NCBI GenBank assembly: GCA_028820635.1
Contig: JAPPIG010000118.1
Span: 124,001 to 188,000, forward strand
From: Candidatus Poribacteria bacterium
Lineage (GTDB): Bacteria > Poribacteria > WGA-4E > WGA-3G
Reading direction: 5' to 3'
DNA: 64,000 nt
Positions 1-64,000 of this stretch are shown here, one piece after another. A program made the translations under genes and the position numbers. Every line of letters starts with the position of its first letter. Within the stretch, counting starts at the first letter, position 1. The notes under the pieces are model-generated. The model was not told the DNA's origin, made no database searches, and saw nothing but the letters and a program-made list of their open reading frames with translations.

Positions 1-1278
1 TTTTCGTCCACTACCACAAGGACAAGGGGAATTTCGCCCAATTTTCTGTGATGACGTTGAGGTGGTCTGAATTCTCAAATTATTGCCCCTATCCTTTGCT
101 TGTCCACGTTCCCGCATCATCGGTATAATACTATTGGCGGGTTTTCCCGCTTGGAGCGCCGATGCCATCAGTTTCATCGGTTCGTCAATGTGGTTGAAAA
201 AATGCTTATAGCCAGCACAGAGATAGTTCAAACCGTCTTCTCCATCTGGCGTTTTAATAATACGGTTTTTTGGACAACCACCATTGCAGACGAATTTCAC
301 TTCGCAATTACGGCAGTATTCGGGTAGCGTATCGCGTTTATCTGTGCCAAATTTGCGTTGAAATGTTGAATCAACCATGTCCGCTATTGAGGTCTCTTCT
401 ATGTTGCCGATATAGTAGTCAGGTGTAACGTAATGATCACAGGAATAGAGATCACCATTATGTTCAATTGCCATCGCATCACCACAAGTCTCATTGAAAA
501 CACACAAACTTGGGTTATAACCTAACCATGCCTCAAGTGCGACATCAAAAATCTGGACAAATATCTTCCCGATGTCATTAACGACCCACTCATCAAAAAT
601 GGTAGATAGGAATTTGCCGTACTGCTTTCCCGTGACCGAGCGCGGGGACACATTCTTTCCATCAAAGTGTTCAACCGCCGGAATAAACTGCATGAACTCC
701 GCACCGAGTTCTTTGAAATAGTTGTATATCTCCTTCGGATATTCGGCATTATGGCTATTGACAACACAAAGTATATTATAGTCAACGTTATGCTTCTGTA
801 AAATCCGTAACCCTCTAATTACCTGTTCTGATGATGGACGACCCTGTTTGTCATAACGATATTTATCGTGAATTTCAGGTGGACCGTCAATACTTACTCC
901 GATAAGAAATTTATTTTGCTTGAAAAATTGCCCCCATTCATCGTCCAGTAGCGTGGCATTCGTCTGAAATGTATTTTGGATCGTCATACCGGTGCGTCTG
1001 TATTTCTGTTGATATCGGATTGCTTGTCGAAAAAAATCCACACCCATCAACGTCGGTTCGCCGCCTTGCCACGCGAACGTAACTTCATTAACTTGCTGTG
1101 CTTCAATATATTGCTTAACGTAATTCTCCAAAGTTTCGTCGCCCATCCGGAAGGAGCGAGTTTCGGGGTAGAGTTTTTCTTTCTCCAGATAAAAGCAGTA
1201 TTCACAATCTAAATTGCAAATTGGTCCTATTGGCTTTGTCATTACATGAAAAGCGCGTGGGGCTTTAGGTTGAACCAT
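1..1278 (-). CDS. Anaerobic sulfatase-maturating enzyme (radical SAM/SPASM), 3' end outside window
   Basis: Radical SAM enzyme that oxidises the active-site Cys (or Ser) of sulfatases to formylglycine. My translation of the reverse strand from ATG gives the radical SAM motif CNLDCEYC at residues 21-28, then a region like GGEPTLMG and a SPASM-type cysteine-rich part (YCRNCEVKFVCNGGCPKNR). The last visible residues, RNSPCPCGSGRK, are a SEC-C zinc-binding tail, and the frame is still open at the left edge. An AGGAGA ribosome site lies 8 bases before the ATG. The two sulfatases further along carry the Cys-type CSPAR site, so they are plausible clients although about 30 kb away. The SEC-C tail is common on this enzyme family. 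The family call is firm; whether the substrate is a sulfatase or another peptide is inferred. Confidence 0.9.
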   Translation of the reverse strand, partial: MVQPKAPRAFHVMTKPIGPICNLDCEYCFYLEKEKLYPETRSFRMGDETLENYVKQYIEAQQVNEVTFAWQGGEPTLMGVDFFRQAIRYQQKYRRTGMTIQNTFQTNATLLDDEWGQFFKQNKFLIGVSIDGPPEIHDKYRYDKQGRPSSEQVIRGLRILQKHNVDYNILCVVNSHNAEYPKEIYNYFKELGAEFMQFIPAVEHFDGKNVSPRSVTGKQYGKFLSTIFDEWVVNDIGKIFVQIFDVALEAWLGYNPSLCVFNETCGDAMAIEHNGDLYSCDHYVTPDYYIGNIEETSIADMVDSTFQRKFGTDKRDTLPEYCRNCEVKFVCNGGCPKNRIIKTPDGEDGLNYLCAGYKHFFNHIDEPMKLMASALQAGKPANSIIPMMRERGQAKDRGNNLRIQTTSTSSQKIGRNSPCPCGSGRK

Positions 1279-1359
1279 TTAATTTATCTCCTGCTCTGAA
1301 TTTGCTTTAAAATATAGCATATTCCACCTGAATCCACAAGAAAAAAGTGTTGCCAAGAT

Positions 1360-1676
1360 GTGTAAAGTTTTTGGCAAATAAACCTACTGTTATTTTGGGT
1401 ATGTGTTACTGTTCCCACTTAGGTGTTGTCTTTATGCACTTTATTATTTGAAATATACTATTCAGTCCCGTAGGGACGATATGTTTATAGAAAACGTTAA
1501 CACCACCTTAATTGAGTTCCGTAGGAACGATATATGCATAATCAACTCGGATGATAAAATACAACATATCGTCCCTATGGGACTAAAGAGAGGGATTGGT
1601 CTCGCTTCTATAAACATATCGTCCCTACGGGACTAAAGAAAATAAAGTTTGTGCTTCTGTGCCAAAAACTTTGCAC
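1360..1676. repeat. MITE-like inverted-repeat element with nested REP-like palindromes
   Basis: The ends at 1360-1376 and 1660-1676 are inverted copies of GTGYAAAGTTTTTGGCA with one mismatch; weaker similarity extends outward. Inside, a 27-base sequence at 1464-1490 recurs perfectly inverted at 1608-1634, and diverged half copies (GTTCCGTAGGAACGATAT and ATATCGTCCCTATGGGACT) lie between. The same 27-mer is found inside a different element at 46205-46231. No convincing gene is encoded. The rest of the 1279-1937 spacer (1677-1937) is AT-rich upstream sequence of the LamG gene in which I see nothing else. Confidence 0.7.
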
Positions 1677-1937
1677 ACCGTATGCCACATTCCATTTTGT
1701 TAAGGCGACTATCAACGGAAAACTATGATTCCTTTTGTATCACAAGAAACTACTTGCCGATAAATATGTAATATGATACATTATCTCCAATATTAAAAAT
1801 TTAAAGGGAACTCACTTTGATGGTTTAGTTTCTATCATAGGATTCCTATTATCCCAACACGTAGCAATCCTTACTCCTGAACCACTACAAGAGAGTTCTG
1901 AATAGTAAGCGATGTATATAATATAGGAGTTTATCAA

Positions 1938-2708
1938 ATGAAGTTATTAAGTATAAGTGTAGCGTTGCTCTTATGTCTATGTGCTATTTCATGGGCACTT
2001 GAGCAGAATGACGAAGCGATCGTTGGTGTGTGGCTGTTTGAAGGCAATGCTGACGATTCGTCTGGAAACAAAAATGATGGTAAAATTAACGGAAATTTCA
2101 AGTTTGAAGATGGTAAGTTCGGTCAAGCTGTCGTCGCAGGCGGCGGCGGTAGTATTGACGTTCAAGATTCAGATAGCTTAAAAAGCATTAGTGAGCAATT
2201 GACCGTCGCTGCCTGGTTCCGGGTAGATGCCGATTCGGATACTGGTGTCCGAAAAAATGGGGCTTTTCTCCTTGAAGACCAATCTGGTGGTGAACCTATT
2301 CCTGACGGTTTCTCTTTCAGAATCTGGACAGACCAAGGTATTACACCCGGATTTTATGGCAAAACAGAATTGGAACAGAAGAAGTGGCATCACGTTGCCG
2401 GAACTTATGATGGCAAGAATGTTGAGATGTATGTTGACGGTGAACCTGAAAGTGCCAAAGGTCCCTTAGCAGACAACAAAGGTGCTTGGAAACCGGAATG
2501 GGGTGGAAAGGTACAAGCAGGCCAGGTACTACAACTCAAATTCGGACCGGAGTCATATACAGGTGCTATTGATGAAATCGTTATCCTCAGTCGTGCACTT
2601 GAGGCTGCTGAAATTAAGCAGTTAATGAGTGGCTGGGAAGATGCTTTTGATGTTGAACCTAATGGAAAATTAGCAACAACATGGTCAAGACTAAAGGCTT
2701 CCCAATAA
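1938..2708 (+). CDS. Secreted LamG-domain protein with shared C-terminal tail
   Basis: Predicted extracellular carbohydrate or ligand-binding protein of 256 residues. A Sec signal peptide (about residues 1-20, ending near SWA) is followed by a single concanavalin-like LamG/laminin-G-3 domain: GVWLFEGNADDSSGNKNDG at the start, WHHVAGTYDGKNVEMYVDG in the middle and YTGAIDEIVILSRALEAAEI near the end, which are classic LamG signatures. The last residues, VEPNGKLATTWSRLK, match the tail of four other secreted proteins in this window. A ribosome site (TAGGAG) precedes the ATG. It stands alone between an inverted-repeat element and a MITE, so an operon partner is not visible. No catalytic residues are recognised; the ligand is unknown. 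Confidence 0.85.
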   Translation: MKLLSISVALLLCLCAISWALEQNDEAIVGVWLFEGNADDSSGNKNDGKINGNFKFEDGKFGQAVVAGGGGSIDVQDSDSLKSISEQLTVAAWFRVDADSDTGVRKNGAFLLEDQSGGEPIPDGFSFRIWTDQGITPGFYGKTELEQKKWHHVAGTYDGKNVEMYVDGEPESAKGPLADNKGAWKPEWGGKVQAGQVLQLKFGPESYTGAIDEIVILSRALEAAEIKQLMSGWEDAFDVEPNGKLATTWSRLKASQ

Positions 2709-2734
2709 TTTGAATCAATGTTTGGGGACACTTT

Positions 2735-2871
2735 TATAGTGAACTTTGAAAATAAAGATACACATTTTTCGTAGGAGCGATCTCCGAATCGCGACGAACC
2801 TCACTGATAGTCGGGAATCGGAGTTCCCTCCTACATCTCGAAATGTCTCGTTAATTCTAAAGTTTACTATA
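2735..2871. mobile_element. Short MITE with IS630-type ends
   Basis: This 137-base element begins TATAGTGAACTTT and ends AAAGTTTACTATA, matching the terminal repeats of the IS630 remnant at 4590-4957. Its core (about 2770-2834) is an imperfect palindrome of the GTAGGAGCGATCTCCGAATCGC type that also occurs at 11536-11596. It carries no gene, lies just beyond the 3' end of the LamG gene and ends 18 bases from the stop codon of the convergent methyltransferase gene. Confidence 0.7.
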
Positions 2872-2889
2872 GTTGTGTTCCCAAACACA

Positions 2890-4404
2890 TCAAACATCCG
2901 CTTTCGCAGTAAGAGTGACCTTCCTGTCTCTATTTTCAACCTCACCAAACGACAAAATTTTCTTTATCTTTCCTGGTTGTGCCCAATTGCACTTTCCTGC
3001 TCCATTGAGTTGTCGCAACAATACCGGAATTTGAGGATTCTCAAGTTCAGTTTTTATCCTTTGTGCATCGTTTTCACACCAACACGGAATAAACGCATGC
3101 ATCGCCTGATTACCCTGCCACATCTGCCCATCTACACTACTTAATACAGTCGGATTAAATTGGTTTTTCCCATACGCCTCCCATATCACCTTGAATGGTG
3201 CAAACGAATACGGACCAACGCCAAGCATCGCCCACCAATTACCTTTATTCATAGACGCTCGCAGCATCGTGCCTTTTCTTTTTTGTAGTTGGTCTTGATA
3301 GCGTTGAAGATAGTTTTTCAATGTGTTATATTTTTCGATTTGATCCCATGTTAGCGGTTTTCCAGTTTCCCGATGATACGGCAGAAGAATCCATTTTTGA
3401 GGGGATGACACATTCTGCCGCCATAGCTCCTTTGTTGCGAGGGGATATAGAAATTCTTCGGGGAGATGTGACGGTTTATGGTTAAAGATAAAGACTCTAT
3501 TCGCACCGCATGTATTCACGCCCTGTCGCGGTTTCTGTTCAGGTGCTAACTTAATTTCAAGTGTTGTGCCTGCATTGAGTTCATCAAGGTCTTGCACAAT
3601 CCGCCACGGGTCATCAGAATTTTTGAGCGGTAACGCTTTATGTTCAACCCAATTTCCGTCCATCTCCTTGAAATATGTGACTGGAAATTCCTGTTGTGTA
3701 TCACCTTGAAACCTTGCACAGCAATATCCAGTGTTAATACCCTCAAACACTTTTGTAGATGTAAATTCATAGACGATATCCACTGCAAAATTACGATGAT
3801 CGGCATTGTAATTCCTAAATCCACCATGAGCACCATCACCAAAAAAGAGAGATGTTGGAAGATAGAAATATCCAAGACCGTTCTTTTTGAGCAATTTTCC
3901 CAAAACAACCTTCAATACCAATGCAGCTATATCAACGCGGGAAGAACCCAAAAGCGTCCGTTGCGTATCTGTTACGAGTCCTTCTTGAAGAAAATAGGGC
4001 TTAATTTCTGTTTTGTAAGTCGTGGGCAGGTCTCCGAAGTTTGCCCACGGAGGATTCCCAATGAGTATGTCATATTGTTGCGTATGCGTCTCCATGATAA
4101 TATCTTGACAGAAGATTTGGGAGGAAGGAAAGTCAACGCCAAATTCTTGTCGGACATTTTCTTTGAACTGCTCAAGGAGCGAAGGTACTATCTCAATGAG
4201 TGTTAGTCGTGACATCTGTTCAGGGGTGATAGGAATTCCCCTGTTCCGCGCAATATGGAGCATCGCGAGCGCGAACACACCTTGTCCTGCCGTAGGGTCA
4301 CAGATATGCGCGCCATCAAGCCATGCATCAAAAATATTCCATCTGTTAATAAGCCATTCTGCCCATTTAAGTGGGGTAAAAACCTGTCCTATTTGTTTTT
4401 TCAT
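2890..4404 (-). CDS. Solitary N6-adenine DNA methyltransferase, gamma class
   Basis: Predicted S-adenosylmethionine-dependent adenine methyltransferase of 504 residues acting on DNA. Motif I DPTAGQG lies at residues 36-42 and motif IV NPPW at 117-120, in the I-then-IV order of gamma-class N6 enzymes; the N-terminal KKQIGQVFTP is typical of Eco57I/type II N6 methylases. The C-terminal 300 residues would hold the target-recognition part. I chose the ATG giving MKKQIG because homologous enzymes usually begin there; an upstream ATG would add 24 residues. No restriction endonuclease gene adjoins it, and no nuclease domain is visible in the protein, so it looks like an orphan or the remnant of a restriction system. 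Its recognition sequence cannot be read from the sequence. Confidence 0.8.
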   Translation of the reverse strand: MKKQIGQVFTPLKWAEWLINRWNIFDAWLDGAHICDPTAGQGVFALAMLHIARNRGIPITPEQMSRLTLIEIVPSLLEQFKENVRQEFGVDFPSSQIFCQDIIMETHTQQYDILIGNPPWANFGDLPTTYKTEIKPYFLQEGLVTDTQRTLLGSSRVDIAALVLKVVLGKLLKKNGLGYFYLPTSLFFGDGAHGGFRNYNADHRNFAVDIVYEFTSTKVFEGINTGYCCARFQGDTQQEFPVTYFKEMDGNWVEHKALPLKNSDDPWRIVQDLDELNAGTTLEIKLAPEQKPRQGVNTCGANRVFIFNHKPSHLPEEFLYPLATKELWRQNVSSPQKWILLPYHRETGKPLTWDQIEKYNTLKNYLQRYQDQLQKRKGTMLRASMNKGNWWAMLGVGPYSFAPFKVIWEAYGKNQFNPTVLSSVDGQMWQGNQAMHAFIPCWCENDAQRIKTELENPQIPVLLRQLNGAGKCNWAQPGKIKKILSFGEVENRDRKVTLTAKADV

Positions 4405-4589
4405 TTCATAAGAAGTTAACGCTTTTTCTTTATATAACGTGAGTTTGATAATAAAATGTGAGTTTGCTCTAAACACTCTTCATGCCTAAAGAAAGCAGTA
4501 TTTTTGTAGCATAACCTGTTAGGTTGTGCCGTTTTTGCGAAAAATAACAGAGAATGCTGCGGGTGAAAACTTTTTCAAACTCCCGTTTA

Positions 4590-4957
4590 TATAGTAAACT
4601 TTAGAAATTTTGATACATTTTTATAACTTCATTTAGTGGTATATCAGCCTTATAATCACGGAGGCGTTTGATGTTTGCAAAGTCGTGTTCAATTGGATTA
4701 TAGTCTGGTGAATCAGGAGGTAGAAACAATAACTCCGCCCCACAAGTTTCTATGAGTTGACGCGTAAGTTCTGTCTTATGTATATGTACGTTTCAATAGT
4801 TGAGCGCGCAACAGTAAACAGACGGGAAGTTTCAGATTTTTTCCCGCCAGTTTCAACAAAATCTAAAATGCGCTTTCGTAAATTTGGTGAATATGCCATG
4901 GGAAACACATTCTAACAAAAAACAAAAAATGTATCAATAATTCTAAATGTCACTATA
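4590..4957 (-). mobile_element. Internally deleted IS630-family element
   Basis: A 368-base element bounded by inverted ends: TATAGTAAACTTTAGAAATT on the left and, inverted on the right, TATAGTGACATTTAGAATTA. Both read on into TTGATACATTTTT. IS630 elements insert at TA, and TA is present at both outer edges. Only the two ends of a transposase gene remain, so the element cannot move by itself. The same ends bound the MITE at 2735-2871. Confidence 0.85.
4601..4899 (-). pseudogene. IS630 transposase remnant (head and tail fused, middle deleted)
   Basis: Reading leftward from the ATG gives MAYSPNLRKRILDFVETGGK and then KSETSRLFTVARSTIE, the helix-turn-helix start of an IS630 transposase. After a stop, a different frame gives LFLPPDSPDYNPIEHDFANI, the conserved DDE-domain C-terminus containing the last catalytic Glu of the DDE triad, and ends in TAA. 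The catalytic middle of the usual protein is missing, apparently by one internal deletion that also shifted the frame. This is the usual way that MITEs arise from a parent insertion sequence. Confidence 0.85.
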
Positions 4958-5278
4958 CTTATTTGCCAGACGGTAGATGCGGTTTCCTAACCGCATCGGG
5001 TTTACTCCAGTTGGTTGACAGTGTTTATTATAGTGCGCATTGTTTGAAATATCTTAAAGATAAGGTTTTTCACGAAGGATTCCAGTGCGGTGGAGACCGC
5101 ACCATAGGTCCTGGCGGAGACCGACTTGATCGTATTACATTTTAAACTTCATGAAAGCGCGCCTATTAAGTGAGATCAAGTTAATAGGCTATAAGAAAGT
5201 CTTGTCCCTGTCCGCATACAAAAATGCCCACGGTACTGAAAGCACAGCGGGCATTTTCTTGAATATGAATTCAATTAT
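4958..5278. other. Intergenic stretch with two REP-like hairpins
   Basis: No gene is supported here. Two short hairpins are visible: GATGCGGTT-TCCT-AACCGCATC at 4976-4997, and GTGCGGT-GGAG-ACCGCAC at 5085-5102. Both resemble the GGTGCGGTTTC repeats seen near 25080. A terminator-like hairpin for the leftward malectin-like gene lies at the right end. The short open frames present have no recognisable protein character. Confidence 0.5.
5220..5257 (-). terminator. Intrinsic terminator downstream of malectin-like gene
   Basis: Read leftward, AAAATGCCCGC and GTGGGCATTTTT form a stem (core ATGCCC/GGGCAT flanked by A and T runs) closing a loop of about 19 bases, followed by a T run. It lies about 20 bases beyond the stop codon of the leftward malectin-like gene, where a rho-independent terminator is expected. 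Because A and T runs flank both sides it could also work from the other direction. Confidence 0.65.
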
Positions 5279-5926
5279 TTATTCACGGTTATTTTTCAAC
5301 GCACCCCATGTCGTTGTCAGTTTCGCCTTTGCATCTACAGCTGTGCTGGCACTTGTCACTGCTTCCAAGGCACTGAACATTGCGTTAAGGTCACCTTTAC
5401 CTGTCTCCGCATTACCAGCAAAGTTGAAATCAAGCGTCCCATCAGTAACCTCAATGGCTTCATACATCTTGATGTCAATTTCATGACGACCAGGGGTTAC
5501 ATAGAGTGGTTCAACAACCTCTTCTTCAATAATAATATCAAAACCGCGATTGTTCGGAGACCAGTGTTCACCAACGAGATAGGTCACATCAAAAGAACCG
5601 TTGCCGGTTTTAAACTGATACTTAACGGTAGCAGGGAATGCTGCCCAACTCACAGCGTAAAAGAGTTCAACATCGTAGCCAGCCTCTTTCGCTTGTGCTT
5701 GTGCCGCTTCTGTCAATTCTTTGACTTCAGCGGTACGCGGCGCGGCTTCAATCCATCCACCCCATGCTTGGTCGGTCTGTTGTGCACCGCGCCACACACG
5801 ACCTTTGGAATCGGTGTAATCATCTGTCTTACCGCCCCATACACGATATTCAGCTGCAGATAGCAGACACGGTACCGCGAAAACCGCGAGAAAAACTGTT
5901 AACGTTAAAATACTCAGTAATTTCAT
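5279..5926 (-). CDS. Secreted malectin-like protein with shared C-terminal tail
   Basis: Secreted protein of 215 residues. After a signal peptide (MKLLSILTLTVFLAVFAVPC...SAA) the mature start EYRVWGGKTDDYTDSKGRVW and the later NRGFDIIIEEEVVEPLYVTP, followed by a GDLNAMFSALEAV ending, resemble the order of elements in malectin-type carbohydrate-binding domains; this is recognition by pattern, so moderate. The C-terminus VDAKAKLTTTWGALK is the tail shared with four other secreted proteins here. GGAGGT sits correctly before this ATG, so I reject an upstream start that would add ten residues before the signal. It is the downstream member of a tandem pair with a close paralogue, each with its own ribosome site. 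Carbohydrate binding is an inference. Confidence 0.7.
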   Translation of the reverse strand: MKLLSILTLTVFLAVFAVPCLLSAAEYRVWGGKTDDYTDSKGRVWRGAQQTDQAWGGWIEAAPRTAEVKELTEAAQAQAKEAGYDVELFYAVSWAAFPATVKYQFKTGNGSFDVTYLVGEHWSPNNRGFDIIIEEEVVEPLYVTPGRHEIDIKMYEAIEVTDGTLDFNFAGNAETGKGDLNAMFSALEAVTSASTAVDAKAKLTTTWGALKNNRE

Positions 5927-6032
5927 ATTTACCTCCGTTATATTATACCAAATCAACTTGATTTGGGTTTGTCTGATTCAGTCAGCATTGCGGGGTACAG
6001 AGACCCCGCACTACAAGTCAGAAAATTCGGTG

Positions 6033-6686
6033 TTAGTTTTGTCGTTGCCCTTTAAGAGCACCCCATGTTGTGGTTACTTTTTGTTTCGGATCAACCGCCA
6101 ATTGTGAGGGAACTACTTCTATTCCACTGAACATCGCGTTGAGATCGCCTTTTCCAGTCTTCGCATTACCAGCAAATACAAGACTCATCACTGTATCCTT
6201 AACCTCAATGCCTTCATACCGTTTAATGTCAATCTCATCTTTGCCTGGTGTTACATAAAGCGGTTCCACAGTTTCCTCTTCAATGATAATATCAAAGCCA
6301 CGGTTGTTTGGAGACCAATGTTCACCAACAAGATAGGTTACATCAAAAATGCCTTTACCCGTTTTTAAATCGACCTTGACAACATCAGGAAATGCAGCCC
6401 AACTCACAGCATAGAAGAGATCTTCATCGTATCCCTCTTCTTTAGCTAACTTTTTAGCATCAGCCGTAAGGGTTCGCACCTCTGCTGTGCGCGGCAACTT
6501 CTCAATCCAACCGCCCCAGTCCTGTTTTTCCAGCTGTCCGCCATGCCAGACGCGACCGTCGGAATCTTTAAAATCAACATTCTTACCGCCCCAGACCCGT
6601 ATCTCTTTTTTCGCAGGCATCCCATCAAGGACAAGTCCTGCTACAAATACGACACATAGGAGTATCAAAAATAATTTTCGTTGCAT
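6033..6686 (-). CDS. Secreted malectin-like protein, tandem paralogue
   Basis: A 217-residue paralogue of the neighbouring gene. It has a signal peptide (MQRKLFLILLCVVFVAGLVL), the same IRVWGGKNVDFKDSDGRVW opening, identical internal stretches such as FYAVSWAAFP and YLVGEHWSPNNRGFDIII, and the tail VDPKQKVTTTWGALK. I chose the ATG placed after GGAGGAAATA; the earlier ATG overlaps that ribosome site. The two copies are diverged at many positions but keep the same length and domain order, so the duplication is old and both are probably functional. A leftward transcript could cover both genes. The binding partner is unknown. Confidence 0.7.
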   Translation of the reverse strand: MQRKLFLILLCVVFVAGLVLDGMPAKKEIRVWGGKNVDFKDSDGRVWHGGQLEKQDWGGWIEKLPRTAEVRTLTADAKKLAKEEGYDEDLFYAVSWAAFPDVVKVDLKTGKGIFDVTYLVGEHWSPNNRGFDIIIEEETVEPLYVTPGKDEIDIKRYEGIEVKDTVMSLVFAGNAKTGKGDLNAMFSGIEVVPSQLAVDPKQKVTTTWGALKGQRQN

Positions 6687-6870
6687 TATTTCCTCCATAA
6701 CAAAGATTTTCCATACAACATATCAGAATCCAATCAAAGAGAAATTCTCTCTTTACTGAATTAACGTTATTCACAGAGAAATCATACAAAATTCCATAAA
6801 AAAAGTCAATCATTTAAATTTTTAATTTGCAACTACCTTAAAAAAGGGTAAAATAATTTCAATACGCACC

Positions 6871-8487
6871 TCACTCTACCATTTCTTTTACAACCAATCT
6901 TTGATTCACAGCGATATTATTCAAAGTTTGAACGATACCACTGGGCCACTGAATAATAATTTTATCAACCTTGTTATAGTTTGCGAGTCCAAATTCTACT
7001 TCAGGACTGTTCTGCGATAAGTAACTACTGCCCGCAGCAACTTCACGAATTTGATGGGTATCACCAGTGATGACTTTGACGCGCGCGCCAATCCCATCAC
7101 GATTGCTCTTTACACCGACAGTACGGATATGTATCCAATTTTGCTGATTTCCGCCATCATTACGAAGTAGTCTTGGTTTTTCTCCGCTGTTAACAACAAG
7201 CAGATCTAAATCTCCGTCTGCATCATAGTCTGCAGCAGCAACACCTCTACCAACTCCCGGTGATTCAAATTGTCGGAGTCCTGCCTGTTCAGATATGTCG
7301 GTGAAAGTGCCATCTCCGTTGTTGCGTAGCAAAACATCTGGCTGACCGTGGGGTTCCCATGATGCGGGATCAATATGTCCTGCAGAAAAAAATAGGTCAA
7401 GGTCTGTGTCGTTATCCATATCAAAGAACACTGTTCCCCAGCATGTTTTCCCAAGTCCTGACTCGAAAACACCACTTTGCGCTGATACATCCGTGAAAGT
7501 CCCATCCCCATTATTTCGGTAAAGCACATTATTTTCATCAAGCCAATTTGTAACAAAGATATCTAACGCACCGTCGTTGTCGTAATCTCCCCAAGCAATA
7601 CCCATCCCGCTGCGAATGTCTCCTGTACGACTTCTTGCATCGGGTTGGTTCGTATTCATAAACGTCATTTCTCCATCGTTTCGATAGAGTATGTTTTGGT
7701 CTGTATCGTTAGCAAGATAAATGTCCAAGTCTCCATCAGCGTCATAGTCTGCCGCGGCAACACCGAGTGTTAAGTGGAATCCACCGTTGACCTTAGAGGC
7801 ATCAGTGACATCAGCGAAACCCCCATCGCCTTTGTTCAAATAGAGGATGTTTGCCTGTCCAAAAAAGTCGTAAGGAAAGAAGACTTCATCCCCTTGTGGA
7901 ACTTTGGTATATTCAATATAGTTGCCTACGTAGAGCTCAAGGTAGCCATCGGCATCGTAATCACCCCATGCCATACCTGACCCAAACCCTGTATGCCCAA
8001 TTCCTCCCGCACCCGATGTGAAACGTTTGAACGTTCCATCCCCTCTGTTTAAATAGAAAACATTTGCTTTATAGTTTGTAACGTAAAGATCCGCATCACC
8101 ATCATTGTCGTAATCAGCAAAGGCACATCCCATGCCCCAACCTGTGTCCCCAACACCCGCGGTTTCTGTCACATCGGTAAATGTGCCATCGCCATTATTT
8201 TTATAAAGCACGTTTTTGGGAAGGATTGTCTCTGGTTCAGGTCTCATTGCGGTGCTGTTGGCAATGTATAGATCAAGCGTGCCATTATTATCATAGTCTC
8301 GCCATGCTGCACCGGAACCAACCAGTGCTGGCACTACACGTAGATCAATACCACCAACATGTTTGAAGTGAATACCTGCTGCTTCGGTAACATCAACAAA
8401 CTGAATTTCAGCGGCATATCCATTCCAGACAAATATTATGCTCAACAATAGTAAAACCGCTAAGATAAACACATCTCTGTTCTGCAT
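6871..8487 (-). CDS. Secreted FG-GAP/VCBS repeat protein with ASPIC/UnbV C-terminus
   Basis: A 538-residue exported protein. The N-terminus has a hydrophobic signal (about residues 8-26). It is followed by about eight FG-GAP/VCBS repeats built on the pattern GDYDNDGxxDLY with calcium-binding Asp/Asn residues (AWRDYDNNGTLDLYIANST, AFADYDNDGDADLYVTNYK and others), which fold as a beta-propeller. The last 100 residues (NWIHIRTVGVKSNRDGIGARV ... QWPSGIVQTL) are an ASPIC/UnbV domain, the usual partner of such repeats in CRTAC1-like proteins. The role is presumably extracellular adhesion or binding. It lacks the V-x-P-K-L-TTW tail of its neighbours. It stands alone on the minus strand. Confidence 0.88.
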   Translation of the reverse strand: MQNRDVFILAVLLLLSIIFVWNGYAAEIQFVDVTEAAGIHFKHVGGIDLRVVPALVGSGAAWRDYDNNGTLDLYIANSTAMRPEPETILPKNVLYKNNGDGTFTDVTETAGVGDTGWGMGCAFADYDNDGDADLYVTNYKANVFYLNRGDGTFKRFTSGAGGIGHTGFGSGMAWGDYDADGYLELYVGNYIEYTKVPQGDEVFFPYDFFGQANILYLNKGDGGFADVTDASKVNGGFHLTLGVAAADYDADGDLDIYLANDTDQNILYRNDGEMTFMNTNQPDARSRTGDIRSGMGIAWGDYDNDGALDIFVTNWLDENNVLYRNNGDGTFTDVSAQSGVFESGLGKTCWGTVFFDMDNDTDLDLFFSAGHIDPASWEPHGQPDVLLRNNGDGTFTDISEQAGLRQFESPGVGRGVAAADYDADGDLDLLVVNSGEKPRLLRNDGGNQQNWIHIRTVGVKSNRDGIGARVKVITGDTHQIREVAAGSSYLSQNSPEVEFGLANYNKVDKIIIQWPSGIVQTLNNIAVNQRLVVKEMVE

Positions 8488-8865
8488 CTGAAGTGCCTTT
8501 TAGCCATGGTCATTTTTTGATTTTGTTTAGCGTATCATATTTCGGTTTTAATTCCAATTGTATTTTAGACGAGAATTTCTATGAAAAATTCCAGAGCCAT
8601 TCAATTCTCGCATGATTTCTTCCTTACCAAAACTCACCATCCTCAGAGATGCGGAAAACAAAATACGCATTCAATCGCAACTCAAAAAACGCGTCAACTC
8701 AATTTTTTCAACAAACTTATTGGAAATATATTGGATATCTATTGTCCGGCAACAACAAAAACTTCTCACTATCACCTATAACAAGGGTATAATATCAGTT
8801 AGAAAAACAAAAACGATCCTAAACACTAATAGAACCAGACCAAAAATCTTGAGCAAAACATGTTA

Positions 8866-9037
8866 TACCAATTCTAAATGATTATGTGGCATTATTTCGT
8901 AGGTCGGGTAGAGCGAAGCGACACCCGACAAATGTCAAAAAGCGCATTTGGCGTTGATTTGGACACGTAGGATTAGATAGAGTTTACGAAACCCGACCTA
9001 CAGTTTATTTATGACAATTTGTCAATTAGAAATGGTA
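8866..9037. repeat. MITE-like element with TACCA...TGGTA ends
   Basis: The left end TACCAATTCTAAATGAT and the inverted right end TACCATTTCTAATTGAC match at most positions. Inside, GTAGGTCGGGT near the left pairs with ACCCGACCTAC near the right, so the whole element can fold on itself. Similar right ends (AATTAGAAATGGTAT) occur near 11630 and similar outer bases near 40164-40315, suggesting a small dispersed family. Confidence 0.6.
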
Positions 9038-9272
9038 TTAGGTGAGAATGTTGAAATTACTTGACAAAAAACGACAGAGAACCCAACAAATTGGAAGCGC
9101 ACTGAAAACTAAGCATGTTGCTGAAAATTATACCAATTTCGACATAATTATTGAAAAATCGTTAAAGTTGCGTAAGTCCGAATTCAAAATTAATACCTTA
9201 ATAAAAAATACTTTCTAAACCCAGTCAGGGATTGAGTTTATGGTAATTTTCAAAAAGTTACCACGGTAACAA

Positions 9273-9296
9273 AAAAGTTGCCAAATGGTAACTTTT
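9273..9296. other. Hairpin AAAAGTTGCC/GGTAACTTTT
   Basis: A 10-base stem (one G-T pair) with a 4-base loop, preceded at 9255-9270 by a related GTTACC...GGTAAC dyad. It sits about 170 bases before the PhyH start. It could be a terminator, since its stem ends in T, or an operator. Nothing in the sequence decides between these. Confidence 0.4.
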
Positions 9297-9467
9297 GAGT
9301 AGCAGCAATTTCCGCATTGCGGTCAAACATCAACGAATTGCTACTTCATAACTCAAACGGATAATATATAGACAATTGAATGACTCTGTGAAAAATTCTG
9401 TTTCTCCTTGTCTATTGCTCATGTTAATGCTATTATAATCGCAAAAGTTTTTATTCGGAGAACGTTT

Positions 9468-10349
9468 ATGAGACTAACACAAGAACAGAAAGACACTTAT
9501 CGGACAAAGGGAGTCTTGGTGGTCAAAAATGCTTTGACAGATGAAGACACCCAACCGGTTATAGACGAAATTGAGGATTGGATTTCAGAACGCGCCAACG
9601 CATTACATCAGGAAGAGAAGATTGAAAACCTTTACGAAGATGAACCTTTTGAGAGGCGATTCGGAAAACTCCTTGCACAGTCTGGCGAAATCGGAAGCGG
9701 GATGGACATTATGCACTATCGGGGCAAAGCCATCTTTGAGTTCATGAGAAACGACAACCTGCTTGATGCCATTGAAGGAATTGTCGGCCCTGAAATAACC
9801 TGCAACCCGATTCAGCATGTGCGAGCGAAACCACCAGTGGTTGATGGAAACGCAAGCTGGGCGGGGGGCGTGCCGTGGCACCAAGATGCTGGCGTTATGA
9901 TGGAGGAGGCGGAAGGTTCAAATGTCGTTACCTGTTGGCTTCCTTTAGGCGATAGCACAATAGAAATGGGATGCCTTGAAGCGTTGCCCGGTATTACAGA
10001 AGATATTGGATACCTCACACACCAGAAAGAGGGCGGTACCATGATTGTGCCAGATCTAATGCCAGATACTGAACCGATGATGCTGGAATGTTATCGCGGA
10101 GACATCATCTTACTGAGCCGCTTTACGCCGCACCGTTCGCAACCGAACAAATCAGACCGATGCCGTTGGTCGTTAGATCTGCGTTTTCAAACAACAGGAC
10201 ATCATACGGGTAGAACAGCACACCCAGATTTTATTGTCCGTAGCAGTAAGAATCCTGAATCTGTACTGACAGATCACGCGGAGTGGTGTCATCTGTGGGT
10301 AGACGCATTTGAAAACCCACGTGGCGTTGCTAAACATCGATCTATATAA
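9468..10349 (+). CDS. Phytanoyl-CoA dioxygenase (PhyH) family protein
   Basis: Fe(II)/2-oxoglutarate-dependent oxygenase-like protein of 293 residues in the PhyH superfamily; cytoplasmic, with no signal. The double-stranded beta-helix iron site is visible as H138-x-D140 (PWHQD) and the distal His at about 222 (TPHRSQPN), followed by Arg residues near 231-233 for binding 2-oxoglutarate. I prefer the ATG after CGGAG; the longer version with 20 extra residues lacks a ribosome site. It is one of four PhyH genes in this window, all strongly diverged from one another, so they probably act on different substrates, which cannot be predicted. It is not evidently in an operon. Confidence 0.87.
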   Translation: MRLTQEQKDTYRTKGVLVVKNALTDEDTQPVIDEIEDWISERANALHQEEKIENLYEDEPFERRFGKLLAQSGEIGSGMDIMHYRGKAIFEFMRNDNLLDAIEGIVGPEITCNPIQHVRAKPPVVDGNASWAGGVPWHQDAGVMMEEAEGSNVVTCWLPLGDSTIEMGCLEALPGITEDIGYLTHQKEGGTMIVPDLMPDTEPMMLECYRGDIILLSRFTPHRSQPNKSDRCRWSLDLRFQTTGHHTGRTAHPDFIVRSSKNPESVLTDHAEWCHLWVDAFENPRGVAKHRSI

Positions 10350-10500
10350 CCATAGGCAGATATTTGCACACCTCAAATCAATTTGTTGTATTAAATCTGT
10401 TTGCGTGATAAAATAAGCCGTACATAAGATTAAACAATGTAGAACAAGAATCGGAGAACACCAATAGTTCTCATTTCTATTAACACATAGGAGGTTAATT

Positions 10501-11253
10501 TTGTTTAGATTTATTACATTTATCCTAAGTCTACTACTTGTCTTAGGGTTCAATATGCTCGGTTCAGCAGAGATCACAGAAGACATGATTGCCGCTGCGT
10601 GGATATTTGATGGCAATGCCGAAGATATTTCCGGAAATGGATTTGACGGTGAACTTCAAGGCGGGAAATTTGTTGATGGTAAAATCGGCAAAGCGATTGA
10701 GTTAAACGGGACAAACGAATGGGTCAACATTCCTAAGAGGATAGGTTCGTTTGAGGAAATCACGTTTACACACTGGGTCAAATGCACTGGACGTGAAAAT
10801 GGTTGGCGTGTCTTCTATAACGTTAACGGTTGGAAAGCAGGTGATATCCACTATCAGTTACATCCGAACAATAAAGTAGAATTTTCTATTCACAGTAACC
10901 CTGGTGGTAACGATAAATTCGCTAACTTCGCAGTATCAGGCGGCGAAATGAACAAATGGATACATATTGCAACCGCTTATAGCGCGAAGGAAGGGAAAAT
11001 CCGTTTTTACATCAATGGCGAACTTGACGCTGAGAGCGACTGGGGTAATAACCCTGGTGTGCTTGACCCTGGCAGAATCGGCGACTGGAACGGTAGTCGA
11101 CAGTGGCAAGGTCTCCTTGATGAATTCGTCATCTTCAACACCGTATTGAGTGAAGATGATATTAAATCTGTTATGAACGATGGGATAGAAGGTGGTCTTG
11201 CCGTTGATCCAAAAGCAAAACTGGCTGTCACATGGGGTAGCCTTAAGAAATAG
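10501..11253 (+). CDS. Secreted LamG-domain protein with shared C-terminal tail (TTG start)
   Basis: A 250-residue exported protein starting at TTG, supported by AGGAGG seven bases upstream and by the signal peptide (FRFITFILSLLLVLGFNMLGSA) that follows. A single LamG domain spans the mature part: AAWIFDGNAEDISGNGFDG at its start, the IAT.Y...GKIRFYINGE strand pair and WQGLLDEFVIFNTVLSEDDI at its end. The end VDPKAKLAVTWGSLK is the shared tail. It resembles the LamG protein at 1938-2708 in domain order but is only distantly similar in sequence. The ligand is unknown. A weak GC-rich hairpin without a T run follows about 90 bases later. Confidence 0.85.
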   Translation: MFRFITFILSLLLVLGFNMLGSAEITEDMIAAAWIFDGNAEDISGNGFDGELQGGKFVDGKIGKAIELNGTNEWVNIPKRIGSFEEITFTHWVKCTGRENGWRVFYNVNGWKAGDIHYQLHPNNKVEFSIHSNPGGNDKFANFAVSGGEMNKWIHIATAYSAKEGKIRFYINGELDAESDWGNNPGVLDPGRIGDWNGSRQWQGLLDEFVIFNTVLSEDDIKSVMNDGIEGGLAVDPKAKLAVTWGSLKK

Positions 11254-11342
11254 GCATAACCTTTAAGCATTTATCTATTAATGCTGCAGTAAGAACCAAA
11301 ACGGATAGACCCAACACTGCACACTAATAATCTACTCAAGTT

Positions 11343-11365
11343 AGGGCGGACGCCACATCCGCCCT
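11343..11365 (+). terminator. Possible terminator hairpin AGGGCGGA/TCCGCCCT
   Basis: A perfect 8-base GC-rich stem with a 7-base loop 90 bases after the LamG stop codon. It lacks a proper T run, so it may instead be one of the many REP-like palindromes. Confidence 0.4.
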
Positions 11366-11396
11366 TCAGCATTCCTCAATAAAAACCAAATGTCCT

Positions 11397-11449
11397 GAAA
11401 AATCAGTTGAATTCTCAACTGAAATCTTATATAATTTTATTATTTAATA
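11397..11449 (+). promoter_or_regulatory. Duplicated promoter module, copy 1 (upstream of methyltransferase)
   Basis: A 53-base sequence that recurs at 12694-12746 with only two differences. It contains TTGAAT (11407-11412), a 17-base spacer and a perfect TATAAT (11430-11435), i.e. a sigma-70-type promoter. The palindrome AGTTGAATTCTCAACT overlaps the -35 box and could be an operator. Transcription would start about 265 bases before the methyltransferase ATG, leaving a long leader that includes a REP-like repeat. Confidence 0.7.
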
Positions 11450-11535
11450 CGACTTGTGCCAGTTGCATGATAGTTTTGTTATTTTTCACATCTGTTCATA
11501 TTCTGGAATCAACGCCAAATACGCTTTTGGCATTT

Positions 11536-11596
11536 GGCGGGAGCGATCTCCGAATCGCGGCCCGTTGCAGTCGGGAATCGGAGTTCCCTCCTACAG
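11536..11596. repeat. REP-like imperfect palindrome
   Basis: GGGAGCGATCTCCGAATCGCG on the left pairs imperfectly with the inverted TCGGGAATCGGAGTTCCCTCC on the right. The same sequence type forms the core of the MITE at 2735-2871. A fragment matching the right end of the TACCA...TGGTA element follows near 11625-11642. The repeat lies in the leader between the promoter and the methyltransferase gene. Confidence 0.65.
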
Positions 11597-11709
11597 CGTT
11601 GGACCTTTTTCTTTATTGAAAATATTCAATTAGAAATGGTATCATTTCATATTATTAGAAGAGTTTTCCGCACGTTACCATAGCATTTTTTGATAAGGCA
11701 GATCGTTTG

Positions 11710-12570
11710 ATGGAAGCAATAAAAACTGATCTTTATCTTGGAGATTGTTTAGAGGTACTCACTAATTTTGACACCGATTCATTTGACCTGATTATGACCT
11801 CTCCTCCTTATGCAGATCGACGATCCAAGACGTATGGTGGAATTAATCCCAATGAATACGTCAACTGGTTCATGCCCCGCGCCGAGCAATTTTTAAGAGT
11901 CCTCAAACCATCTGGCACATTCATTCTAAATATTAAAGAGAAAGCTGTCGACGGAGAACGACATACCTATGTTATTGAGTTGATACTTGAGATGAAAAAA
12001 CAGGGATGGTTGTGGACGGAGGAATTTGTTTGGCACAAGAAAAACAGTTATCCGGGCAAGTGGCCCAATCGATTCAGAGATGCTTGGGAAAGATGTTTAC
12101 AGTTTAACAAAACTAAAAAATTCAATATGTATCAAGAGGCGGTTATGGTGCCGATGGGAGATTGGGCAGAGAAAAGGTTGAAAAATCTCAGCGAGACAGA
12201 TAAAAGCCGAGATACGTCAAAAGTGGGAAGCGGGTTCGGTAAAAACGTTTCAAATTGGTTAGACAGAAAAATGGCGTATCCGACAAACGTTTTGCACTTA
12301 GCAACGGAAACGGGAAATAGAAAACATAGTGCTGTTTTTCCAAAAACGTTACCCGAATGGTTTATCAAGTTGTTTACGAAGGAAAATGATTGGGTGCTTG
12401 ACCCCTTTGCTGGTGCTGGGACGACGTGTCAGGTTGCTCAAAAGTTATTAAGAAATTCCGCTGGCATTGAAATTTTGCCTCAGTATTATCAAGTGGCAAG
12501 GGAGAGCATCGAACCAGCAAGGTATAAATTTGAGTCTCAGATAAGAGCAACAGCAGAAACCACATCTTGA
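11710..12570 (+). CDS. Solitary DNA methyltransferase, beta class (N4-cytosine or N6-adenine)
   Basis: Predicted amino-methyltransferase of DNA, 286 residues. Motif IV TSPPY is at residues 30-34 and motif I DPFAGAGTT at about 231-239; this IV-before-I order defines the beta class. TSPPY is seen mostly in N4-cytosine enzymes but also in some N6-adenine ones, so the base is uncertain. I take the ATG immediately after the TTG as the start. No endonuclease gene is adjacent. The gene is bracketed by two near-identical 53-base promoter repeats about 1.3 kb apart, suggesting that it was inserted or duplicated as a cassette between gene and promoter. The other methyltransferase in the window is unrelated in class. 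Confidence 0.85.
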   Translation: MEAIKTDLYLGDCLEVLTNFDTDSFDLIMTSPPYADRRSKTYGGINPNEYVNWFMPRAEQFLRVLKPSGTFILNIKEKAVDGERHTYVIELILEMKKQGWLWTEEFVWHKKNSYPGKWPNRFRDAWERCLQFNKTKKFNMYQEAVMVPMGDWAEKRLKNLSETDKSRDTSKVGSGFGKNVSNWLDRKMAYPTNVLHLATETGNRKHSAVFPKTLPEWFIKLFTKENDWVLDPFAGAGTTCQVAQKLLRNSAGIEILPQYYQVARESIEPARYKFESQIRATAETTS

Positions 12571-12693
12571 AAGTCAATTTCTAAACCAGGCATGCTAAAA
12601 CCACTGCTAAGTGGAAATAAATCTGATATACTCCACCCCTACTTCTTCAACAATGGACGCGACTACAAATTCTTCATACCGTTTTCTTGCACA

Positions 12694-12746
12694 GAAAAAT
12701 CAGTTGAATTCTCAACTGAAATCTTATATAATTTCATTATCTAATA
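12694..12746 (+). promoter_or_regulatory. Duplicated promoter module, copy 2 (upstream of zinc peptidase)
   Basis: Second copy of the 53-base promoter repeat, with TTGAAT at 12704-12709 and TATAAT at 12727-12732 separated by 17 bases. Transcription would begin near 12739, about 60 bases before the ATG of the YugP-like peptidase, a normal distance, so this copy is probably the original location. Confidence 0.75.
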
Positions 12747-12800
12747 GACACTAATTTACTCATAAATTGATATAAACATAGAAACTTGGAGGTGTTTATC

Positions 12801-13496
12801 ATGTTAGGTTGGTTTGACCCGATGTATTTCGTATTTCTCGCGCCAGGACTTGCGCTATCTCTATATGCGACATGGAAGACAAAATCAACATTTTCAAAAT
12901 ATTCGCAAGTCGGTTCGCGAAACCGGATGACTGGGGCACAAGCGGCAGCGCTTATGTTAGAAAGAAACGGTATTCGTGATGTCAAAATTGAACATACTGG
13001 TGGATGGTTAAGTGACCACTACGACCCACGCCAAAAAGTGCTACGGTTGTCTAACGATGTGTATTCAAGCCATTCGCTGTCTGCAATTGGTGTTGCATGT
13101 CATGAAGCAGGACACGCGATGCAGGACGCACAGGGCTATGCAATGCTAAACCTACGAAGTGCGCTCGTTCCAGCTGCCAATTTCGGATCGATTTTTTCCT
13201 ATATTGTGATGATCGCCGGATTTTTTCTTCAGATGGTAGGACTGATGTTGTTAGGCGTATGCCTATTTTCGTTAGTTGTAGTATTTTCACTGGTAACGCT
13301 TCCGGTGGAATGGGATGCGAGTCGGCGTGCTAAAATCGCTATAGACGAAGCAGGGATGCTTTCACCAGAAGAAAATCGTCATGCAAGCAAAGTACTTAAC
13401 GCTGCATTTTTGACGTATCTCGCAGCAGCAGTCACGAGTCTTTTAACGTTACTCTACTACTTGTTCCGTTTAGGGATTTTGGGTGGTGATGAATAG
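12801..13496 (+). CDS. YugP-like membrane zinc metallopeptidase
   Basis: Predicted integral membrane protease of the Zn_peptidase_2 (YugP) family, 231 residues. There is an N-terminal membrane segment (about 8-25), then the zinc site HEAGH at 101-105 (CHEAGHAMQDAQGYAML), two adjacent membrane spans at about 130-170 and a last one near the C-terminus. EWDASRRA, with conserved acidic and basic residues after the membrane spans, is also characteristic. The ATG follows TTGGAGGTG, and the preceding in-frame TTG lies within that ribosome site, so it is not the start. The gene is transcribed from the well-formed promoter just upstream. Its substrate is unknown; the family is generally of unassigned function. 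Confidence 0.88.
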   Translation: MLGWFDPMYFVFLAPGLALSLYATWKTKSTFSKYSQVGSRNRMTGAQAAALMLERNGIRDVKIEHTGGWLSDHYDPRQKVLRLSNDVYSSHSLSAIGVACHEAGHAMQDAQGYAMLNLRSALVPAANFGSIFSYIVMIAGFFLQMVGLMLLGVCLFSLVVVFSLVTLPVEWDASRRAKIAIDEAGMLSPEENRHASKVLNAAFLTYLAAAVTSLLTLLYYLFRLGILGGDE

Positions 13497-13509
13497 ATTT
13501 TTGGTAGTT

Positions 13510-13530
13510 GGCGCGGCGTTGAACCGCGCC
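13510..13530. terminator. Hairpin between convergent genes
   Basis: GGCGCGG and CCGCGCC form a 7-base stem with a 7-base loop in the short gap between the rightward peptidase gene and the leftward VOC gene. It may terminate both transcripts, although no T run follows. Confidence 0.4.
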
Positions 13531-13548
13531 TGTTGTACGGTTGACGAT

Positions 13549-13977
13549 TTAACCTTTGCTTTCAATATCTACACCAGGCCACTGATCGTCGCGTTCGGTA
13601 ATATCAACGACAATCCCGTCTGGATCTTCAACTTTGAAAGCGATAGATGGTAATTCATCGGAATTCGGGTCGTAAGGTTTGGTGCCATCTAAACCTTCCC
13701 AAGTAATTTCAAAGCCGAGTTCTTCACATCGTTGTGCTGCTTCTCGCAAATCCGGAACACGAACACCGATGTGAAGATAGTCTAACATTCCACCGACATG
13801 TTGAGGACGGTCGGGACCGTTGTGCTGAAACACACGGAAATTGTGGTAACCGTCAGTCAGATCGTAGCATCCATTCTTCGTTGAGGAAATCCGTAATCCG
13901 AGCGCATCGCGCCAGAAACGGATGCTTTTTTCAAGATTTGTTGTGCGGACACCGATATGTACAAGTGTTGTTGACAT
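13549..13977 (-). CDS. Glyoxalase/VOC superfamily protein
   Basis: A 142-residue cytoplasmic protein of the vicinal-oxygen-chelate fold, related to lactoylglutathione lyases and other lyases or isomerases. The two beta-alpha-beta-beta-beta halves are visible: LVHIGVRTTNLEKSIRFWRD opens the first and YLHIGVRVPDLREAAQRCEE the second, with FKVEDPDGIVVDITER at the end. The likely metal ligands are His in LVHIGV, His in YLHIGV and Glu in DITER. I chose the ATG preceded by AAGGAG. The substrate cannot be told; the fold covers many reactions. It is followed by a PhyH gene on the same strand further upstream, with a 80-base gap containing a REP-like repeat. Confidence 0.82.
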   Translation of the reverse strand: MSTTLVHIGVRTTNLEKSIRFWRDALGLRISSTKNGCYDLTDGYHNFRVFQHNGPDRPQHVGGMLDYLHIGVRVPDLREAAQRCEELGFEITWEGLDGTKPYDPNSDELPSIAFKVEDPDGIVVDITERDDQWPGVDIESKG

Positions 13978-14058
13978 GAGAAAATCTCCTTTTGTTACGG
14001 CACACCAAATCAACGCTATGAATGCGCTTATGGCATTCAGCGGAGTGTGCCTACTACT

Positions 14059-14850
14059 TTAAACCCATAGGGTTGGTTCACGATCTTCAGCGCGGTGTTC
14101 AAAAAGTAATTTAACATCATCAGGAAACTCATCAAACGTTTCACCGGGAATCGTGGCAGTATTAACACCAAAAAGTTCCAAATTCAACCACCACGGAGCA
14201 TATCGGACGACAACAGCGGTTCGGCGACCATCGCTCGGATTTTCGGCATTAGAATGCCAAATCCGACTGTCCATAATAAGCACACTGCCCGCACTACCAA
14301 CGGCTTGCATTTCACCCTCAAGTGGGTTGCGATCTCCGATACCATCCTCTTTGCCGCGCGGGTTCCTGAGGTCAACATGTGATTTTGGAACAATCCAAGT
14401 GCCGCCATTTTCTGTCGTAAAATCGGTGAGCATCCAGAGCGTGGTAATACCGATAACGGCAGTCGGAAAGGGTTGTGTGATATGCCATTTCTGGTTCAAG
14501 TCATACGGAAAATCGGAGTGGTATGCACGCACCAATTGATAATGTGGAGGTCGGATCTTATACTCTGTTTGGGATATGCGGACTTGCGGTCCTAATAATT
14601 CGCGGATAACCGCGAGGAGTCGTTCATTTGCCAGATGTGATGCAAAGTTCGGCATAAAACTTATGACATTGCGTTCCCATCTGCCATTATCTTTACTATA
14701 TTCATTATAATCCGCTTCGGAGGTTTCTACCTCTTCGCGAACTGAATCTACTACGTTTGCGGGGACAACGTCTTCTAATACGCACCAACCTTCTTCGCGC
14801 ATCTGCGTAACACAAGGGTTGATGGTTTCTGATAAATTTTCTGTGGTCAT
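14059..14850 (-). CDS. Phytanoyl-CoA dioxygenase (PhyH) family protein
   Basis: PhyH-like Fe(II)/2-oxoglutarate oxygenase of 263 residues without a signal. The iron ligands are H111-x-D113 (AYHSDFP) and H199 (RIWHSNAENPS), with Arg at about 209-210 for the cosubstrate (DGRRTAVVVRY). AAAGGAG precedes the ATG. Compared with the other three PhyH proteins of the window, similarity is confined to these motifs, so they are ancient paralogues rather than a recent expansion. Its neighbours (VOC, SCP2-like) might indicate a role with hydrophobic substrates, but this is only suggestive. Confidence 0.87.
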   Translation of the reverse strand: MTTENLSETINPCVTQMREEGWCVLEDVVPANVVDSVREEVETSEADYNEYSKDNGRWERNVISFMPNFASHLANERLLAVIRELLGPQVRISQTEYKIRPPHYQLVRAYHSDFPYDLNQKWHITQPFPTAVIGITTLWMLTDFTTENGGTWIVPKSHVDLRNPRGKEDGIGDRNPLEGEMQAVGSAGSVLIMDSRIWHSNAENPSDGRRTAVVVRYAPWWLNLELFGVNTATIPGETFDEFPDDVKLLFEHRAEDREPTLWV

Positions 14851-14913
14851 TCTACTTCTCCTTTAGAGTAACGAAATTAGAAGGATAATAGAGTTTAATA
14901 AATTGTACGGCAA

Positions 14914-15297
14914 TCAAATACTTTCTTTATTATGGCGAATTGCTGCCTTAATAAGTGGCGTAAGACGCATAACTTTGCCTAATGAACCAGCGATACCGAT
15001 CTCGCGTGTTGTAATCGCGCCTATAACATTGAGTTCGCCTGTCCAAAATTTGTGTGCCACATCTCCCGTCATCGTCAGTTCTACATCTGGCGTAACGTCA
15101 GAACAAGCATCGCGAGAAATGGTGTATTTACCGTTCGCTGCGGTTAACGTCATTACACAATCGGGTAAACTGTAATTAAATTGGACGCTTAAATTGAGCG
15201 ATTTTAGTGCCTCTTGCGCTTCCGGTAAGGTGGCAATTTCTTCAAAAAGTTCGCTGATATAACTATAAAGTTGGTCTGATGTTTCAAATATAGCCAT
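14914..15297 (-). CDS. SCP2-like sterol/lipid carrier domain protein
   Basis: Small soluble protein of 127 residues resembling the SCP-2 lipid-binding fold: an N-terminal helix pair (AIFETSDQLYSYISELFEEI), the strand region VQFNYSLPDCVMTLTAANGKYTI, then DVELTMTGDVAHKFWTGELN and the C-terminal helix ending in IKAAIRHNKE. That D-x-x-x-x-x-x-x-x-x-F-x-x-x-x-G-x-x-N pattern is typical of bacterial SCP2 domains. The start is taken at MAIFE, which is the beginning of the conserved part; a longer frame reaches into the neighbouring gene and has a chance hydrophobic stretch. It is divergent from ogt with a 49-base shared promoter gap. Its ligand is unknown. Confidence 0.72.
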   Translation of the reverse strand: MAIFETSDQLYSYISELFEEIATLPEAQEALKSLNLSVQFNYSLPDCVMTLTAANGKYTISRDACSDVTPDVELTMTGDVAHKFWTGELNVIGAITTREIGIAGSLGKVMRLTPLIKAAIRHNKESI

Positions 15298-15346
15298 AGT
15301 TTGCGGTATAGCATAACTTATAATACACAAGAAGGTCAAATTAAAA

Positions 15347-15952
15347 ATGAATATGAAACCCCCCAAAAATTTAGTTGATGACATTGAAACAATGCTGAAT
15401 TCCCACGGCAAGGATCAAGTTACGGGAACAATACAAGATTTTTATGGTCCGAATAATCTCCGATACAAATTGCCTGTTGGACATATAGATATAATCCAAA
15501 CCCGTTCTCACATTTCACATATATTTTTTAACGACGATTCCAGATTTTATGAACCGCCATTCATTCCCCAGACCGAGTTGCTGAGGCGCACAAAGAATAT
15601 CTTAGACCGATATTTTGATGGCGAGTCGGTAGATTTCAGAGAGATCCCTGTTAAAATAGAGATGGGAACAGACTTTCAGAATTCGGTTTGGAACACTATT
15701 CATCAGATTCCGTATGGTGAGGTGCGCAGCTACAAATGGATTGCCGAACAAATTGGTAGACCGAAGGCTGTTCGCGCTGTAGGAAATGCTACAGGGAGCA
15801 ATCCGATAACAATTATAATTCCGTGTCATCGTGTAATTGGAAGCAACGGTAATTTAGGCGGTTATGGAGGTGGTCTTGAACGAAAACGGCAATTTTTAAC
15901 ACTTGAAGGATACCCGGTTGAGGTGTTGCAAAAATCGCGTGAGAGGTCTTGA
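15347..15952 (+). CDS. ogt: Methylated-DNA--protein-cysteine methyltransferase
   Basis: Suicide DNA repair protein that removes methyl groups from O6-methylguanine. The 201-residue sequence has the active site PCHRVIG with acceptor Cys at 160, the helix-turn-helix region (IPYGEVRSYKWIAEQIGRPKA) and the Asn hinge VGNATGSNP. The C-terminal GNLGGYGGGLERKRQFLTLEG is also diagnostic. The N-terminal 90 residues are less conserved, as usual. The next gene begins within its stop codon (overlap of four bases), so the two are translationally coupled. AAGG lies 12 bases before the ATG. Confidence 0.93.
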   Translation: MNMKPPKNLVDDIETMLNSHGKDQVTGTIQDFYGPNNLRYKLPVGHIDIIQTRSHISHIFFNDDSRFYEPPFIPQTELLRRTKNILDRYFDGESVDFREIPVKIEMGTDFQNSVWNTIHQIPYGEVRSYKWIAEQIGRPKAVRAVGNATGSNPITIIIPCHRVIGSNGNLGGYGGGLERKRQFLTLEGYPVEVLQKSRERS

Positions 15953-17184
15953 TTGTGGAAAATAAGAAGTATAAGGGCAAATCAACCGAGGCTATTCATG
16001 CAGGAGAAGCGTTACCGGTATTGCCAACGGGCGCGCAAGATCAACAGGCAGGAAAAACGGGAATTCCGTTGCTACCACCAATTTACCAAAACAGTACCTT
16101 CCGCTTTCAAACAGCGGAGGAATGTGCATCAGCATTCATTGATGAAGAGAGCGGTTACGTCTATACACGATGGGGTAACCCTACGCAGAACGTGTTAGAG
16201 CAGAAACTTGCAGTGCTTGAGGCAGGAGAATCTGCATTAGCAACTGCTTCAGGGATGGGAGCAATTAGCACAGCGTTGCTTACCGCCTTAGCCGATGGTG
16301 GTCATGTTGTTGCCATGGTAAACCTTTATTCCGCCACGTACAACCTGTTGAATGAAGAACTACCGCGGATGGGGTTTGAAACGACGTTTGTAGATGCCAC
16401 AGACCCCAACAAAGTTGAAAGTGCAATTCGTCCTGACACAAAGGTTATCTATCTTGAAAGCCCTACCAATCCGTTACTCAAACTTGTTGACCTTGCTGCT
16501 TGTGCTGAGATTGCCAAAGCACATAATATAACCTCAATCATTGATAATACGTTTGCAACGCCATGCAGTCAGCAACCGATTGCGCTTGGTATTGACGTAG
16601 TGCTTCACAGTATGACAAAATACTTGAGTGGTAACGGGGCAGTTATCGCAGGTGCAATAGTCGGAGAAAAAGAATTTATTGTGCGCGCACAAAAAGGCGC
16701 ATTACGCAACTTCGGTGCGGTAATAAGTCCATTCAATGCATGGCTCACACTGCTCGGTATACCCACCTTGCCGCTTCGGTTTGCGCGACACTGTGAAAAC
16801 GCAGCACATATCGCAGCGTTTCTTGAGACACATCCAGCAGTCGCGTGGGTTCGTTATCCGGGTTTGCCCAATCATCCACAGCATGACCTTGCTAAACGTC
16901 AGATGAACGGGTTTGGCGGTATGATAACGATGGAACTTAAAGGAGGGCGTGCCGCAGGCGAAAAGTTTGTAAATCAACTTCAAATTTGTGCACTTGCAGT
17001 GAGTTTGGGTGATGTGCGCACCTTAGTTTGTCATCCTGCATCAACGACACATTCACACATTCCAACCGAAGTGCGGCAGCAGACCGGTATCACGGATGGC
17101 TTGGTTCGGTTTTCAATTGGTTTAGAAGATAGTGAAGATATTATTGCTGATCTTGAACAAGCGTTGGAGACACTGCCTACATAA
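15949..17184 (+). CDS. PLP-dependent trans-sulfuration enzyme (methionine gamma-lyase / O-acetylhomoserine sulfhydrylase type)
   Basis: Cytoplasmic pyridoxal-phosphate enzyme of the Cys/Met metabolism family, 411 residues, a normal length. The cofactor lysine is K224 within LHSMTKYLSGNG; the region YTRWGNPTQNVLEQKLAVLE near residues 72-91 and SGMGAIS at 101 are typical of this family. Methionine gamma-lyase, O-acetylhomoserine aminocarboxypropyltransferase and cystathionine gamma-synthase cannot be separated by eye. The start TTG overlaps the ogt stop codon and has GAGAGG before it; a GTG two codons later is an alternative. It is convergent with the TPR gene, with a strong inverted repeat in between. 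Confidence 0.9.
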   Translation: MIVENKKYKGKSTEAIHAGEALPVLPTGAQDQQAGKTGIPLLPPIYQNSTFRFQTAEECASAFIDEESGYVYTRWGNPTQNVLEQKLAVLEAGESALATASGMGAISTALLTALADGGHVVAMVNLYSATYNLLNEELPRMGFETTFVDATDPNKVESAIRPDTKVIYLESPTNPLLKLVDLAACAEIAKAHNITSIIDNTFATPCSQQPIALGIDVVLHSMTKYLSGNGAVIAGAIVGEKEFIVRAQKGALRNFGAVISPFNAWLTLLGIPTLPLRFARHCENAAHIAAFLETHPAVAWVRYPGLPNHPQHDLAKRQMNGFGGMITMELKGGRAAGEKFVNQLQICALAVSLGDVRTLVCHPASTTHSHIPTEVRQQTGITDGLVRFSIGLEDSEDIIADLEQALETLPT

Positions 17185-17248
17185 ATAAACGTGAGTCCGG
17201 CAAGACATCTTTGTGGAGCACTTTGTAAGCGCGAGCTATTACCCCAAA

Positions 17249-17322
17249 GTATGCGCGTTTTGTAAACGCGCCGAGAATAGACCTAAGAAGCCAGAAACAG
17301 CGCGTTTACAAAACGCGCATAC
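17249..17322. repeat. 23-base perfect inverted repeat between convergent genes
   Basis: The arms at 17249-17271 and 17300-17322 are perfectly complementary over 23 bases and enclose a 28-base loop. Each arm is itself partly palindromic (GCGCGTTT...AAACGCGC). The gap separates convergent genes, so it may act as a shared transcription terminator or be a REP-like element; no T run follows. Confidence 0.75.
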
Positions 17323-17345
17323 AAGTGGATGTCCACATATTTGTC

Positions 17346-18671
17346 CTATTCACCTAAATGCTCTGCTTTGAGCATCTGTACATAATTTTCAGTGATCCTA
17401 CGCGATTCATGTGCAGTATTTTGATGCGGTTCAGGAAAATCAGCGATCAGTTTTTCGTACGCTTCTACCGCCTGTTTCATATTCTTATTTTCTTCATGGA
17501 TTTTTCCAACCCTATATTGCGCCTGTAACCGGGAATCGTAATCATGCGTCGGGTCATCTGCAAAATTCTGATACACTTCAATTGCAAGAGCGGTATTCTT
17601 GTTATCTTCAGCAATCTGACCGATGTAAAATTTTGCAGTCGTAGCGATCGCGTTATTCGGATAGTTTTCTATTGCCCCCTTAAGACGAGCGATAGATTCA
17701 TCGTAATCTTTATAAAGGTGGTATGCCCATCCTATGTAGAAATGCGCATCTTGACCAACCTGAGTATCAGGATATAGATCAATCACCTGTTGGTACCAGG
17801 TGATAGCTTCCTTATATTTTGCCTCTGCTTCCCCATATTTTGCCTTTGCTTCCTTAGGTTTGTCTTCCACTTCCTTAAATTTCGCTTCCGTTTCTGTAAT
17901 TTGCCCTTCACCAAAATAGGTTTGCGCGATACCGAAACTTGCACGTGGTGCATATTCCGTATCCCCAGCATCTGCTATATTTTTGAATTCAACTCTCGCA
18001 TCCTCATAATTCTTTTGCCCAAGGTGAATCCATCCAATATTGTATAAAATTCGAAAAATAATCGGACTATTGCCGAGTTCTATTTTGAGATTTTCAAGTT
18101 GGTTGAGTGCGATATTTACATCATTTCTCCCGTAGTAACACATCGCCGCGTTAATCTGTGCATCCTCTTGAAGAACACTACCAGGGTAAGTCGCTATTAA
18201 TTGATTAAATAAAGCAAGTGCCCTGTCATAGTAGGCTGTAAGAGATTCAAGTGTACCGGTTTTTTCTAATTCCCTTGCAATTTCGTATGTTGCAATGGCT
18301 ATAGCGTACATTGCATCATCTGCCCATTCACTGTCTGGATATTCGCGTATTAATCGGCGATACAGTGCGAAACCCTCTTCATCTGTTCGAGGAAGTAAGC
18401 CAAGATGATAAATGGCATCATCTGCCCACCGACTGTCCGGGTAATTCTCAAAAACTGCTCGGTAAGCTGCGCGCACTTTTCGCAAACGGTTTTTATCCGG
18501 TTCATCATACGTCACTGGTGGATTGTTCATTTCTCGAACTTTACCCCAAGCTTTATCGGCATTTTCATAATATTGTGCATAATCATTAAAAGAATTTGTA
18601 ATTCGTCCAATCCAAAATCCCGCAGCGATTGCTATGATAACACATATTTCTGCGATTATGAACTTTTTCAT
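17346..18671 (-). CDS. Membrane-anchored TPR-repeat protein (YbgF/BamD-like arrangement)
   Basis: A 441-residue protein with one N-terminal membrane anchor (about residues 5-25) and an external part built almost entirely of tetratricopeptide repeats: AVFENYPDSRWADDAIYHLG, LIREYPDSEWADDAMYAIA and further copies with the Y-P-x-S-x-x-x-x-A-x-Y pattern that also marks YbgF/BamD. These repeats usually mediate protein-protein contacts in the cell envelope. Around residues 265-295 there is a charged, repetitive insert (EAKFKEVEDKPKEAKAKYGE) built from a duplicated 11-residue unit rich in Lys, Glu and Ala, visible also as a DNA repeat near 17810-17890. No operon partner is adjacent. The specific function is unknown. 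Confidence 0.82.
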   Translation of the reverse strand: MKKFIIAEICVIIAIAAGFWIGRITNSFNDYAQYYENADKAWGKVREMNNPPVTYDEPDKNRLRKVRAAYRAVFENYPDSRWADDAIYHLGLLPRTDEEGFALYRRLIREYPDSEWADDAMYAIAIATYEIARELEKTGTLESLTAYYDRALALFNQLIATYPGSVLQEDAQINAAMCYYGRNDVNIALNQLENLKIELGNSPIIFRILYNIGWIHLGQKNYEDARVEFKNIADAGDTEYAPRASFGIAQTYFGEGQITETEAKFKEVEDKPKEAKAKYGEAEAKYKEAITWYQQVIDLYPDTQVGQDAHFYIGWAYHLYKDYDESIARLKGAIENYPNNAIATTAKFYIGQIAEDNKNTALAIEVYQNFADDPTHDYDSRLQAQYRVGKIHEENKNMKQAVEAYEKLIADFPEPHQNTAHESRRITENYVQMLKAEHLGE

Positions 18672-18826
18672 TTATTTTCCCCTTTCGGATTACTAAATAC
18701 GGTATATAAAATTGAATTTTAACAATGCATTTAAAACATGTCAAGTATGTTTAGCATAGGCGTGTAGTTTAAAGTTATAGATTTTGATGAGAGAATCACT
18801 ATGCCTGATTATAAACCTTTAATAAT

Positions 18827-19696
18827 CTATCTAATGGCTTTGAGCTGTGCCCAAGTGGTTGCTAACTTTCCATGTGGCTCCACATTTAAGTAGTTCCCAC
18901 TATAAGTTAAGTGGTGTCCATTACCAGAAGCATCACGCCACTTCGAATTAGGAGTTCCATCAAAATCAAAGTGCCACAGTGCCACTGTATGTTCGTCTGG
19001 TTCAAAGGGACCTGTCGGCATCTCAATCGTCCCTTTCCAAGATTTCTGGTCTAAATTCTCTCTTGGATAACGATCAATGTTTGAAATTCGGATCTCATCA
19101 ATCAACCCTCCTGTGAACGGTGTCCAATAAGGTCGTCCAAAAAATGGTTCGTTAGGGATAGTTCCAACAGGCGCTGGAACGCCACCACCAATGCGGAAAG
19201 AAGAAAAACTATTAAGAACGCCAATGAATATAGTACGCCCTAATTTGGCTTTACCCCATAGGTTATTGTTAATGACCTTCTGTCGATATCGTTCTACCGT
19301 AAAAGCAACGTAATGCCACTGGTTTATGGGCAAATCTACTTTTCCGATGGAAGTACCAACTATTGAACTCTTTAAATTAAAAATTACGTTATTGGCAATA
19401 AAAGAAATATATATGTCGTAACTCCCTGATTTATTAATCAGATTCCATCGTTCACTTGGTTCAATTCTCATTTTATCATAAGGTTTCATTGCACGTTTCA
19501 TATAAAACCAAAACTCAATAGTGAAAGCACCACTTTCATGAAAGTTTGCATCGAAGTCATTATGATCGCGGACAAACGCATAGTCACCAGGATTGTATAT
19601 TTCAAAATATCCGCCGCCTGCAGGAGACAGTGGCACAGTATCTGAGTAGACACATGCACACACCGTAAAGAAAAGAACAACAGCAAGCGAACGCAT
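18827..19696 (-). CDS. Secreted LamG-domain protein with shared C-terminal tail
   Basis: A 289-residue exported protein. The signal peptide is MRSLAVVLFFTVCACVYSDT. The mature part is a LamG-like beta sandwich with FTIEFWFYMKR, INQWHYVAFTVERYRQK and FTGGLIDEIRISNIDRYPRE; a second recognisable stretch, HTVALWHFDFDGTPNSKWRD followed by ASGNGHHL, looks like the first strand motif of LamG placed at the end, so the domain order may be circularly permuted or a second domain is truncated. The end VEPHGKLATTWAQLK is the shared tail. The gene is isolated on the minus strand. The ligand is unknown. Confidence 0.82.
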   Translation of the reverse strand: MRSLAVVLFFTVCACVYSDTVPLSPAGGGYFEIYNPGDYAFVRDHNDFDANFHESGAFTIEFWFYMKRAMKPYDKMRIEPSERWNLINKSGSYDIYISFIANNVIFNLKSSIVGTSIGKVDLPINQWHYVAFTVERYRQKVINNNLWGKAKLGRTIFIGVLNSFSSFRIGGGVPAPVGTIPNEPFFGRPYWTPFTGGLIDEIRISNIDRYPRENLDQKSWKGTIEMPTGPFEPDEHTVALWHFDFDGTPNSKWRDASGNGHHLTYSGNYLNVEPHGKLATTWAQLKAIR

Positions 19697-20068
19697 TCTA
19701 AATCTCCTCTACTGAAGAACTTTTTAAGCCCGATTTTATGTATAAAAAAAACCTATTTTCTTCAGAACAGAACTGACATAATCTATTCACTATTAAGAAC
19801 GAGCAATTTGTATGCCAAATCCAAAACCGATAATATACCGAATTATCAACCTTAAAATCTATTACTGCACAAAAATGTGCAACCCCTGTTTACGCTTGCA
19901 CAATATGGGGCATCCTCAAACTTGAATCACTTATCTTCCAGAATCCCAACTATCCGCAAATTTTGAATGATAATTAAACCAATTAGTGTTATACTATTTT
20001 AAGACTATTGTAAAGTGCAAGACTTTACAATATGAAATTTTCAAAACAATAGGATTAAACACAACACT
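19697..20068. other. AT-rich divergent intergenic region
   Basis: About 370 bases between the leftward LamG gene and the rightward peptidase gene. Apart from the dyad listed at its right end I see no gene, RNA or transposon end. Confidence 0.5.
20007..20031. promoter_or_regulatory. Possible operator: dyad ATTGTAAAG-N7-CTTTACAAT
   Basis: A perfect 9-base inverted repeat with a 7-base centre, 37 bases before the peptidase start codon. Spacing of half-sites fits binding by a dimeric regulator, but no regulator gene is nearby and no T run makes it a terminator. Confidence 0.45.
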
Positions 20069-21253
20069 ATGAACCTTCCATTTACTTTATTTATGACTGC
20101 CACAGTATTTACTTCATCTGCAACATCTGCCGATACCATCCAGAAACCAACCGAACCCCCACCGACTATTCGAGAAAACTTTAAGTTACCCTCTTTTTAC
20201 CGACAATGGATTGATGTAGGTGGATTTCCCGTCGTAGCATCGGAGAAGGTGAATTCGCATGCTGTGCAGGAGGCAGCATGGCTTATACAGCAAGTTATAG
20301 GACACCGTCCAGATTTATTAAAAGCACTTGCGGAAAACATTGTTCGGTTTTCTGTTATGTCTTTCAACGAGATGACAACACAGATACCTGAGCATAGCGA
20401 CCTAAAACCCGATTTTTATTGGGATCGGCGTGCACGTGGTTTGGGGGCAACATCTGCACGTCCATCAGTCAGTTGTGGTGAAGAAAATCTGCTTAATTAT
20501 CCGGGGGACCCTTACGGGACGGAGAATATACTGATTCATGAGTTCGCTCATGCAATACATCAAATGGGTCTCAACACTGTTGACCCAGATTTTGATAAGC
20601 GGTTGAAGCAGTTGTATGAAGCAGCGATGGAGAAAGGCTTGTGGAAAGGCACTTACGCCTCCACAAACAAAGAAGAGTATTGGGCTGAAGGCACGCAATC
20701 ATGGTTCAATACGAACCGTGAAAACGATGCACAACATAACCATGTCAGTAAGCGGGAAATATTGAAAGAATATGATCCTGAGTTGGCAGAACTACTCACG
20801 GATATTTATGGAGATACTGACTGGCGGTATACTGACGCTGTCAAACGTCTCAATCACCCACATTTGCAAGGATATAATCCTGATAACGCACCAAAGTTTG
20901 CGTGGCCTGCAGAACTAACTTCGTCTTATGAACAGTTGTTTGACAAGAACTGTAAGGGCAATGATAAATGGGTGAATTTAAACCGTTATGAACCGAACCA
21001 ACTTTCAAATCTAAATTCTCACGATGGTGAGCATACTGCTGTCCTTTTCGTGAACAAAACCGAAGCAGATATTACCTATTATTGGATTGACGGTGATGGC
21101 AACGAGTCTTACCGAGGCCGTGCTGCTGCCGATGCATTCAGTATTCAACATACGCATGCCGGTCATATTTGGCTTGTTAAAGACCAAAGTGGAGAAAACA
21201 TCGCTGTTTTTCAAGCAAAAGAAATGACAGGAAGAGCCTTAATTGGAGAGTAA
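20069..21253 (+). CDS. Secreted zinc metallopeptidase-like protein with C-terminal VHL-like beta domain
   Basis: A 394-residue exported protein. After a signal peptide (about residues 1-21) comes a peptidase-like domain with the gluzincin motif HEFAH at 157-161 and, about 45 residues later, EEYWAEGTQSWF, whose Glu near 207 would be the third zinc ligand. The last 80 residues (about 315-385) read as a von Hippel-Lindau beta-domain: TAVLFVNKTEADITYYWID, then a short loop, IQHTHAGHIWLVKD and IAVFQAKE, matching the pVHL order of N-x-x ... V-x-x-x-W-x-D-x-x-G ... G-H-x-W-x-x-x-D. The combination suggests an extracellular peptidase with a substrate or surface-binding module. The VHL call is by pattern recognition and moderately secure; proline hydroxylation recognition as in animals should not be assumed. 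Confidence 0.78.
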   Translation: MNLPFTLFMTATVFTSSATSADTIQKPTEPPPTIRENFKLPSFYRQWIDVGGFPVVASEKVNSHAVQEAAWLIQQVIGHRPDLLKALAENIVRFSVMSFNEMTTQIPEHSDLKPDFYWDRRARGLGATSARPSVSCGEENLLNYPGDPYGTENILIHEFAHAIHQMGLNTVDPDFDKRLKQLYEAAMEKGLWKGTYASTNKEEYWAEGTQSWFNTNRENDAQHNHVSKREILKEYDPELAELLTDIYGDTDWRYTDAVKRLNHPHLQGYNPDNAPKFAWPAELTSSYEQLFDKNCKGNDKWVNLNRYEPNQLSNLNSHDGEHTAVLFVNKTEADITYYWIDGDGNESYRGRAAADAFSIQHTHAGHIWLVKDQSGENIAVFQAKEMTGRALIGE

Positions 21254-21444
21254 TACGATTATCAGTAAACTTATTTGGTGTTAACGGTGTTTAATTTTAC
21301 CGAATCACGTGATATTTGAAAGATCGTATCATAACAAGTTTATTACTAATGAACTAACAATCTATATAACTGTTTAAAATGAATCATTGGACAAAATGTA
21401 TTCATTTAAACTATTAATTCTATTTATTTTGAAAGGAAAAGAAA

Positions 21445-22464
21445 ATGAAAAAATTATGTTTTCGCATTTCAGTATTGGTATTAGCGTTATTAATGGTCTC
21501 TCCGATGTTTGCAGACAAGCACGAGAGTAGTATTCTTGACAAAGTAAAGAAAAGGGGAAGACTGATTTGTGGTGTCAATAAAGAATTACCGGGGTTCGGT
21601 TTTCTCGGTCAAGATGGAAAATATAAAGGATTTGACGTAGATTTTGGTCGTGCAATTGCAGCTGCAGTTCTCGGGGATCCGGACAAAGTTGAGTTCCGTT
21701 CCTTAAAGGCAGCTGACAGATTTCCTGCTCTTCAGACAGGTGAAGTAGATGTGCTAATTCGCAACACCACTTGGACGTTAACTCGTGACACTGTAAACGG
21801 TGCAGACTTCTGTCCGCCTAACTTTTATGATGGTCAAGGGTTTATGCTACGTAAAGATCTGAAAATAACATCACTGAAGGAACTCGACGGTGCTACTATC
21901 GGTGTTACTGCGGGTAGTACCACCGAGTTAAATCTTGCAGACAAAATGCGAACATTAGGGATCAAAGTCAAGTCTGTTGTTTTTGAGGAAACTGAAACGC
22001 TTTATCAAAGCTACGACCAAGGCCGTTGTGATGCGGTAACAAGCGATAAGTCTCAACTTATTTCACGTCGGCAATCTTTGAAAAATCCTGATGACCATGT
22101 CATTCTTGATGTAACGATTTCCAAGGAACCATTAGCCCCCGTTACCGTTCATGGAGACAACCAGTGGAATGATATTGTCAGTTGGGTTATTTATGCGACG
22201 TTCTTTGCAGAGGAACACGATATTACACAAGCTAAGGCGAAGAACCTTAAATCCAACAACCCAGAAATTAAGCGTTTTCTTGGAGATACTGGGAATATTG
22301 GCGAGTCACTTGGTTTACCAGCAGATTGGGCGCGCCATGCTATTGGTGCAGTGGGTCATTATGGAGAAATCTTCGACCGTAACCTCACCCCTCTCGGACT
22401 TCCACGCGGTGTTAATAAACCTTGGACAGAAGGTGGGTTACTATACGCAATGCCGTTCCGTTAG
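21445..22464 (+). CDS. aapJ: General L-amino acid ABC transporter, periplasmic binding protein
   Basis: Solute-binding subunit of the AapJQMP/BztABCD type amino acid importer. The 339-residue protein has a Sec signal (KKLCFRISVLVLALLMVSPMFA) and the sequence DKVKKRGRLICGVNKELPGF followed by GFDVDFGRAIAAAVLGDP, the typical opening of polar amino acid binding proteins; RNTTWTLTRDT is characteristic of AapJ. AAAGGAA precedes the start. It heads a four-gene cluster with two permeases and an ATPase in the canonical order. Ligand is probably a broad range of L-amino acids, inferred from the family. Confidence 0.92.
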   Translation: MKKLCFRISVLVLALLMVSPMFADKHESSILDKVKKRGRLICGVNKELPGFGFLGQDGKYKGFDVDFGRAIAAAVLGDPDKVEFRSLKAADRFPALQTGEVDVLIRNTTWTLTRDTVNGADFCPPNFYDGQGFMLRKDLKITSLKELDGATIGVTAGSTTELNLADKMRTLGIKVKSVVFEETETLYQSYDQGRCDAVTSDKSQLISRRQSLKNPDDHVILDVTISKEPLAPVTVHGDNQWNDIVSWVIYATFFAEEHDITQAKAKNLKSNNPEIKRFLGDTGNIGESLGLPADWARHAIGAVGHYGEIFDRNLTPLGLPRGVNKPWTEGGLLYAMPFR

Positions 22465-22484
22465 AATTACACTACACATAGGAA

Positions 22485-23744
22485 GTGAAAGATGCATGGG
22501 GCATTTCTATGTACCATGCATCAAATACAATGCAACGAAATCCAACAAAAATCCCTTTCTATAGAGACGTTCGCGTTCTTAAGGTCCTATTCCAAATCCT
22601 TTTTCTGCTTGGCGTATTACTGTTAGCGGGAATTCTCTACGCGAATATGGTTAGAGGGTTAGACAAACTCGGCTTGAATCTCAGCCTTAATTTTTTTATG
22701 GATGAAGCGGGGTTTCCTGTATCCGATAGCGTCATAGAATATGATCCGTCAGATTCCTACCTAAAGGCGTTTTATGTCGGCGTGCTGAACACTGTAACGG
22801 TTAGTTTGGAGGGGATATTGTGTGCGACAGTGCTTGGTCTCTTTTTTGGGATTGCTCGTTTATCAACCAATTGGTTGGTGCGAAACATTGCGGCTACATA
22901 TATTGAGATATTCCGTAATGTTCCGCTACTGCTTCAGATAGTGTTTTGGTTTGCCGTATTTGGTTCACTGCCTGCAGTGAACGACAGCATTGAACTATTC
23001 AATGCTGTCTACATTAACGACCGGGGGATATATTTCCCCTCTCTACAACAGACAGCAGGATTCAGCAGCTGGGTAGGGTATCTTTATGCTGCAGCTATTT
23101 TGGCAATTATCTCTATATTTGTCTTGGCATTGATTTTTCATCGCAAGCAGGTGCAAAGGATGGAAGAAGGAGATGACATTGGCTATTTCACACATATATC
23201 CAAAGCTGCGAAGTGGAGTGCTGTCCCCGTTTTCTTGATAGTCGCTATTATAGGGTGGTTTCTTGCACCAGAGAGTCCATTCGTATTAGTACGGCCGGAA
23301 CTTCAGAGGTTCAACTTCGTTGGTGGGATACCTTTTTCAGCAGGTTCCATTTCTGTCCTAATAGGGATAAGTGTCTATACCAGTGCATTTATTGCTGAAG
23401 TGGTGCGAAGTGGTATACAAGCAGTCTCAAAGGGACAACGGGAAGCAGCGCGGGCAGTCGGTTTGAGTGCGGGACAAACGTTACGTTTAATTATTTTACC
23501 ACAAGCAATTCCAATTATTATTCCACCACTTACGAGCCAGTATCTTAATCTTGCAAAAAACACAAGTTTGGCAGCAGCAGCGGGTTATGACGACCTATTT
23601 CAAATTGTAAAGAGGATAGGGCTTCAAGCTGGAAAAGTAATCCCTGTTCTTGGTATGGCCATGGCACATTACCTGGCAATGAGTCTCATAACATCAGCAG
23701 CAATGAATTGGTATAATAGTTGGGTCAACCGCTTTAAACGGTGA
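22485..23744 (+). CDS. aapQ: General L-amino acid ABC transporter permease, first subunit
   Basis: Inner-membrane permease of the Aap amino acid importer, up to 419 residues. It begins with PTKIPFYRDVRVLKVLFQIL and has the N-terminal membrane segment, the large insertion with extra membrane segments typical of AapQ, and the C-terminal EAA loop for coupling to the ATPase (QAVSKGQREAARAVGLSAGQ). The start is uncertain: GTG at the given position lies only one base after AGGAA, an in-frame ATG at 22509 follows GGGG, and another ATG at 22530 sits immediately before the conserved part. Follows aapJ by about 20 bases. Confidence 0.92.
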   Translation: MKDAWGISMYHASNTMQRNPTKIPFYRDVRVLKVLFQILFLLGVLLLAGILYANMVRGLDKLGLNLSLNFFMDEAGFPVSDSVIEYDPSDSYLKAFYVGVLNTVTVSLEGILCATVLGLFFGIARLSTNWLVRNIAATYIEIFRNVPLLLQIVFWFAVFGSLPAVNDSIELFNAVYINDRGIYFPSLQQTAGFSSWVGYLYAAAILAIISIFVLALIFHRKQVQRMEEGDDIGYFTHISKAAKWSAVPVFLIVAIIGWFLAPESPFVLVRPELQRFNFVGGIPFSAGSISVLIGISVYTSAFIAEVVRSGIQAVSKGQREAARAVGLSAGQTLRLIILPQAIPIIIPPLTSQYLNLAKNTSLAAAAGYDDLFQIVKRIGLQAGKVIPVLGMAMAHYLAMSLITSAAMNWYNSWVNRFKR

Positions 23745-23802
23745 TGTATGTATGTGATTTTTACTGTAGTTCAACGCTTATCAACATGAAGGATGTCAAA
23801 TA

Positions 23803-25047
23803 GTGGAAGAACAAGTAGATATTCAACAAATTCAACCACCAACTTCTAAGAAAGGTCCTGTAGGGTGGCTTAGAGAGAATCTATTTAATACTTGGTATAA
23901 CGCAATTCTGACTTGTGTTGCCTTGTTATTTCTCTATTTTGTTTTTAAGGAAATAATAACATGGGCATTCACTGAAGCAGAATGGAACGTTATTCCTGCA
24001 AACCTACAACTTTTTGCTATCGGACCCTACCCACGGGATCAAGTCTATCGTATATGGATTTGCCTCTATATATTGACGGGCCTCTTAGGTTTGAGTGCAG
24101 GAGTCTGGCGTGGTATAGTCCAACGATGGACAATTGTTGTTGGGAGTATTTTTCTTGCATTTCTCGTTATACCTTTTGAGATCGTCCAGTTACCAGACAC
24201 TCACTTGGTATCAATCGAATTTAGACTAAATATATTTGCTCTAATTTTTGAGTCACGACGATGGCTATTAGGTGATATAGCACTACTTATAGGGGCATTT
24301 TTTCTCGGACAGCGCATTACCAGATTGCGTCCTTGGATATTGGGTGGATGGGTCCTTTCCTTTCCTATAACCATGTTTGTCCTTCACGGGTTTGGTGAGA
24401 ATGCTGTTCAGACAAGTTTGTGGGGTGGATTGCTGCTCACATTAATTCTTGCTGTAGTGGGAATTGTCGTTTCATTTCCACTTGGTGTATTTTTAGCTCT
24501 CTGTAGACAGAGCAAACTTCCAGCTATCAAATGGGTTTCAGTATTTTATATTGAAACGGTACGTGGTGTGCCGTTGATAACAATTTTATTCATGGGAGGT
24601 TACTTGATTACCATCTTTATACCTTTTAACATAGACCTGGTTATAAAGATGATGATTGCTATAACTTTATTCTCTGCTGCCTACATGGCAGAGAATGTCC
24701 GTGGCGGTCTGCAGGCAATACCCAGAGGACAACATGAGGCTGCACAAGCTGTAGGACTCAACTACGTTCAAAGTATGTTGTTTATTGTCTTACCACAGGC
24801 ACTACGTTCTGTCATCCCGGCGATTGTTGGACAATTTATAGCACTCTTTAAGGATACATCTTTAGTGTATATCATTGGCCTCGTTGAACTGTTAGGAGTC
24901 GCCAAAAGTATAATCAATAATCCTGATTGGTTAGGACTTTACGTTGAGGTATATTCATTCATCGCCCTTATCTACTTTATTTTCTGTTTTGCAATGTCTA
25001 AAATCAGTCAGGAAATTGAAGCAGATTTAGGAGTTGGAAAGCATTAG
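23803..25047 (+). CDS. aapM: General L-amino acid ABC transporter permease, second subunit
   Basis: Second membrane subunit of the Aap importer, 414 residues. It has about eight hydrophobic segments, the motif LWGGLLLTLILAVVGIVVSF at the start of the conserved permease half and the EAA loop QAIPRGQHEAAQAVGLNYVQ near residue 305. It begins at GTG, with AAGGATG upstream. The paired AapQ and AapM proteins form the heterodimeric channel. A 145-base spacer with a REP-like sequence (near 25080) separates it from the ATPase gene. Confidence 0.92.
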   Translation: MEEQVDIQQIQPPTSKKGPVGWLRENLFNTWYNAILTCVALLFLYFVFKEIITWAFTEAEWNVIPANLQLFAIGPYPRDQVYRIWICLYILTGLLGLSAGVWRGIVQRWTIVVGSIFLAFLVIPFEIVQLPDTHLVSIEFRLNIFALIFESRRWLLGDIALLIGAFFLGQRITRLRPWILGGWVLSFPITMFVLHGFGENAVQTSLWGGLLLTLILAVVGIVVSFPLGVFLALCRQSKLPAIKWVSVFYIETVRGVPLITILFMGGYLITIFIPFNIDLVIKMMIAITLFSAAYMAENVRGGLQAIPRGQHEAAQAVGLNYVQSMLFIVLPQALRSVIPAIVGQFIALFKDTSLVYIIGLVELLGVAKSIINNPDWLGLYVEVYSFIALIYFIFCFAMSKISQEIEADLGVGKH

Positions 25048-25192
25048 GAGTTATTTAAGTCAATACCATCCACTAAAACCTCGGTAGGTGCGGTTTCCCG
25101 ACAAGTGCCATACGCGCGCTTGGCGTTGATTCACCGTACCGCTTTTCAATAACTGGATTTACCCGAACTACATCAAATTAAGGAATCAGAAA

Positions 25193-25954
25193 ATGACTGA
25201 AAACGAAAATACAACGAATGACCCAATTATTATATGTGAAGATGTACACAAATGGTTTGACGATTTCCATGTCCTCAAAGGAATTACCACCTCATTTAAA
25301 AAAGGTGAAAGGGCGGTAATCTGCGGACCATCTGGATCCGGAAAATCCACATTTATCCGAACAATTAACAGACTTGAGGAGCATCAACGCGGCACGATCA
25401 TTGTTGATGGCATTGAACTCACGAATGATCTACGAAATATCAATCTTATTCGCCAAGAAGTTGGTATGGTGTTTCAGCAATTCAATCTATTTCCACATTT
25501 GTCGAACCTAAAAAATATAACGTTAGGCCCTATGAAAGTGAGGAAACTGTCAAAACGTCAAGCTGAAGAAGAGGCATTAGCATTGCTTGAACGGATGGAT
25601 ATCGTCGATCAAGCATATAAATATCCATCAGAGGTTTCGGGTGGACAGCAGCAACGCGTTGCCATTGCAAGGGCATTGGCAATGGAACCCAAAATCATGC
25701 TCTTTGATGAACCGACAAGTGCACTTGACCCAGAGATGATCTCAGAAGTATTAGATGTGATGCGTGAACTTGCACATTCAGGTATGACGATGCTCGTTGT
25801 TACACATGAGATGGGATTCGCACGTGAGGTGGCTGATCGGATCATGTTCTTTGATGAAGGGGTAGTTGTAGAGGAAGCAGCACCCGCAGATTTCTTTGAC
25901 AATCCGCAGCACGAACGCACGAAACTTTTTATTTCGCAAACGCTGCAACATTAG
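25193..25954 (+). CDS. aapP: General L-amino acid ABC transporter, ATP-binding protein
   Basis: ATPase of the Aap importer, 253 residues. Walker A is GPSGSGKST (about 45-53), the Q-loop is [10 protein letters not shown], the signature [16 protein letters not shown] precedes Walker [15 protein letters not shown], and the switch His lies in VVTHEMGFA. All belong to the polar amino acid (GlnQ/AapP) subfamily. It completes a full transporter. The spacer before it contains no terminator that I can recognise, so it may be cotranscribed with the permeases. Confidence 0.93.
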
Positions 25955-25990
25955 GATTAATGTTTAGAAACAGTGTTAGAGTATAATCAG

Positions 25991-26359
25991 TTAGTAAACA
26001 GTTTGCAGAAGCATAATCGGAATCGTTTCCGAAATTGATGGTGTGTAAGATGAGAGCAAAAGCACGTCACTGACCGGGGGACGTTGAAGAACATCTATAA
26101 CAATGTCTTGCAGATCGTCGGACAATTCGGATAAACCTGTGAGTGGAAAACTCCGAGGTCCCATGTCGGTCTTTTGCGCAAGTAAGGAGTACTCCAGAAA
26201 AGTCATCCCAATAGCGCGGCGATCTTGTTTGTTAAGTCGGAGTAAGATGTGAGGTGTTAGTTCAATACCTGTTGCCTGTTCACCGGGAGCAAATGAGATG
26301 TAAAGTGTATCACTTACTTCGTCGTAGTTAAAAATTGGCTGATCCATTACTTTTTTCAC
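25991..26359 (-). CDS. DUF2283-like small protein
   Basis: A 122-residue protein whose N-terminal 60 residues (PIFNYDEVSDTLYISFAPGE ... GIELTPHILLRLNKQDRRAIGMTFLEYS) match the DUF2283 pattern D-x-x-x-D-x-L-Y-I-x-F followed by G-x-x-x-x-x-x-x-x-x-D. The C-terminal half is not recognised. Its start codon overlaps the stop codon of the upstream 110-residue gene by four bases, so the two are coupled. DUF2283 proteins are often next to small nuclease-like proteins and may act as antitoxins; here that is an inference. Confidence 0.72.
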   Translation of the reverse strand: MKKVMDQPIFNYDEVSDTLYISFAPGEQATGIELTPHILLRLNKQDRRAIGMTFLEYSLLAQKTDMGPRSFPLTGLSELSDDLQDIVIDVLQRPPVSDVLLLSSYTPSISETIPIMLLQTVY

Positions 26360-26688
26360 CTTATTTGTTTTTGGTAAGCTGTGACAATGTAGTTATTTGA
26401 AATCGGTTTGCCATCCGAATTTTCACGAAATCGGAACAGAACAATTGCAATTATGTGGGTATTATCTGCAGGTAAATCATTAAAGGCATTAACATAACGA
26501 TACTTTTGTGGGTTCAACGAATCTTGCGTTCTTGTTCCGTGGCGAATTGTTGCTTTTAGATGTTCCTCATAATTGGTCATATTTGGATGGTTAATTGAAG
26601 CAATAATATGCTGCCAACGTTCATGTGTTAGATAGATTTCGTTACTATATCGGTCATGTGTTGTCCAGCGGATGCCAGTTGATGTCAT
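26356..26688 (-). CDS. Small protein resembling PBECR/DUF4258-type nucleases, possible toxin
   Basis: A 110-residue protein. EIYLTHERWQHIIASINHPN followed by a conserved LKATIRHGTR and the C-terminal end NNYIVTAYQ resemble the L-T-x-E-R-W-x-H-I ... H-P ... I-V-T-A-Y pattern of the barnase/EndoU/colicin-like RelE nucleases (PBECR, DUF4258). Catalytic His and Arg residues could be those in ERWQHI and IRHGTR. It is coupled by a 4-base overlap to a DUF2283-like gene. I regard the pair as a possible toxin-antitoxin unit, with the toxin gene first. Experimental function is not known to me. Confidence 0.55.
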   Translation of the reverse strand: MTSTGIRWTTHDRYSNEIYLTHERWQHIIASINHPNMTNYEEHLKATIRHGTRTQDSLNPQKYRYVNAFNDLPADNTHIIAIVLFRFRENSDGKPISNNYIVTAYQKQIR

Positions 26689-26748
26689 TATACACTCTTT
26701 AGTTGTTTAAGTACTCGCTTCAATTGTTTTTTTATTATACCATACAAT

Positions 26749-27534
26749 ATGGAAAAAGGATATGAAAAACACATCATGCGGTTAAAAGACAAAACAGCCA
26801 TTGTCACAGGCGCAGGACGCGGTATTGGCAGAGCAATTGCCATTCGGTTTGCCGAAGAAGGGGCAAAAGTTGTCGTTGATGACGTAAACGATGCCATCGG
26901 CACAGCAACGGTATCTGCTATTAACGATGCGGGTGGGGAAGCGATATTTGTTAAGGCGGATGTCTCCGAGGCTGTAGAAGCAGAAACACTTATCACTGAG
27001 GCTGTCAGTGCTTATGGAACAGTTGACATCCTTGTAAATAACGCTATCTGTTCCACAGAAAACGTCTTGAATAACAACTGGGAAGCAAACTTGGCAGTTG
27101 CACTTCGAGGCACAAGCCATTGTAGCAATGCTGTGATACCGATTATGCAACAGGAAGACGGCGGTAGTATTGTCAACATCGCATCAGTCAACGGTCTTAT
27201 CGGATTACAAGGAATTCACGCTTATTCTGCTGCAAAAGGTGGGGTTATCGCTTTAACTCGTTCTATGGCAGTTGCACACGGTAAAGACAACATACGTATC
27301 AACTGCATCTGCCCCGGCACTGTGCAAACAGAAGTGTGGGAACCGATGATTGAACGGAATCCGAATATCTTGGATGAAATCACGCCGTGGTATCCGTTGG
27401 GACGCATCGGAAAACCTGTGGACATTGCAAACGCCGCGCTGTTCCTCGCATCCGATGAGGCAAGTTTTGCAACAGGGGCAGTTTTCGTCATTGATGGGGG
27501 ATTGACTGCTGGTAATCATCAGTTTCCAATTTAG
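26749..27534 (+). CDS. Short-chain dehydrogenase/reductase
   Basis: Classical SDR oxidoreductase of up to 261 residues. The NAD(P)-binding motif TGAGRGIG is at about 20-27, NN in LVNNAI follows, and the catalytic S146, Y159 and K163 lie in NIASVNGL and YSAAKGG. The C-terminal GAVFVIDGGLTAG is typical. The Asp in VVDDVND after the second strand suggests NAD preference. The first ATG gives nine extra residues before MRLKDKTAIVTG, which is the usual family start and equally possible; neither has a clear ribosome site. The substrate is unknown. Confidence 0.88.
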   Translation: MEKGYEKHIMRLKDKTAIVTGAGRGIGRAIAIRFAEEGAKVVVDDVNDAIGTATVSAINDAGGEAIFVKADVSEAVEAETLITEAVSAYGTVDILVNNAICSTENVLNNNWEANLAVALRGTSHCSNAVIPIMQQEDGGSIVNIASVNGLIGLQGIHAYSAAKGGVIALTRSMAVAHGKDNIRINCICPGTVQTEVWEPMIERNPNILDEITPWYPLGRIGKPVDIANAALFLASDEASFATGAVFVIDGGLTAGNHQFPI

Positions 27535-27704
27535 ATGTGGGCTTAAAAGTAGTAGGCACGCTCCGTGTGCCGTAACAATTTCAAAGAGGCACAATAAATT
27601 GCACGACTACAAACGCTGCTAACCTAAACAAAAATGTATTAGTATTTTACTATATTGTAGCGCTAATAAAGTCAATAAATACCATATTCACAAGGAGAAA
27701 CAGA

Positions 27705-28556
27705 ATGGCAACACAAGAACAAGTGGACTTTTTTCAAGAAAATGGTTATCTCAAGTTCGGTAAAGTTTTAGATAGCGATGGTGTCCAAACCATGCGTGAC
27801 GGGTTAGATACCATTATTGAATTGGAACTTAACGAAGGCGATGATTCGTCCCCTGAGTTCAAGTACGGACATGACCGCCAAGGACAGCAACTCAATAGAG
27901 GCAGAGGTCACCCGCGTGCAATCCATCAATTCGTTAACATGTGGAAACGCGAAGCCAGTTATGAAGCAGCTATCCATAACCCTCTGATTGCGGGTACTGC
28001 GTGTGCATTATTGGAAACCCCTGAAGTACGCCTCTGGCATGACCAAGTTATTTCTAAGCCGCCACATGACAATGGACATTTCGGTTTTCACCACGATTTC
28101 TTTTTCTGGCCTCTTAGTCCTCCGAATATTGTAAGTTGTTGGCTTGCTTTAGACGATGCCACTGTGGACAGCGGTTGTATGCACGTCATGCCGAAAAGCC
28201 ACAAAGATGAACGTTTCTCGGTTGAAGCAAGAGCATCGTTCAATGCGGAAACAGCAAAGGCACAAGAAGAAGGTCGCGAACCGCCCTCGAACCCATGGAC
28301 AGAAAGGCGTGATTTGGACATCAGTCACGGCATTCCAGTGGAGTTGAAAGCAGGCGAATGTATGTTCCATCATTGCCTAAACTGGCACGGGACGCCGCCG
28401 AATGTCACGGATCGTCAACGTAGAGCATTTGTTATGATCTTCATGGCGAAAGGTGTTTGCTACAACAATGCGCAATCTCCCGGACACGTCCTTGTTCCAA
28501 CAATCGAGGTTGCAGATGGAGAACCACTTGTCGGGGATGCATTTCCTGTAGCATAA
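27705..28556 (+). CDS. Phytanoyl-CoA dioxygenase (PhyH) family protein
   Basis: PhyH-like oxygenase of 283 residues, cytoplasmic. Iron ligands are H129-x-D131 (GFHHDFFFW) and H228 (LNWHGTPPN), and Arg residues at 239-240 (DRQRRAFVMIF) bind 2-oxoglutarate. WHDQVISKPP before the iron site and CMHVMPKSHK after it are typical of this bacterial subgroup. AAGGAG lies before the ATG. The AAA ATPase gene starts within about 20 bases downstream, so the two may share a transcript although a functional tie is not obvious. Confidence 0.88.
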   Translation: MATQEQVDFFQENGYLKFGKVLDSDGVQTMRDGLDTIIELELNEGDDSSPEFKYGHDRQGQQLNRGRGHPRAIHQFVNMWKREASYEAAIHNPLIAGTACALLETPEVRLWHDQVISKPPHDNGHFGFHHDFFFWPLSPPNIVSCWLALDDATVDSGCMHVMPKSHKDERFSVEARASFNAETAKAQEEGREPPSNPWTERRDLDISHGIPVELKAGECMFHHCLNWHGTPPNVTDRQRRAFVMIFMAKGVCYNNAQSPGHVLVPTIEVADGEPLVGDAFPVA

Positions 28557-28574
28557 CGAGGTTTGAATACTGAG

Positions 28575-29813
28575 ATGAAAGATTCGACGTTTATCAAAAG
28601 AGTTATTCTAAAAAACTATAAGAGTATCGCTGCATGTGATGTGCAGTTGCAGCCTTTGACATTTCTCGTAGGTCGTAACGGTTCGGGAAAAAGTAATTTT
28701 CTTGATGCATTGCGATTCGTGGCAGATGCGTTGAATACATCCTTAGAACACGCAATACGCGACCGTGGAGGTATCAACGATGTTCGTCGTCGTTCTCGCG
28801 GACATCCAAACCATTTTAGTATAGGGCTTGAATTCAATCTACGTAATAACTTGACAGGACACTATACCTTCAGTATTAGATCTCGTCCACGCGGGAAGTA
28901 TGAAGTTCAGACTGAAACATGCATATTTCAAAAGGAATATTTCAAGGTTGACAATGGTAATGTTACTGCAAGTAGTGTAAAAGTCACACCGGCTGCTGCG
29001 ACGGATCGTCTTTATTTGGTTAATGCTTCAGGTTTACCTGAATTTCGTCCTGTCTATGAAGCATTTTCACGGATGGGATTTCATAATCTCAACCCAGATA
29101 TAATAAGGGATCTCCAAGCGCCAGACCCTAGCGGTGTACTTACTCGTGACGGAAGCAACCTTACTAGTATCCTCAACCAACTCTCACCCTCTGTAAAGAA
29201 AGACATTGAGGAATATCTGTCATCGGTTGTTCCTGGTGTGCGTAGCGTAGACGTTGAGAAGCTTGGTTTTAAGGAAACGTTAGAGTTTAGGCAGCAGGTT
29301 GCTGGTGATAAAGATCCTTGGAGATTTCTTGCAAACAATATGTCTGACGGTACACTCCGCGTATTGGGTATTCTGGTTGCACTTTTCCAAGGAGATCAAG
29401 ATGCTCAAAAACATGTTCCGCTTGTGGGAATTGAAGAACCTGAGATAGCCCTTCATCCGGCTGCAGCAGGGGTGTTACTTGATGCGCTCCGGGATGCTGC
29501 CCATAAGACGCAGGTTATCATTACCAGTCACAGTCCAGATTTGCTTGATAACAAGGACCTTGATGTGGATTCAATCCTTGCTGTTGAAGCACAGGATGGA
29601 AACACGATAATCGCCCGTGTTGATGAGGCATCAAGATCTGTAGTCTATGATCGGTTGTTTACAACTGGTGAACTATTACGCCTTGATCAATTGCAACCCG
29701 ATCCGATATCTGTTGAAGCTGCAGCAAAAACTAAACAACCAACACTCACGGACTTTTTAAAGAACGAGAACATTCGTATAGATAAGAAAAAGCAAAGAAC
29801 AGATGACCTTTAA
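28575..29813 (+). CDS. AAA/SMC-like ATPase (AAA_21 type), first gene of a possible two-gene defence module
   Basis: A 412-residue ATPase of the RecF/OLD/AAA_21 group. The N-terminal F-I-K-R-V-I-L-K-N-Y-K-S-I is the usual opening, Walker A is GRNGSGKS (33-40), the ABC-like signature MSDGT is near 256-260, Walker B is LVGIEEPE (283-290) and the switch His is in IITSHSPDLLD. No TOPRIM domain is fused; instead the next gene, overlapping by 11 bases, encodes a DUF4276 protein with TOPRIM-like acidic residues. This split ATPase + TOPRIM-like layout is comparable to PARIS, and to the fused Gabija GajA protein. ATG at this position is preferred to an upstream TTG. Confidence 0.85.
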   Translation: MKDSTFIKRVILKNYKSIAACDVQLQPLTFLVGRNGSGKSNFLDALRFVADALNTSLEHAIRDRGGINDVRRRSRGHPNHFSIGLEFNLRNNLTGHYTFSIRSRPRGKYEVQTETCIFQKEYFKVDNGNVTASSVKVTPAAATDRLYLVNASGLPEFRPVYEAFSRMGFHNLNPDIIRDLQAPDPSGVLTRDGSNLTSILNQLSPSVKKDIEEYLSSVVPGVRSVDVEKLGFKETLEFRQQVAGDKDPWRFLANNMSDGTLRVLGILVALFQGDQDAQKHVPLVGIEEPEIALHPAAAGVLLDALRDAAHKTQVIITSHSPDLLDNKDLDVDSILAVEAQDGNTIIARVDEASRSVVYDRLFTTGELLRLDQLQPDPISVEAAAKTKQPTLTDFLKNENIRIDKKKQRTDDL

Positions 29814-30420
29814 AATTGGATGTATTGTTGAGGGTGATGGCGAAGTGAAAGCTGTCCCTGTTTTGATTAGACGTATAGCATGGGATCTCTATCCAGAAAT
29901 AACGATTATCGTTGAAACACCAATCCGTGCTCCAAGATATCAGGTTGTAAAAGATGGCGAACTTGAAAGCAGGATAGAATTAGCAGCTCAAAAAATTGGG
30001 GGACAAGGGGCTATTTTCATTATTCTTGACAGTGAAGGAGATTGTCCTGCACACTTGGGACCGGCATTGCTTCAAAGGGCATTACAAACTCGTAAAGATA
30101 TACCAATCGCTGTTGTAATTGCTAAAAACGAGTTTGAAGGATGGTTTCTGGCAGCAGCCGAATCGCTACGCGGAAAAAGAGGTTTAAAAGATAGTATTAC
30201 CTCTCCAAATAACCCAGAAGGGATCCGTGATGCAAAGAGATGGCTTAGTCAGAGAATGGAAAACAATAGAAAATATCGTGAAACGCTCGACCAACCCGCA
30301 CTCGCAGCACTTTTTGACATTGAACAAGCACGGCAAGCAGATTCGTTTGACAAATGCTACCGAGAAATTGTTCATCTCCTTGAAGAATTGCAAAAAGCAA
30401 ACAATCCAAGTATAGTTTAA
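29803..30420 (+). CDS. DUF4276 protein (TOPRIM-like), second gene of the ATPase pair
   Basis: A 205-residue protein of the DUF4276 type. The opening KIGCIVEGDGEVKAVPVLIR has the conserved E-G-x-x-E, and residues 72-81 (FIILDSEGDC) give D76-x-E78-x-D80, which together resemble a TOPRIM active site (E ... D-x-D). The NEFEGWFLA motif at 109-117 is typical of DUF4276. It starts inside the ATPase gene, so translation is coupled and the two proteins probably form one complex. By analogy with AriB of PARIS and OLD nucleases it would be a nuclease or effector, but activity has not been shown for this protein and the analogy is my inference. Confidence 0.75.
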   Translation: MTFKIGCIVEGDGEVKAVPVLIRRIAWDLYPEITIIVETPIRAPRYQVVKDGELESRIELAAQKIGGQGAIFIILDSEGDCPAHLGPALLQRALQTRKDIPIAVVIAKNEFEGWFLAAAESLRGKRGLKDSITSPNNPEGIRDAKRWLSQRMENNRKYRETLDQPALAALFDIEQARQADSFDKCYREIVHLLEELQKANNPSIV

Positions 30421-30493
30421 ACCTTACAAATGAGGAAAACGTTACATTGGTGAACTATAGAACAAATCAAAAGCAATAAATAAGGAGAATATC

Positions 30494-31252
30494 ATGAAAC
30501 ACTTATATTGGATACTGGCACTCGCGATAATGTTCAGTGTGGGGTGTAACGAAGGTGAACAACCGCTTGACCCTGTTGAAGAACCAGAAGTCGAAATACA
30601 AACAAGGATTCTTGAGGTTGTGTCAGACAAATTCATGTTCATGGCCCAGTTCTCTGACGAAGATTTATTGATTTTACCCAGCGAAAACACACAGATGGTT
30701 ACACAAGTTGGACACCCCACGGAAGTGTATGTTGTTATTGATGGCCAGCTCACGAAACAAGAGATCACTTTTCAAGAAGAAATATATCACCTTCTCTGGT
30801 GTCATCTAAACGGCAAAATCGTCTTGGTCAATGTTCTTGATAATCAGATACCCTACGTATCCGATGAGGAGGATGAGGCTTGGATAGATGAAAATTGGAT
30901 AGATAAAAAAACGGGACAATTTACGAAAGAAGCAACGCAGCTTTGGGAGGAAATAGCAGCAGAGGTAAAAGAAGAATGGGAGGAAAGGGTAAAAGGAAAA
31001 GATGAGCTCACGCCAGAAGAAGCAAACTGGGAATGGGAAGCAGATACGCTGTGGCATAAGGCGGTGAGCAAAAAGCCCTTTTTCACTTACGGTGAGTCTG
31101 GCGATAAGATTGAAGTTGTAATAAAACACCGCTTCATATACAAAGACCAAACGAATCTCACAGAGACTAAAGAAATGGAGATGATTTTTGTAGATGTTCT
31201 TCGTAATCTTACACGCCCGCATATCGTGTTTCCATCCAGTAAACAAATGTGA
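30494..31252 (+). CDS. Lipoprotein of unknown function
   Basis: A 252-residue predicted lipoprotein: signal MKHLYWILALAIMFSVGC with a lipobox-like end (SVGC) and an acidic linker NEGEQPLDPVEEPEVE. The mature part has two charged, Trp-rich helical regions (WIDENWIDKKTGQFTKEATQ and EWEERVKGKDELTPEEANWE) with no family I recognise. TAAGGAG precedes the ATG. It lies 74 bases after the DUF4276 gene and 48 bases before the first sulfatase, in the same direction, so it could be exported along with either. I assign no function. Confidence 0.75.
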   Translation: MKHLYWILALAIMFSVGCNEGEQPLDPVEEPEVEIQTRILEVVSDKFMFMAQFSDEDLLILPSENTQMVTQVGHPTEVYVVIDGQLTKQEITFQEEIYHLLWCHLNGKIVLVNVLDNQIPYVSDEEDEAWIDENWIDKKTGQFTKEATQLWEEIAAEVKEEWEERVKGKDELTPEEANWEWEADTLWHKAVSKKPFFTYGESGDKIEVVIKHRFIYKDQTNLTETKEMEMIFVDVLRNLTRPHIVFPSSKQM

Positions 31253-31300
31253 GAAGAATATAATCTATCTTACCTACATTGACAAAATGGAGAATTCATA

Positions 31301-32704
31301 ATGGAAAAACAGCCAAACGTCATTTTTGTCCTAACAGACGACCAGGGACCTTGGGCAGCGGGATGTTGCGGTAACGACGAAGTTCGCACACCTTTTATTG
31401 ACCAACTTGCCGCCGAAGGTACCCGCTTTCCAAATTTTTTCTGTACGAGTCCTGTGTGTTCACCTGCACGTGCAAGCCTGATGACAGGACGTATCCCTTC
31501 AGCACACGGGGTACACGATTGGATTCGCGATGGAAACATGCCTCCTGATCCCGCAAAGTATCTTGAAGGATTGACCTGCTATACCGATGTTCTTGCAGAG
31601 AATAATTACGCTGTAGGATTGAGCGGTAAATGGCATCTCGGAGATAGCTTAACACCTCAACACGGGTTCAGTCACTGGTTTGCTTTACCCACTGGCGGTA
31701 GCCAATACAACAATGCCAATATGATTAGAGATGGGCAAGTAGAGCAGCAACCCGGTTACCTCACTGATGTTATTACCGATGATGCTTTAGATTTCATTTC
31801 TGCGAATAGTGAAGGCCCGTTTTATCTCAGCGTCAACTATAACGCACCGCATACACCTTTTACCGGACACCCGCAAGACATTGTAGATTCTTATGATGAT
31901 TGTCCGTTTAAAACCTGTCCACAAGAACCGTTACATCCGTGGGCAGTGCAAGGTGCTGCAGCACACATGGGAAATCGTGAGTCGTTGAAAGGTTATTTTG
32001 CTGCGATAACGGCACTCGATTTAAATGTCGGACGGATTTTAGAACGACTTGCAGAGTTAGGTATCCGCGAAAACACCCTTGTCGTTTTCAGTAGTGATAA
32101 CGGTTATTCATGTGGACATCACGGATTTTGGCACAAAGGCAACGGCACATTCCCGCTGAATATGTATGAGAATTCGGTCAAGGTTCCTTTTGTTATCAGT
32201 CAACCCGGTAGGATTCCAGAAGGGCGTGTGAGTGAGGCAATGATGAGTCAATACGATTTTATGCCGACACTGCTTGATTATCTCGGTTTGCCCGATCTGA
32301 ATGATGACATGTCACCCGGTAGAAGTTTTGTCTCCGCACTCACCGGAGAAACAAACGATGCCCAAGATGAGGTCGTCGTCTTTGATGAATATGGTCCTGT
32401 CCGTATGATCCGCACGCAAGAGTGGAAGTATGTCCACCGTTATGCTTATGGGCCGCATGAACTCTACGACTTAGTGAAAGACCCCGGGGAACGTAACAAT
32501 CTGATAGATGAAAAGGAACACAACGCACTCGTCAGCGATATGCGACAACAGATGGGAGCGTGGTTTGAACGATATGTAGTGCCAGAATTGGATGGTGCAA
32601 GATGTTCGGTCACTGGCGGCGGACAAGCAGCTAAATTAGGTGATGGGAATTATGGTGAAGATTCATTCCATCCAAGATATGCACCACCTCGACGAAATGT
32701 GTAG
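31301..32704 (+). CDS. Sulfatase, Cys type, without signal peptide
   Basis: Formylglycine-dependent sulfatase of 467 residues of the alkaline phosphatase superfamily. The active-site motif C53-S-P-A-R is present (VCSPARASLMTGR); the Cys is the residue oxidised by the maturase. The metal site is visible as FVLTDDQGPWA at the start and VVFSSDNGYSCGHHG around residue 260. There is no signal peptide, unlike the next sulfatase, and the protein starts directly at the conserved domain, so it would be cytoplasmic or exported by another route. GGAG precedes the ATG by about seven bases. The next gene is a close tandem paralogue. Confidence 0.92.
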   Translation: MEKQPNVIFVLTDDQGPWAAGCCGNDEVRTPFIDQLAAEGTRFPNFFCTSPVCSPARASLMTGRIPSAHGVHDWIRDGNMPPDPAKYLEGLTCYTDVLAENNYAVGLSGKWHLGDSLTPQHGFSHWFALPTGGSQYNNANMIRDGQVEQQPGYLTDVITDDALDFISANSEGPFYLSVNYNAPHTPFTGHPQDIVDSYDDCPFKTCPQEPLHPWAVQGAAAHMGNRESLKGYFAAITALDLNVGRILERLAELGIRENTLVVFSSDNGYSCGHHGFWHKGNGTFPLNMYENSVKVPFVISQPGRIPEGRVSEAMMSQYDFMPTLLDYLGLPDLNDDMSPGRSFVSALTGETNDAQDEVVVFDEYGPVRMIRTQEWKYVHRYAYGPHELYDLVKDPGERNNLIDEKEHNALVSDMRQQMGAWFERYVVPELDGARCSVTGGGQAAKLGDGNYGEDSFHPRYAPPRRNV

Positions 32705-32752
32705 ACAACATGTCTTCATTTGCATTTGGTCTTAGTATCAAAAGGGAAGAGC

Positions 32753-34300
32753 ATGTCGGATACGGAGAAAAAACATAACCCGAATATTTCGCGTCGGCGT
32801 TTTTTGAAGAACGTAGGCACTGGCACTGTTGCTGCTGCAGTTGCACCAACGATCTTGATCAGAGCAGAGAAAACAGGAGAAAATGAAATGCAAAACCACT
32901 CAAATGTCATTTTTATTTTAACAGACGACCAAGGGCCTTGGGCTGCAGGTTGTAGCGGTAACGACGAAGTCCGCACACCTTTTATTGATCAACTTGCTTC
33001 AGAGGGCACACGTTTTCCCAATTTCTTCTGTACAACTCCTGTATGTTCACCGGCACGGGCAAGCTTGATGACTGGACGCATCCCTTCTGCACATGGGGTA
33101 CACGATTTTGTCCCTGTCGGAAACATCCCGCCAAATCCGATACGCTATCTTGAAGGGCTTACTTGTTACACCGACGTACTCGCTGGAAATGGTTACACAG
33201 TCGGGTTAAGTGGTAAATGGCATCTTGGCGATAGTTTTTCCCCACAACACGGTTTTAGCCACTGGTTCGCTTTGCCGAGAGGGGGTAGCAAGTATAATAA
33301 CGCAGACATGATCCGAAATGGACAAGTAGAGATGCAACCCGGCTATTTGACAGACGTAATTACCGATGATGCGTTAAACTTCATTTCTGTAAATAAGGAA
33401 GGTCCATTCTACCTTAGCGTGAATTACAACGCGCCGCATACACCGTTTAACGGACATCCGCAAGACATCGTGGATTCTTACGACAATTGCCCATTCAAAA
33501 CATGTCCACAAGAAGCGTTGCATCCGTGGGCTGGACGGGGCACAAATCAACATATGGGCAATCGCGAGTCGTTGAAAGGTTATTTTGCTGCGATCACAGC
33601 ACTTGACCTTAACGTCGGACGCATTTTGGAACGACTGACTGCATTGGGTATTCGCGAGAACACCCTTGTTGTTTTTAGTAGCGATAACGGATATTCATGT
33701 GGACATCACGGATTTTGGCATAAAGGCAATGGCACGTTCCCACTAAATATGTATGAAAATTCGGTAAAAGTTCCTTTTATCATGAGCCAACCCGGTAAAA
33801 TTCCAGAAGGACGCGTCAATGAGGCGATGGTAAGTCAATACGATTTCATGTCAACACTTCTTGATTATCTCGGTTTACCCGATCCGAATGACGACATGTC
33901 CCCCGGCAGAAGTTTTGTCCCCGCACTGACCAGAAAAACAAACGATGCACAAGATGAGGTCGTTGTTTTCGATGAGTACGGTCCTGTCCGTATGATACGC
34001 ACACAAGAGTGGAAATATGTTCACCGTTATCCTTACGGCCCGCATGAATTATATGACTTAGTGAAAGACCCAGGAGAGCGGAAAAATCTAATAGACGACA
34101 AGTCGCAGAAAGCACTGATAAGCGATATGCGGCGACAAATGGGTGCATGGTTTGAACGTTACGTAAACCCACAATTCGATGGTACAAGGTGTGCAGTGAC
34201 CGGAAGAGGACAAAGGGCAAAAATTGGAGATGGGGTGTATGGTGAAGATGCCTTCCGTCAAAGGGACCCCGAATCCCGACGGAATAGAAGAAATATGTAG
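32753..34300 (+). CDS. Sulfatase, Cys type, with Tat signal
   Basis: A 515-residue sulfatase, tandem paralogue of the preceding one. It has the twin-arginine motif SRRRFLKN at about 13-20 followed by a hydrophobic stretch, so it should be exported folded. The active site is C98-S-P-A-R. Start ATG follows AGGGAAGAGC. An internal in-frame ATG (at 32888) preceded by CAGGAG corresponds exactly to the start of the first sulfatase, as if the Tat leader had been added to a leaderless gene, or lost from the other copy. The two proteins are almost identical over the catalytic domain, so a recent duplication is likely. Substrate is unknown; neighbours give no polysaccharide lyase. Confidence 0.92.
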   Translation: MSDTEKKHNPNISRRRFLKNVGTGTVAAAVAPTILIRAEKTGENEMQNHSNVIFILTDDQGPWAAGCSGNDEVRTPFIDQLASEGTRFPNFFCTTPVCSPARASLMTGRIPSAHGVHDFVPVGNIPPNPIRYLEGLTCYTDVLAGNGYTVGLSGKWHLGDSFSPQHGFSHWFALPRGGSKYNNADMIRNGQVEMQPGYLTDVITDDALNFISVNKEGPFYLSVNYNAPHTPFNGHPQDIVDSYDNCPFKTCPQEALHPWAGRGTNQHMGNRESLKGYFAAITALDLNVGRILERLTALGIRENTLVVFSSDNGYSCGHHGFWHKGNGTFPLNMYENSVKVPFIMSQPGKIPEGRVNEAMVSQYDFMSTLLDYLGLPDPNDDMSPGRSFVPALTRKTNDAQDEVVVFDEYGPVRMIRTQEWKYVHRYPYGPHELYDLVKDPGERKNLIDDKSQKALISDMRRQMGAWFERYVNPQFDGTRCAVTGRGQRAKIGDGVYGEDAFRQRDPESRRNRRNM

Positions 34301-34363
34301 CCACTGGATTTACCAATTCAGATGTATGTAAAAATAGCCGGATAATACAAGGAGAATATAATA

Positions 34364-34560
34364 ATGACCAAACAACTCAAACGGGCCTTTTCAGAAGCAT
34401 CTAAACTTTCACCTGAAGAACAAACATCTTGGGTGAATGGTTGCTAACTGAACTATCGTTCGAAAAAAGCGGGTCTAAACTTTTTGTAAATTCACAAGAT
34501 GTCTTGGCTACATTGGGACAAAAAGTCGTTGATGAGCAGAAAAGGGACCATTTTGCTTAA
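34364..34560 (+). pseudogene. Small antitoxin-like gene broken by frameshift
   Basis: ATG begins a frame KQLKRAFSEASKLSPEEQTS, which is the typical start of a widespread small antitoxin-like family; this frame soon meets a stop. Continuing in another frame gives LGEWLLTELSFEKSGSKLFV and then NSQDVLATLGQKVVDEQKRD, the expected rest of that family, ending at TAA. A one- or two-base change near 34424-34431 explains the break. The intact protein would have about 65 residues. TACAAGGAG lies before the ATG. No intact toxin adjoins it. It could also be a sequencing error. Confidence 0.6.
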
Positions 34561-34717
34561 AAAGTTGTTGCAAATAAACAGGACGGGCCAAGTTTTCTAA
34601 GACGTTTCGTTTTCAGTTTTCTGCGTTGACACCAGAATAGACTTTGTGTATGCTACGTGACAGCAACTGAAACTACAATGGACGCTGATTTTCTGTCCGT
34701 TAAGGAGGATACCAGCT

Positions 34718-35290
34718 ATTGCCGTGCAAACCCATCTAACACCTGAGGAATACCTCGCGTGGGAACGTAAAGCACCGTTCAAAAATGAATATCTCAGCGG
34801 ACAGATACTCGCGATGTCCGGGGCAAGTCGCGCCCATAATCTCATCACAGGAAATGTATTTAATGGACTTTACAACCAACTGATGAATCGGGATTGTGAG
34901 GTTTACACCGGCGAAATGCGCGTGAAGGCAAACCCAATAACATCATACTTTTATCCTGATGTCGCCGTTGTCTGTGATGAACCCCGTTTTGAAGATGATG
35001 TGTTTGATACGCTCCTCAACCCAACTGTTGTCGTAGAGGTCCTTTCCCCGTCAACTGAAGCCTATGACAAAGGGGAGAAATTTGAGTCTTATAAGCAGAT
35101 CGCGTCCTTGCAAGAATACATCCTTGTTTCACAAGATAGCGTAAACGTTGCACGCCATTTTTGGTTAGGAACGGAGTGGAGGGCTATCGAATTTCAGGAT
35201 CTCGCGGATGTACTGCCACTGGATTCAATTCGCTGCGAACTGCCGTTGAGTCATATCTATAGACGTGTCCAATGGACGTATACACCCTGA
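34718..35290 (+). CDS. Uma2-family PD-(D/E)XK endonuclease-like protein
   Basis: Predicted nuclease of the Uma2 (DUF820) family, 190 residues. The PD-(D/E)XK core is readable as YFYPDVAVVCD (the catalytic Asp) and VVEVLSPSTEAYD followed by K in GEKFESYKQI; QTHLTPEEYLAWERK at the start is typical of the family. The start codon is odd: AAGGAGG is ideally spaced (nine bases) before ATT-GCC-GTG, and family members normally start with M-[AT]-V-Q. ATT may be a rare start codon; otherwise GTG two codons later is used, with a longer spacer. These genes form large families in Poribacteria-like and cyanobacterial genomes and their function is unsettled. Confidence 0.82.
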   Translation: MAVQTHLTPEEYLAWERKAPFKNEYLSGQILAMSGASRAHNLITGNVFNGLYNQLMNRDCEVYTGEMRVKANPITSYFYPDVAVVCDEPRFEDDVFDTLLNPTVVVEVLSPSTEAYDKGEKFESYKQIASLQEYILVSQDSVNVARHFWLGTEWRAIEFQDLADVLPLDSIRCELPLSHIYRRVQWTYTP

Positions 35291-35362
35291 TCCTACCGTA
35301 AATGAACTTTGTAAGAGCGAAGAGAGTTTTAGGTTATACATCTTGAAAAAGAAAGGAGTGAT

Positions 35363-36208
35363 ATGACGAGCGCGTTTGCACCAGGCAACATCTCGTGTGT
35401 TTTTAAAATAATTCCGCATACTGATCCGGCACGTATGCATTCTCTCGGCATGGGTTTCACCGTAAGAGAAGGAATAGAAGTTACCGTTTCTGAACATAAT
35501 GAAACAAAGGTGCTGTTTAACGGTGAGGACATCAATTTTCCTACTGTCCGCGCTGTTGTAAACAGGTTAACTCAAGATAAAGAAATCGCAGGTCTAAAAG
35601 TAAATCTTACGTCTCCGCTCCCTTTGGGTTGTGGCTTCGGCTTGAGTGGTGCTGCTGCGCTTGCTACAGCGTACGCACTGAACGAGTTAATAGAGACACA
35701 TAAAGAAAATGAAGAACTCGCAATGATCGCGCATGTGGCTGAAGTTGAAAATCGAACAGGGTTAGGTGATGTCTGCTCACAATATCATGGAGGATGTCTC
35801 GTGAAGTTGAAGGAAGGCGCGCCATTAGTTGCTGACAAGTTGCCAATTCCCGAACAACCTATCTATTATCGTTACTTTGGACCAATTCAAACGAGCGAAG
35901 TCCTCAGAAACAAGGAACAAACGAAACGTATCAACCGTGCTGCGGATACTGCGTTAGCCGCGCTGCAAAGACTTACACATACGCCGTCGAATCCTGAACT
36001 TTTTAATGCATGTTTTGCAGTAGCCAAACAATTTTCAGTAGAAAGCGGTTTACTGAGCGATAAGCGGGTCATAAACACAATTGCACAGATTGAAGCATTA
36101 GGTGGTGTAGCGTCAATGATTATGTTGGGAAACGGAGTTTTCAGCACACATGCGTTTGATGGCGCAATAGAGACACAACTCTCTAAAAACCCTGTACGAC
36201 TCATCTAA
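35363..36208 (+). CDS. Pantoate kinase-like GHMP kinase (archaeal-type CoA pathway)
   Basis: GHMP-superfamily kinase of 281 residues resembling archaeal pantoate kinase. The protein opens with SAFAPGNISCVF, the GHMP phosphate loop is SPLPLGCGFGLSGAAALATA (about 84-103), and AEVENRTGLGDVCSQYHGGC is the characteristic central motif; the DIVA/GLGD segment and following GG are shared with pantoate kinases. In archaea the enzyme phosphorylates pantoate in CoA synthesis, ahead of phosphopantothenate synthetase; bacteria normally phosphorylate pantothenate instead. AAGGAG precedes the ATG. No phosphopantothenate synthetase is adjacent. The assignment is strong for GHMP kinase and good for pantoate kinase; the pathway claim is an inference. 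Confidence 0.75.
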   Translation: MTSAFAPGNISCVFKIIPHTDPARMHSLGMGFTVREGIEVTVSEHNETKVLFNGEDINFPTVRAVVNRLTQDKEIAGLKVNLTSPLPLGCGFGLSGAAALATAYALNELIETHKENEELAMIAHVAEVENRTGLGDVCSQYHGGCLVKLKEGAPLVADKLPIPEQPIYYRYFGPIQTSEVLRNKEQTKRINRAADTALAALQRLTHTPSNPELFNACFAVAKQFSVESGLLSDKRVINTIAQIEALGGVASMIMLGNGVFSTHAFDGAIETQLSKNPVRLI

Positions 36209-36258
36209 AATAGAAGTTTTACGTCTTATACTTAACCATCTCGTTAGCTGGAGTTGCA

Positions 36259-38235
36259 ATGAAAACGAAAGTTACAGTTTTCTTAGCGTTTTTTGTGGTC
36301 TCTTCGGCCTTCTGTGCGGTGGATATTGAGGATGTGACGTTTGGATTCAAAAATGGATATAAGGCGGGAAAATGGACACCTTTGGGTGTTACCGTGCGGA
36401 GTCAGAATGAACCCAATACATTTAACGGAGAGCTTGTCGTTGAGGTTCGTGACTTTTCTTCTGATAAATCTATTTACCGTTATGCTACTCCGCTACAACT
36501 GAGTAAAACTGATCTGAAACATAAAAAACTCTATATCTACTGTCCCAAAAATGCCATAAAACTTTTCATTCAAGTGGTGCGAACAAGAGGAGACGATAAA
36601 GAAATTGAGATTGTCAATTCAGAACCAAGTGCTACACAAGAATTCTCACTACCGACACCTATACAACACAAAGACTATTTCTTGTTGGTATTAGCACCGA
36701 GCGGAGACAAACTAAAAAAAAATATTGACAAAAAACAATTGGATGACGATGGCATACAAACACACATCAGATACCTTCCGAATTCAAACGCATTACCAAC
36801 ACGATGGGTAGGTTATAGTGCAGTTGATCTGATGATTATTCGTGAAGTATCACTCACTGAAAGACGCATTTCTAAACAACAGCAAATAGCACTTTTAGAA
36901 TGGGTGCAGCGTGGGGGAACACTTATTGTATCAGGCGGGAGTGCTTTTCGTTACCTGAAAAGTAGTTTTATTGAGCAATATCTTCCGGTCAAATTGATAC
37001 GTGAAGAAACAATTGATAAGGTGCCGCCTCCTTTGCAACAACGATTTGGACTTAATACATTATCTGAATCCAGCACCACAAACAATGTAATTGCTGCATT
37101 CAAGAACATTCATTTTGAACCAAAACCTGAATATCGCACTTTGCTCGGGGCAGATGAACATATTTACATCGCGAAACGAAACTTTGGAAGTGGACAGATT
37201 ATATGTTTGGCGTTTGATTACAATGCACCACCATTTTCAGATCTGAAAGCAGGAGAAACCTTTTGGCGTTGGCTACTCAAAACACACGGAAAATCGTCAA
37301 GACTATTTGCTGAGCAATATGCGCCATTTCGGCAACACGAAAACAAGATTCATAAGCAGTTTCTGTCAAGAATGCCAACACAGATTCCACTAATAAAATT
37401 TTTGGCGGTCATATTACCGATATATCTACTCGGTTTTGGCGGATTTCTCCTCTATTGTGGGAAACGTGGGCAATTTTCACAAAAAAGAAATTTAAGATAT
37501 TGGCTTGGAGGATTGATTTTTGTTCTCGTATCTGTTAGTGCAATTGGTGTTGCGCGAGCAGTCTTACCAAAAAAAATAGAGACAGATCGGTTTTCAATAC
37601 TATCAGTCTATCCTGAACAGAAAAATGTACATTTACAAAGTTATGTCTCGCTTAGGACTACAGCACGCACCAAAACTTCAGTTGAGATGGCGCAAAATAC
37701 TTTTATTCGTCCTTTAAGAAATGAAAGTGTTGCTAAACCCTCAAAATTCTTTCAAGGTTCACCGTTTCAACTACAAGATGTCTCTTTAGAACCGTGGAGT
37801 CCTAGTACTTATGTGAAAGAAACATTTTTCCCGTTGGATACGCAACAATCTCAAATAACACTTGAAAATGCCTGGAGAATTACGGGAGAAGAGGCAACTC
37901 ATTTGGGAAAAATCACACTTGGTAGTAGTGATTTATGGTCATCAGAGTCACCAAGTAAAACGATAAATAAAATACCTCCGCACGAAGGGCTTGAAGGGAC
38001 TCGAAAAACGTTCGCACAAATTTTACAGCGAGAAGGTTTACTACTATATTTATTAAAACCTGAAAACGCACTTACGATTGATAAAGTTCAAAACCGCACG
38101 GTATTAATTGGATGGACTTCGCAGTTAGGGCAGGTTTCAACAACGATTCCACTCATGTCAGTAGGCGAGAATATTACTGTAACTGGTGAAACGTTAGTTA
38201 TTATGTATCTTGATGAAAAAGATAAAGGGATGTAA
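36259..38235 (+). CDS. Large membrane protein with exported N-terminus, glutamine amidotransferase-like fold
   Basis: A 658-residue protein: signal peptide (about 1-20), an exported N-terminal half starting with DIEDVTFGFKNGYKAGKWTP, a section resembling a class I glutamine amidotransferase-like fold (SAVDLMIIRE, then QQIALLEWVQRGGTLIVSGG near 210-235, GSGQIICLAFDYNAPPF near 312), then two membrane segments at about 378-398 and 417-437, and a C-terminal half with no family I recognise. Such proteins occur in operons with Bat-like or gliding/exporter ATPases. An ABC ATPase lies two genes downstream without its own permease, so a partner role is conceivable. I cannot state a function. Confidence 0.65.
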   Translation: MKTKVTVFLAFFVVSSAFCAVDIEDVTFGFKNGYKAGKWTPLGVTVRSQNEPNTFNGELVVEVRDFSSDKSIYRYATPLQLSKTDLKHKKLYIYCPKNAIKLFIQVVRTRGDDKEIEIVNSEPSATQEFSLPTPIQHKDYFLLVLAPSGDKLKKNIDKKQLDDDGIQTHIRYLPNSNALPTRWVGYSAVDLMIIREVSLTERRISKQQQIALLEWVQRGGTLIVSGGSAFRYLKSSFIEQYLPVKLIREETIDKVPPPLQQRFGLNTLSESSTTNNVIAAFKNIHFEPKPEYRTLLGADEHIYIAKRNFGSGQIICLAFDYNAPPFSDLKAGETFWRWLLKTHGKSSRLFAEQYAPFRQHENKIHKQFLSRMPTQIPLIKFLAVILPIYLLGFGGFLLYCGKRGQFSQKRNLRYWLGGLIFVLVSVSAIGVARAVLPKKIETDRFSILSVYPEQKNVHLQSYVSLRTTARTKTSVEMAQNTFIRPLRNESVAKPSKFFQGSPFQLQDVSLEPWSPSTYVKETFFPLDTQQSQITLENAWRITGEEATHLGKITLGSSDLWSSESPSKTINKIPPHEGLEGTRKTFAQILQREGLLLYLLKPENALTIDKVQNRTVLIGWTSQLGQVSTTIPLMSVGENITVTGETLVIMYLDEKDKGM

Positions 38236-38271
38236 TCTCACGCTATACTGTAGGCGGTGAGAGGTGAATAG

Positions 38272-39207
38272 ATGGATGTGCTATCACTCGGAATTTTTGT
38301 CGTTGATGTGCTTGGCAGACCGATAGATCGTTTTCCTGAAAAAGGCAAACTGGAATTATTTGATCAATTGGAAATCCATGGCGGTGGTTGTGCCAATAAC
38401 ACAGCAATTGCGCTCTCACGACTCGGTGTCTCTGTTGGTGCTATGGGTAAAATCGGCAACGACCATTTTGGGAATTTAATTCTGCAAACCCTTACAGAAA
38501 ATCGGGTTGACACAGCAGGCATGCAACAGGACGTAAACGCGAACACCTCCTTTACATTCGTGGCGATCGCTTCCGATGGCGAACGGAGTTTCTGCCATTA
38601 TATCGGTGCGAATGGCGAATTGAGTGAAGACGATCTCAATTGGGACGTAATTCAAACTGCTAAAATACTACACATTGCAGGTGCGCTTGTTATGCCCAAA
38701 TTCGATGGGCAACCCATGGCGAATGTCCTCCAAAAAGCAAAAACATTAGGAATAACGACTTCACTTGATACCGCATGGGACGCAACGGGAAAATGGCTGG
38801 AAACGTTGGAACCTTGTTTGCCATTCGTTGACATCTTCCTACCGAGTTTAACCGAAGCAGAACATCTCGCAGGCACATCTGAGCTGCGCGGAATCTCCAA
38901 ATTTTTGAGGAACTACGGTATCAGCACTATTGGAATAAAAATGGGGGAACGCGGTAGTTATGTATCAACTCCTGAGGAAGAACTCTTTGTCCCCGCATAT
39001 TCTGTAAATGTTGTTGACGCGACCGGTGCAGGCGATGCTTATGTAGCAGGTTTTCTCGCTGGAACGGTAAAGAAGTGGGATCTTAAAACAACAACCGAAC
39101 TGGCATCAGCAACCGGAGCCGCATGTGTAACTGCTATCGGAACCACCGCAGGTATCCAAAACCTTGAAGAAACCATGAAAATCTGTAAAGGTAACACAGT
39201 ACTGTAA
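38272..39207 (+). CDS. PfkB/ribokinase-family sugar kinase
   Basis: Carbohydrate or nucleoside kinase of 311 residues, cytoplasmic. The substrate-binding GGCANNTAIALSRLGVSVGA is near 37-57, the anion-hole and catalytic motif DATGAGDAYVAGF is near 245-257 with Asp as the base, and SLDTAWDATGKW lies in between. The substrate cannot be told, but ribokinase-like and sugar-acid kinases are the nearest types. GAGGTGAATAG precedes the ATG. It sits between the membrane protein and the ABC ATPase with short gaps (37 and 23 bases), so the three may be one transcript. Confidence 0.9.
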   Translation: MDVLSLGIFVVDVLGRPIDRFPEKGKLELFDQLEIHGGGCANNTAIALSRLGVSVGAMGKIGNDHFGNLILQTLTENRVDTAGMQQDVNANTSFTFVAIASDGERSFCHYIGANGELSEDDLNWDVIQTAKILHIAGALVMPKFDGQPMANVLQKAKTLGITTSLDTAWDATGKWLETLEPCLPFVDIFLPSLTEAEHLAGTSELRGISKFLRNYGISTIGIKMGERGSYVSTPEEELFVPAYSVNVVDATGAGDAYVAGFLAGTVKKWDLKTTTELASATGAACVTAIGTTAGIQNLEETMKICKGNTVL

Positions 39208-39229
39208 GTGCAAAATAGGAATTCACTTC

Positions 39230-40159
39230 ATGAATGATGCTGCAATCGTTCAAACAGAAAACTTATCTAAATGGTACGGCGAAGTGATGGGGGTGAATGA
39301 TGTCACACTAACCATTCACCCTGGAATTACCGGTTTGCTTGGCCCTAATGGTGCAGGTAAAACGACTCTACTGAAATTAATGACAGGTCAACTCAAACCC
39401 AACCAAGGGGGTATCACTGTCCTAAATCAACATGTTTGGAACAACTATCTCCTAACGCAGCGTGTCGGTTACTGCCCAGACATTGAATTAGCCTACCAAT
39501 TTATGACCGGTTTTGAGTTTATCTCTTTTTTCGCAACTTTGAGTGGATTTGAAACAACAGAAGCAGAATCGCGATGCCTTAAAGTGCTTGAAACAGTGGA
39601 TATGCTTTCAGCAAAGGACAAACCAATTGCATCCTACAGTAAAGGGATGCGACAGCGTATAAAACTTGCACAAGCACTCGTGCATGATCCGGAACTCCTT
39701 TTTCTGGACGAACCGCTTACCGGACTTGACCCAATCGGTAGGCGACATGTCATGAATTTGCTCTTAGAACTCGCACAACAGGGAATCAGCATGATTGTTT
39801 CAAGCCATATCCTCTATGAGATAGAGGCAGTAACAGAGACGATCCTACTTATCCATCAGGGACGAATCCTTGCAGAAGGCACTATCTCCGACATCCGCGA
39901 ACTGATTGATGAACACCCGCATAAGGTCTTCCTGAATGCCGACGAACCGCGCCGTTTAGCACAAGTCTGTCTCCCGTTTGAGGATATTCTCAGCGTTACT
40001 TTCGGAGATGGTACGGGTGATGTTATCATTGAAACAGCAAAACCAGATTCTTTTTACGCCCGCCTTCCCCAAATTCTCATTGAAAACGAATTGAACGTCT
40101 CCCAACTCTACTCTCCCGATGACAACCTCTCTGCGGTGTTTAAGTATTTAGTCGGATAA
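39230..40159 (+). CDS. ABC-2 type transporter ATP-binding protein
   Basis: ATPase of 309 residues of the multidrug/gliding (CcmA/GldA-like) group. Walker A GPNGAGKTT is near 38-46, the signature region YSKGMRQRIKLAQALVHDPE precedes Walker B LLFLDEPLTGLDP, and the switch His is in VSSHILYEIE. The C-terminal extension after residue 220 is typical for ABC-2 exporters. The permease expected next to it is absent: upstream is a PfkB kinase and downstream an ECF-WD40 gene. Possibly the membrane protein at 36259-38235 or a distant permease is its partner. The transported substrate is unknown. Confidence 0.88.
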   Translation: MNDAAIVQTENLSKWYGEVMGVNDVTLTIHPGITGLLGPNGAGKTTLLKLMTGQLKPNQGGITVLNQHVWNNYLLTQRVGYCPDIELAYQFMTGFEFISFFATLSGFETTEAESRCLKVLETVDMLSAKDKPIASYSKGMRQRIKLAQALVHDPELLFLDEPLTGLDPIGRRHVMNLLLELAQQGISMIVSSHILYEIEAVTETILLIHQGRILAEGTISDIRELIDEHPHKVFLNADEPRRLAQVCLPFEDILSVTFGDGTGDVIIETAKPDSFYARLPQILIENELNVSQLYSPDDNLSAVFKYLVG

Positions 40160-40163
40160 ATTA

Positions 40164-40315
40164 TACCATTTTATTAAATAAGATGCCATTATTGAGATGT
40201 TCTTGTAGGAGCGACCTCCTGGTCGCGACCAGGAGGTCGCTCCTACAGAAGAAAGATATTTCAATAAACAATAATGGCTCGCTTCCATTATGAAATATTT
40301 TTTTTTGAATTGGTA
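40164..40315. repeat. Repeat element with 44-base perfect palindrome
   Basis: The outer bases TACCATTTTATT and (inverted) TACCAATTCAAA resemble the ends of the element at 8866-9037. Inside, CCATTATTG and CAATAATGG form an inner inverted pair, and the centre at 40204-40247 is a perfect 44-base palindrome with arms of the TGTAGGAGCGACCTCC type. This is the same REP-like family as in the MITE at 2735-2871. The element lies between the ABC ATPase stop and the ECF-WD40 gene. Confidence 0.7.
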
Positions 40316-40433
40316 TTATTTTTTTTCGAGCATCCACATTTTTTACAAAATTATGTAACCATTTCGCACCTAACCAGCGTCATTCTATATTGATAGAAGA
40401 TTAAGCAATCTACCATTTCTTTTGAGGTGTCTG

Positions 40434-43430
40434 ATGAAATCTAACGATGTTGAACTGATACACCGCATCCTCGCAGGTGATGAAACCGCCTTCGTAGATT
40501 TGGTGAACAAATATCAAAAGCAGGTGCATGCACTCGCTTGGCGCAAAATAGGCGATTTCCACATTGCTGAGGAAATTACACAGGACACCTTCCTCAAAGT
40601 TTATCAGAAACTGTCAACCTTGAAAAATCCAAATCAGTTCTCTGGTTGGCTCTATGTAATCGCAACTCGCCAATGTCTCTCATGGCTTCGTAAGAAACGG
40701 ATTGAAACTGAATCGTTAGAAGACACTGACACCGAGTGGATAGATGAGACAGCATATTCCCGATATGTCGCTGAGGAACATGCGAAGGCTACGACAGAGG
40801 CACAACGCGAGGTGGTGAAAAAGCTTCTTGCAAAACTGAAAGAGAGTGAACGCACGGTGATGACACTTCATTATTTAGGTGAAATGACGGTTGAAGAGAT
40901 CAGTAGATTTTTAGGTGTATCTACAAGTGCGATCAAGATCCGTCTTCATCGTGCACGACAACGTCTAAAAAAGGAGGAACCGATGATTAGAGAAGCACTT
41001 AGCAACTTCCAACTATCCCCAAACCTTACCGACAATATCATGCAAAAGGTCGAACATATCAAACCCGCTGCACCATCAGGGAGTAAACCTTTAGCGCCGT
41101 GGGCAATAGGCGCGGCAAGTATTACCTTAATCGTGTTAATGCTCGGATTAGGCAGCCAACACTTAGCGCGTTTCCAGCAACCCTTCAGTTTTGATGCCAC
41201 CGCAGAAATGAAGATTGATATTATTGACGCACCAATAGTCGCGAACCTTGAGTCCAAACCTGATATGCGAACGCAAATCGGAAGTGTTATTGCATTAGAT
41301 AAACTCGATAATTCTGAACAACAACCTAACAATGTGCCTGCAGTAATTGCGGAAGCACAAGCAAACGAAACAGTGGAAGATTTTACAAAATGGGAACTAC
41401 CGAAAGAAGCGAAAGCACGTTTTGGGAAAGGCGGAATTAATGTGCTTCAATTCTCACCAGATGGTAGGCAACTCGCGGTAGGCAGTAGTATCGGTGTTTG
41501 GCTTTATGATGTAGAGACTGGTAAAGAACTGTCCATGTTCCCCGGTAAGTGCAAATCCATTGCCTTTTCGCCAGAGGGTCGTTTCCTTGCAAATAGTGTT
41601 GGCGGTCAGGAGTTCCAGTTGTGGGAAGTAGCTACCGGACAGAAAGTGGTAATCACAGGTCATTTTCCGAAAGTCTCAGTATTGCGATTCTCTGAAGATG
41701 GCAAAACACTATTCGCTTTGAGTGACAAGGGAGACTCAATCAGTCAGTTAGATGTTAAAACAAGAAAAGGAAATGTGAAGAATATTGAGGAACAAACAAA
41801 AGCGAATTCTGCGGTTCTTTTGGCTCTCACACATGATAAATTTGCGGTGGTTAGAATAAGAACTGATATTGAGCTATGGGACACAACGACCGGCGAAATA
41901 CTGTCTACACTCAAGGGAAACATGAGTGTTTTGGCTTTGGAATTTTCACCTGATGGTAAACGTCTCGCGAGCGCAGGTATGAGTAGTGATAGCAAAGTCA
42001 CATTACAAATATGGGATACAGAAAGCAGGAAACAATTATGGGATGCCGAAAGCAAGGAATCAACCAGCGACAAACCATTCACGGGGTGGGTCAACGCATT
42101 AGCATTCTCTCCGGACGGAAAAATGCTGGCAAGTGGAGGCACCGATAAAATAGTGCAGTTGTGGGATTCCGCAACCGGTAAACCTCTCGCTACTTTCACA
42201 GGGCATACTAACGGTATTACCGCACTAACGTTTTCACCACATAATCACACACTTGCAAGTGGGAGTGCAGACGGCACAGTCCAGTTTTGGAATATCAAGA
42301 CACAAAATCCGTCACCTATCCATATCACCGGACACACAATGCAGGTAGAAACAGCGACTTTTTTTAAAGATAACACCACACTTGCAACTGTGACGCATGA
42401 CGGGGTTATTAACTTATGGGATGTCAAAACATCACAAAAAACCGATACCAAAATATTACGAAAAACTGATCTCTACTTTAGACCAGATCAAGATAGAAAA
42501 CACCAATATTGGTTGTCGACTGCAGCGTTTTCATCTGATGGAACAAAGATCATTTGTACTGGTGTAGAAGGTAATAGACTCTTCTCAGGTTCCGCTAATA
42601 CTGCGTATACACCGGATCTCTCAGTTCGTCTGAGTGATGTTAGGACAGGACATGATCTGCAGACTATGGCTGCGGCAGGAGGTGCTTCATCCTCAACTTT
42701 TTCATCTGATGGAAAAACGGTGGCATTCGGCGATTCGGATAAGATTCTTGTGTGGAACACGGAGACAGGTGAGAATTTTGATATATCTCTCGATATGTTA
42801 TCTCTCGATATATCTCACTTAGATCAAAATGATATTGACAAGTTATCTGACCAACATAAGTCAGAAATCAGTACATTTAAGCCTAATATTAGTGCTTTGG
42901 TTTTTTCACCGGACGGTGAAAAACTTATTAGTGGAACCAAGGGCGGAAAGGTCCAGATGTGGGATGCGAAAACTGGAGTTCCGTTAGTACGCCTCTTTGT
43001 GGGAGAGGAACCTACAGTAGAAGGCACTCCCCCTAATATTCATATCGCCTATCAGGAACATATTCGAACATTGGCATTCTCACCAAATGGCAATTTGATT
43101 GCTATAGCAAGTAACAGACGAATCCATTTGTTACGTTTGTTGGCAGGTCATAGACATTCCCTTCTTAAAGAAATTCCGCATGGTGCCTATGCGTTAGTAT
43201 TTTCACCAGATAACACTTCGCTTGTTATCGGACGTAGTAATAGTAAAATTGAGTTATGGAACTTGGAAACAGAAGACAAACCCACTACACTTGATGGACA
43301 CACTGCGACAGTGAAAACGTTGGTGTTCTCACCTGATGGTAAAACACTTGTTAGCACGGGGCAAGATGGTACAATTCTTTTGTGGGATTGGGATGAAGTC
43401 CTCAAAAGTTTTGACCGAGAGGAAAAATAA
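40434..43430 (+). CDS. ECF sigma factor fused through a membrane segment to a WD40 propeller
   Basis: A 998-residue fusion. Residues 1-180 are an ECF-type sigma factor: region 2 (AFVDLVNKYQKQVHALAWRK and ITQDTFLKVYQKL) and region 4 (TVMTLHYLGEMTVEEISRFL then SAIKIRLHRARQRLKKE). A linker leads to one hydrophobic segment (about 221-240), and from about 335 onward come at least a dozen WD40 repeats with the FSPDGKxLASGG...LWD pattern (SPDGKMLASGGTDKIVQLWD and many more), probably two propellers. The topology suggests cytoplasmic sigma and external or periplasmic sensor. Such sigma factors with C-terminal extensions are known from Planctomycetes and Poribacteria. ATG follows TTGAGGTG; an in-frame TTG upstream lies inside that site. 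No anti-sigma gene is near. Confidence 0.9.
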   Translation: MKSNDVELIHRILAGDETAFVDLVNKYQKQVHALAWRKIGDFHIAEEITQDTFLKVYQKLSTLKNPNQFSGWLYVIATRQCLSWLRKKRIETESLEDTDTEWIDETAYSRYVAEEHAKATTEAQREVVKKLLAKLKESERTVMTLHYLGEMTVEEISRFLGVSTSAIKIRLHRARQRLKKEEPMIREALSNFQLSPNLTDNIMQKVEHIKPAAPSGSKPLAPWAIGAASITLIVLMLGLGSQHLARFQQPFSFDATAEMKIDIIDAPIVANLESKPDMRTQIGSVIALDKLDNSEQQPNNVPAVIAEAQANETVEDFTKWELPKEAKARFGKGGINVLQFSPDGRQLAVGSSIGVWLYDVETGKELSMFPGKCKSIAFSPEGRFLANSVGGQEFQLWEVATGQKVVITGHFPKVSVLRFSEDGKTLFALSDKGDSISQLDVKTRKGNVKNIEEQTKANSAVLLALTHDKFAVVRIRTDIELWDTTTGEILSTLKGNMSVLALEFSPDGKRLASAGMSSDSKVTLQIWDTESRKQLWDAESKESTSDKPFTGWVNALAFSPDGKMLASGGTDKIVQLWDSATGKPLATFTGHTNGITALTFSPHNHTLASGSADGTVQFWNIKTQNPSPIHITGHTMQVETATFFKDNTTLATVTHDGVINLWDVKTSQKTDTKILRKTDLYFRPDQDRKHQYWLSTAAFSSDGTKIICTGVEGNRLFSGSANTAYTPDLSVRLSDVRTGHDLQTMAAAGGASSSTFSSDGKTVAFGDSDKILVWNTETGENFDISLDMLSLDISHLDQNDIDKLSDQHKSEISTFKPNISALVFSPDGEKLISGTKGGKVQMWDAKTGVPLVRLFVGEEPTVEGTPPNIHIAYQEHIRTLAFSPNGNLIAIASNRRIHLLRLLAGHRHSLLKEIPHGAYALVFSPDNTSLVIGRSNSKIELWNLETEDKPTTLDGHTATVKTLVFSPDGKTLVSTGQDGTILLWDWDEVLKSFDREEK

Positions 43431-43564
43431 ATATGTGAATTCGGAAAAAGATTTAGGGTTATAGAGAAAGTGGTGCCTCCTTGACTTGCTGGCGTTGTGT
43501 AAATAGTTTTATTGACGGGATACAAGAAGCGTGTTATAATAATCCGGCAAACAATCAGTGTTCA

Positions 43565-43700
43565 ACACGTGTTTGTACTTGTATTATCCGGTTGTAGGTT
43601 CGACTCCTATCATCGGCGGGTGGCCGGGGATAATGCACGTGTGTTACCCCGTCAAGCAGGTTCGACTCCTGCGTGGGCGGGTGCCAGGGGTAACGCACGT
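43565..43700. repeat. Tandem tRNA T-arm-like hairpin units inside long inverted repeats
   Basis: Two adjacent units share a T-stem-loop resembling tRNA: GTAGG-TTCGACT-CCTAT at 43594-43610 and GCAGG-TTCGACT-CCTGC at 43656-43672, each followed by a GGCGGGTG sequence. Each is enclosed by an outer inverted repeat; for the second, ACGTGTGTTACCCC (43637-43650) pairs with GGGGTAACGCACGT (43687-43700), and for the first ACACGTG (43565-43571) pairs with CACGTGT (43636-43642). The 5' half and anticodon arm of a tRNA are missing. The rest of the 43431-43802 spacer holds no gene that I can support. Confidence 0.65.
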
Positions 43701-43802
43701 CCTACGGGAAGACGAAAAACCCCGCACTTTACAAAAGAAAATCAATTGTTGTGTTTCACGGTGTCTGCTGGTTGTTATACATTACATCATGAGGAGGCAG
43801 CA

Positions 43803-44144
43803 ATGCCATCCAAAAAGAAAAAAGAAAAAACCGCAAACGAAAATATCAAGGGTGGTGCAGAGGCTTACACACCAACGCGTATAGAATGGCTCTGTGTAGA
43901 ACTCAATAGCTTAAGTTTTTTCGATTGGCGGACTGAAGACGTTGGATTACATGCAATGTTTGTTCCCAAAACCGGGGATCCTGATACGGTGTTGGTAAAG
44001 TTCACATTCACCGATAACGTAGATGCGGATTCTAAAAACGCCCTTATTCGCATGGCGAAGGATGTGATAAAACACTACGCGTGCACTCGTGGTTGGGATA
44101 CGTGGCTCAAAATGGAAGTAAAAATTGAAATGCACGAAGAATAA
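43803..44144 (+). CDS. Unknown 113-residue protein
   Basis: Begins at ATG after GAGGAGGCAGC, a strong ribosome site, so I reject the longer frame that runs through the tRNA-arm repeats. The N-terminus is very basic (SKKKKEKTANENIKGG), followed by a compact domain with YTPTRIEWLCVELNSLSFFD and VKFTFTDNVDADSKNALIRM in an alternating strand/helix pattern. No family recognised. A gene of unrelated sequence but similar style follows in the same direction, so the two may form an operon. No function is proposed. Confidence 0.7.
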   Translation: MPSKKKKEKTANENIKGGAEAYTPTRIEWLCVELNSLSFFDWRTEDVGLHAMFVPKTGDPDTVLVKFTFTDNVDADSKNALIRMAKDVIKHYACTRGWDTWLKMEVKIEMHEE

Positions 44145-44288
44145 CCCACAACTGATACTACGGAAGGGAAGATTTGACGAAAGCTGGATCGCGATTGGAA
44201 ACTTTAGGGACATACATTATTTTGTCGTTAAAAAGTGATTGTTTTAGTGCGGACTATCTATCCTATTTATAGAAGGAGTTATCTAATA

Positions 44289-44819
44289 ATGGCATCTAAC
44301 GATGAGAATGTTGATGTTACATACACTGAGTATCGTTCTAAAAGCCTACAAACGAAAGTTGACAATAAGCATCTCGTTGTTGTCAAAGTGACCTCTCCCT
44401 ATCAAGAAGACGCTAAACGCCCCTTCTCAAAAAATAAAGATGAGACAACTCAATTTAGAGAGACGATACAAAAATGTATGGAACAGTTGTTAGTCGAGCT
44501 CGGTGATGTTAAGATTGTTGAGAATGATATTCAAAACGCATGGTCGTATTTTATACAGATAGTATTCAAAATATTCTATCGACCACGCGAAAATGGAACA
44601 GATCTAACCTTTGCCAAAATAGGCGTATGCTTTTACTCTCATGATCATGCTGGGGTTGCTGGTTTCTATAAGCCGGTTACCGAACCAACCTTGGATCAAC
44701 TCGACGAGTTTTGTAAAAATGTAGTGATAGATTTTTACCGGCAGTTCCTTCAACCACAACGCGAGAACGAACAACACAGTCTGGAAGACAAAAAACCTAT
44801 ACCACTCCCAGTTCCTTGA
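44289..44819 (+). CDS. Unknown 176-residue protein
   Basis: Starts at ATG after AAGGAG; a longer frame upstream has no ribosome site. The protein is soluble, with charged residues in the first third (TYTEYRSKSLQTKVDNKHLV) and a hydrophobic central part (NAWSYFIQIVFKIFYRPREN). No domain recognised. It lies 144 bases after the 113-residue gene, and no terminator is seen between them. The C-terminus is rich in Pro, Gln and Glu (LQPQRENEQHSLEDKKPIPL). Confidence 0.7.
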   Translation: MASNDENVDVTYTEYRSKSLQTKVDNKHLVVVKVTSPYQEDAKRPFSKNKDETTQFRETIQKCMEQLLVELGDVKIVENDIQNAWSYFIQIVFKIFYRPRENGTDLTFAKIGVCFYSHDHAGVAGFYKPVTEPTLDQLDEFCKNVVIDFYRQFLQPQRENEQHSLEDKKPIPLPVP

Positions 44820-44922
44820 ACATCAACGGAAGAACGAGGCACATTAGAGTTGTTTGGGATAATATGGCAAACACTTTTGAGTGAAATTTAGGATGTTACA
44901 ATCCTAACGGTCTCATCTAACA

Positions 44923-46098
<1,176 letters not shown>

Positions 46099-46122
46099 CT
46101 ATCCAATAATCAAGTCTAATGA

Positions 46123-46480
46123 CAGGGTTATTCAGTTTTCTATATTTTTGGTGGTTTTTTGCTATGACGTTAATTTTATGTGTTGTCATCTTGTCCGTGT
46201 CTTTAGTCCCGTAGGGACGATATGTTTATAGAAAAATGTTACCCGCCGCCTCTTGAGTTCCGTAGGAACGGCATAGAAGACTTAACATATCGTCCCTACC
46301 AAATCAACGCTATGAATGCGCCAATCAACGCTATGAATCATGGCGAATGCCAAAAGCGCATTCGTCTTTAGGCATTCCGCGTATGGCATTCAGCGGGACT
46401 AAAGAACAATGTTCATATTTATAGATATTAACTTTCAGTAAATCTCAAGACCAGAAAACTCTTAAAACTGAATAACCCTG
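46123..46480. mobile_element. Complete 358-bp MITE with 17-base perfect ends and 9-base target duplication
   Basis: Both ends are perfect inverted copies of CAGGGTTATTCAGTTTT (46123-46139 and 46464-46480). Flanking it, GTCTAATGA occurs at 46114-46122 and again at 46481-46489, a 9-base direct repeat that looks like a target-site duplication. Inside are a 27-base REP-like sequence (46205-46231) identical to that in the element at 1360-1676, a matching half copy inverted, and several copies of CAATCAACGCTATGAAT. There is no transposase. Ends beginning CAGGG with 8-10 base duplications are seen in the ISAs1 family, but that match is from memory. The remaining parts of the spacer 46078-46571 hold nothing else that I see. 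Confidence 0.8.
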
Positions 46481-46571
46481 GTCTAATGATAGAATCTGAT
46501 CTATCTTTGTTGTTGATATTCAACCCTAAATTTGCTAAAATAACCCAAAATTCTTGCGAGGATACAAATTA

Positions 46572-46979
46572 ATGGAATGTATCTTTTGTGCAATTGTTGA
46601 GGGCAAAATTCCCTCTGCAACGGTGTATGAAGATGAACATGTTTTCGCTTTTATGGATATTGCTCCTGCAAACCCAGGGCACCTCCTCATCATACCGAAG
46701 CAACACTATCGGAATATCTTTGATATGCCTGCAGAAATAGGCAGCAAAATTATGGAAGTCGCAGTGCTACTCGCGACAGCAATCCGTGAGGCGTTAAATC
46801 CGGATGGACTTAACCTATTCCAATCAAATGAAGCAGCTGCATTTCAGACTGTGTTCCATTTTCATCTGCATCTCATTCCGCGGTGGGAAGGAGACCCGTT
46901 GCGACTACCGTGGCGACCAAGTGAAGGAAACATTGAAGAGATTAGTAACATTGCAGCGAAAATTCAAGAGGCTTTGTAA
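46572..46979 (+). CDS. HIT-family nucleotide hydrolase or transferase
   Basis: A 135-residue HIT protein. The histidine triad is H96-F-H98-L-H100 followed by LIPRW; the first part, MECIFCAIVEGKIPSATVYE, is the common start of bacterial Hint-like proteins and begins with the usual zinc/Cys site. A small soluble enzyme cleaving nucleoside phosphoramidates or dinucleotides is expected. I chose the ATG directly before ECIFC; the longer TTG start is in the ribosome site region. Downstream gene starts 32 bases later. Confidence 0.92.
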   Translation: MECIFCAIVEGKIPSATVYEDEHVFAFMDIAPANPGHLLIIPKQHYRNIFDMPAEIGSKIMEVAVLLATAIREALNPDGLNLFQSNEAAAFQTVFHFHLHLIPRWEGDPLRLPWRPSEGNIEEISNIAAKIQEAL

Positions 46980-47011
46980 AATCAAAAACCCAATTTTGAG
47001 AGAGAAATTTT

Positions 47012-47719
47012 ATGAATGTTTTAATTACTTCGGCAGGTTCCGAATTGGCGCGCAAATTAGCAAAATCTGTATCTGAATCACATACGATTCGACTAACGGA
47101 ACTTCAACCTATTGAAACCAACCTTGAGTTTGTGCAGAGTGCGTTGGGACACGACGAGTCGACAAACGAATTGGTGAAAGGCATGGACGCTATTGTCCAT
47201 ATCGCAGAAACGCCGCCCGAACTTAAGGCAAAATCCGCCGAACCTGAAAACTTTGAGATTGATTATCAAACACGTTGCACCTATAACTTGTTGATGGCTG
47301 CGTCTGAAGAAGGCGTGAAACATTTCATCTATGCCAGCACACTCCGTTTGTTTGAACAACACGGTGAAGATTGGACCGTTAAAGAGAATTGGAGACCTCG
47401 TCCCAGCATTGATGGGTTGGTGCTGGCAAAACATCTCGGTGAATTCACGTGTCGCGAATTCGCACGGGAAGGGAAAATCGGTATAACATGTCTCCGTCTT
47501 GGTGTTATTGTTACTCCTCAAGAAGCAGCTGAAGCAGAGTTCAATTCCATGTGGCTTGGAATGGATGATGCAGTCGCAGCGTTTCAAGGTGCAATTGATG
47601 CACCGTCAAGATGGGGTATTTTCCACGTTCAGTCAGAATTCCCGGGTTCACGTTTTGCTATCGGCAATGCAAAGGGACATCTAAAATTCGACCCACAATT
47701 TGTGCCGCCAGCAAAATAG
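47012..47719 (+). CDS. NAD-dependent epimerase-like protein, probably non-catalytic
   Basis: A 235-residue extended-SDR-like protein. The N-terminus MNVLITSAGSELARKLAKSV shows a degenerate dinucleotide-binding motif (TSAGSELA in place of G-x-x-G-x-x-G), and the usual Y-x-x-x-K active site is replaced by GLVLAKHLGE, which keeps the Lys but not the Tyr. FIYASTLRLFEQHGED is the SDR strand with the Ser/Thr. AGAGAG lies before the ATG. It is followed 43 bases later by an intact epimerase of similar length, so it could be an inactive relative acting as a partner, or simply a diverged enzyme. Confidence 0.75.
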   Translation: MNVLITSAGSELARKLAKSVSESHTIRLTELQPIETNLEFVQSALGHDESTNELVKGMDAIVHIAETPPELKAKSAEPENFEIDYQTRCTYNLLMAASEEGVKHFIYASTLRLFEQHGEDWTVKENWRPRPSIDGLVLAKHLGEFTCREFAREGKIGITCLRLGVIVTPQEAAEAEFNSMWLGMDDAVAAFQGAIDAPSRWGIFHVQSEFPGSRFAIGNAKGHLKFDPQFVPPAK

Positions 47720-47762
47720 TAAGCACATACCGTGTTTCACTCATAACACAAGGAGATAGGCA

Positions 47763-48494
47763 ATGAAAGTTCTAATTTTAGGTGGTAACGGATACCTCGG
47801 ACCTCATGTTGTCAAGGCATTGGAATCCTACTATACCTTACGCGTAACGGACATAAATGAGATAGACACAAAACATGAATCTATACATATTGATGTCGGT
47901 TCATTAGATCAAGTTTTGCGAGCCGCTGAAGGGATGGACACTATTATCAATTGCTCAGTGCTTCGGCATGACCGGCAGTTAGCATTTGATGTTAGCACGC
48001 GCGGATGTTATAATATAATGCGCGCTGCTGTCAAACACGGTATCCGCCGTGTTATCAATACCGGTCCGCATTTCACTATACAAGGTGATGATTATACGAG
48101 TTGGGACTATGAGATTAACCCAGATGTTCCACCAAAGACAAGTACGGGGCTTTATCCTTTAACTAAAGGACTTGGACAGGAAATCTGTAAGGTTTTTACC
48201 GAGAATTACGACATTTATGTTCTCTGTTATCTATTTCTCAGTTTTCGGGAACTCGACTATGAAGCAGAAGGTGTTGACCTCAACCCATTTTCTGTCAGTT
48301 GGCGAGATGCAGGTGAGGCGTTTCGATTAGGACTGGAAATTGATCTGGAAGACCTACCATCAAAGTGTGAGATTTTCAACATTTTTGCAGATTTACCACA
48401 TCAGCAATTCTCAAATGCAAAAACGAAACGGATATTAGGATTTCAACCACAGGATAACTTTGAGTGGATGTGGCATAAAAAGAAGGAAGAATAA
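47763..48494 (+). CDS. NAD(P)-dependent epimerase/dehydratase (extended SDR)
   Basis: A 243-residue epimerase-like enzyme. The nucleotide-binding motif is GGNGYLG (8-14), INCSVLRH and VINTGPH show the later strands, and the Y-x-x-x-K motif is STGLYPLTKGLGQE. The length is short for a full UDP-sugar epimerase, and the C-terminal substrate region is reduced. AAGGAG precedes the ATG. Together with the preceding gene it forms a pair of tandem paralogues on one transcript. The substrate is unknown. Confidence 0.85.
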   Translation: MKVLILGGNGYLGPHVVKALESYYTLRVTDINEIDTKHESIHIDVGSLDQVLRAAEGMDTIINCSVLRHDRQLAFDVSTRGCYNIMRAAVKHGIRRVINTGPHFTIQGDDYTSWDYEINPDVPPKTSTGLYPLTKGLGQEICKVFTENYDIYVLCYLFLSFRELDYEAEGVDLNPFSVSWRDAGEAFRLGLEIDLEDLPSKCEIFNIFADLPHQQFSNAKTKRILGFQPQDNFEWMWHKKKEE

Positions 48495-48629
48495 GACCTT
48501 CTACCTACTCGGACAGAACAACTTGCAACCCTCAAAAAGTTTGTGTTAAACTTGTGATATATAAACCACAAATAGAGTGATTTGTAATTGTAACACGACT
48601 TTTGACTACCATACATCTTCGGAGGAACG

Positions 48630-49058
48630 ATGATGTCTACCGTTGATACATCTACCGAACTAAGAGTTGAACATCTCCTAAACAGCGTTAAACAGTTATC
48701 GACAGTTGAATTGGATGAATTCACCAAGAAATTGGCAGAATGGCAGCAACAGCAAGAGAACATAGTAGATGAAAACGTCGATCCTGATGCATCAGATGAC
48801 GAGATATTAGCATTTATCAAGAAAAACACACGTTTACCCGAAAAAGAGAATAGGCGTTACTGGGAATTGCGAGGTAAATCTGATGACGAAACTCTAACTG
48901 ATGCCGAACTTCCTGAGTATCAAGAACTCGTCCGTAAATTAACAATTCTAAACACGAAGCGTCTTGAAGGTATTGCAATTTTAGTGCATCGTTGGGAAAA
49001 ACCGGCAGAGGAGATTATTGCAAAATTTGGATTAAAAGCGGGGAATGATGTACTCTGA
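48630..49058 (+). CDS. Unknown protein paired with HNH endonuclease
   Basis: A 142-residue, mostly helical and acidic protein (ELRVEHLLNSVKQLSTVELD and DDETLTDAELPEYQELVRKL). No family is recognised. GGAGG lies correctly before ATG-ATG, so either codon could be the start. Its last 14 bases overlap the start of the HNH gene, so the two are translationally coupled; this arrangement is common for such small helical genes ahead of HNH proteins in cyanobacteria-like genomes. A role as antitoxin or specificity partner is conceivable, not shown. Confidence 0.7.
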   Translation: MMSTVDTSTELRVEHLLNSVKQLSTVELDEFTKKLAEWQQQQENIVDENVDPDASDDEILAFIKKNTRLPEKENRRYWELRGKSDDETLTDAELPEYQELVRKLTILNTKRLEGIAILVHRWEKPAEEIIAKFGLKAGNDVL

Positions 49059-49479
49059 ACGAATTTCTCAGTCGCTCCGTCTTCGTGTGCGGAAACGTGC
49101 GAAAGGACTCTGTGAATACTGTCAAGCACCTACTAATTTCCCAAGTGCTTCTTTCCATTGTGATCATATCATTCCGCGAAAGGATGGCGGAAAATCTACG
49201 TTGGATAATTTAGCTTGGACTTGTCCCTCGTGTAACTCAACAAAACATACCAAAACACATACACAGGACCCTCAAACAGGACAACGCGTCCCACTCTTTA
49301 ATCCTCGTCTAAAAAACTGGAAACGACATTTTATATGGAGTGAAGACCGTCAATATATAATTGGTCGTACGCGTACAGAGAGGGCAACAGTTGATGCGTT
49401 AAACATGAATCGTCTTGAATTGGTAAATCTGAGAAGAGCATTGTGGAAATCGGGAGAATACTCACCAAACATTGATTGA
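49045..49479 (+). CDS. HNH endonuclease
   Basis: A 144-residue nuclease of the HNH family. Zinc and catalytic features are clear: CEYCQAPT gives the first C-x-x-C, FHCDHIIPRKDGGKSTLDNL is the HNH core with D-H and N, and WTCPSCNSTKH gives the second C-x-x-C and final H/N. The C-terminal WSEDRQYIIGRTRTERATVD is typical of this subgroup. It starts inside the upstream gene. Target and role (defence, toxin or homing) cannot be decided; no intron or intein is seen around it. Confidence 0.9.
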   Translation: MMYSERISQSLRLRVRKRAKGLCEYCQAPTNFPSASFHCDHIIPRKDGGKSTLDNLAWTCPSCNSTKHTKTHTQDPQTGQRVPLFNPRLKNWKRHFIWSEDRQYIIGRTRTERATVDALNMNRLELVNLRRALWKSGEYSPNID

Positions 49480-49497
49480 CAAATTGAGCAATTGATA

Positions 49498-50271
49498 ATG
49501 AACATTAAACTTCTCGCACATCGCGGCGGCATGGGACGCGCACCCGAAAACACGCTTGCTTCCTTTAAACAAGCACTTGCAGACGGTGCTGATGGGTTTG
49601 AATGTGATGTCTGTCTTACCCAAGATAAGCAGCCTGTGCTGATTCACGTCGACTTTAACCGAGATGATATTCGCGAAGCCACCGGATGCACGACGCCCCT
49701 CAGTCAATTAAATTGGAAAGAAGTGCAGCAGTTAAAGTCGCAAAACTCAGATGAACCTGTTGCTCACCTTGATGATGCACTCAGATTTGTCCGGGAAAAC
49801 CAAATGCCATGTTTTGTTGAACCGAAATCGGATACACCTGAACTCCTCCCTATCATTGTAGAACGCATTCATCACTTTGAAGTTGTTCACCTCGTCAGTA
49901 TTCTCACCTTTTACATTCGGAAGCAATTGCTTGTTGAGGCTAAGCGATTAGAACCACGACTCCAAACGAGTGCTATTTTAATTAATCCGATGGTAAACTA
50001 TCTCAAAGCAGCTACTGAGATTGATGTAAACCGTATCATCTTCGGTTGGAGCAAAATCAATCATTTTGGAATCTATAATTTTTTGACACGTTCTATTCCG
50101 CGACAAGTGAATGAGTTGAGTGCAAATGGAATTGTAGTTGAAGCTGGATTTATTCAGACATTTCGAGATGTCGCTTGGGCGTTGAAGAATGGAGTTGAAG
50201 GTTTGTGGGTAGATGATGTGCCTTACATCAGAAAACACGTTGAACAAATTACCAATGAAACTGGATCATAG
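49498..50271 (+). CDS. Glycerophosphodiester phosphodiesterase
   Basis: Enzyme of 257 residues that hydrolyses glycerophosphodiesters to glycerol-3-phosphate and an alcohol. The catalytic HR is in LAHRGGMGRAPENT (H7), and the metal site E-x-D is in GFECDVCLTQDKQPVLIHVD with its final HVD. ENT and the later FVEPKS (K) are standard. It has no signal peptide, so it acts in the cytoplasm. I use the ATG giving MNIKLLAHRG. The next gene starts 12 bases after its stop, so they are probably cotranscribed. Confidence 0.92.
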   Translation: MNIKLLAHRGGMGRAPENTLASFKQALADGADGFECDVCLTQDKQPVLIHVDFNRDDIREATGCTTPLSQLNWKEVQQLKSQNSDEPVAHLDDALRFVRENQMPCFVEPKSDTPELLPIIVERIHHFEVVHLVSILTFYIRKQLLVEAKRLEPRLQTSAILINPMVNYLKAATEIDVNRIIFGWSKINHFGIYNFLTRSIPRQVNELSANGIVVEAGFIQTFRDVAWALKNGVEGLWVDDVPYIRKHVEQITNETGS

Positions 50272-50283
50272 AATCAGAAAAGA

Positions 50284-51564
50284 ATGAACGTCACCGTCTG
50301 CAATCCGCTTCTTAGAACGCCATTATCCCTTATTGTTGACGATTCGTGTCCGGTAATTAATCTCACCTACTATTGGATACAGCAAAGGCATGCATGGAAA
50401 GCACGACATCAACCGAATGTACCTCCTGATCGATGGGAAGGTGATGAGGCTCAACTCAAAAAAATTCCGCCAACAATCCCCGCGGATTTTGCATGGGAGT
50501 GGGCAGAATGGTGCTGGGAAAACGGTGTGAAAGGCAAATTTAGCCTTATTCCTTATCCGGCAGGCATAGGGCGCGTTGACGAAGGATTTCCTGCCCAAGT
50601 TTTCGGAAAAAGTCCGACACACGAATATCAGTCATGGCTGCGGATTTACAGAGAAATTATTTGGCCAAACTTCGATTTGACACCAGAGATGCTCACACAT
50701 ACCGCTGTCGTTGATTTAGAAACGTTCGCGCTGACTGAAGAGTGGGAGCAAGTTGAATGGGTTAATCCACCTACTGACAATAGACTGACAGATTACATTA
50801 TAACTGCGATGGAAATGCTTAATAATGTAGGCATTCCGTGTGAAGGCGTAACGAGTCCTGGTGCATTCGGAAAACGACAAGAGGCTGCGTATGCGAAAGC
50901 AGTATTAACCGCATCACAAGAGGTCAATAACGATCCGCGACCCTTCTATTTTCTTTGGCTTAAACACGATGAACTTCCCGATGTACCTATCTGGCACGTT
51001 GAAAGGGATAAAGGGATCGCAATTGCAAGCATTGTGGCGTGTGCAGGCGACTGGTTTGGAGGGTGGTCAGGCTACGATTTAGGAGACGCTGACCGATTCA
51101 TCACAGAAGATTTACAGGGTGGACGTTTGCCTCCAATTCTTGAAAAGGAGTTACCATGTGTCCTCGTAGGACATTGGCCCGGTTTCTATTTTAATGGAGA
51201 AAAACATGGATTTGATGTATTGAAGAAAGTCAAAGAACGACTGGATAATTATGACCCTGATGGGACGAAAACGATCTGGATGAAAACCTCAGAAATAGGA
51301 CACTACTGGATGGCACGTGAACTTACCGAAATTACTGTTCTTGAAGAAAAACAGCAGATAAACCTCTCCACTCAATTCCCGACAGCGAACTTTACGTTAG
51401 TTCTTGATTTACCGATACGACATATCCAAATCAACGGGTGGGACATTCGCGAGGTTCATTCTCGGCGCGACTTTCAGAGAGATACATTTCTCTGTGAGGG
51501 GAAGCAAACGTTCATTGCTTTCGATCTGGAAATTGGAGAAACAGAATTGGTAGTTACGGTATGA
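50284..51564 (+). CDS. Polysaccharide-deacetylase-like (NodB-fold) protein
   Basis: A 426-residue cytoplasmic protein. SLIVDDSCPVINLTYYW near the N-terminus resembles the D-D start of NodB/deacetylase-type barrels; FAWEWAEWCWENGVKGKFSL and GVTSPGAFGKRQEAAYAKAV would be later barrel strands, and KEELPCVLVGHWPGFYFNGE resembles a catalytic strand. The C-terminal third (from VLEEKQQINLSTQF) looks like a beta-rich accessory domain. No signal peptide. The call is by weak pattern; it could be another TIM-like barrel. Its stop codon overlaps the convergent SDR gene by 11 bases. Confidence 0.5.
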   Translation: MNVTVCNPLLRTPLSLIVDDSCPVINLTYYWIQQRHAWKARHQPNVPPDRWEGDEAQLKKIPPTIPADFAWEWAEWCWENGVKGKFSLIPYPAGIGRVDEGFPAQVFGKSPTHEYQSWLRIYREIIWPNFDLTPEMLTHTAVVDLETFALTEEWEQVEWVNPPTDNRLTDYIITAMEMLNNVGIPCEGVTSPGAFGKRQEAAYAKAVLTASQEVNNDPRPFYFLWLKHDELPDVPIWHVERDKGIAIASIVACAGDWFGGWSGYDLGDADRFITEDLQGGRLPPILEKELPCVLVGHWPGFYFNGEKHGFDVLKKVKERLDNYDPDGTKTIWMKTSEIGHYWMARELTEITVLEEKQQINLSTQFPTANFTLVLDLPIRHIQINGWDIREVHSRRDFQRDTFLCEGKQTFIAFDLEIGETELVVTV

Positions 51565-52303
51565 GAATTCGTCCTCCACTCGCAATCACAGTCGCACCCG
51601 TCATAAAACTTGATTCCTCACTCAAAAGAAACGCTATCACATCTGCCATCTCTTTCGGTTCACCAAGCCTGCCAAGCGGTGTTGTAGAGCGGAGTTGTTC
51701 CACCATTTCTGGTGAAACTTCACTTAGCATATCTGTTGCGATTGCCCCTGGTGCTACGGAATTAATGCGGATATTGTGTTGTGCAAGTGGTCCACAACAC
51801 GATTTCGTCAGAGAAATAACGCCGGCTTTCGCTGCCGCGTAAGGCAGCTGATTTGGACGCACTGCTAATGCTGCAATTGATGATACATTGACGATACGTC
51901 CAAACTGTTGTTCAATCATTCCAGGTTTGACTGCCCACAACACATTGAAGGGACCGGTCAAGTTAATCGCTACGATTCGATCCCAATGTTCAGGTGTCAG
52001 TTCGTCAAACATCATATCCCCGACATCTCCAGCATTGTTCACAAGCAATTCAATTGTGCCGAGTTCTTCTGTCACCGCTGTAACCATTCTATTTACTGCT
52101 TCTCTGTCCGAGATGTCTGCTCGGGCGGGTATTGCTCTCTGTCCTAAACCATCAATCTGTTTGCAGACTGCTTCCGCTTTAGCAGCCGATCGAGAATAGT
52201 GTACGGCAACGGTCGCACCTTCTCCGGCAAGTTTGAGAGCGGTTGCCTTTCCTATACCACGACTTCCGCCAGTTACCAAAGCAACCTTTCCCTTGAATTT
52301 CAT
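51554..52303 (-). CDS. Short-chain dehydrogenase/reductase (3-oxoacyl-ACP-reductase type)
   Basis: A 249-residue SDR. The NADP-binding motif is TGGSRGIGKA (about 11-20), NNAG follows in LVNNAGDVGD, and the catalytic S-Y-K lies in NVSSIAAL and YAAAKAG. Residues HYSRS after the second strand point to NADP. The C-terminal MTGATVIASGG is typical. It shares 51554-51564 with the convergent deacetylase-like gene. The aldo/keto reductase gene lies immediately upstream on the same strand with a 12-base gap, so they are one operon. Substrate unknown. Confidence 0.9.
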   Translation of the reverse strand: MKFKGKVALVTGGSRGIGKATALKLAGEGATVAVHYSRSAAKAEAVCKQIDGLGQRAIPARADISDREAVNRMVTAVTEELGTIELLVNNAGDVGDMMFDELTPEHWDRIVAINLTGPFNVLWAVKPGMIEQQFGRIVNVSSIAALAVRPNQLPYAAAKAGVISLTKSCCGPLAQHNIRINSVAPGAIATDMLSEVSPEMVEQLRSTTPLGRLGEPKEMADVIAFLLSEESSFMTGATVIASGGRILIP

Positions 52304-52315
52304 TAATATCTTCTC

Positions 52316-53203
52316 CTACAAGAGCGTTTGTAGTTGTTCCCACACATCATCAGAAACAGGTGTCGTAGCAGCAGCGAAATTCTGTCCCACTTCTGTCGCA
52401 TTCTTAGAACCAGTCAAGGTTGTTGCAATTAGCGGCTGACGTAGGGAAAATTGGATAGCAAGATTCAGCAAACTCAAATTGTTGTCAGTTGCCCACTGCC
52501 AAAGTTGGTGTGCTTTTTCTGCCTCAGGTGATTTGTTTCCAACATCCGGTTCAAGCCCAGTCAGTAACGCCATTCCCAAAGGACTACCGTTGATAACGCC
52601 AATGTCGTTGTCATAAGCAAAGGATAATAACCACTCATTTGCAGTCTGACTGAGAAGCGTGTAATCCAAATGGGTTAGGATGACATCTACGATGCCGGTT
52701 TCTATAGCAATTTTGTGGAATTCGTGATCTCTTACACCGAGTCCGATAAATCTTACCAATCCTTCCTCGCGCATCCGCTGCAGTTCCTCCAACGCACCGC
52801 CTTTGGCAACAACTGGATCCATGCTTTTGGGATCATGCACTAAGCAAACATCAAGATAATCAGTTCCCAACAACCTTAGGCTATTTTCAACGCTTCGGCG
52901 TGTGCCTGCAGCACTATAATCACCACGCCATTTTGGGTGTGTACCTGTTTTTGTGGCAAGAAAAATCTTCTCACGCCATCCATCTGCAAGAGCGAGTCCA
53001 ACCCGCCTTTCGCTTTCACCATATAGCGGTGAAGTATCAAGATAATTCATACCTAATGTGATGGCGCGGCGAACCGCCTCAATTGCCTCATCGTCGGTGA
53101 CTTTCCCTCCACCGATACCTGCACCACCCATACTGAGGCATGTGACTTCTAATTCTGTGCGCCCTAACCGCCGCAAGGGCAGAGGATGTTTTTGTGTTGA
53201 CAT
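52316..53203 (-). CDS. Aldo/keto reductase
   Basis: NADPH-dependent aldo/keto reductase of 295 residues. The catalytic region shows D50-ish and Y in NYLDTSPLYGESERRVGLAL, the Lys in LATKTG and the H in CLVHDPKSMDP, the usual D-Y-K-H tetrad. LGRTELEVTCLSMGGAGIGG is the typical first strand. It resembles galactose/D-threo-aldose dehydrogenase-like members by TSPLYG and by the sequence GDYSAAGTRRSVENSLRLLG. It sits first in a two-gene operon with the SDR, suggesting paired oxidation and reduction of a small carbohydrate, which is an inference. Confidence 0.9.
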   Translation of the reverse strand: MSTQKHPLPLRRLGRTELEVTCLSMGGAGIGGGKVTDDEAIEAVRRAITLGMNYLDTSPLYGESERRVGLALADGWREKIFLATKTGTHPKWRGDYSAAGTRRSVENSLRLLGTDYLDVCLVHDPKSMDPVVAKGGALEELQRMREEGLVRFIGLGVRDHEFHKIAIETGIVDVILTHLDYTLLSQTANEWLLSFAYDNDIGVINGSPLGMALLTGLEPDVGNKSPEAEKAHQLWQWATDNNLSLLNLAIQFSLRQPLIATTLTGSKNATEVGQNFAAATTPVSDDVWEQLQTLL

Positions 53204-53238
53204 AATTTCGCCTTTCTTAATGAGCGTGCGCTATAGAA

Positions 53239-53582
53239 TTATTCGCTTTTCTCCTTAAGGATCTGTTGGATTTCTGTCTTCAAAATCGGGATATTTGATT
53301 GCACCACACCCCAGACAATCTCAAGGTTGACATCAAATATTTGTGAATGAGGATGTCTCTCAATCCAGCAATCTTCCGCTATGCGACACTTGGATACTTT
53401 TCTCAAACGGAATCAGGCACCTGTTTAACAGCCTCACCAATGACTTCAAGGTTTCAGATGACCGCGTCAATCCGAATTCGATCCGTTTCAAAGGTCTCGC
53501 GTGTAACATCCTGGACATATTCTTGAATCCTATCTATTGCCTCTAATATATCCTCAAGATAGATGTCAAAGTCCTGCGACAT
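53239..53582 (-). pseudogene. hepT: HepT (HEPN toxin, DUF86) broken by three nonsense codons
   Basis: Reading leftward from the ATG that overlaps the end of mntA gives MSQDFDIYLEDILEAIDRIQ and continues in one frame to TAA as a full-length HepT/DUF86 protein of 114 codons, interrupted by TGA at codon 43 (53454-53456), TGA at codon 60 (53403-53405) and TAG at codon 68 (53379-53381). The family normally has Arg, Arg and Trp there, so each stop is explained by one transition. The HEPN ribonuclease motif R-x4-H is intact (LRDILIHKYF). There is no frameshift, so inactivation is recent or the bases are miscalled. Confidence 0.8.
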
Positions 53583-53874
53583 ACTCAACTTCCTTTTCAA
53601 TGCGTGGGCGCAAACGTGGTTTGAGCGAATCAGCGATGACGAGGTCAATCTTCTTCTGAAATAGGTCCTCGAGAAAAATACGGAACTCCATATATCGATC
53701 AAATGACACTTCCTCAAGTTCTACAAGCAGATCGATGTCACTTTCGCTATGAGCGGTGTCTTTAACATAGGATCCAAAAAGTCCAAGGCGTTTCACACCG
53801 TATGTTCTCAGCGTGTTCTGATGGCTGAGAAGCGTTTGTTTAATCTCGCGTTTGGTAAAGATTATTGGATTCAT
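53566..53874 (-). CDS. mntA: MntA-like minimal nucleotidyltransferase (antitoxin of HepT)
   Basis: A 102-residue nucleotidyltransferase of the MntA type. The active site GSYVKDTAHSESDIDLLVEL is complete, with GS at 34-35 and D46-x-D48. In HepT-MntA modules this protein adds nucleotides (AMP) to HepT and so silences the RNase. It lies directly upstream of hepT, overlapping by 17 bases. Since hepT is interrupted, the antitoxin appears to have outlived its toxin. The start ATG has no strong ribosome site. Confidence 0.88.
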   Translation of the reverse strand: MNPIIFTKREIKQTLLSHQNTLRTYGVKRLGLFGSYVKDTAHSESDIDLLVELEEVSFDRYMEFRIFLEDLFQKKIDLVIADSLKPRLRPRIEKEVEYVAGL

Positions 53875-53918
53875 TTTCTATTATCCATGTTACGGCACAA
53901 CGAGATATGCCTACAACT

Positions 53919-54293
53919 TTATACCGATGGGAATTCTCGGTGCAAATGCCCACGGCGTGCATCGGGATGAATCACACTCACCCATTGCACACCTTTGACA
54001 ACATCGTCTGGAATATGTCCATGCTCAACGCCCTTAGGAGTGACAACTAAATCCCCTGGACCTATACGATAGGATTCGGATTGACCGTCAGCGGTGCGGA
54101 GAGTAACCGTTGTGGTGCCTTCCGTAAAATACCAGTACTCATCAAAATCGTGGAAATGCAGTTCAGTCGGATGTTCCTTAGATACGACAAAGGGTCCGAT
54201 CGTTGTCATATCCGGGGTATCCAAGATTTCTCCGAGCGTATCGCCGACCCGTTCTCCCTCACCGAGTCGAATAATACAGAGATTTGTGTCCAT
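53919..54293 (-). CDS. Cupin-domain protein
   Basis: A 124-residue single-cupin protein. The beta-barrel motifs are visible: HFHDFDEYWYFTEGTTTVTL with the usual H-x-H...E metal ligands and a later GDLVVTPKGVEHGHIPDD with G-D-x-x-x-x-P-x-x-x-x-H. It binds a metal and may be an isomerase, dioxygenase or sensor. The start overlaps the end of the sugar isomerase-like gene by one base, so they are cotranscribed; a sugar-related role is plausible. Confidence 0.85.
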   Translation of the reverse strand: MDTNLCIIRLGEGERVGDTLGEILDTPDMTTIGPFVVSKEHPTELHFHDFDEYWYFTEGTTTVTLRTADGQSESYRIGPGDLVVTPKGVEHGHIPDDVVKGVQWVSVIHPDARRGHLHREFPSV

Positions 54294-55054
54294 CAGATTA
54301 CTCCAATGTCTTTCAGGTGCTGCAGTGAATCTGCCACGCGAGCCTTAGCGCCTGCTTCATCAAGGTTTTCCCCCTCAATACCTTCTAATTCCATTGTGAA
54401 AGGCCCATAAAAATCCGCATCGTTCAATGTCTGAAACACGGTTTTGTAATCAACTACACCTTCTCCGAGGGTTGGAAAATGCCACGTCCGATAACCGCCA
54501 TTCGTATCCTTGAGGTGAACTGCCCCTACATACTCAACAATTTTTTTGACCTCTGTAACAGCATCCACATTATGGTTATAGTAATAGACGTTACCGGTAT
54601 CAAAGTTGATACGGATATTCGGATGGTTAACACCTTTCATCGTTTCAAGCGCAATGTCGCCGTTGTGTGCCATATCGGGATGCGTTTCCAAACAAACTTT
54701 AACACCCAATGGTTCAGCATTTTCCCCAATAGCTCGGAGACGGTCATATACAGCGTTTCGATCTGCTTCTCCTGCGTGAACGCTAACAAAAATAACCTTC
54801 ACACCCATCTCGTTTGCGGTTTCTAACGTCGGCTGAAAATCCTTAACAACCGTGTCCGATTTCACATCGCAACTGCCGGTTAAACTTGTAGCGGTAAGTC
54901 CGTGTGCTTTTAAGTTCGCCTGTACTGCGTCAACCGCATCAGCCGATGGCGCTCCGATTTCAACATTAGTCAAACCGATTTCTGCTAAATGCTCATAAGC
55001 ATTCGCACCAAACTGCCGATAACTACCTAAATTACATGCAATAATGTTTTTCAT
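54293..55054 (-). CDS. Sugar phosphate isomerase/epimerase (TIM barrel, AP endonuclease 2 family)
   Basis: A 253-residue TIM-barrel protein of the xylose-isomerase-like group. The metal-site residues lie in GVKVCLETHPD (Glu), RINFDTGNVYYYNHN (Asp), AVHLKDTNG (His/Asp) and YGPFTMELEG (Glu), an order typical of IolE/Hyi-type isomerases and epimerases. AGGAGAT precedes the ATG. It is followed by the overlapping cupin gene. The sugar or sugar acid cannot be named. Confidence 0.88.
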   Translation of the reverse strand: MKNIIACNLGSYRQFGANAYEHLAEIGLTNVEIGAPSADAVDAVQANLKAHGLTATSLTGSCDVKSDTVVKDFQPTLETANEMGVKVIFVSVHAGEADRNAVYDRLRAIGENAEPLGVKVCLETHPDMAHNGDIALETMKGVNHPNIRINFDTGNVYYYNHNVDAVTEVKKIVEYVGAVHLKDTNGGYRTWHFPTLGEGVVDYKTVFQTLNDADFYGPFTMELEGIEGENLDEAGAKARVADSLQHLKDIGVI

Positions 55055-55090
55055 TATAATCTCCTACAAAATGATTGGAAATGTAAGGGT

Positions 55091-56092
55091 TTATGGAATT
55101 TTCCGTAAAACCGTATTGCTTAATAGAATTTCAAGTCCTAACAGAAGAGCTGCAGGTATTAGAAAATACGCTGCCAATTCTTTGTGATATGTATAGTTAA
55201 CAATCTTAAATTTTGTTTTTTCAAGCTTGTCAATCTCTGCATAAGTGTATTTTAAAGATTGTACGTCCGTAGCACGAAAATAGCGTGCGCCAGTAGTGTT
55301 AGCAATTATTTTGAGTGTGTCCTCATCAAGATAGGTTAATTCCTCTCGATATCGCTTTCCGAATGTAGTATCCTCATAAGGAATACGGGTGCCACCTTCT
55401 TTACCCATGCCGATGGTATAAACCCGAATACCAAACGATTGTGCTAACGATGCTGCTGTTCCAGGGTCAATTGTACCCGCATTGTTTTCACCATCTGTCA
55501 GCAGAATAACAATTTTGGTTTTTGCTTCTGAATCTCGTAACCGATGTGTGGTAGTTGCAATCGCATCTCCGATTGCCGTGCCACCCTGCAGCTGTCCACC
55601 CATAGCAACTTCCACGCTATCAAGCAATTCTATCAACACGGGATAATCAAGTGTAAGGGGACAGAGTGTAAAACTTTCCCCAGAAAAAACGACTAATCCA
55701 ATCTGGTCACTCTGCCGATTCCTAAGGAAATCCCGGATAACCGATTTCGCAGTTTGAAGTCGATTAGCATCCTTAAAATCCTCCGCGCGCATGCTTTCAG
55801 AGACATCAAGTGCCAAGAAAATATTAATACCTTCAGCGAAACGCTGCTCTTGACTTTCGGTTAGTTGTGGTCGCGCAAGGGTGAAGATCAGAAGGGCAAT
55901 TACGATGAACCTTATTACCTTGAGCAACGGTAGTAGTTTGACAGCGGATGTTTTCGGAATTTGTTGAACCCGTTCAAGCTCACCGAAGCGGATAGCAGAC
56001 AAGGTTGCTTGTTTCCGTATCCACCATAGATATATTATCAACAACGGTAATATGAAGAACAGACCGAGAAAAAGAGGAGATTCAAGATGCAT
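55091..56092 (-). CDS. BatA-like von Willebrand factor A domain membrane protein
   Basis: A 333-residue membrane protein. There are two N-terminal membrane segments (about 8-24 and 58-75), a VWA domain with a complete MIDAS site (DVSES at 96-100, the Thr in GGTAIGD, and LLTDGEN near 197-203), and a C-terminal membrane segment (about 308-328). This is the BatA/BatB layout associated with the aerotolerance Bat operon, where VWA proteins and MoxR form an envelope complex. No moxR or other Bat genes lie in this window, but the upstream gene overlaps by two bases. The role is inferred. Confidence 0.85.
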   Translation of the reverse strand: MHLESPLFLGLFFILPLLIIYLWWIRKQATLSAIRFGELERVQQIPKTSAVKLLPLLKVIRFIVIALLIFTLARPQLTESQEQRFAEGINIFLALDVSESMRAEDFKDANRLQTAKSVIRDFLRNRQSDQIGLVVFSGESFTLCPLTLDYPVLIELLDSVEVAMGGQLQGGTAIGDAIATTTHRLRDSEAKTKIVILLTDGENNAGTIDPGTAASLAQSFGIRVYTIGMGKEGGTRIPYEDTTFGKRYREELTYLDEDTLKIIANTTGARYFRATDVQSLKYTYAEIDKLEKTKFKIVNYTYHKELAAYFLIPAALLLGLEILLSNTVLRKIP

Positions 56093-56094
56093 TA

Positions 56095-57234
56095 TTAGCG
56101 CACCCTTTCAGACCAGTGAATATTCTTACCCTGACTTTGTGATGACATTGCACTTAAAACTCCCAGTATGCAGAGACTAATACCGATACCATTGAAGGCA
56201 AGAAAGGCTATCCAGTCCACATGTGGGATTTCAGTTGCCATAAAATAGGGAATAAAACCAAAAATTACTGCAAGTGGTTTCAAACGTCCAGCGAGAAGTG
56301 TGCTCCCGAGTGTAAAAAAAATTGCCGCTTTTCCACATAATGCCAACGGTACCAAAAGACAAATACATAGTAACAAGAACGGATACCCTATAATAGAAAG
56401 TATTAATACCACAAAAACTGCTGGAATAACAACAAACATTAGGATGCCAAATAGAATACACTCAATGGGTCTACGGGTCAACAGCGAACTTATTGCATTT
56501 ATCGGTCTCGGAAATGCCAGTGTAATTAACAAATATGTCAAAAGTAGAAGCGCAAACTTTAAGGTAGTCAACCGGAAATTTCTATGTTTTCTGATGTCCC
56601 AGACGGTATGAGGACGCATCAACACATCCGCTATAGCTGGTAAGGTTTTCCAATGGTTACTCACGCTGGAATTCTTTGCCGATTCAAGGTTCCCGGTTAT
56701 TTCTCCTCCAATTACTCGTAGCATTCCTTTCACCTGAGCACCAGGTGCAAGTGCAACATCTCCACCGATTACTAAAATATTTCCTGTTATTGTTCCCTGT
56801 ATAGTTGCGTCACCGGCAATCATGACAAGCGTAGTTATGGTGTCATCTGCTTTTAACTGATAATCATTAACAAGCTTAAAAATCCGCTGCCTCCCTTGCC
56901 ACTTCGGCGGCACTGGATCCGACGCATCGGGCGGTTCTTCGATTTCTACTTTTTCTTTTTCGGGCATCGTATCCTGTTTGTCGCTATCTACAGAGATTTC
57001 TTCAGGAGTAGGTGACAACGCATTTTCAGTGTCCTGTTTCTCGCTTTCCGAAGGTGTCTCTTGTGTTGATGGTGAAACGACCTCCGTATTCTGTTCGTCG
57101 TTCTCCACAGGTTTTTCTTCTTGCGTAACTGGAGAAGAAGGTTCAGTTTGCGAATCTGGCAACTGCCCAAACAGCGGTTGAACACCAAAGATTACAATTA
57201 TAAAGAAAATAAATGCTATTCGTTTCATGTCCAT
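56095..57234 (-). CDS. Membrane protein with bactofilin-like beta-helix and acidic repeats
   Basis: Up to 379 residues. A signal-like N-terminus (RIAFIFFIIVIFGVQPLFGQ) is followed by an acidic low-complexity region with about three copies of a Pro/Glu/Gln/Ser motif, then a short beta-helical stretch (TLVMIAGDATIQGTITGNIL and APGAQVKGMLRVIGGEITGN) like bactofilins or polymer-forming cytoskeletal proteins, and finally four or five membrane segments. The exported or envelope part would be the repeat region. The start may be the ATG here or the next ATG two codons later. It ends only two bases before the VWA gene, so they form an operon. Confidence 0.7.
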   Translation of the reverse strand: MDMKRIAFIFFIIVIFGVQPLFGQLPDSQTEPSSPVTQEEKPVENDEQNTEVVSPSTQETPSESEKQDTENALSPTPEEISVDSDKQDTMPEKEKVEIEEPPDASDPVPPKWQGRQRIFKLVNDYQLKADDTITTLVMIAGDATIQGTITGNILVIGGDVALAPGAQVKGMLRVIGGEITGNLESAKNSSVSNHWKTLPAIADVLMRPHTVWDIRKHRNFRLTTLKFALLLLTYLLITLAFPRPINAISSLLTRRPIECILFGILMFVVIPAVFVVLILSIIGYPFLLLCICLLVPLALCGKAAIFFTLGSTLLAGRLKPLAVIFGFIPYFMATEIPHVDWIAFLAFNGIGISLCILGVLSAMSSQSQGKNIHWSERVR

Positions 57235-57349
57235 TTCTTTTAAAGGATAGATAGGGAAGTCCCTTATAGTTATGATAATATTCGTATTTATTATAGATAG
57301 AAAAACTACTGATGTCAACTCTTTTTCAGAAGTATTCTTGGGGTTTTTC

Positions 57350-57378
57350 TTGACATAACCACTTAAATTTGATATGAT
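57350..57378 (+). promoter_or_regulatory. Sigma-70-type promoter
   Basis: Perfect -35 TTGACA at 57350-57355, a 17-base spacer and -10 TATGAT at 57373-57378. Transcription would start near 57385, about 140 bases before the acidic TPR gene, which is followed by transketolase with a short gap. The leader contains no obvious regulatory structure. Confidence 0.75.
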
Positions 57379-57523
57379 ATAAATATGTATGTTTTATTTG
57401 GAAATTGACAGAGTGTAGCCATTTATGCCACATAAAACAACTACTTTTACACAGCAACGACGGTACTTGAGATAGTTCAACACTAAATTATGTGTTAAAA
57501 GACATCACAACTGAGGAGAAGAA

Positions 57524-58099
57524 ATGGATTTCAAACTAAACGAAATAGATGGTTTTGACGAAGAAGAAACAGATCCTTTTGATCAAAATAGCGATAACAA
57601 TATTACTGATGAAGATGAATTCGATCCTTTAGGTTTTGATGAAACCGATGCGGAAGATTCTGATGCAGTCGCTTATGAACCAGACGAGTCGGACGAATCG
57701 GAGGATGTGTATGATGAAGAAGAACTGGAAGAAGAATCTTCTTCATTAGTTTTAGAGCAGCAGCGTGTAGAAATAGCACCTTTTAATTCGCAAGAAGAAA
57801 ACAACTTCGCCTATGCTGAAGCTGTTAGAGCTTATTATGAAGAAAAAAATTATGAACAGGCAATAGAAAAATTTACCGAAGCTATTAAAAACGAGAAAAA
57901 GCAAACAAAGGGCAAAAAGTCCACGGCAAATGAAATCGTTGCCAAATCTATGTATTGGCAGGCAGAGGCTTATGTCAAAACGCAAGATATTCCAAAAGCA
58001 ATTAAGACTTTTGAATCTCTTGTAAAAACCTGCCAAGAGCATTATCTTACTATATCGGCGCAACGGCGCGTGGAAATTTTGAAAGCGAAAAACTCTTAA
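57524..58099 (+). CDS. Acidic protein with TPR-like C-terminus
   Basis: A 191-residue soluble protein. The first 75 residues are very acidic (stretches of Asp and Glu such as FDEEETDPFDQNSDNN) and probably disordered. From about residue 85 two TPR-like helix pairs follow: FAYAEAVRAYYEEKNYEQAI then AKSMYWQAEAYVKTQDIPKA. AGGAG precedes the ATG. The gene lies 25 bases before transketolase and shares its promoter. The function is unknown; a scaffold or regulator role is possible. Confidence 0.78.
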   Translation: MDFKLNEIDGFDEEETDPFDQNSDNNITDEDEFDPLGFDETDAEDSDAVAYEPDESDESEDVYDEEELEEESSSLVLEQQRVEIAPFNSQEENNFAYAEAVRAYYEEKNYEQAIEKFTEAIKNEKKQTKGKKSTANEIVAKSMYWQAEAYVKTQDIPKAIKTFESLVKTCQEHYLTISAQRRVEILKAKNS

Positions 58100-58124
58100 A
58101 ATAAGGAAAGGACAAGCGAAATTT

Positions 58125-59963
58125 GTGGATACTTTGAAGAATCTTCTTGAACAGAAAGCGACTAACTTACGAATTCACTCTATCATCTCAACATCGGAGG
58201 CAGGATCCGGACATCCAACAACATGTCTTTCAGCAGCAGATATTGTTTCTGCCCTTTTTTTTCATGCAATGCGCTATGATTGTGCAAACGCGCAAAATCC
58301 AAACAACGATAGATTTATCTTATCAAAGGGGCACGCTGCGCCACTGCTTTATGCTGCCTATGCTGAAGCAGGCATCATTCCAGTAGATGATCTGATGACA
58401 CTACGGCAAATTGATAGCATCCTTGAGGGACATCCTACCCCTCGTTTTGAATGGACAGAAGTTGCTACAGGATCTCTTGGGCAAGGTCTATCGCTTGGTC
58501 TGGGGATGGCACTCAACGGCAAATTTTTAGACAAATCCGATTATCGTGTCTATGTGCTTCTCGGTGATGGCGAAACCGCTGAAGGTGGTGTCTGGGAAGC
58601 TGCTGCCTTAGCATCGCATTATCAGTTGGATAACCTCATCGGAATTGTAGATGTCAACGCCCTTGGGCAGAGTCAGCGCACCATGTATGCGTTTGATATT
58701 GATACTTACTGCAAACGTTTTGAGGCATTCGGATGGCAAACAATCGGCATTGATGGACATGACTACGATGAAATTTTATCTGCGTTGGAAAAAGCCAAAG
58801 CCTCAACCGATAAACCCACGATGATTGTGGCTAAGACATTTAAAGGGAAAGGTGTTTCGTTCCTTGAAAACGAAGACAACTGGCACGGAAAACCCGTTCC
58901 CAAAGGTGAAGAACTTGATAAGGCTTTAGCCGAACTCGGTCCATTGCGTTCGGATATTCCGCTACAGATAGAATCCCCTAATCCGATAGACAGACAGACT
59001 GCTGCCTCTACGGAATGTGAACCGCCGAATTATCCATCCGATGAAGAAGTAGCAACACGCGGCGGTTACGGCACTGGGCTTGCAAAACTCGGCACGGCGA
59101 ATCCCAACGTTGTTGCTTTAGATGGTGATACCAAAAACTCTACCTATGCCGAACAATTCATGGAACTCCATCCAAACCGATTTTTTGAGATGTTCATTGC
59201 GGAACAGAATTTGGTAGGAGCAGGCATCGGTCTTGCAAAACGAGGAAAAATTCCGTTTGTTTCTACATTTGCAGCATTCCTATCGCGTGCCTACGACCAA
59301 ATTCGGATGTCCGCGATTTCACAAGCGAATATCAAATATGCTGGTTCACACTGTGGTGTTTCAATCGGTGAAGACGGTCCCTCACAGATGGGTTTAGAAG
59401 ATATCGCAATGTTCCGGGCAATTCCAGAGTCAATTGTGCTATACCCAAGCGATGCTGTTTCAGCCGAACGGCTTGTGGCAGAAGCTGCTGCACATGAAGG
59501 AATTGTGTATATCCGAACTTCACGCCCCAAAACCCCTATTCTTTATAGTGCCGATGAAAGTTTCCCTATCGGTGGATGTAAGGTCGTTAAACAGAGTTCT
59601 GAAGACAAAGTGACGGTTGTCACAGCAGGCGTTACGCTACACGAAACCTTAAAGGCACATGAAATACTCGCTACAGAAGGTATTGCAATTCGCATTATTG
59701 ATCTGTATTGTATCAAACCGATTGATGCAGAAACATTGCTGGCAGCGGCTTCCAAAACGAATAATACTTTAATCACCGTTGAAGACCACTATCCTGAAGG
59801 TGGTTTAGGCGATGCCGTGTTAGATGCTGTTGCGACTAACGGTGTGCATGTCCACAAACTCGCTGTTACGGGAATACCGCGATCTGGCAAACCGGATGAG
59901 TTATTAGAACACCACGGTATCAGTGCAAATGCTATTGTACAGAAGGTGAAAGAAATAGTCTGA
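58125..59963 (+). CDS. tkt: Transketolase
   Basis: Thiamine-diphosphate enzyme of the pentose phosphate pathway, 612 residues in one chain (family usually about 620-670). The cofactor site GDGETAEGG is at 147-155 followed by the Asn in IGIVDVNALGQ; His residues at 30, 70 and 103 (SGHPTT, KGHAAP, EGHPTP) fit the phosphate and catalytic positions. The central pyrimidine-binding region (FAAFLSRAYDQIRMSAI) and the C-terminal domain with VTAGVTLHE are present. The shorter length and sequence style resemble the 'transketolase-like' enzymes of many non-proteobacteria. GTG start with GGACAAG upstream. It follows the TPR gene in an apparent operon. Confidence 0.93.
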   Translation: MDTLKNLLEQKATNLRIHSIISTSEAGSGHPTTCLSAADIVSALFFHAMRYDCANAQNPNNDRFILSKGHAAPLLYAAYAEAGIIPVDDLMTLRQIDSILEGHPTPRFEWTEVATGSLGQGLSLGLGMALNGKFLDKSDYRVYVLLGDGETAEGGVWEAAALASHYQLDNLIGIVDVNALGQSQRTMYAFDIDTYCKRFEAFGWQTIGIDGHDYDEILSALEKAKASTDKPTMIVAKTFKGKGVSFLENEDNWHGKPVPKGEELDKALAELGPLRSDIPLQIESPNPIDRQTAASTECEPPNYPSDEEVATRGGYGTGLAKLGTANPNVVALDGDTKNSTYAEQFMELHPNRFFEMFIAEQNLVGAGIGLAKRGKIPFVSTFAAFLSRAYDQIRMSAISQANIKYAGSHCGVSIGEDGPSQMGLEDIAMFRAIPESIVLYPSDAVSAERLVAEAAAHEGIVYIRTSRPKTPILYSADESFPIGGCKVVKQSSEDKVTVVTAGVTLHETLKAHEILATEGIAIRIIDLYCIKPIDAETLLAAASKTNNTLITVEDHYPEGGLGDAVLDAVATNGVHVHKLAVTGIPRSGKPDELLEHHGISANAIVQKVKEIV

Positions 59964-60009
59964 TAATTTCAAGTGTCGTTTATAGTCAGATTTAGATAAG
60001 GAGCATCAC

Positions 60010-60279
60010 ATGCCGCGCACCGATTATACCTCCGAAGTTATTGCTGTCCGCGGTAAAGAGATTTATCAGCAGCAAATTCGGAATAAGGTTGAACCAAAAC
60101 ACAAAGGCAAATTCTTATCCGTTGACATTGAAACGGGGGACTATGAAATTGATACTGACGATTTGTCTCCCACGATGCGTCTACTTGATAAACGACCTGA
60201 TGCTGTCGTTTTCAGTTTACGGATAGGGTTCCAAGCTGCCCATCGTATTGGCTTTAAGGTTTCAGTCCCGACACAATGA
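60010..60279 (+). CDS. Unknown small protein paired with aspartyl protease
   Basis: An 89-residue soluble protein (RGKEIYQQQIRNKVEPKHKG and DYEIDTDDLSPTMRLLDKRP). It has no family name that I recognise, but a small gene of this style precedes retropepsin-like genes in many cyanobacterial and Poribacteria-like genomes, and here they overlap by four bases. AAGGAG lies before the ATG. The pair may act like toxin-antitoxin or as a regulatory couple, which remains open. Confidence 0.72.
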   Translation: MPRTDYTSEVIAVRGKEIYQQQIRNKVEPKHKGKFLSVDIETGDYEIDTDDLSPTMRLLDKRPDAVVFSLRIGFQAAHRIGFKVSVPTQ

Positions 60280-60644
60280 TTATTGGAAAAGTTACAACTA
60301 ACCTGGAAGCCATCATTGAATTGGAAGTTGGCAACTTAAATCAATGGGTGAAAATTGAGAGTGTTATTGACACAGGGTTTTCAGGTTATTTGGCTCTACC
60401 AAGCGATTTAATCAACCGTCTCAAACTTCCACAAATTGATAACCAAGAGGTAATGCTCGGCGATGGAACTGTGGCGGTTTTGGAGAGGTATCTCGTGAAG
60501 ATAATATGGTCTGGTGAAGAACGCAGCATATCCGCGTTGCGATCAGACGGTGGACCATTAGCAGGAATGTCCCTACTTTATGGAAGTCGCGCGGTATTAG
60601 ATGTCGTGGAAGATGGCAGCGTAAGGATTGATGCTCTGCTGTAA
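60276..60644 (+). CDS. Retropepsin-like (clan AA) aspartic protease
   Basis: A 122-residue single-domain aspartic protease-like protein. The active-site motif is VIDTGFSGYLALP (D-T-G), about residue 30-42, and the flap and second hydrophobic strand are seen in IIWSGEERSISALRSDGGPL and AGMSLLYGSRAVLDV. Clan AA enzymes are dimeric, as in retroviral proteases. It has no signal, so it is cytoplasmic. ATGA overlap with the preceding gene couples translation. The substrate is unknown. Confidence 0.88.
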   Translation: MIIGKVTTNLEAIIELEVGNLNQWVKIESVIDTGFSGYLALPSDLINRLKLPQIDNQEVMLGDGTVAVLERYLVKIIWSGEERSISALRSDGGPLAGMSLLYGSRAVLDVVEDGSVRIDALL

Positions 60645-60675
60645 ATCAAGTCAGGACAGTGAGGTTCACTAAGGG

Positions 60676-61044
60676 GTGCAGCAAACTATTGTTTGGATTG
60701 TAGTAATAGGTGTTATCCTTCTGGTAGGAATAGGGATGATTTTCGCCTTGCGTGCACCACGCACTGTTGCCAAAATATATCCTGCAGATAAAGGACCAAA
60801 CTATATTGATGTTTCCGAGTATCCACAGAAGATGCAAGAACTTTACGAGTTATTTACTCGGAAATGCAGCCGATGCCATACCGTTGCGCGACCGATTAAT
60901 TCCACCTTTACACCGGAAGAATGGCGAAAATATGTGCATAAGATGCGGCAAAAGCCAGGTTCCGGACTCACCTTCAAAACCGCTGAACAGATAATTGAAT
61001 TCCTAATTTACGATGCGCAACATCGGGAGAAAAGTACGCCATGA
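60676..61044 (+). CDS. Membrane-anchored small cytochrome c-like protein
   Basis: A 122-residue protein with an N-terminal membrane anchor (about 4-25) and one CxxCH heme-binding motif, C64-S-R-C67-H68 (RKCSRCHTV). The distal Met may be in KMRQKP, near residue 95 (TPEEWRKYVHKMRQKPGSG). The start is GTG: an in-frame stop lies two codons upstream, so no longer version is possible. Its stop codon overlaps the start of the TlpA-like gene, so the two are probably part of one electron-transfer or cytochrome-maturation function. It resembles the short c-type cytochromes that carry electrons outside the cytoplasmic membrane. Confidence 0.8.
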   Translation: MQQTIVWIVVIGVILLVGIGMIFALRAPRTVAKIYPADKGPNYIDVSEYPQKMQELYELFTRKCSRCHTVARPINSTFTPEEWRKYVHKMRQKPGSGLTFKTAEQIIEFLIYDAQHREKSTP

Positions 61045-62117
61045 TGAAACTTATATTTACGACTTGTGTAATGCTATCTTTTGCGATAGGATTGCAGGCA
61101 TCACCTATCAAAAAACTTCAAATTTCAATTGATAGCCAACCCATCACATTTACCTCAACACCTATATTCAAAAATGGTGCGTGGTTAGTGCCGTTAGAGT
61201 CTTTCTGCAAACAGTTAGGATTAAAGGTTGAAACGCCAACTGGCGGAGATATGGCGGTTATCTGCGGTGGTAGTGAAGAATCGGAGTTGTGTGTACCACT
61301 ACAATTTGGCAAAGATGCATTCAACATTGACAACGTTACTTACGCTAAACTGGAAAGCATCACTGGACCGTTCGGTTTTGAAATCCACAAAGCATCGGAA
61401 ACCGAATTAGAGGTTATCCGCTCGGAACAACTTGCCCCTAAATTTACGCTACCCGACCTTGACGATACGCCAAGACATTTACAAGATTTTCGCGGTAAGA
61501 AAACGCTTCTCTATATTTGGGGTTCATGGTGAGCATGCCGTGGACAACTGCCGGGTTGGCAGAAATTTTACGCGAAACACCGTGATAAACTAAATGTTGT
61601 GTCCATTGCAATAGATGCGCAAGGTGCATCTGTGGTGAAACCGTGGCACAATAAAGCTAATGCCGAATTTGTCACACTCGTTGATGCACAAAATATATTG
61701 GGCAACAGTTATAATCTCAAAGCGATTCCCTACGGTGTTATGATTGACGAGGCAGGACGACTGGTCAAATCACCTTTTAGCATAAACGTTGCCAAAAAAG
61801 AAACAATTGCGATGCTTGAAAAGTGGTTATCTGATACCACCTATAACGCAACCCTTCTTCGTAATTTAAAACCGCTGAACAAATCGCAAAATCCAAAGGC
61901 TATTGAGGCGAATGCACGCTTTCAACTTGGACTTACCTTGTTAGAGATAGGGAAAAAGACGGAAGCAATGAAAGAATGGCGAAAGGCTTTGGAATTGGAT
62001 CCTAAAAATTGGATTATCCACAAACAGATATGGGCAGTTGAACATCCCAACAAATTTTATGATGGCAATGTGGATTATGGGTGGCAAAAGGCACAGTTAG
62101 AAGCAGAAAAAAGATAA
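61041..62117 (+). CDS. TlpA-like redoxin with in-frame TGA at the CxxC site (selenoprotein or pseudogene)
   Basis: One continuous frame of 358 codons interrupted only by TGA at codon 164. It has a signal peptide, a copper-amine-oxidase-like N-terminal fold (PITFTSTPIFKNGAWLVPLE), a TlpA/thioredoxin domain (FTLPDLDDTPRHLQDFRGKK), then WGSW-[TGA]-ACRGQLPGWQKFYAK, where the family has W-C-x-x-C-R, and a C-terminal TPR-like region (ARFQLGLTLLEIGKKTEAMK). TGA stands at the first Cys position, and one residue of the C-x-x-C spacing is also missing. A hairpin with a GG-starting loop lies 20 bases after the TGA, as expected for a bacterial SECIS. Alternatively a 3-base deletion from TGC-CCA-GCA made the stop. 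Coupled to the cytochrome gene by a 4-base overlap. Confidence 0.7.
61548..61562 (+). promoter_or_regulatory. SECIS-like hairpin after the in-frame TGA
   Basis: CTGCC-GGGTT-GGCAG folds into a perfect 5-base stem with a 5-base loop starting GG. The loop begins 20 bases after TGA (61530-61532), within the range commonly described for bacterial SECIS elements (apical loop with an early G, about 16-37 bases after UGA). The sequence also encodes LPGWQ, so it may be coincidental coding constraint. Confidence 0.4.
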
Positions 62118-62172
62118 AGATTTTGTTGATAACAAGTACAAATGGGATCTACTATTTGGAAGGAGTTATACG

Positions 62173-62556
62173 ATGTTGAAATATATTCTCTATTTCTCAG
62201 TTTGCTTTTTTGCTCTTGCTATGTCATCTTTCGCCGATTTGACGCAGCAAGACCTTGATGAGATTCGAAAGGTTATTAAAGAGGAAATTCAGAAGGAAAT
62301 TACGCCTATTAAGATAGAGTTAGCATCTGTTAAAGGAGAAGTTGCACGGGGCCGAGACACACTTGACCGTTTTGGCAAAAATATTATATGGTTTATTGCA
62401 ATATTTGCAGTAGCAGGGATTATCCCGCAACGTATTGTCGCATGGCGTAAAAGGAAGGTTCGCTTACAAGAGAAGCAGATTCAAGAGAAGAAGACCCAAG
62501 CAGCACTTATAGCGGAGGCAGAAAAACTCAAGCAACAACGTATTGTAAATCCTTGA
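62173..62556 (+). CDS. Small membrane protein with coiled-coil, unknown function
   Basis: A 127-residue protein: signal peptide (KYILYFSVCFFALAMSSFAD), a charged heptad-like helix (QQDLDEIRKVIKEEIQKEIT), one membrane segment (about 72-92: IIWFIAIFAVAGIIPQRIV), then a basic coiled-coil tail (KQIQEKKTQAALIAEAEKLK). The topology would place the coiled coil in the periplasm and the tail inside. AAGGAG precedes the ATG. It follows the TlpA-like gene in the same direction by 55 bases. I do not recognise the family. Confidence 0.72.
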   Translation: MLKYILYFSVCFFALAMSSFADLTQQDLDEIRKVIKEEIQKEITPIKIELASVKGEVARGRDTLDRFGKNIIWFIAIFAVAGIIPQRIVAWRKRKVRLQEKQIQEKKTQAALIAEAEKLKQQRIVNP

Positions 62557-62571
62557 AAAGTAAAGTCCAGT

Positions 62572-63462
62572 CTATCCCATCGCAAGCCGTTTTTTCTGCT
62601 CTTCCAACATTTTCTTTTGACGTTTGACACGTTCCGGTACCAACCGTTCCCGCGGTGCTGTTGGTTTGAAATCTAAGCGATCTTCGCCCAATCCACGTAA
62701 GACTGCCAACTCTATCGGTGAGAAATCGTCCGGATTTTCGCGATTGAAATTCATCGGTTCTTTGAGTGCAACTGGCGGATTTGTGATAAAACGGGCACGT
62801 CCCGAAGGGTTTTGTGATGCAGAGTGCAAGATGAACGGATGTAAGAGAACAACGTCCCCCGCATTCCCAGTAATTTCCACAAAGTCTTTACACTTTTCAT
62901 ACAACTGACCGAAACCTTGTCCCGGCAGCAAACCCTCTGGATGTGCGAACAGATGCTGTGCCACATGTTGGACAGAATCACAGGCAACATAAGTACCACC
63001 GCTTTTCGGATAAATATCTGACCAAACAATGATAGTAAGCAATCCTTGCTCAGGACTATCCAAGAAGTGTCTGAAGAAATCGCCATCTTTATGCCAACCG
63101 GTGAAGTGAGACTCAGGCGGCTGCCATTCATCCTCCGCACCTAATTTAAAGTTGATAATAAAACCATCACCCCAAGAAGGTTCTGTATTTGCAATCCTGT
63201 CTTCACCACCGAGCAAATCACAAATACCATCCCATGCTCTTGGCGCGATTTCTCGAATTGGCAAACGATTCATGGAGGGTAAATGGATACGCGGTTCTTC
63301 CCAAGTTGTGGGGTCGTCAGGTTCATAGCCGAGACGTTTAAAGGCGAATCCCCGCCACTCTGCTGCCAATTCTCGTGAAAAGCAGTCTTTCAGAACAACA
63401 TGTCCCTTCTCAACGAAATGGTTTACATCTGATTCTGTAAGTGTTTTGTAAGTTTTTGCCAT
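62572..63462 (-). CDS. Phytanoyl-CoA dioxygenase (PhyH) family protein
   Basis: PhyH-like oxygenase of 296 residues. Iron ligands are H124-x-D126 (GWHKDGDFFRHF) and H213 (FILHSASQNPSGRAR), with Arg near 222-224 for 2-oxoglutarate. TYVACDSVQHVAQHLFAHPE lies in between. It starts ATG; the gene upstream on the same strand (UPF0261) ends 10 bases before it, so the two share a transcript. The fourth of the four PhyH genes; its closest motif resembles those of dioxygenases acting on complex organic acids, but no substrate is assigned. Confidence 0.88.
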   Translation of the reverse strand: MAKTYKTLTESDVNHFVEKGHVVLKDCFSRELAAEWRGFAFKRLGYEPDDPTTWEEPRIHLPSMNRLPIREIAPRAWDGICDLLGGEDRIANTEPSWGDGFIINFKLGAEDEWQPPESHFTGWHKDGDFFRHFLDSPEQGLLTIIVWSDIYPKSGGTYVACDSVQHVAQHLFAHPEGLLPGQGFGQLYEKCKDFVEITGNAGDVVLLHPFILHSASQNPSGRARFITNPPVALKEPMNFNRENPDDFSPIELAVLRGLGEDRLDFKPTAPRERLVPERVKRQKKMLEEQKKRLAMG

Positions 63463-63472
63463 CTATATCCTC

Positions 63473-64000
63473 TTATTTCAGGCTATCCAACAACGTTTCT
63501 GCGAGTCTCGTAGCGAATTCGTCATCGTTGATATGTGCGTCCATCTCAATGACCGTCACATTGTCTCCGATGTGTGCTGTTAGATTTTTTCGCCATGCGT
63601 CGCGCGCTTCGGGTGAATCAAAAGGTTGTCCAGTTTTATCAATTCCAGAGACACCTTGTGTAGGAATGAGTACAGTTGTAGGTCCTTTCGCTTCGTTGAG
63701 TTTATGTGCCATGATTTTGCCTAACTCAGCAGTTTCCTCGGAGGTCGTCCGCATGAGTGTTACTGTCGGATTGTGTTGATAGAAATGTCGCTCACTAAAC
63801 TTCTCTGGCACTGTATCAGGAGGACCAAAGTTAACCATATCCAAGGCACCAGGGGCAATAACTTGGGGTAAACTTGCTTGCCCTGCGGCTTCTAACCGTT
63901 CGGGACCGGCACTGAGAATTCCGCCTACTAATTCGTCCGCAAGTTCTGTCGTTGTTACGTCAAGCACACCCGCAAGGAAACCACCTTTAACGAGGTCTTC
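63473..64000 (-). CDS. UPF0261/Tm-1-like ATP-binding protein, N-terminal part outside window
   Basis: The visible C-terminal 175 residues match the UPF0261/Tm-1-like family: FGPPDTVPEKFSERHFYQHN, RTTSEETAELGKIMAHKLNE, TVLIPTQGVSGIDKTGQPFD and a final MDAHINDDEFATRLAETLLD. The reading frame remains open to the right edge and continues upstream as EDLVKGGFLAGVLDVTTTE. It is the 5' gene of an operon with PhyH (10-base gap). The family has no well-established reaction; TIM-barrel partner proteins are typical neighbours. Confidence 0.85.
   Translation of the reverse strand, partial: EDLVKGGFLAGVLDVTTTELADELVGGILSAGPERLEAAGQASLPQVIAPGALDMVNFGPPDTVPEKFSERHFYQHNPTVTLMRTTSEETAELGKIMAHKLNEAKGPTTVLIPTQGVSGIDKTGQPFDSPEARDAWRKNLTAHIGDNVTVIEMDAHINDDEFATRLAETLLDSLK

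What the first reader, a model, noticed from the sequence alone, without database searches (positions are those of the whole stretch)
61041..62117. In-frame TGA exactly at the redox site of a TlpA-like protein, with SECIS-like hairpin
Seen: the reading frame is intact over 358 codons except TGA at codon 164, which stands where the family has the first Cys of W-C-x-x-C; the next residues are A-C-R-G. A hairpin CTGCC-GGGTT-GGCAG begins 16 bases after the TGA with a GG-starting loop. Known: bacterial selenocysteine sites need such a hairpin at about this distance. Against: the usual C-x-x-C has two residues between, here only one, which a three-base deletion (TGC-CCA to TG-A) would explain together with the stop. 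Inference: either a selenoprotein, or a very recently inactivated gene.
Basis: partly seen in the sequence, partly recalled or inferred. Interest (0 to 1): 0.8.

Follow-up and report, generated by a model that had tools for sequence, protein, structure and literature searches.

The report
Poribacterial ResA-like selenoprotein with UxC motif
The apparent stop codon in this bacterial gene is almost certainly read as the rare amino acid selenocysteine, giving a redox protein that belongs to a little-studied but already catalogued kind of selenoprotein.

Summary
The genome (kin: Candidatus Poribacteria) carries selA, selB, selD and a tRNA-Sec gene beside selB. The UGA at codon 164 stands in all 56 loci read without regard to motif, in all 59 of 84 phylum genomes with a match, and in 51 of 59 matches from a second phylum; the other 8 are ordinary CxxC proteins. 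Cys always follows one residue later in those read, so the spacing is the family's signature, not a deletion. dN/dS after the UGA is 0.04-0.09. The hairpin is complete in 57 genes; its closing pair is C-G in 54 and U-A in 3, through coupled synonymous changes arising two or three times. The kind is known: 'UGC-containing' Prx-like/TlpA selenoproteins (2008-2026 papers) and NCBIfam NF041054. This protein scores 144 bits against that model's cut-off of 300 and sits in a sister clade. Probable function, inferred only: an exported thiol-disulfide or peroxide reductase using a Sec164-Cys166 selenenylsulfide.

The parts
61041..62117 (+). Selenoprotein gene: signal-peptide-like start, N-terminal domain, ResA/TlpA-like thioredoxin domain, one TPR-like repeat, conserved C-terminal KQIWA..FY.G..D..WQ block
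   Evidence: signal peptide judged by eye
61530..61532 (+). UGA read as selenocysteine 164
   Evidence: 56 of 56 loci; 59 of 59 matching phylum genomes; 51 of 59 matches in a second phylum, the other 8 being CxxC proteins
61536..61538 (+). Cys166, partner of Sec164 in the UxC motif
   Evidence: 56 of 56 loci
61548..61562 (+). Bacterial SECIS-like hairpin CTGCC-GGGTT-GGCAG
   Evidence: 5 of 5 pairs in 55 of 55 distinct stretches from 57 genes; closing pair C-G in 54 genes, U-A in 3
61107..61421 (+). N-terminal domain, Cu_amine_oxidN1-like (PF07833)
   Evidence: 25.2 bits alone against cut-off 24.2; 26 of 28 members match at E <= 0.01; under the cut-off in the whole protein (20.2 bits); Foldseek best hit E. 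coli amine oxidase, weak, E 0.076
61263..61265 (+). Invariant Cys75 of the N-domain
   Evidence: 57 of 57
61290..61292 (+). Invariant Cys84 of the N-domain
   Evidence: 57 of 57
61428..61772 (+). Thioredoxin-fold (AhpC-TSA/Redoxin) domain
   Evidence: PF00578 E 7.6e-15, PF08534 E 1.3e-13; ResA structures TM-score about 0.85 by target length
61908..62009 (+). TPR-like repeat
   Evidence: PF07719 25.6 bits, under its cut-off of 27; helices in the model
60676..61044 (+). Neighbour: small protein with a CSRCH haem motif and hydrophobic start (mono-haem cytochrome c-like), overlapping the selenoprotein start by 4 bases
   Evidence: Pfam cytochrome hits under their cut-offs; found upstream in 39 of 42 loci, a CxxCH frame in 47 of 57; none just upstream in 31 of 31 second-phylum loci

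Best explanation
The gene encodes a full-length exported selenoprotein. SelB with Sec-tRNA, guided by the hairpin 15 nt downstream, decodes UGA 164 as selenocysteine. The product has a Cu-amine-oxidase-N1-like domain with an invariant Cys pair, a ResA/TlpA-type thioredoxin domain whose active site is U-x-C instead of C-x-x-C, and a TPR-like tail. Shown by comparison: UGA conservation, selection past it, hairpin conservation with compensating changes, Sec machinery, thioredoxin fold by profile and predicted structure. Inferred: export, Sec164 as the attacking selenolate, a selenenylsulfide with Cys166, and reduction of disulfides or peroxides outside the cytoplasm. Electrons may come from DsbD, with C75-C84 as a relay or merely a structural disulfide. 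It belongs to the UxC clade that includes NCBIfam's 'ResA-like WAxxUGC' family, as a separate subfamily found in Poribacteria and one record labelled Armatimonadia.
For: selA, tRNA-Sec 78.1 bits against gathering 47 34 nt from selB, 348.7 bits against 242.25, selD 370.1 bits, itself with an in-frame TGA in CAGUAS. UGA in 56 of 56 loci, in 59 of 59 matching genomes of 84 in the phylum, in 51 of 59 second-phylum matches, the rest CxxC proteins. dN/dS downstream 0.04-0.09 in 11 of 13 chosen relatives (2 saturated), upstream 0.14-0.31 in 13. Leu170/Gln174 codons coupled in 57 of 57 (54 CTG/CAG, 3 TTG/CAA; about 18% expected from codon usage); 160 other Leu/Gln column pairs average 15%, maximum 69%, the top two of these also involving column 170. 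The three TTG/CAA rows need three changes on the tree, two forced by starred branches. The five lowest of 305 windows of synonymous diversity start at codons 165-169. ResA-like fold. DsbD present. UxC proteins fall on one side of a 100/99 branch against 14 CxxC/UxxC proteins.
Against: No protein or read data. Covariation rests on one of five stem pairs, since Leu-Pro-Gly-Trp-Gln codons fix most of the rest; the counts of changed pairs (79 of 500 shuffles as high) and of pair types (500 of 500) are not above shuffles, and a version slid by -3 has more double-changed cells (8 against 3), though pairing (100% against at most 85.5%) and covariation score exceed all slid versions. The lower stem is not supported and the window's folding energy is ordinary. 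3 of 54 gene-bearing genomes checked lack a SelB hit (G003, G010, G048; 73-81% complete). 25 of 84 phylum genomes have no match. One copy has a second stop (G035, TAA) and one is split (G006). Function is inferred: the cytochrome-like neighbour is not kept in distant kin, and ResB was not found.
Confidence: 0.93

Rival explanations
1. Pseudogene: a recent deletion or nonsense mutation inactivated a CxxC TlpA-like gene.
For: Spacing is one residue short of the usual CxxC.
Against: The same UGA and spacing stand in 56 of 56 loci and in 51 second-phylum genes; dN/dS after the UGA is 0.04-0.09.
Confidence: 0.01
2. UGA is suppressed or reassigned generally (for example to Trp) or read through without Sec.
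For: The downstream frame is intact.
Against: Dedicated Sec machinery; the UGA stands at the redox position, where Trp would make no redox pair; the hairpin is kept at synonymous sites. Stop-codon use of the whole genome was not tallied.
Confidence: 0.02
3. UGA is a real stop: a truncated 163-residue protein plus a reinitiated C-terminal protein.
For: A GTG-started frame exists at 61599-62117.
Against: Conserved WGSWUxCRxQLPGWQ flanks the UGA and lies upstream of that GTG; the split would cut the thioredoxin domain in two.
Confidence: 0.03
4. Selenoprotein, but a dedicated reductase of the apocytochrome encoded just upstream (ResA-like cytochrome c maturation).
For: Overlapping CSRCH protein in 39 of 42 loci; ResA fold.
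Against: No CxxCH frame just upstream in 31 of 31 second-phylum loci or in 10 of 57 of the first set, which include the most distant relatives; ResB not found in the genome.
Confidence: 0.15

Closest known systems
NCBIfam NF041054, ResA-like WAxxUGC motif-containing protein
   Same: Best family hit of the window protein (E 6.3e-42); matched by 36 of 36 members scanned. Second-phylum proteins, 5 of 9 of which pass its cut-off, share the U-x-C site and hairpin, an N-domain Cys pair in 23 of 31 and one side of the tree
   Different: 144.1 bits against a cut-off of 300; WGSWUAC instead of WAxxUGC; different C-terminal block
'Prx-like (UGC-containing)' of Zhang and Gladyshev 2008 (PMC2398784, passages seen), 'UGC-containing TlpA disulfide reductase family' in PMC13188914 (passages seen), 'UGC-containing Prx-like' in PMC9312934 (passages seen); one Prx-like UXC sequence already in the 2005 Sargasso table (PMC1088965, passages seen)
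   Same: pfam00578/cd02966 domain, one-residue U-x-C motif, predicted selenoprotein
   Different: The 2008 table gives 855 Cys homologues; no CxC one was seen here. The representative sequences could not be fetched, so whether they include this subfamily is untested
ResA / TlpA / StoA thiol-disulfide oxidoreductases
   Same: Thioredoxin fold of this group
   Different: CxxC, no Sec; here UxC
UxxC TlpA-like selenoprotein frames (L099, L147-L149)
   Same: UGA at the first redox position of a ResA-like domain
   Different: Two residues between U and C; L099, L147 and L149, which were in the tree, fall with CxxC proteins

Membership tests
Bacterial selenoprotein gene | selA, selB, selC and selD in the genome | tested here: met
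Bacterial selenoprotein gene | In-frame UGA at a conserved redox site with selection continuing after it | tested here: met
Bacterial selenoprotein gene | SECIS-like hairpin just downstream, conserved as RNA | tested here: met
   on one informative pair; lower stem not supported
Bacterial selenoprotein gene | Selenocysteine shown chemically | not testable with these tools
   -
NCBIfam NF041054 (WAxxUGC_long) | Score at or above the curated cut-off of 300 bits | tested here: not met
   144.1 bits
NCBIfam NF041054 (WAxxUGC_long) | Motif W-A-x-x-U-G-C | tested here: not met
   window has W-G-S-W-U-A-C; 47 of 57 genes have G between U and C
UxC clade of ResA-like selenoproteins | Groups with NF041054-type proteins apart from CxxC/UxxC proteins | tested here: met
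   100/99 support, midpoint root, long branches flagged by the program; 5 of 9 second-phylum proteins scanned pass the NF041054 cut-off
Published UGC-containing Prx-like/TlpA family | Similarity to its published members | not testable with these tools
   accessions named could not be fetched
ResA/TlpA (CxxC) | CxxC active site | tested here: not met
   UxC
ResA/TlpA (CxxC) | Thioredoxin fold of ResA type | tested here: met

The most novel reading that the evidence does not exclude
A Sec-obligate redox family spread over at least two phyla: its one-residue U-x-C site was never met with Cys here, suggesting a reaction or a strained selenenylsulfide that Cys cannot replace, with a conserved N-domain Cys pair as built-in electron relay. 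Against it: the 2008 survey counts 855 Cys homologues for the UGC kind, whose motifs I could not see.
Probability: 0.3. Interest if true: 0.6.

Novelty: new member of a known kind. Interest (0 to 1): 0.38.

Why it matters
A standard gene finder would end this protein at the UGA, so a conserved redox protein present in 59 of 84 phylum genomes may be widely mis-annotated (public annotations were not looked at). [quoted passage not shown] a large clade seen only as UxC is an exception worth testing. It also fits a report that SelA and SelB co-occur in most sponge-symbiont bins but are missing in most related references (PMC5649159, passage).

Tried and rejected
Pseudogene by deletion: rejected, since spacing and UGA are shared by all members read. 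Dedicated cytochrome maturation factor: kept as a rival only, because the neighbour is lineage-specific and ResB was not found. An nDsbD-like N-domain (idea recalled): not supported; Foldseek gave only weak amine-oxidase hits, E 0.076, and no DsbD among the 50 rows shown, and a PDB profile search found nothing at E <= 1. Lower SECIS stem: pairs form in 41-57 of 57 but show no excess over shuffles. Literature: Poribacteria + selenoprotein 0 papers; selenocysteine + 'UxC motif' 0; selenoprotein + UxC 5; four selenoprotein-family terms, at least three of them, 11; selenoprotein + UGC-containing 3; Poribacteria + selenocysteine 2, neither describing this protein in the passages seen; ResA terms 3, listing only; nDsbD terms 0; CXC terms 5, listing only. 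PMC5029168: passages only. The library holds open-licence papers only.

Full report
What is there. The frame 61041-62117 has 358 codons and one in-frame stop, TGA 164 at 61530-61532, in the context W-G-S-W-*-A-C-R-G-Q-L-P-G-W-Q. The hairpin CTGCC-GGGTT-GGCAG is at 61548-61562. The parts are: a signal-like start (by eye), a Cu_amine_oxidN1-like domain (25.2 bits against a cut-off of 24.2 when scanned alone; 20.2 in the whole protein), an AhpC-TSA/Redoxin thioredoxin domain, and a TPR under its cut-off. The AlphaFold2 model (mean pLDDT 83.9) matches thioredoxin-fold proteins of the ResA group best in the PDB.

The genome can make selenoproteins. It has selA, selB at 348.7 bits with tRNA-Sec at 78.1 bits 34 nt from it, on the same contig as the window, and selD, itself a Sec protein with C-A-G-U. 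SelB (E <= 1e-60) is found in 76 of 88 genomes searched. Of the 59 phylum genomes with our gene, 54 were among those 88; 51 of the 54 have SelB, and the other three are 73-81% complete.

The UGA is old. The search for related loci gave 43 loci, 42 from Candidatus Poribacteria and one, on a 3-kb contig, labelled Armatimonadia (a binning error there is possible, and that row groups with Poribacteria). Of the loci held then, 56 cover the site by tblastn; 56 of 56 have the stop and a Cys two residues on (the window's own copy and duplicate contigs included). The later working set of 57 distinct genes, the window's included, was picked by a pattern demanding the stop and the Cys, so it tests other features only. 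A profile search of the phylum as held (84 genomes) matched 59 at E <= 1e-30, all with a TGA; one copy has a further TAA (G035), and the one row without a stop is the second half of a split gene in G006. In a second, unnamed phylum, 95 genomes gave 59 matches at E <= 1e-25 in 50 genomes: 51 carry one TGA, and all 51 read W-U-G-C. The other 8 are CxxC proteins scoring under 100 bits. With 13 further Cys-type matches read from other searches, 21 of 21 are CxxC. Matches below the thresholds, and rows cut from the lists, were not read. So no CxC member was seen, within those limits.

The protein is selected after the UGA. Against 13 relatives chosen from the set, dN/dS is 0.04-0.09 downstream in 11 (two saturated) and 0.14-0.31 upstream in 13.

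The hairpin is kept as RNA. The stem lies over Leu-Pro-Gly-Trp-Gln codons, so protein conservation alone keeps most of it. The free test is the first base of the Leu codon against the last base of the Gln codon: 54 CTG/CAG, 3 TTG/CAA and no mismatch in 57, where codon usage predicts about 18% compatible. Of 161 Leu/Gln column pairs this is the only one at 100%; the next is 69% (also with column 170) and the rest average 15%. The three TTG/CAA genes need three changes on the tree, two of them forced by well-supported branches. The five lowest of 305 windows of synonymous diversity start at codons 165-169, at 0.62-0.68 of expectation; the next, at 156, has 0.69. On 55 distinct stretches all 275 cells pair, with three double-changed cells against 0.2 in shuffles; but the numbers of changed pairs and of pair types do not exceed shuffles, and a version slid by -3 has eight double-changed cells with 85.5% pairing. 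In the second phylum 50 of 50 stems checked are complete, all CTG/CAG. There is no support for a lower stem, and the folding energy of the window stretch is unremarkable.

Placement. NCBIfam NF041054, 'ResA-like WAxxUGC motif-containing protein', is the best hit of the window protein and of four relatives scanned with it and matches 36 of 36 members, but the window protein scores 144.1 of the 300 bits required. Of nine second-phylum proteins scanned, five pass the cut-off. In a tree of 16 UxC proteins of the first set, 31 of the second phylum and 14 CxxC/UxxC relatives, all UxC proteins lie on one side of a 100/99 branch; the first set alone has 86/66 (midpoint root, long branches flagged). 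The literature already lists one Prx-like UXC sequence in 2005 and 'Prx-like (UGC-containing)' with 46 GOS sequences and 855 Cys homologues in 2008, renamed TlpA-like by 2026. Hence a new subfamily of a known kind.

How it may work (inference). Sec164 and Cys166 should cycle between selenolate/thiol and a selenenylsulfide closed by one residue. Four Cys-type columns are invariant in the 57 genes: C75, C84, U164 and C166 (the last two by choice of the set). C75 and C84 end and begin neighbouring strands in the model, and a similar pair occurs in 23 of 31 second-phylum genes, so they are either a structural disulfide or a relay. DsbD is present as a possible electron source. The overlapping cytochrome-like gene suggests a link to haem proteins in the Poribacteria close to the window, but it is absent upstream elsewhere.

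Noticed in passing
L018:1450-2523 (G000:C112): The genome's selD is itself a Sec protein (CAGUAS), a second selenoprotein gene of the same genome.
   Followed up: partly
L099, L140, L147, L148, L149: TlpA-like frames with UGA at the first redox position but two residues to Cys (UPSC, UAGC, UGTC, UGIC, UPTC), so a UxxC Sec form also seems to exist, L140 in a genome of the window's order.
   Followed up: no
L105:4107-5178 (G006:C1), same record as L056: The selenoprotein gene lies in two overlapping frames in this genome, a frameshift or assembly error near residue 221.
   Followed up: no
L173, L175, L176, L180, L181, L183, L184, L146: 8 of 31 second-phylum UGC proteins lack the N-domain Cys pair by my pattern.
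   Followed up: partly
window 60010-60644: Two small genes without Pfam hits at E <= 0.01 sit between transketolase and the cytochrome-like gene; found in only 10 and 8 of 42 relatives' loci.
   Followed up: no
G033:C50: A second SelB match (472-residue frame, model positions 1-269) lies about 2.5 kb from the full one in this relative.
   Followed up: no
G035:C369: This relative's copy shows a TAA besides the TGA, so one copy may be decaying or mis-sequenced.
   Followed up: no
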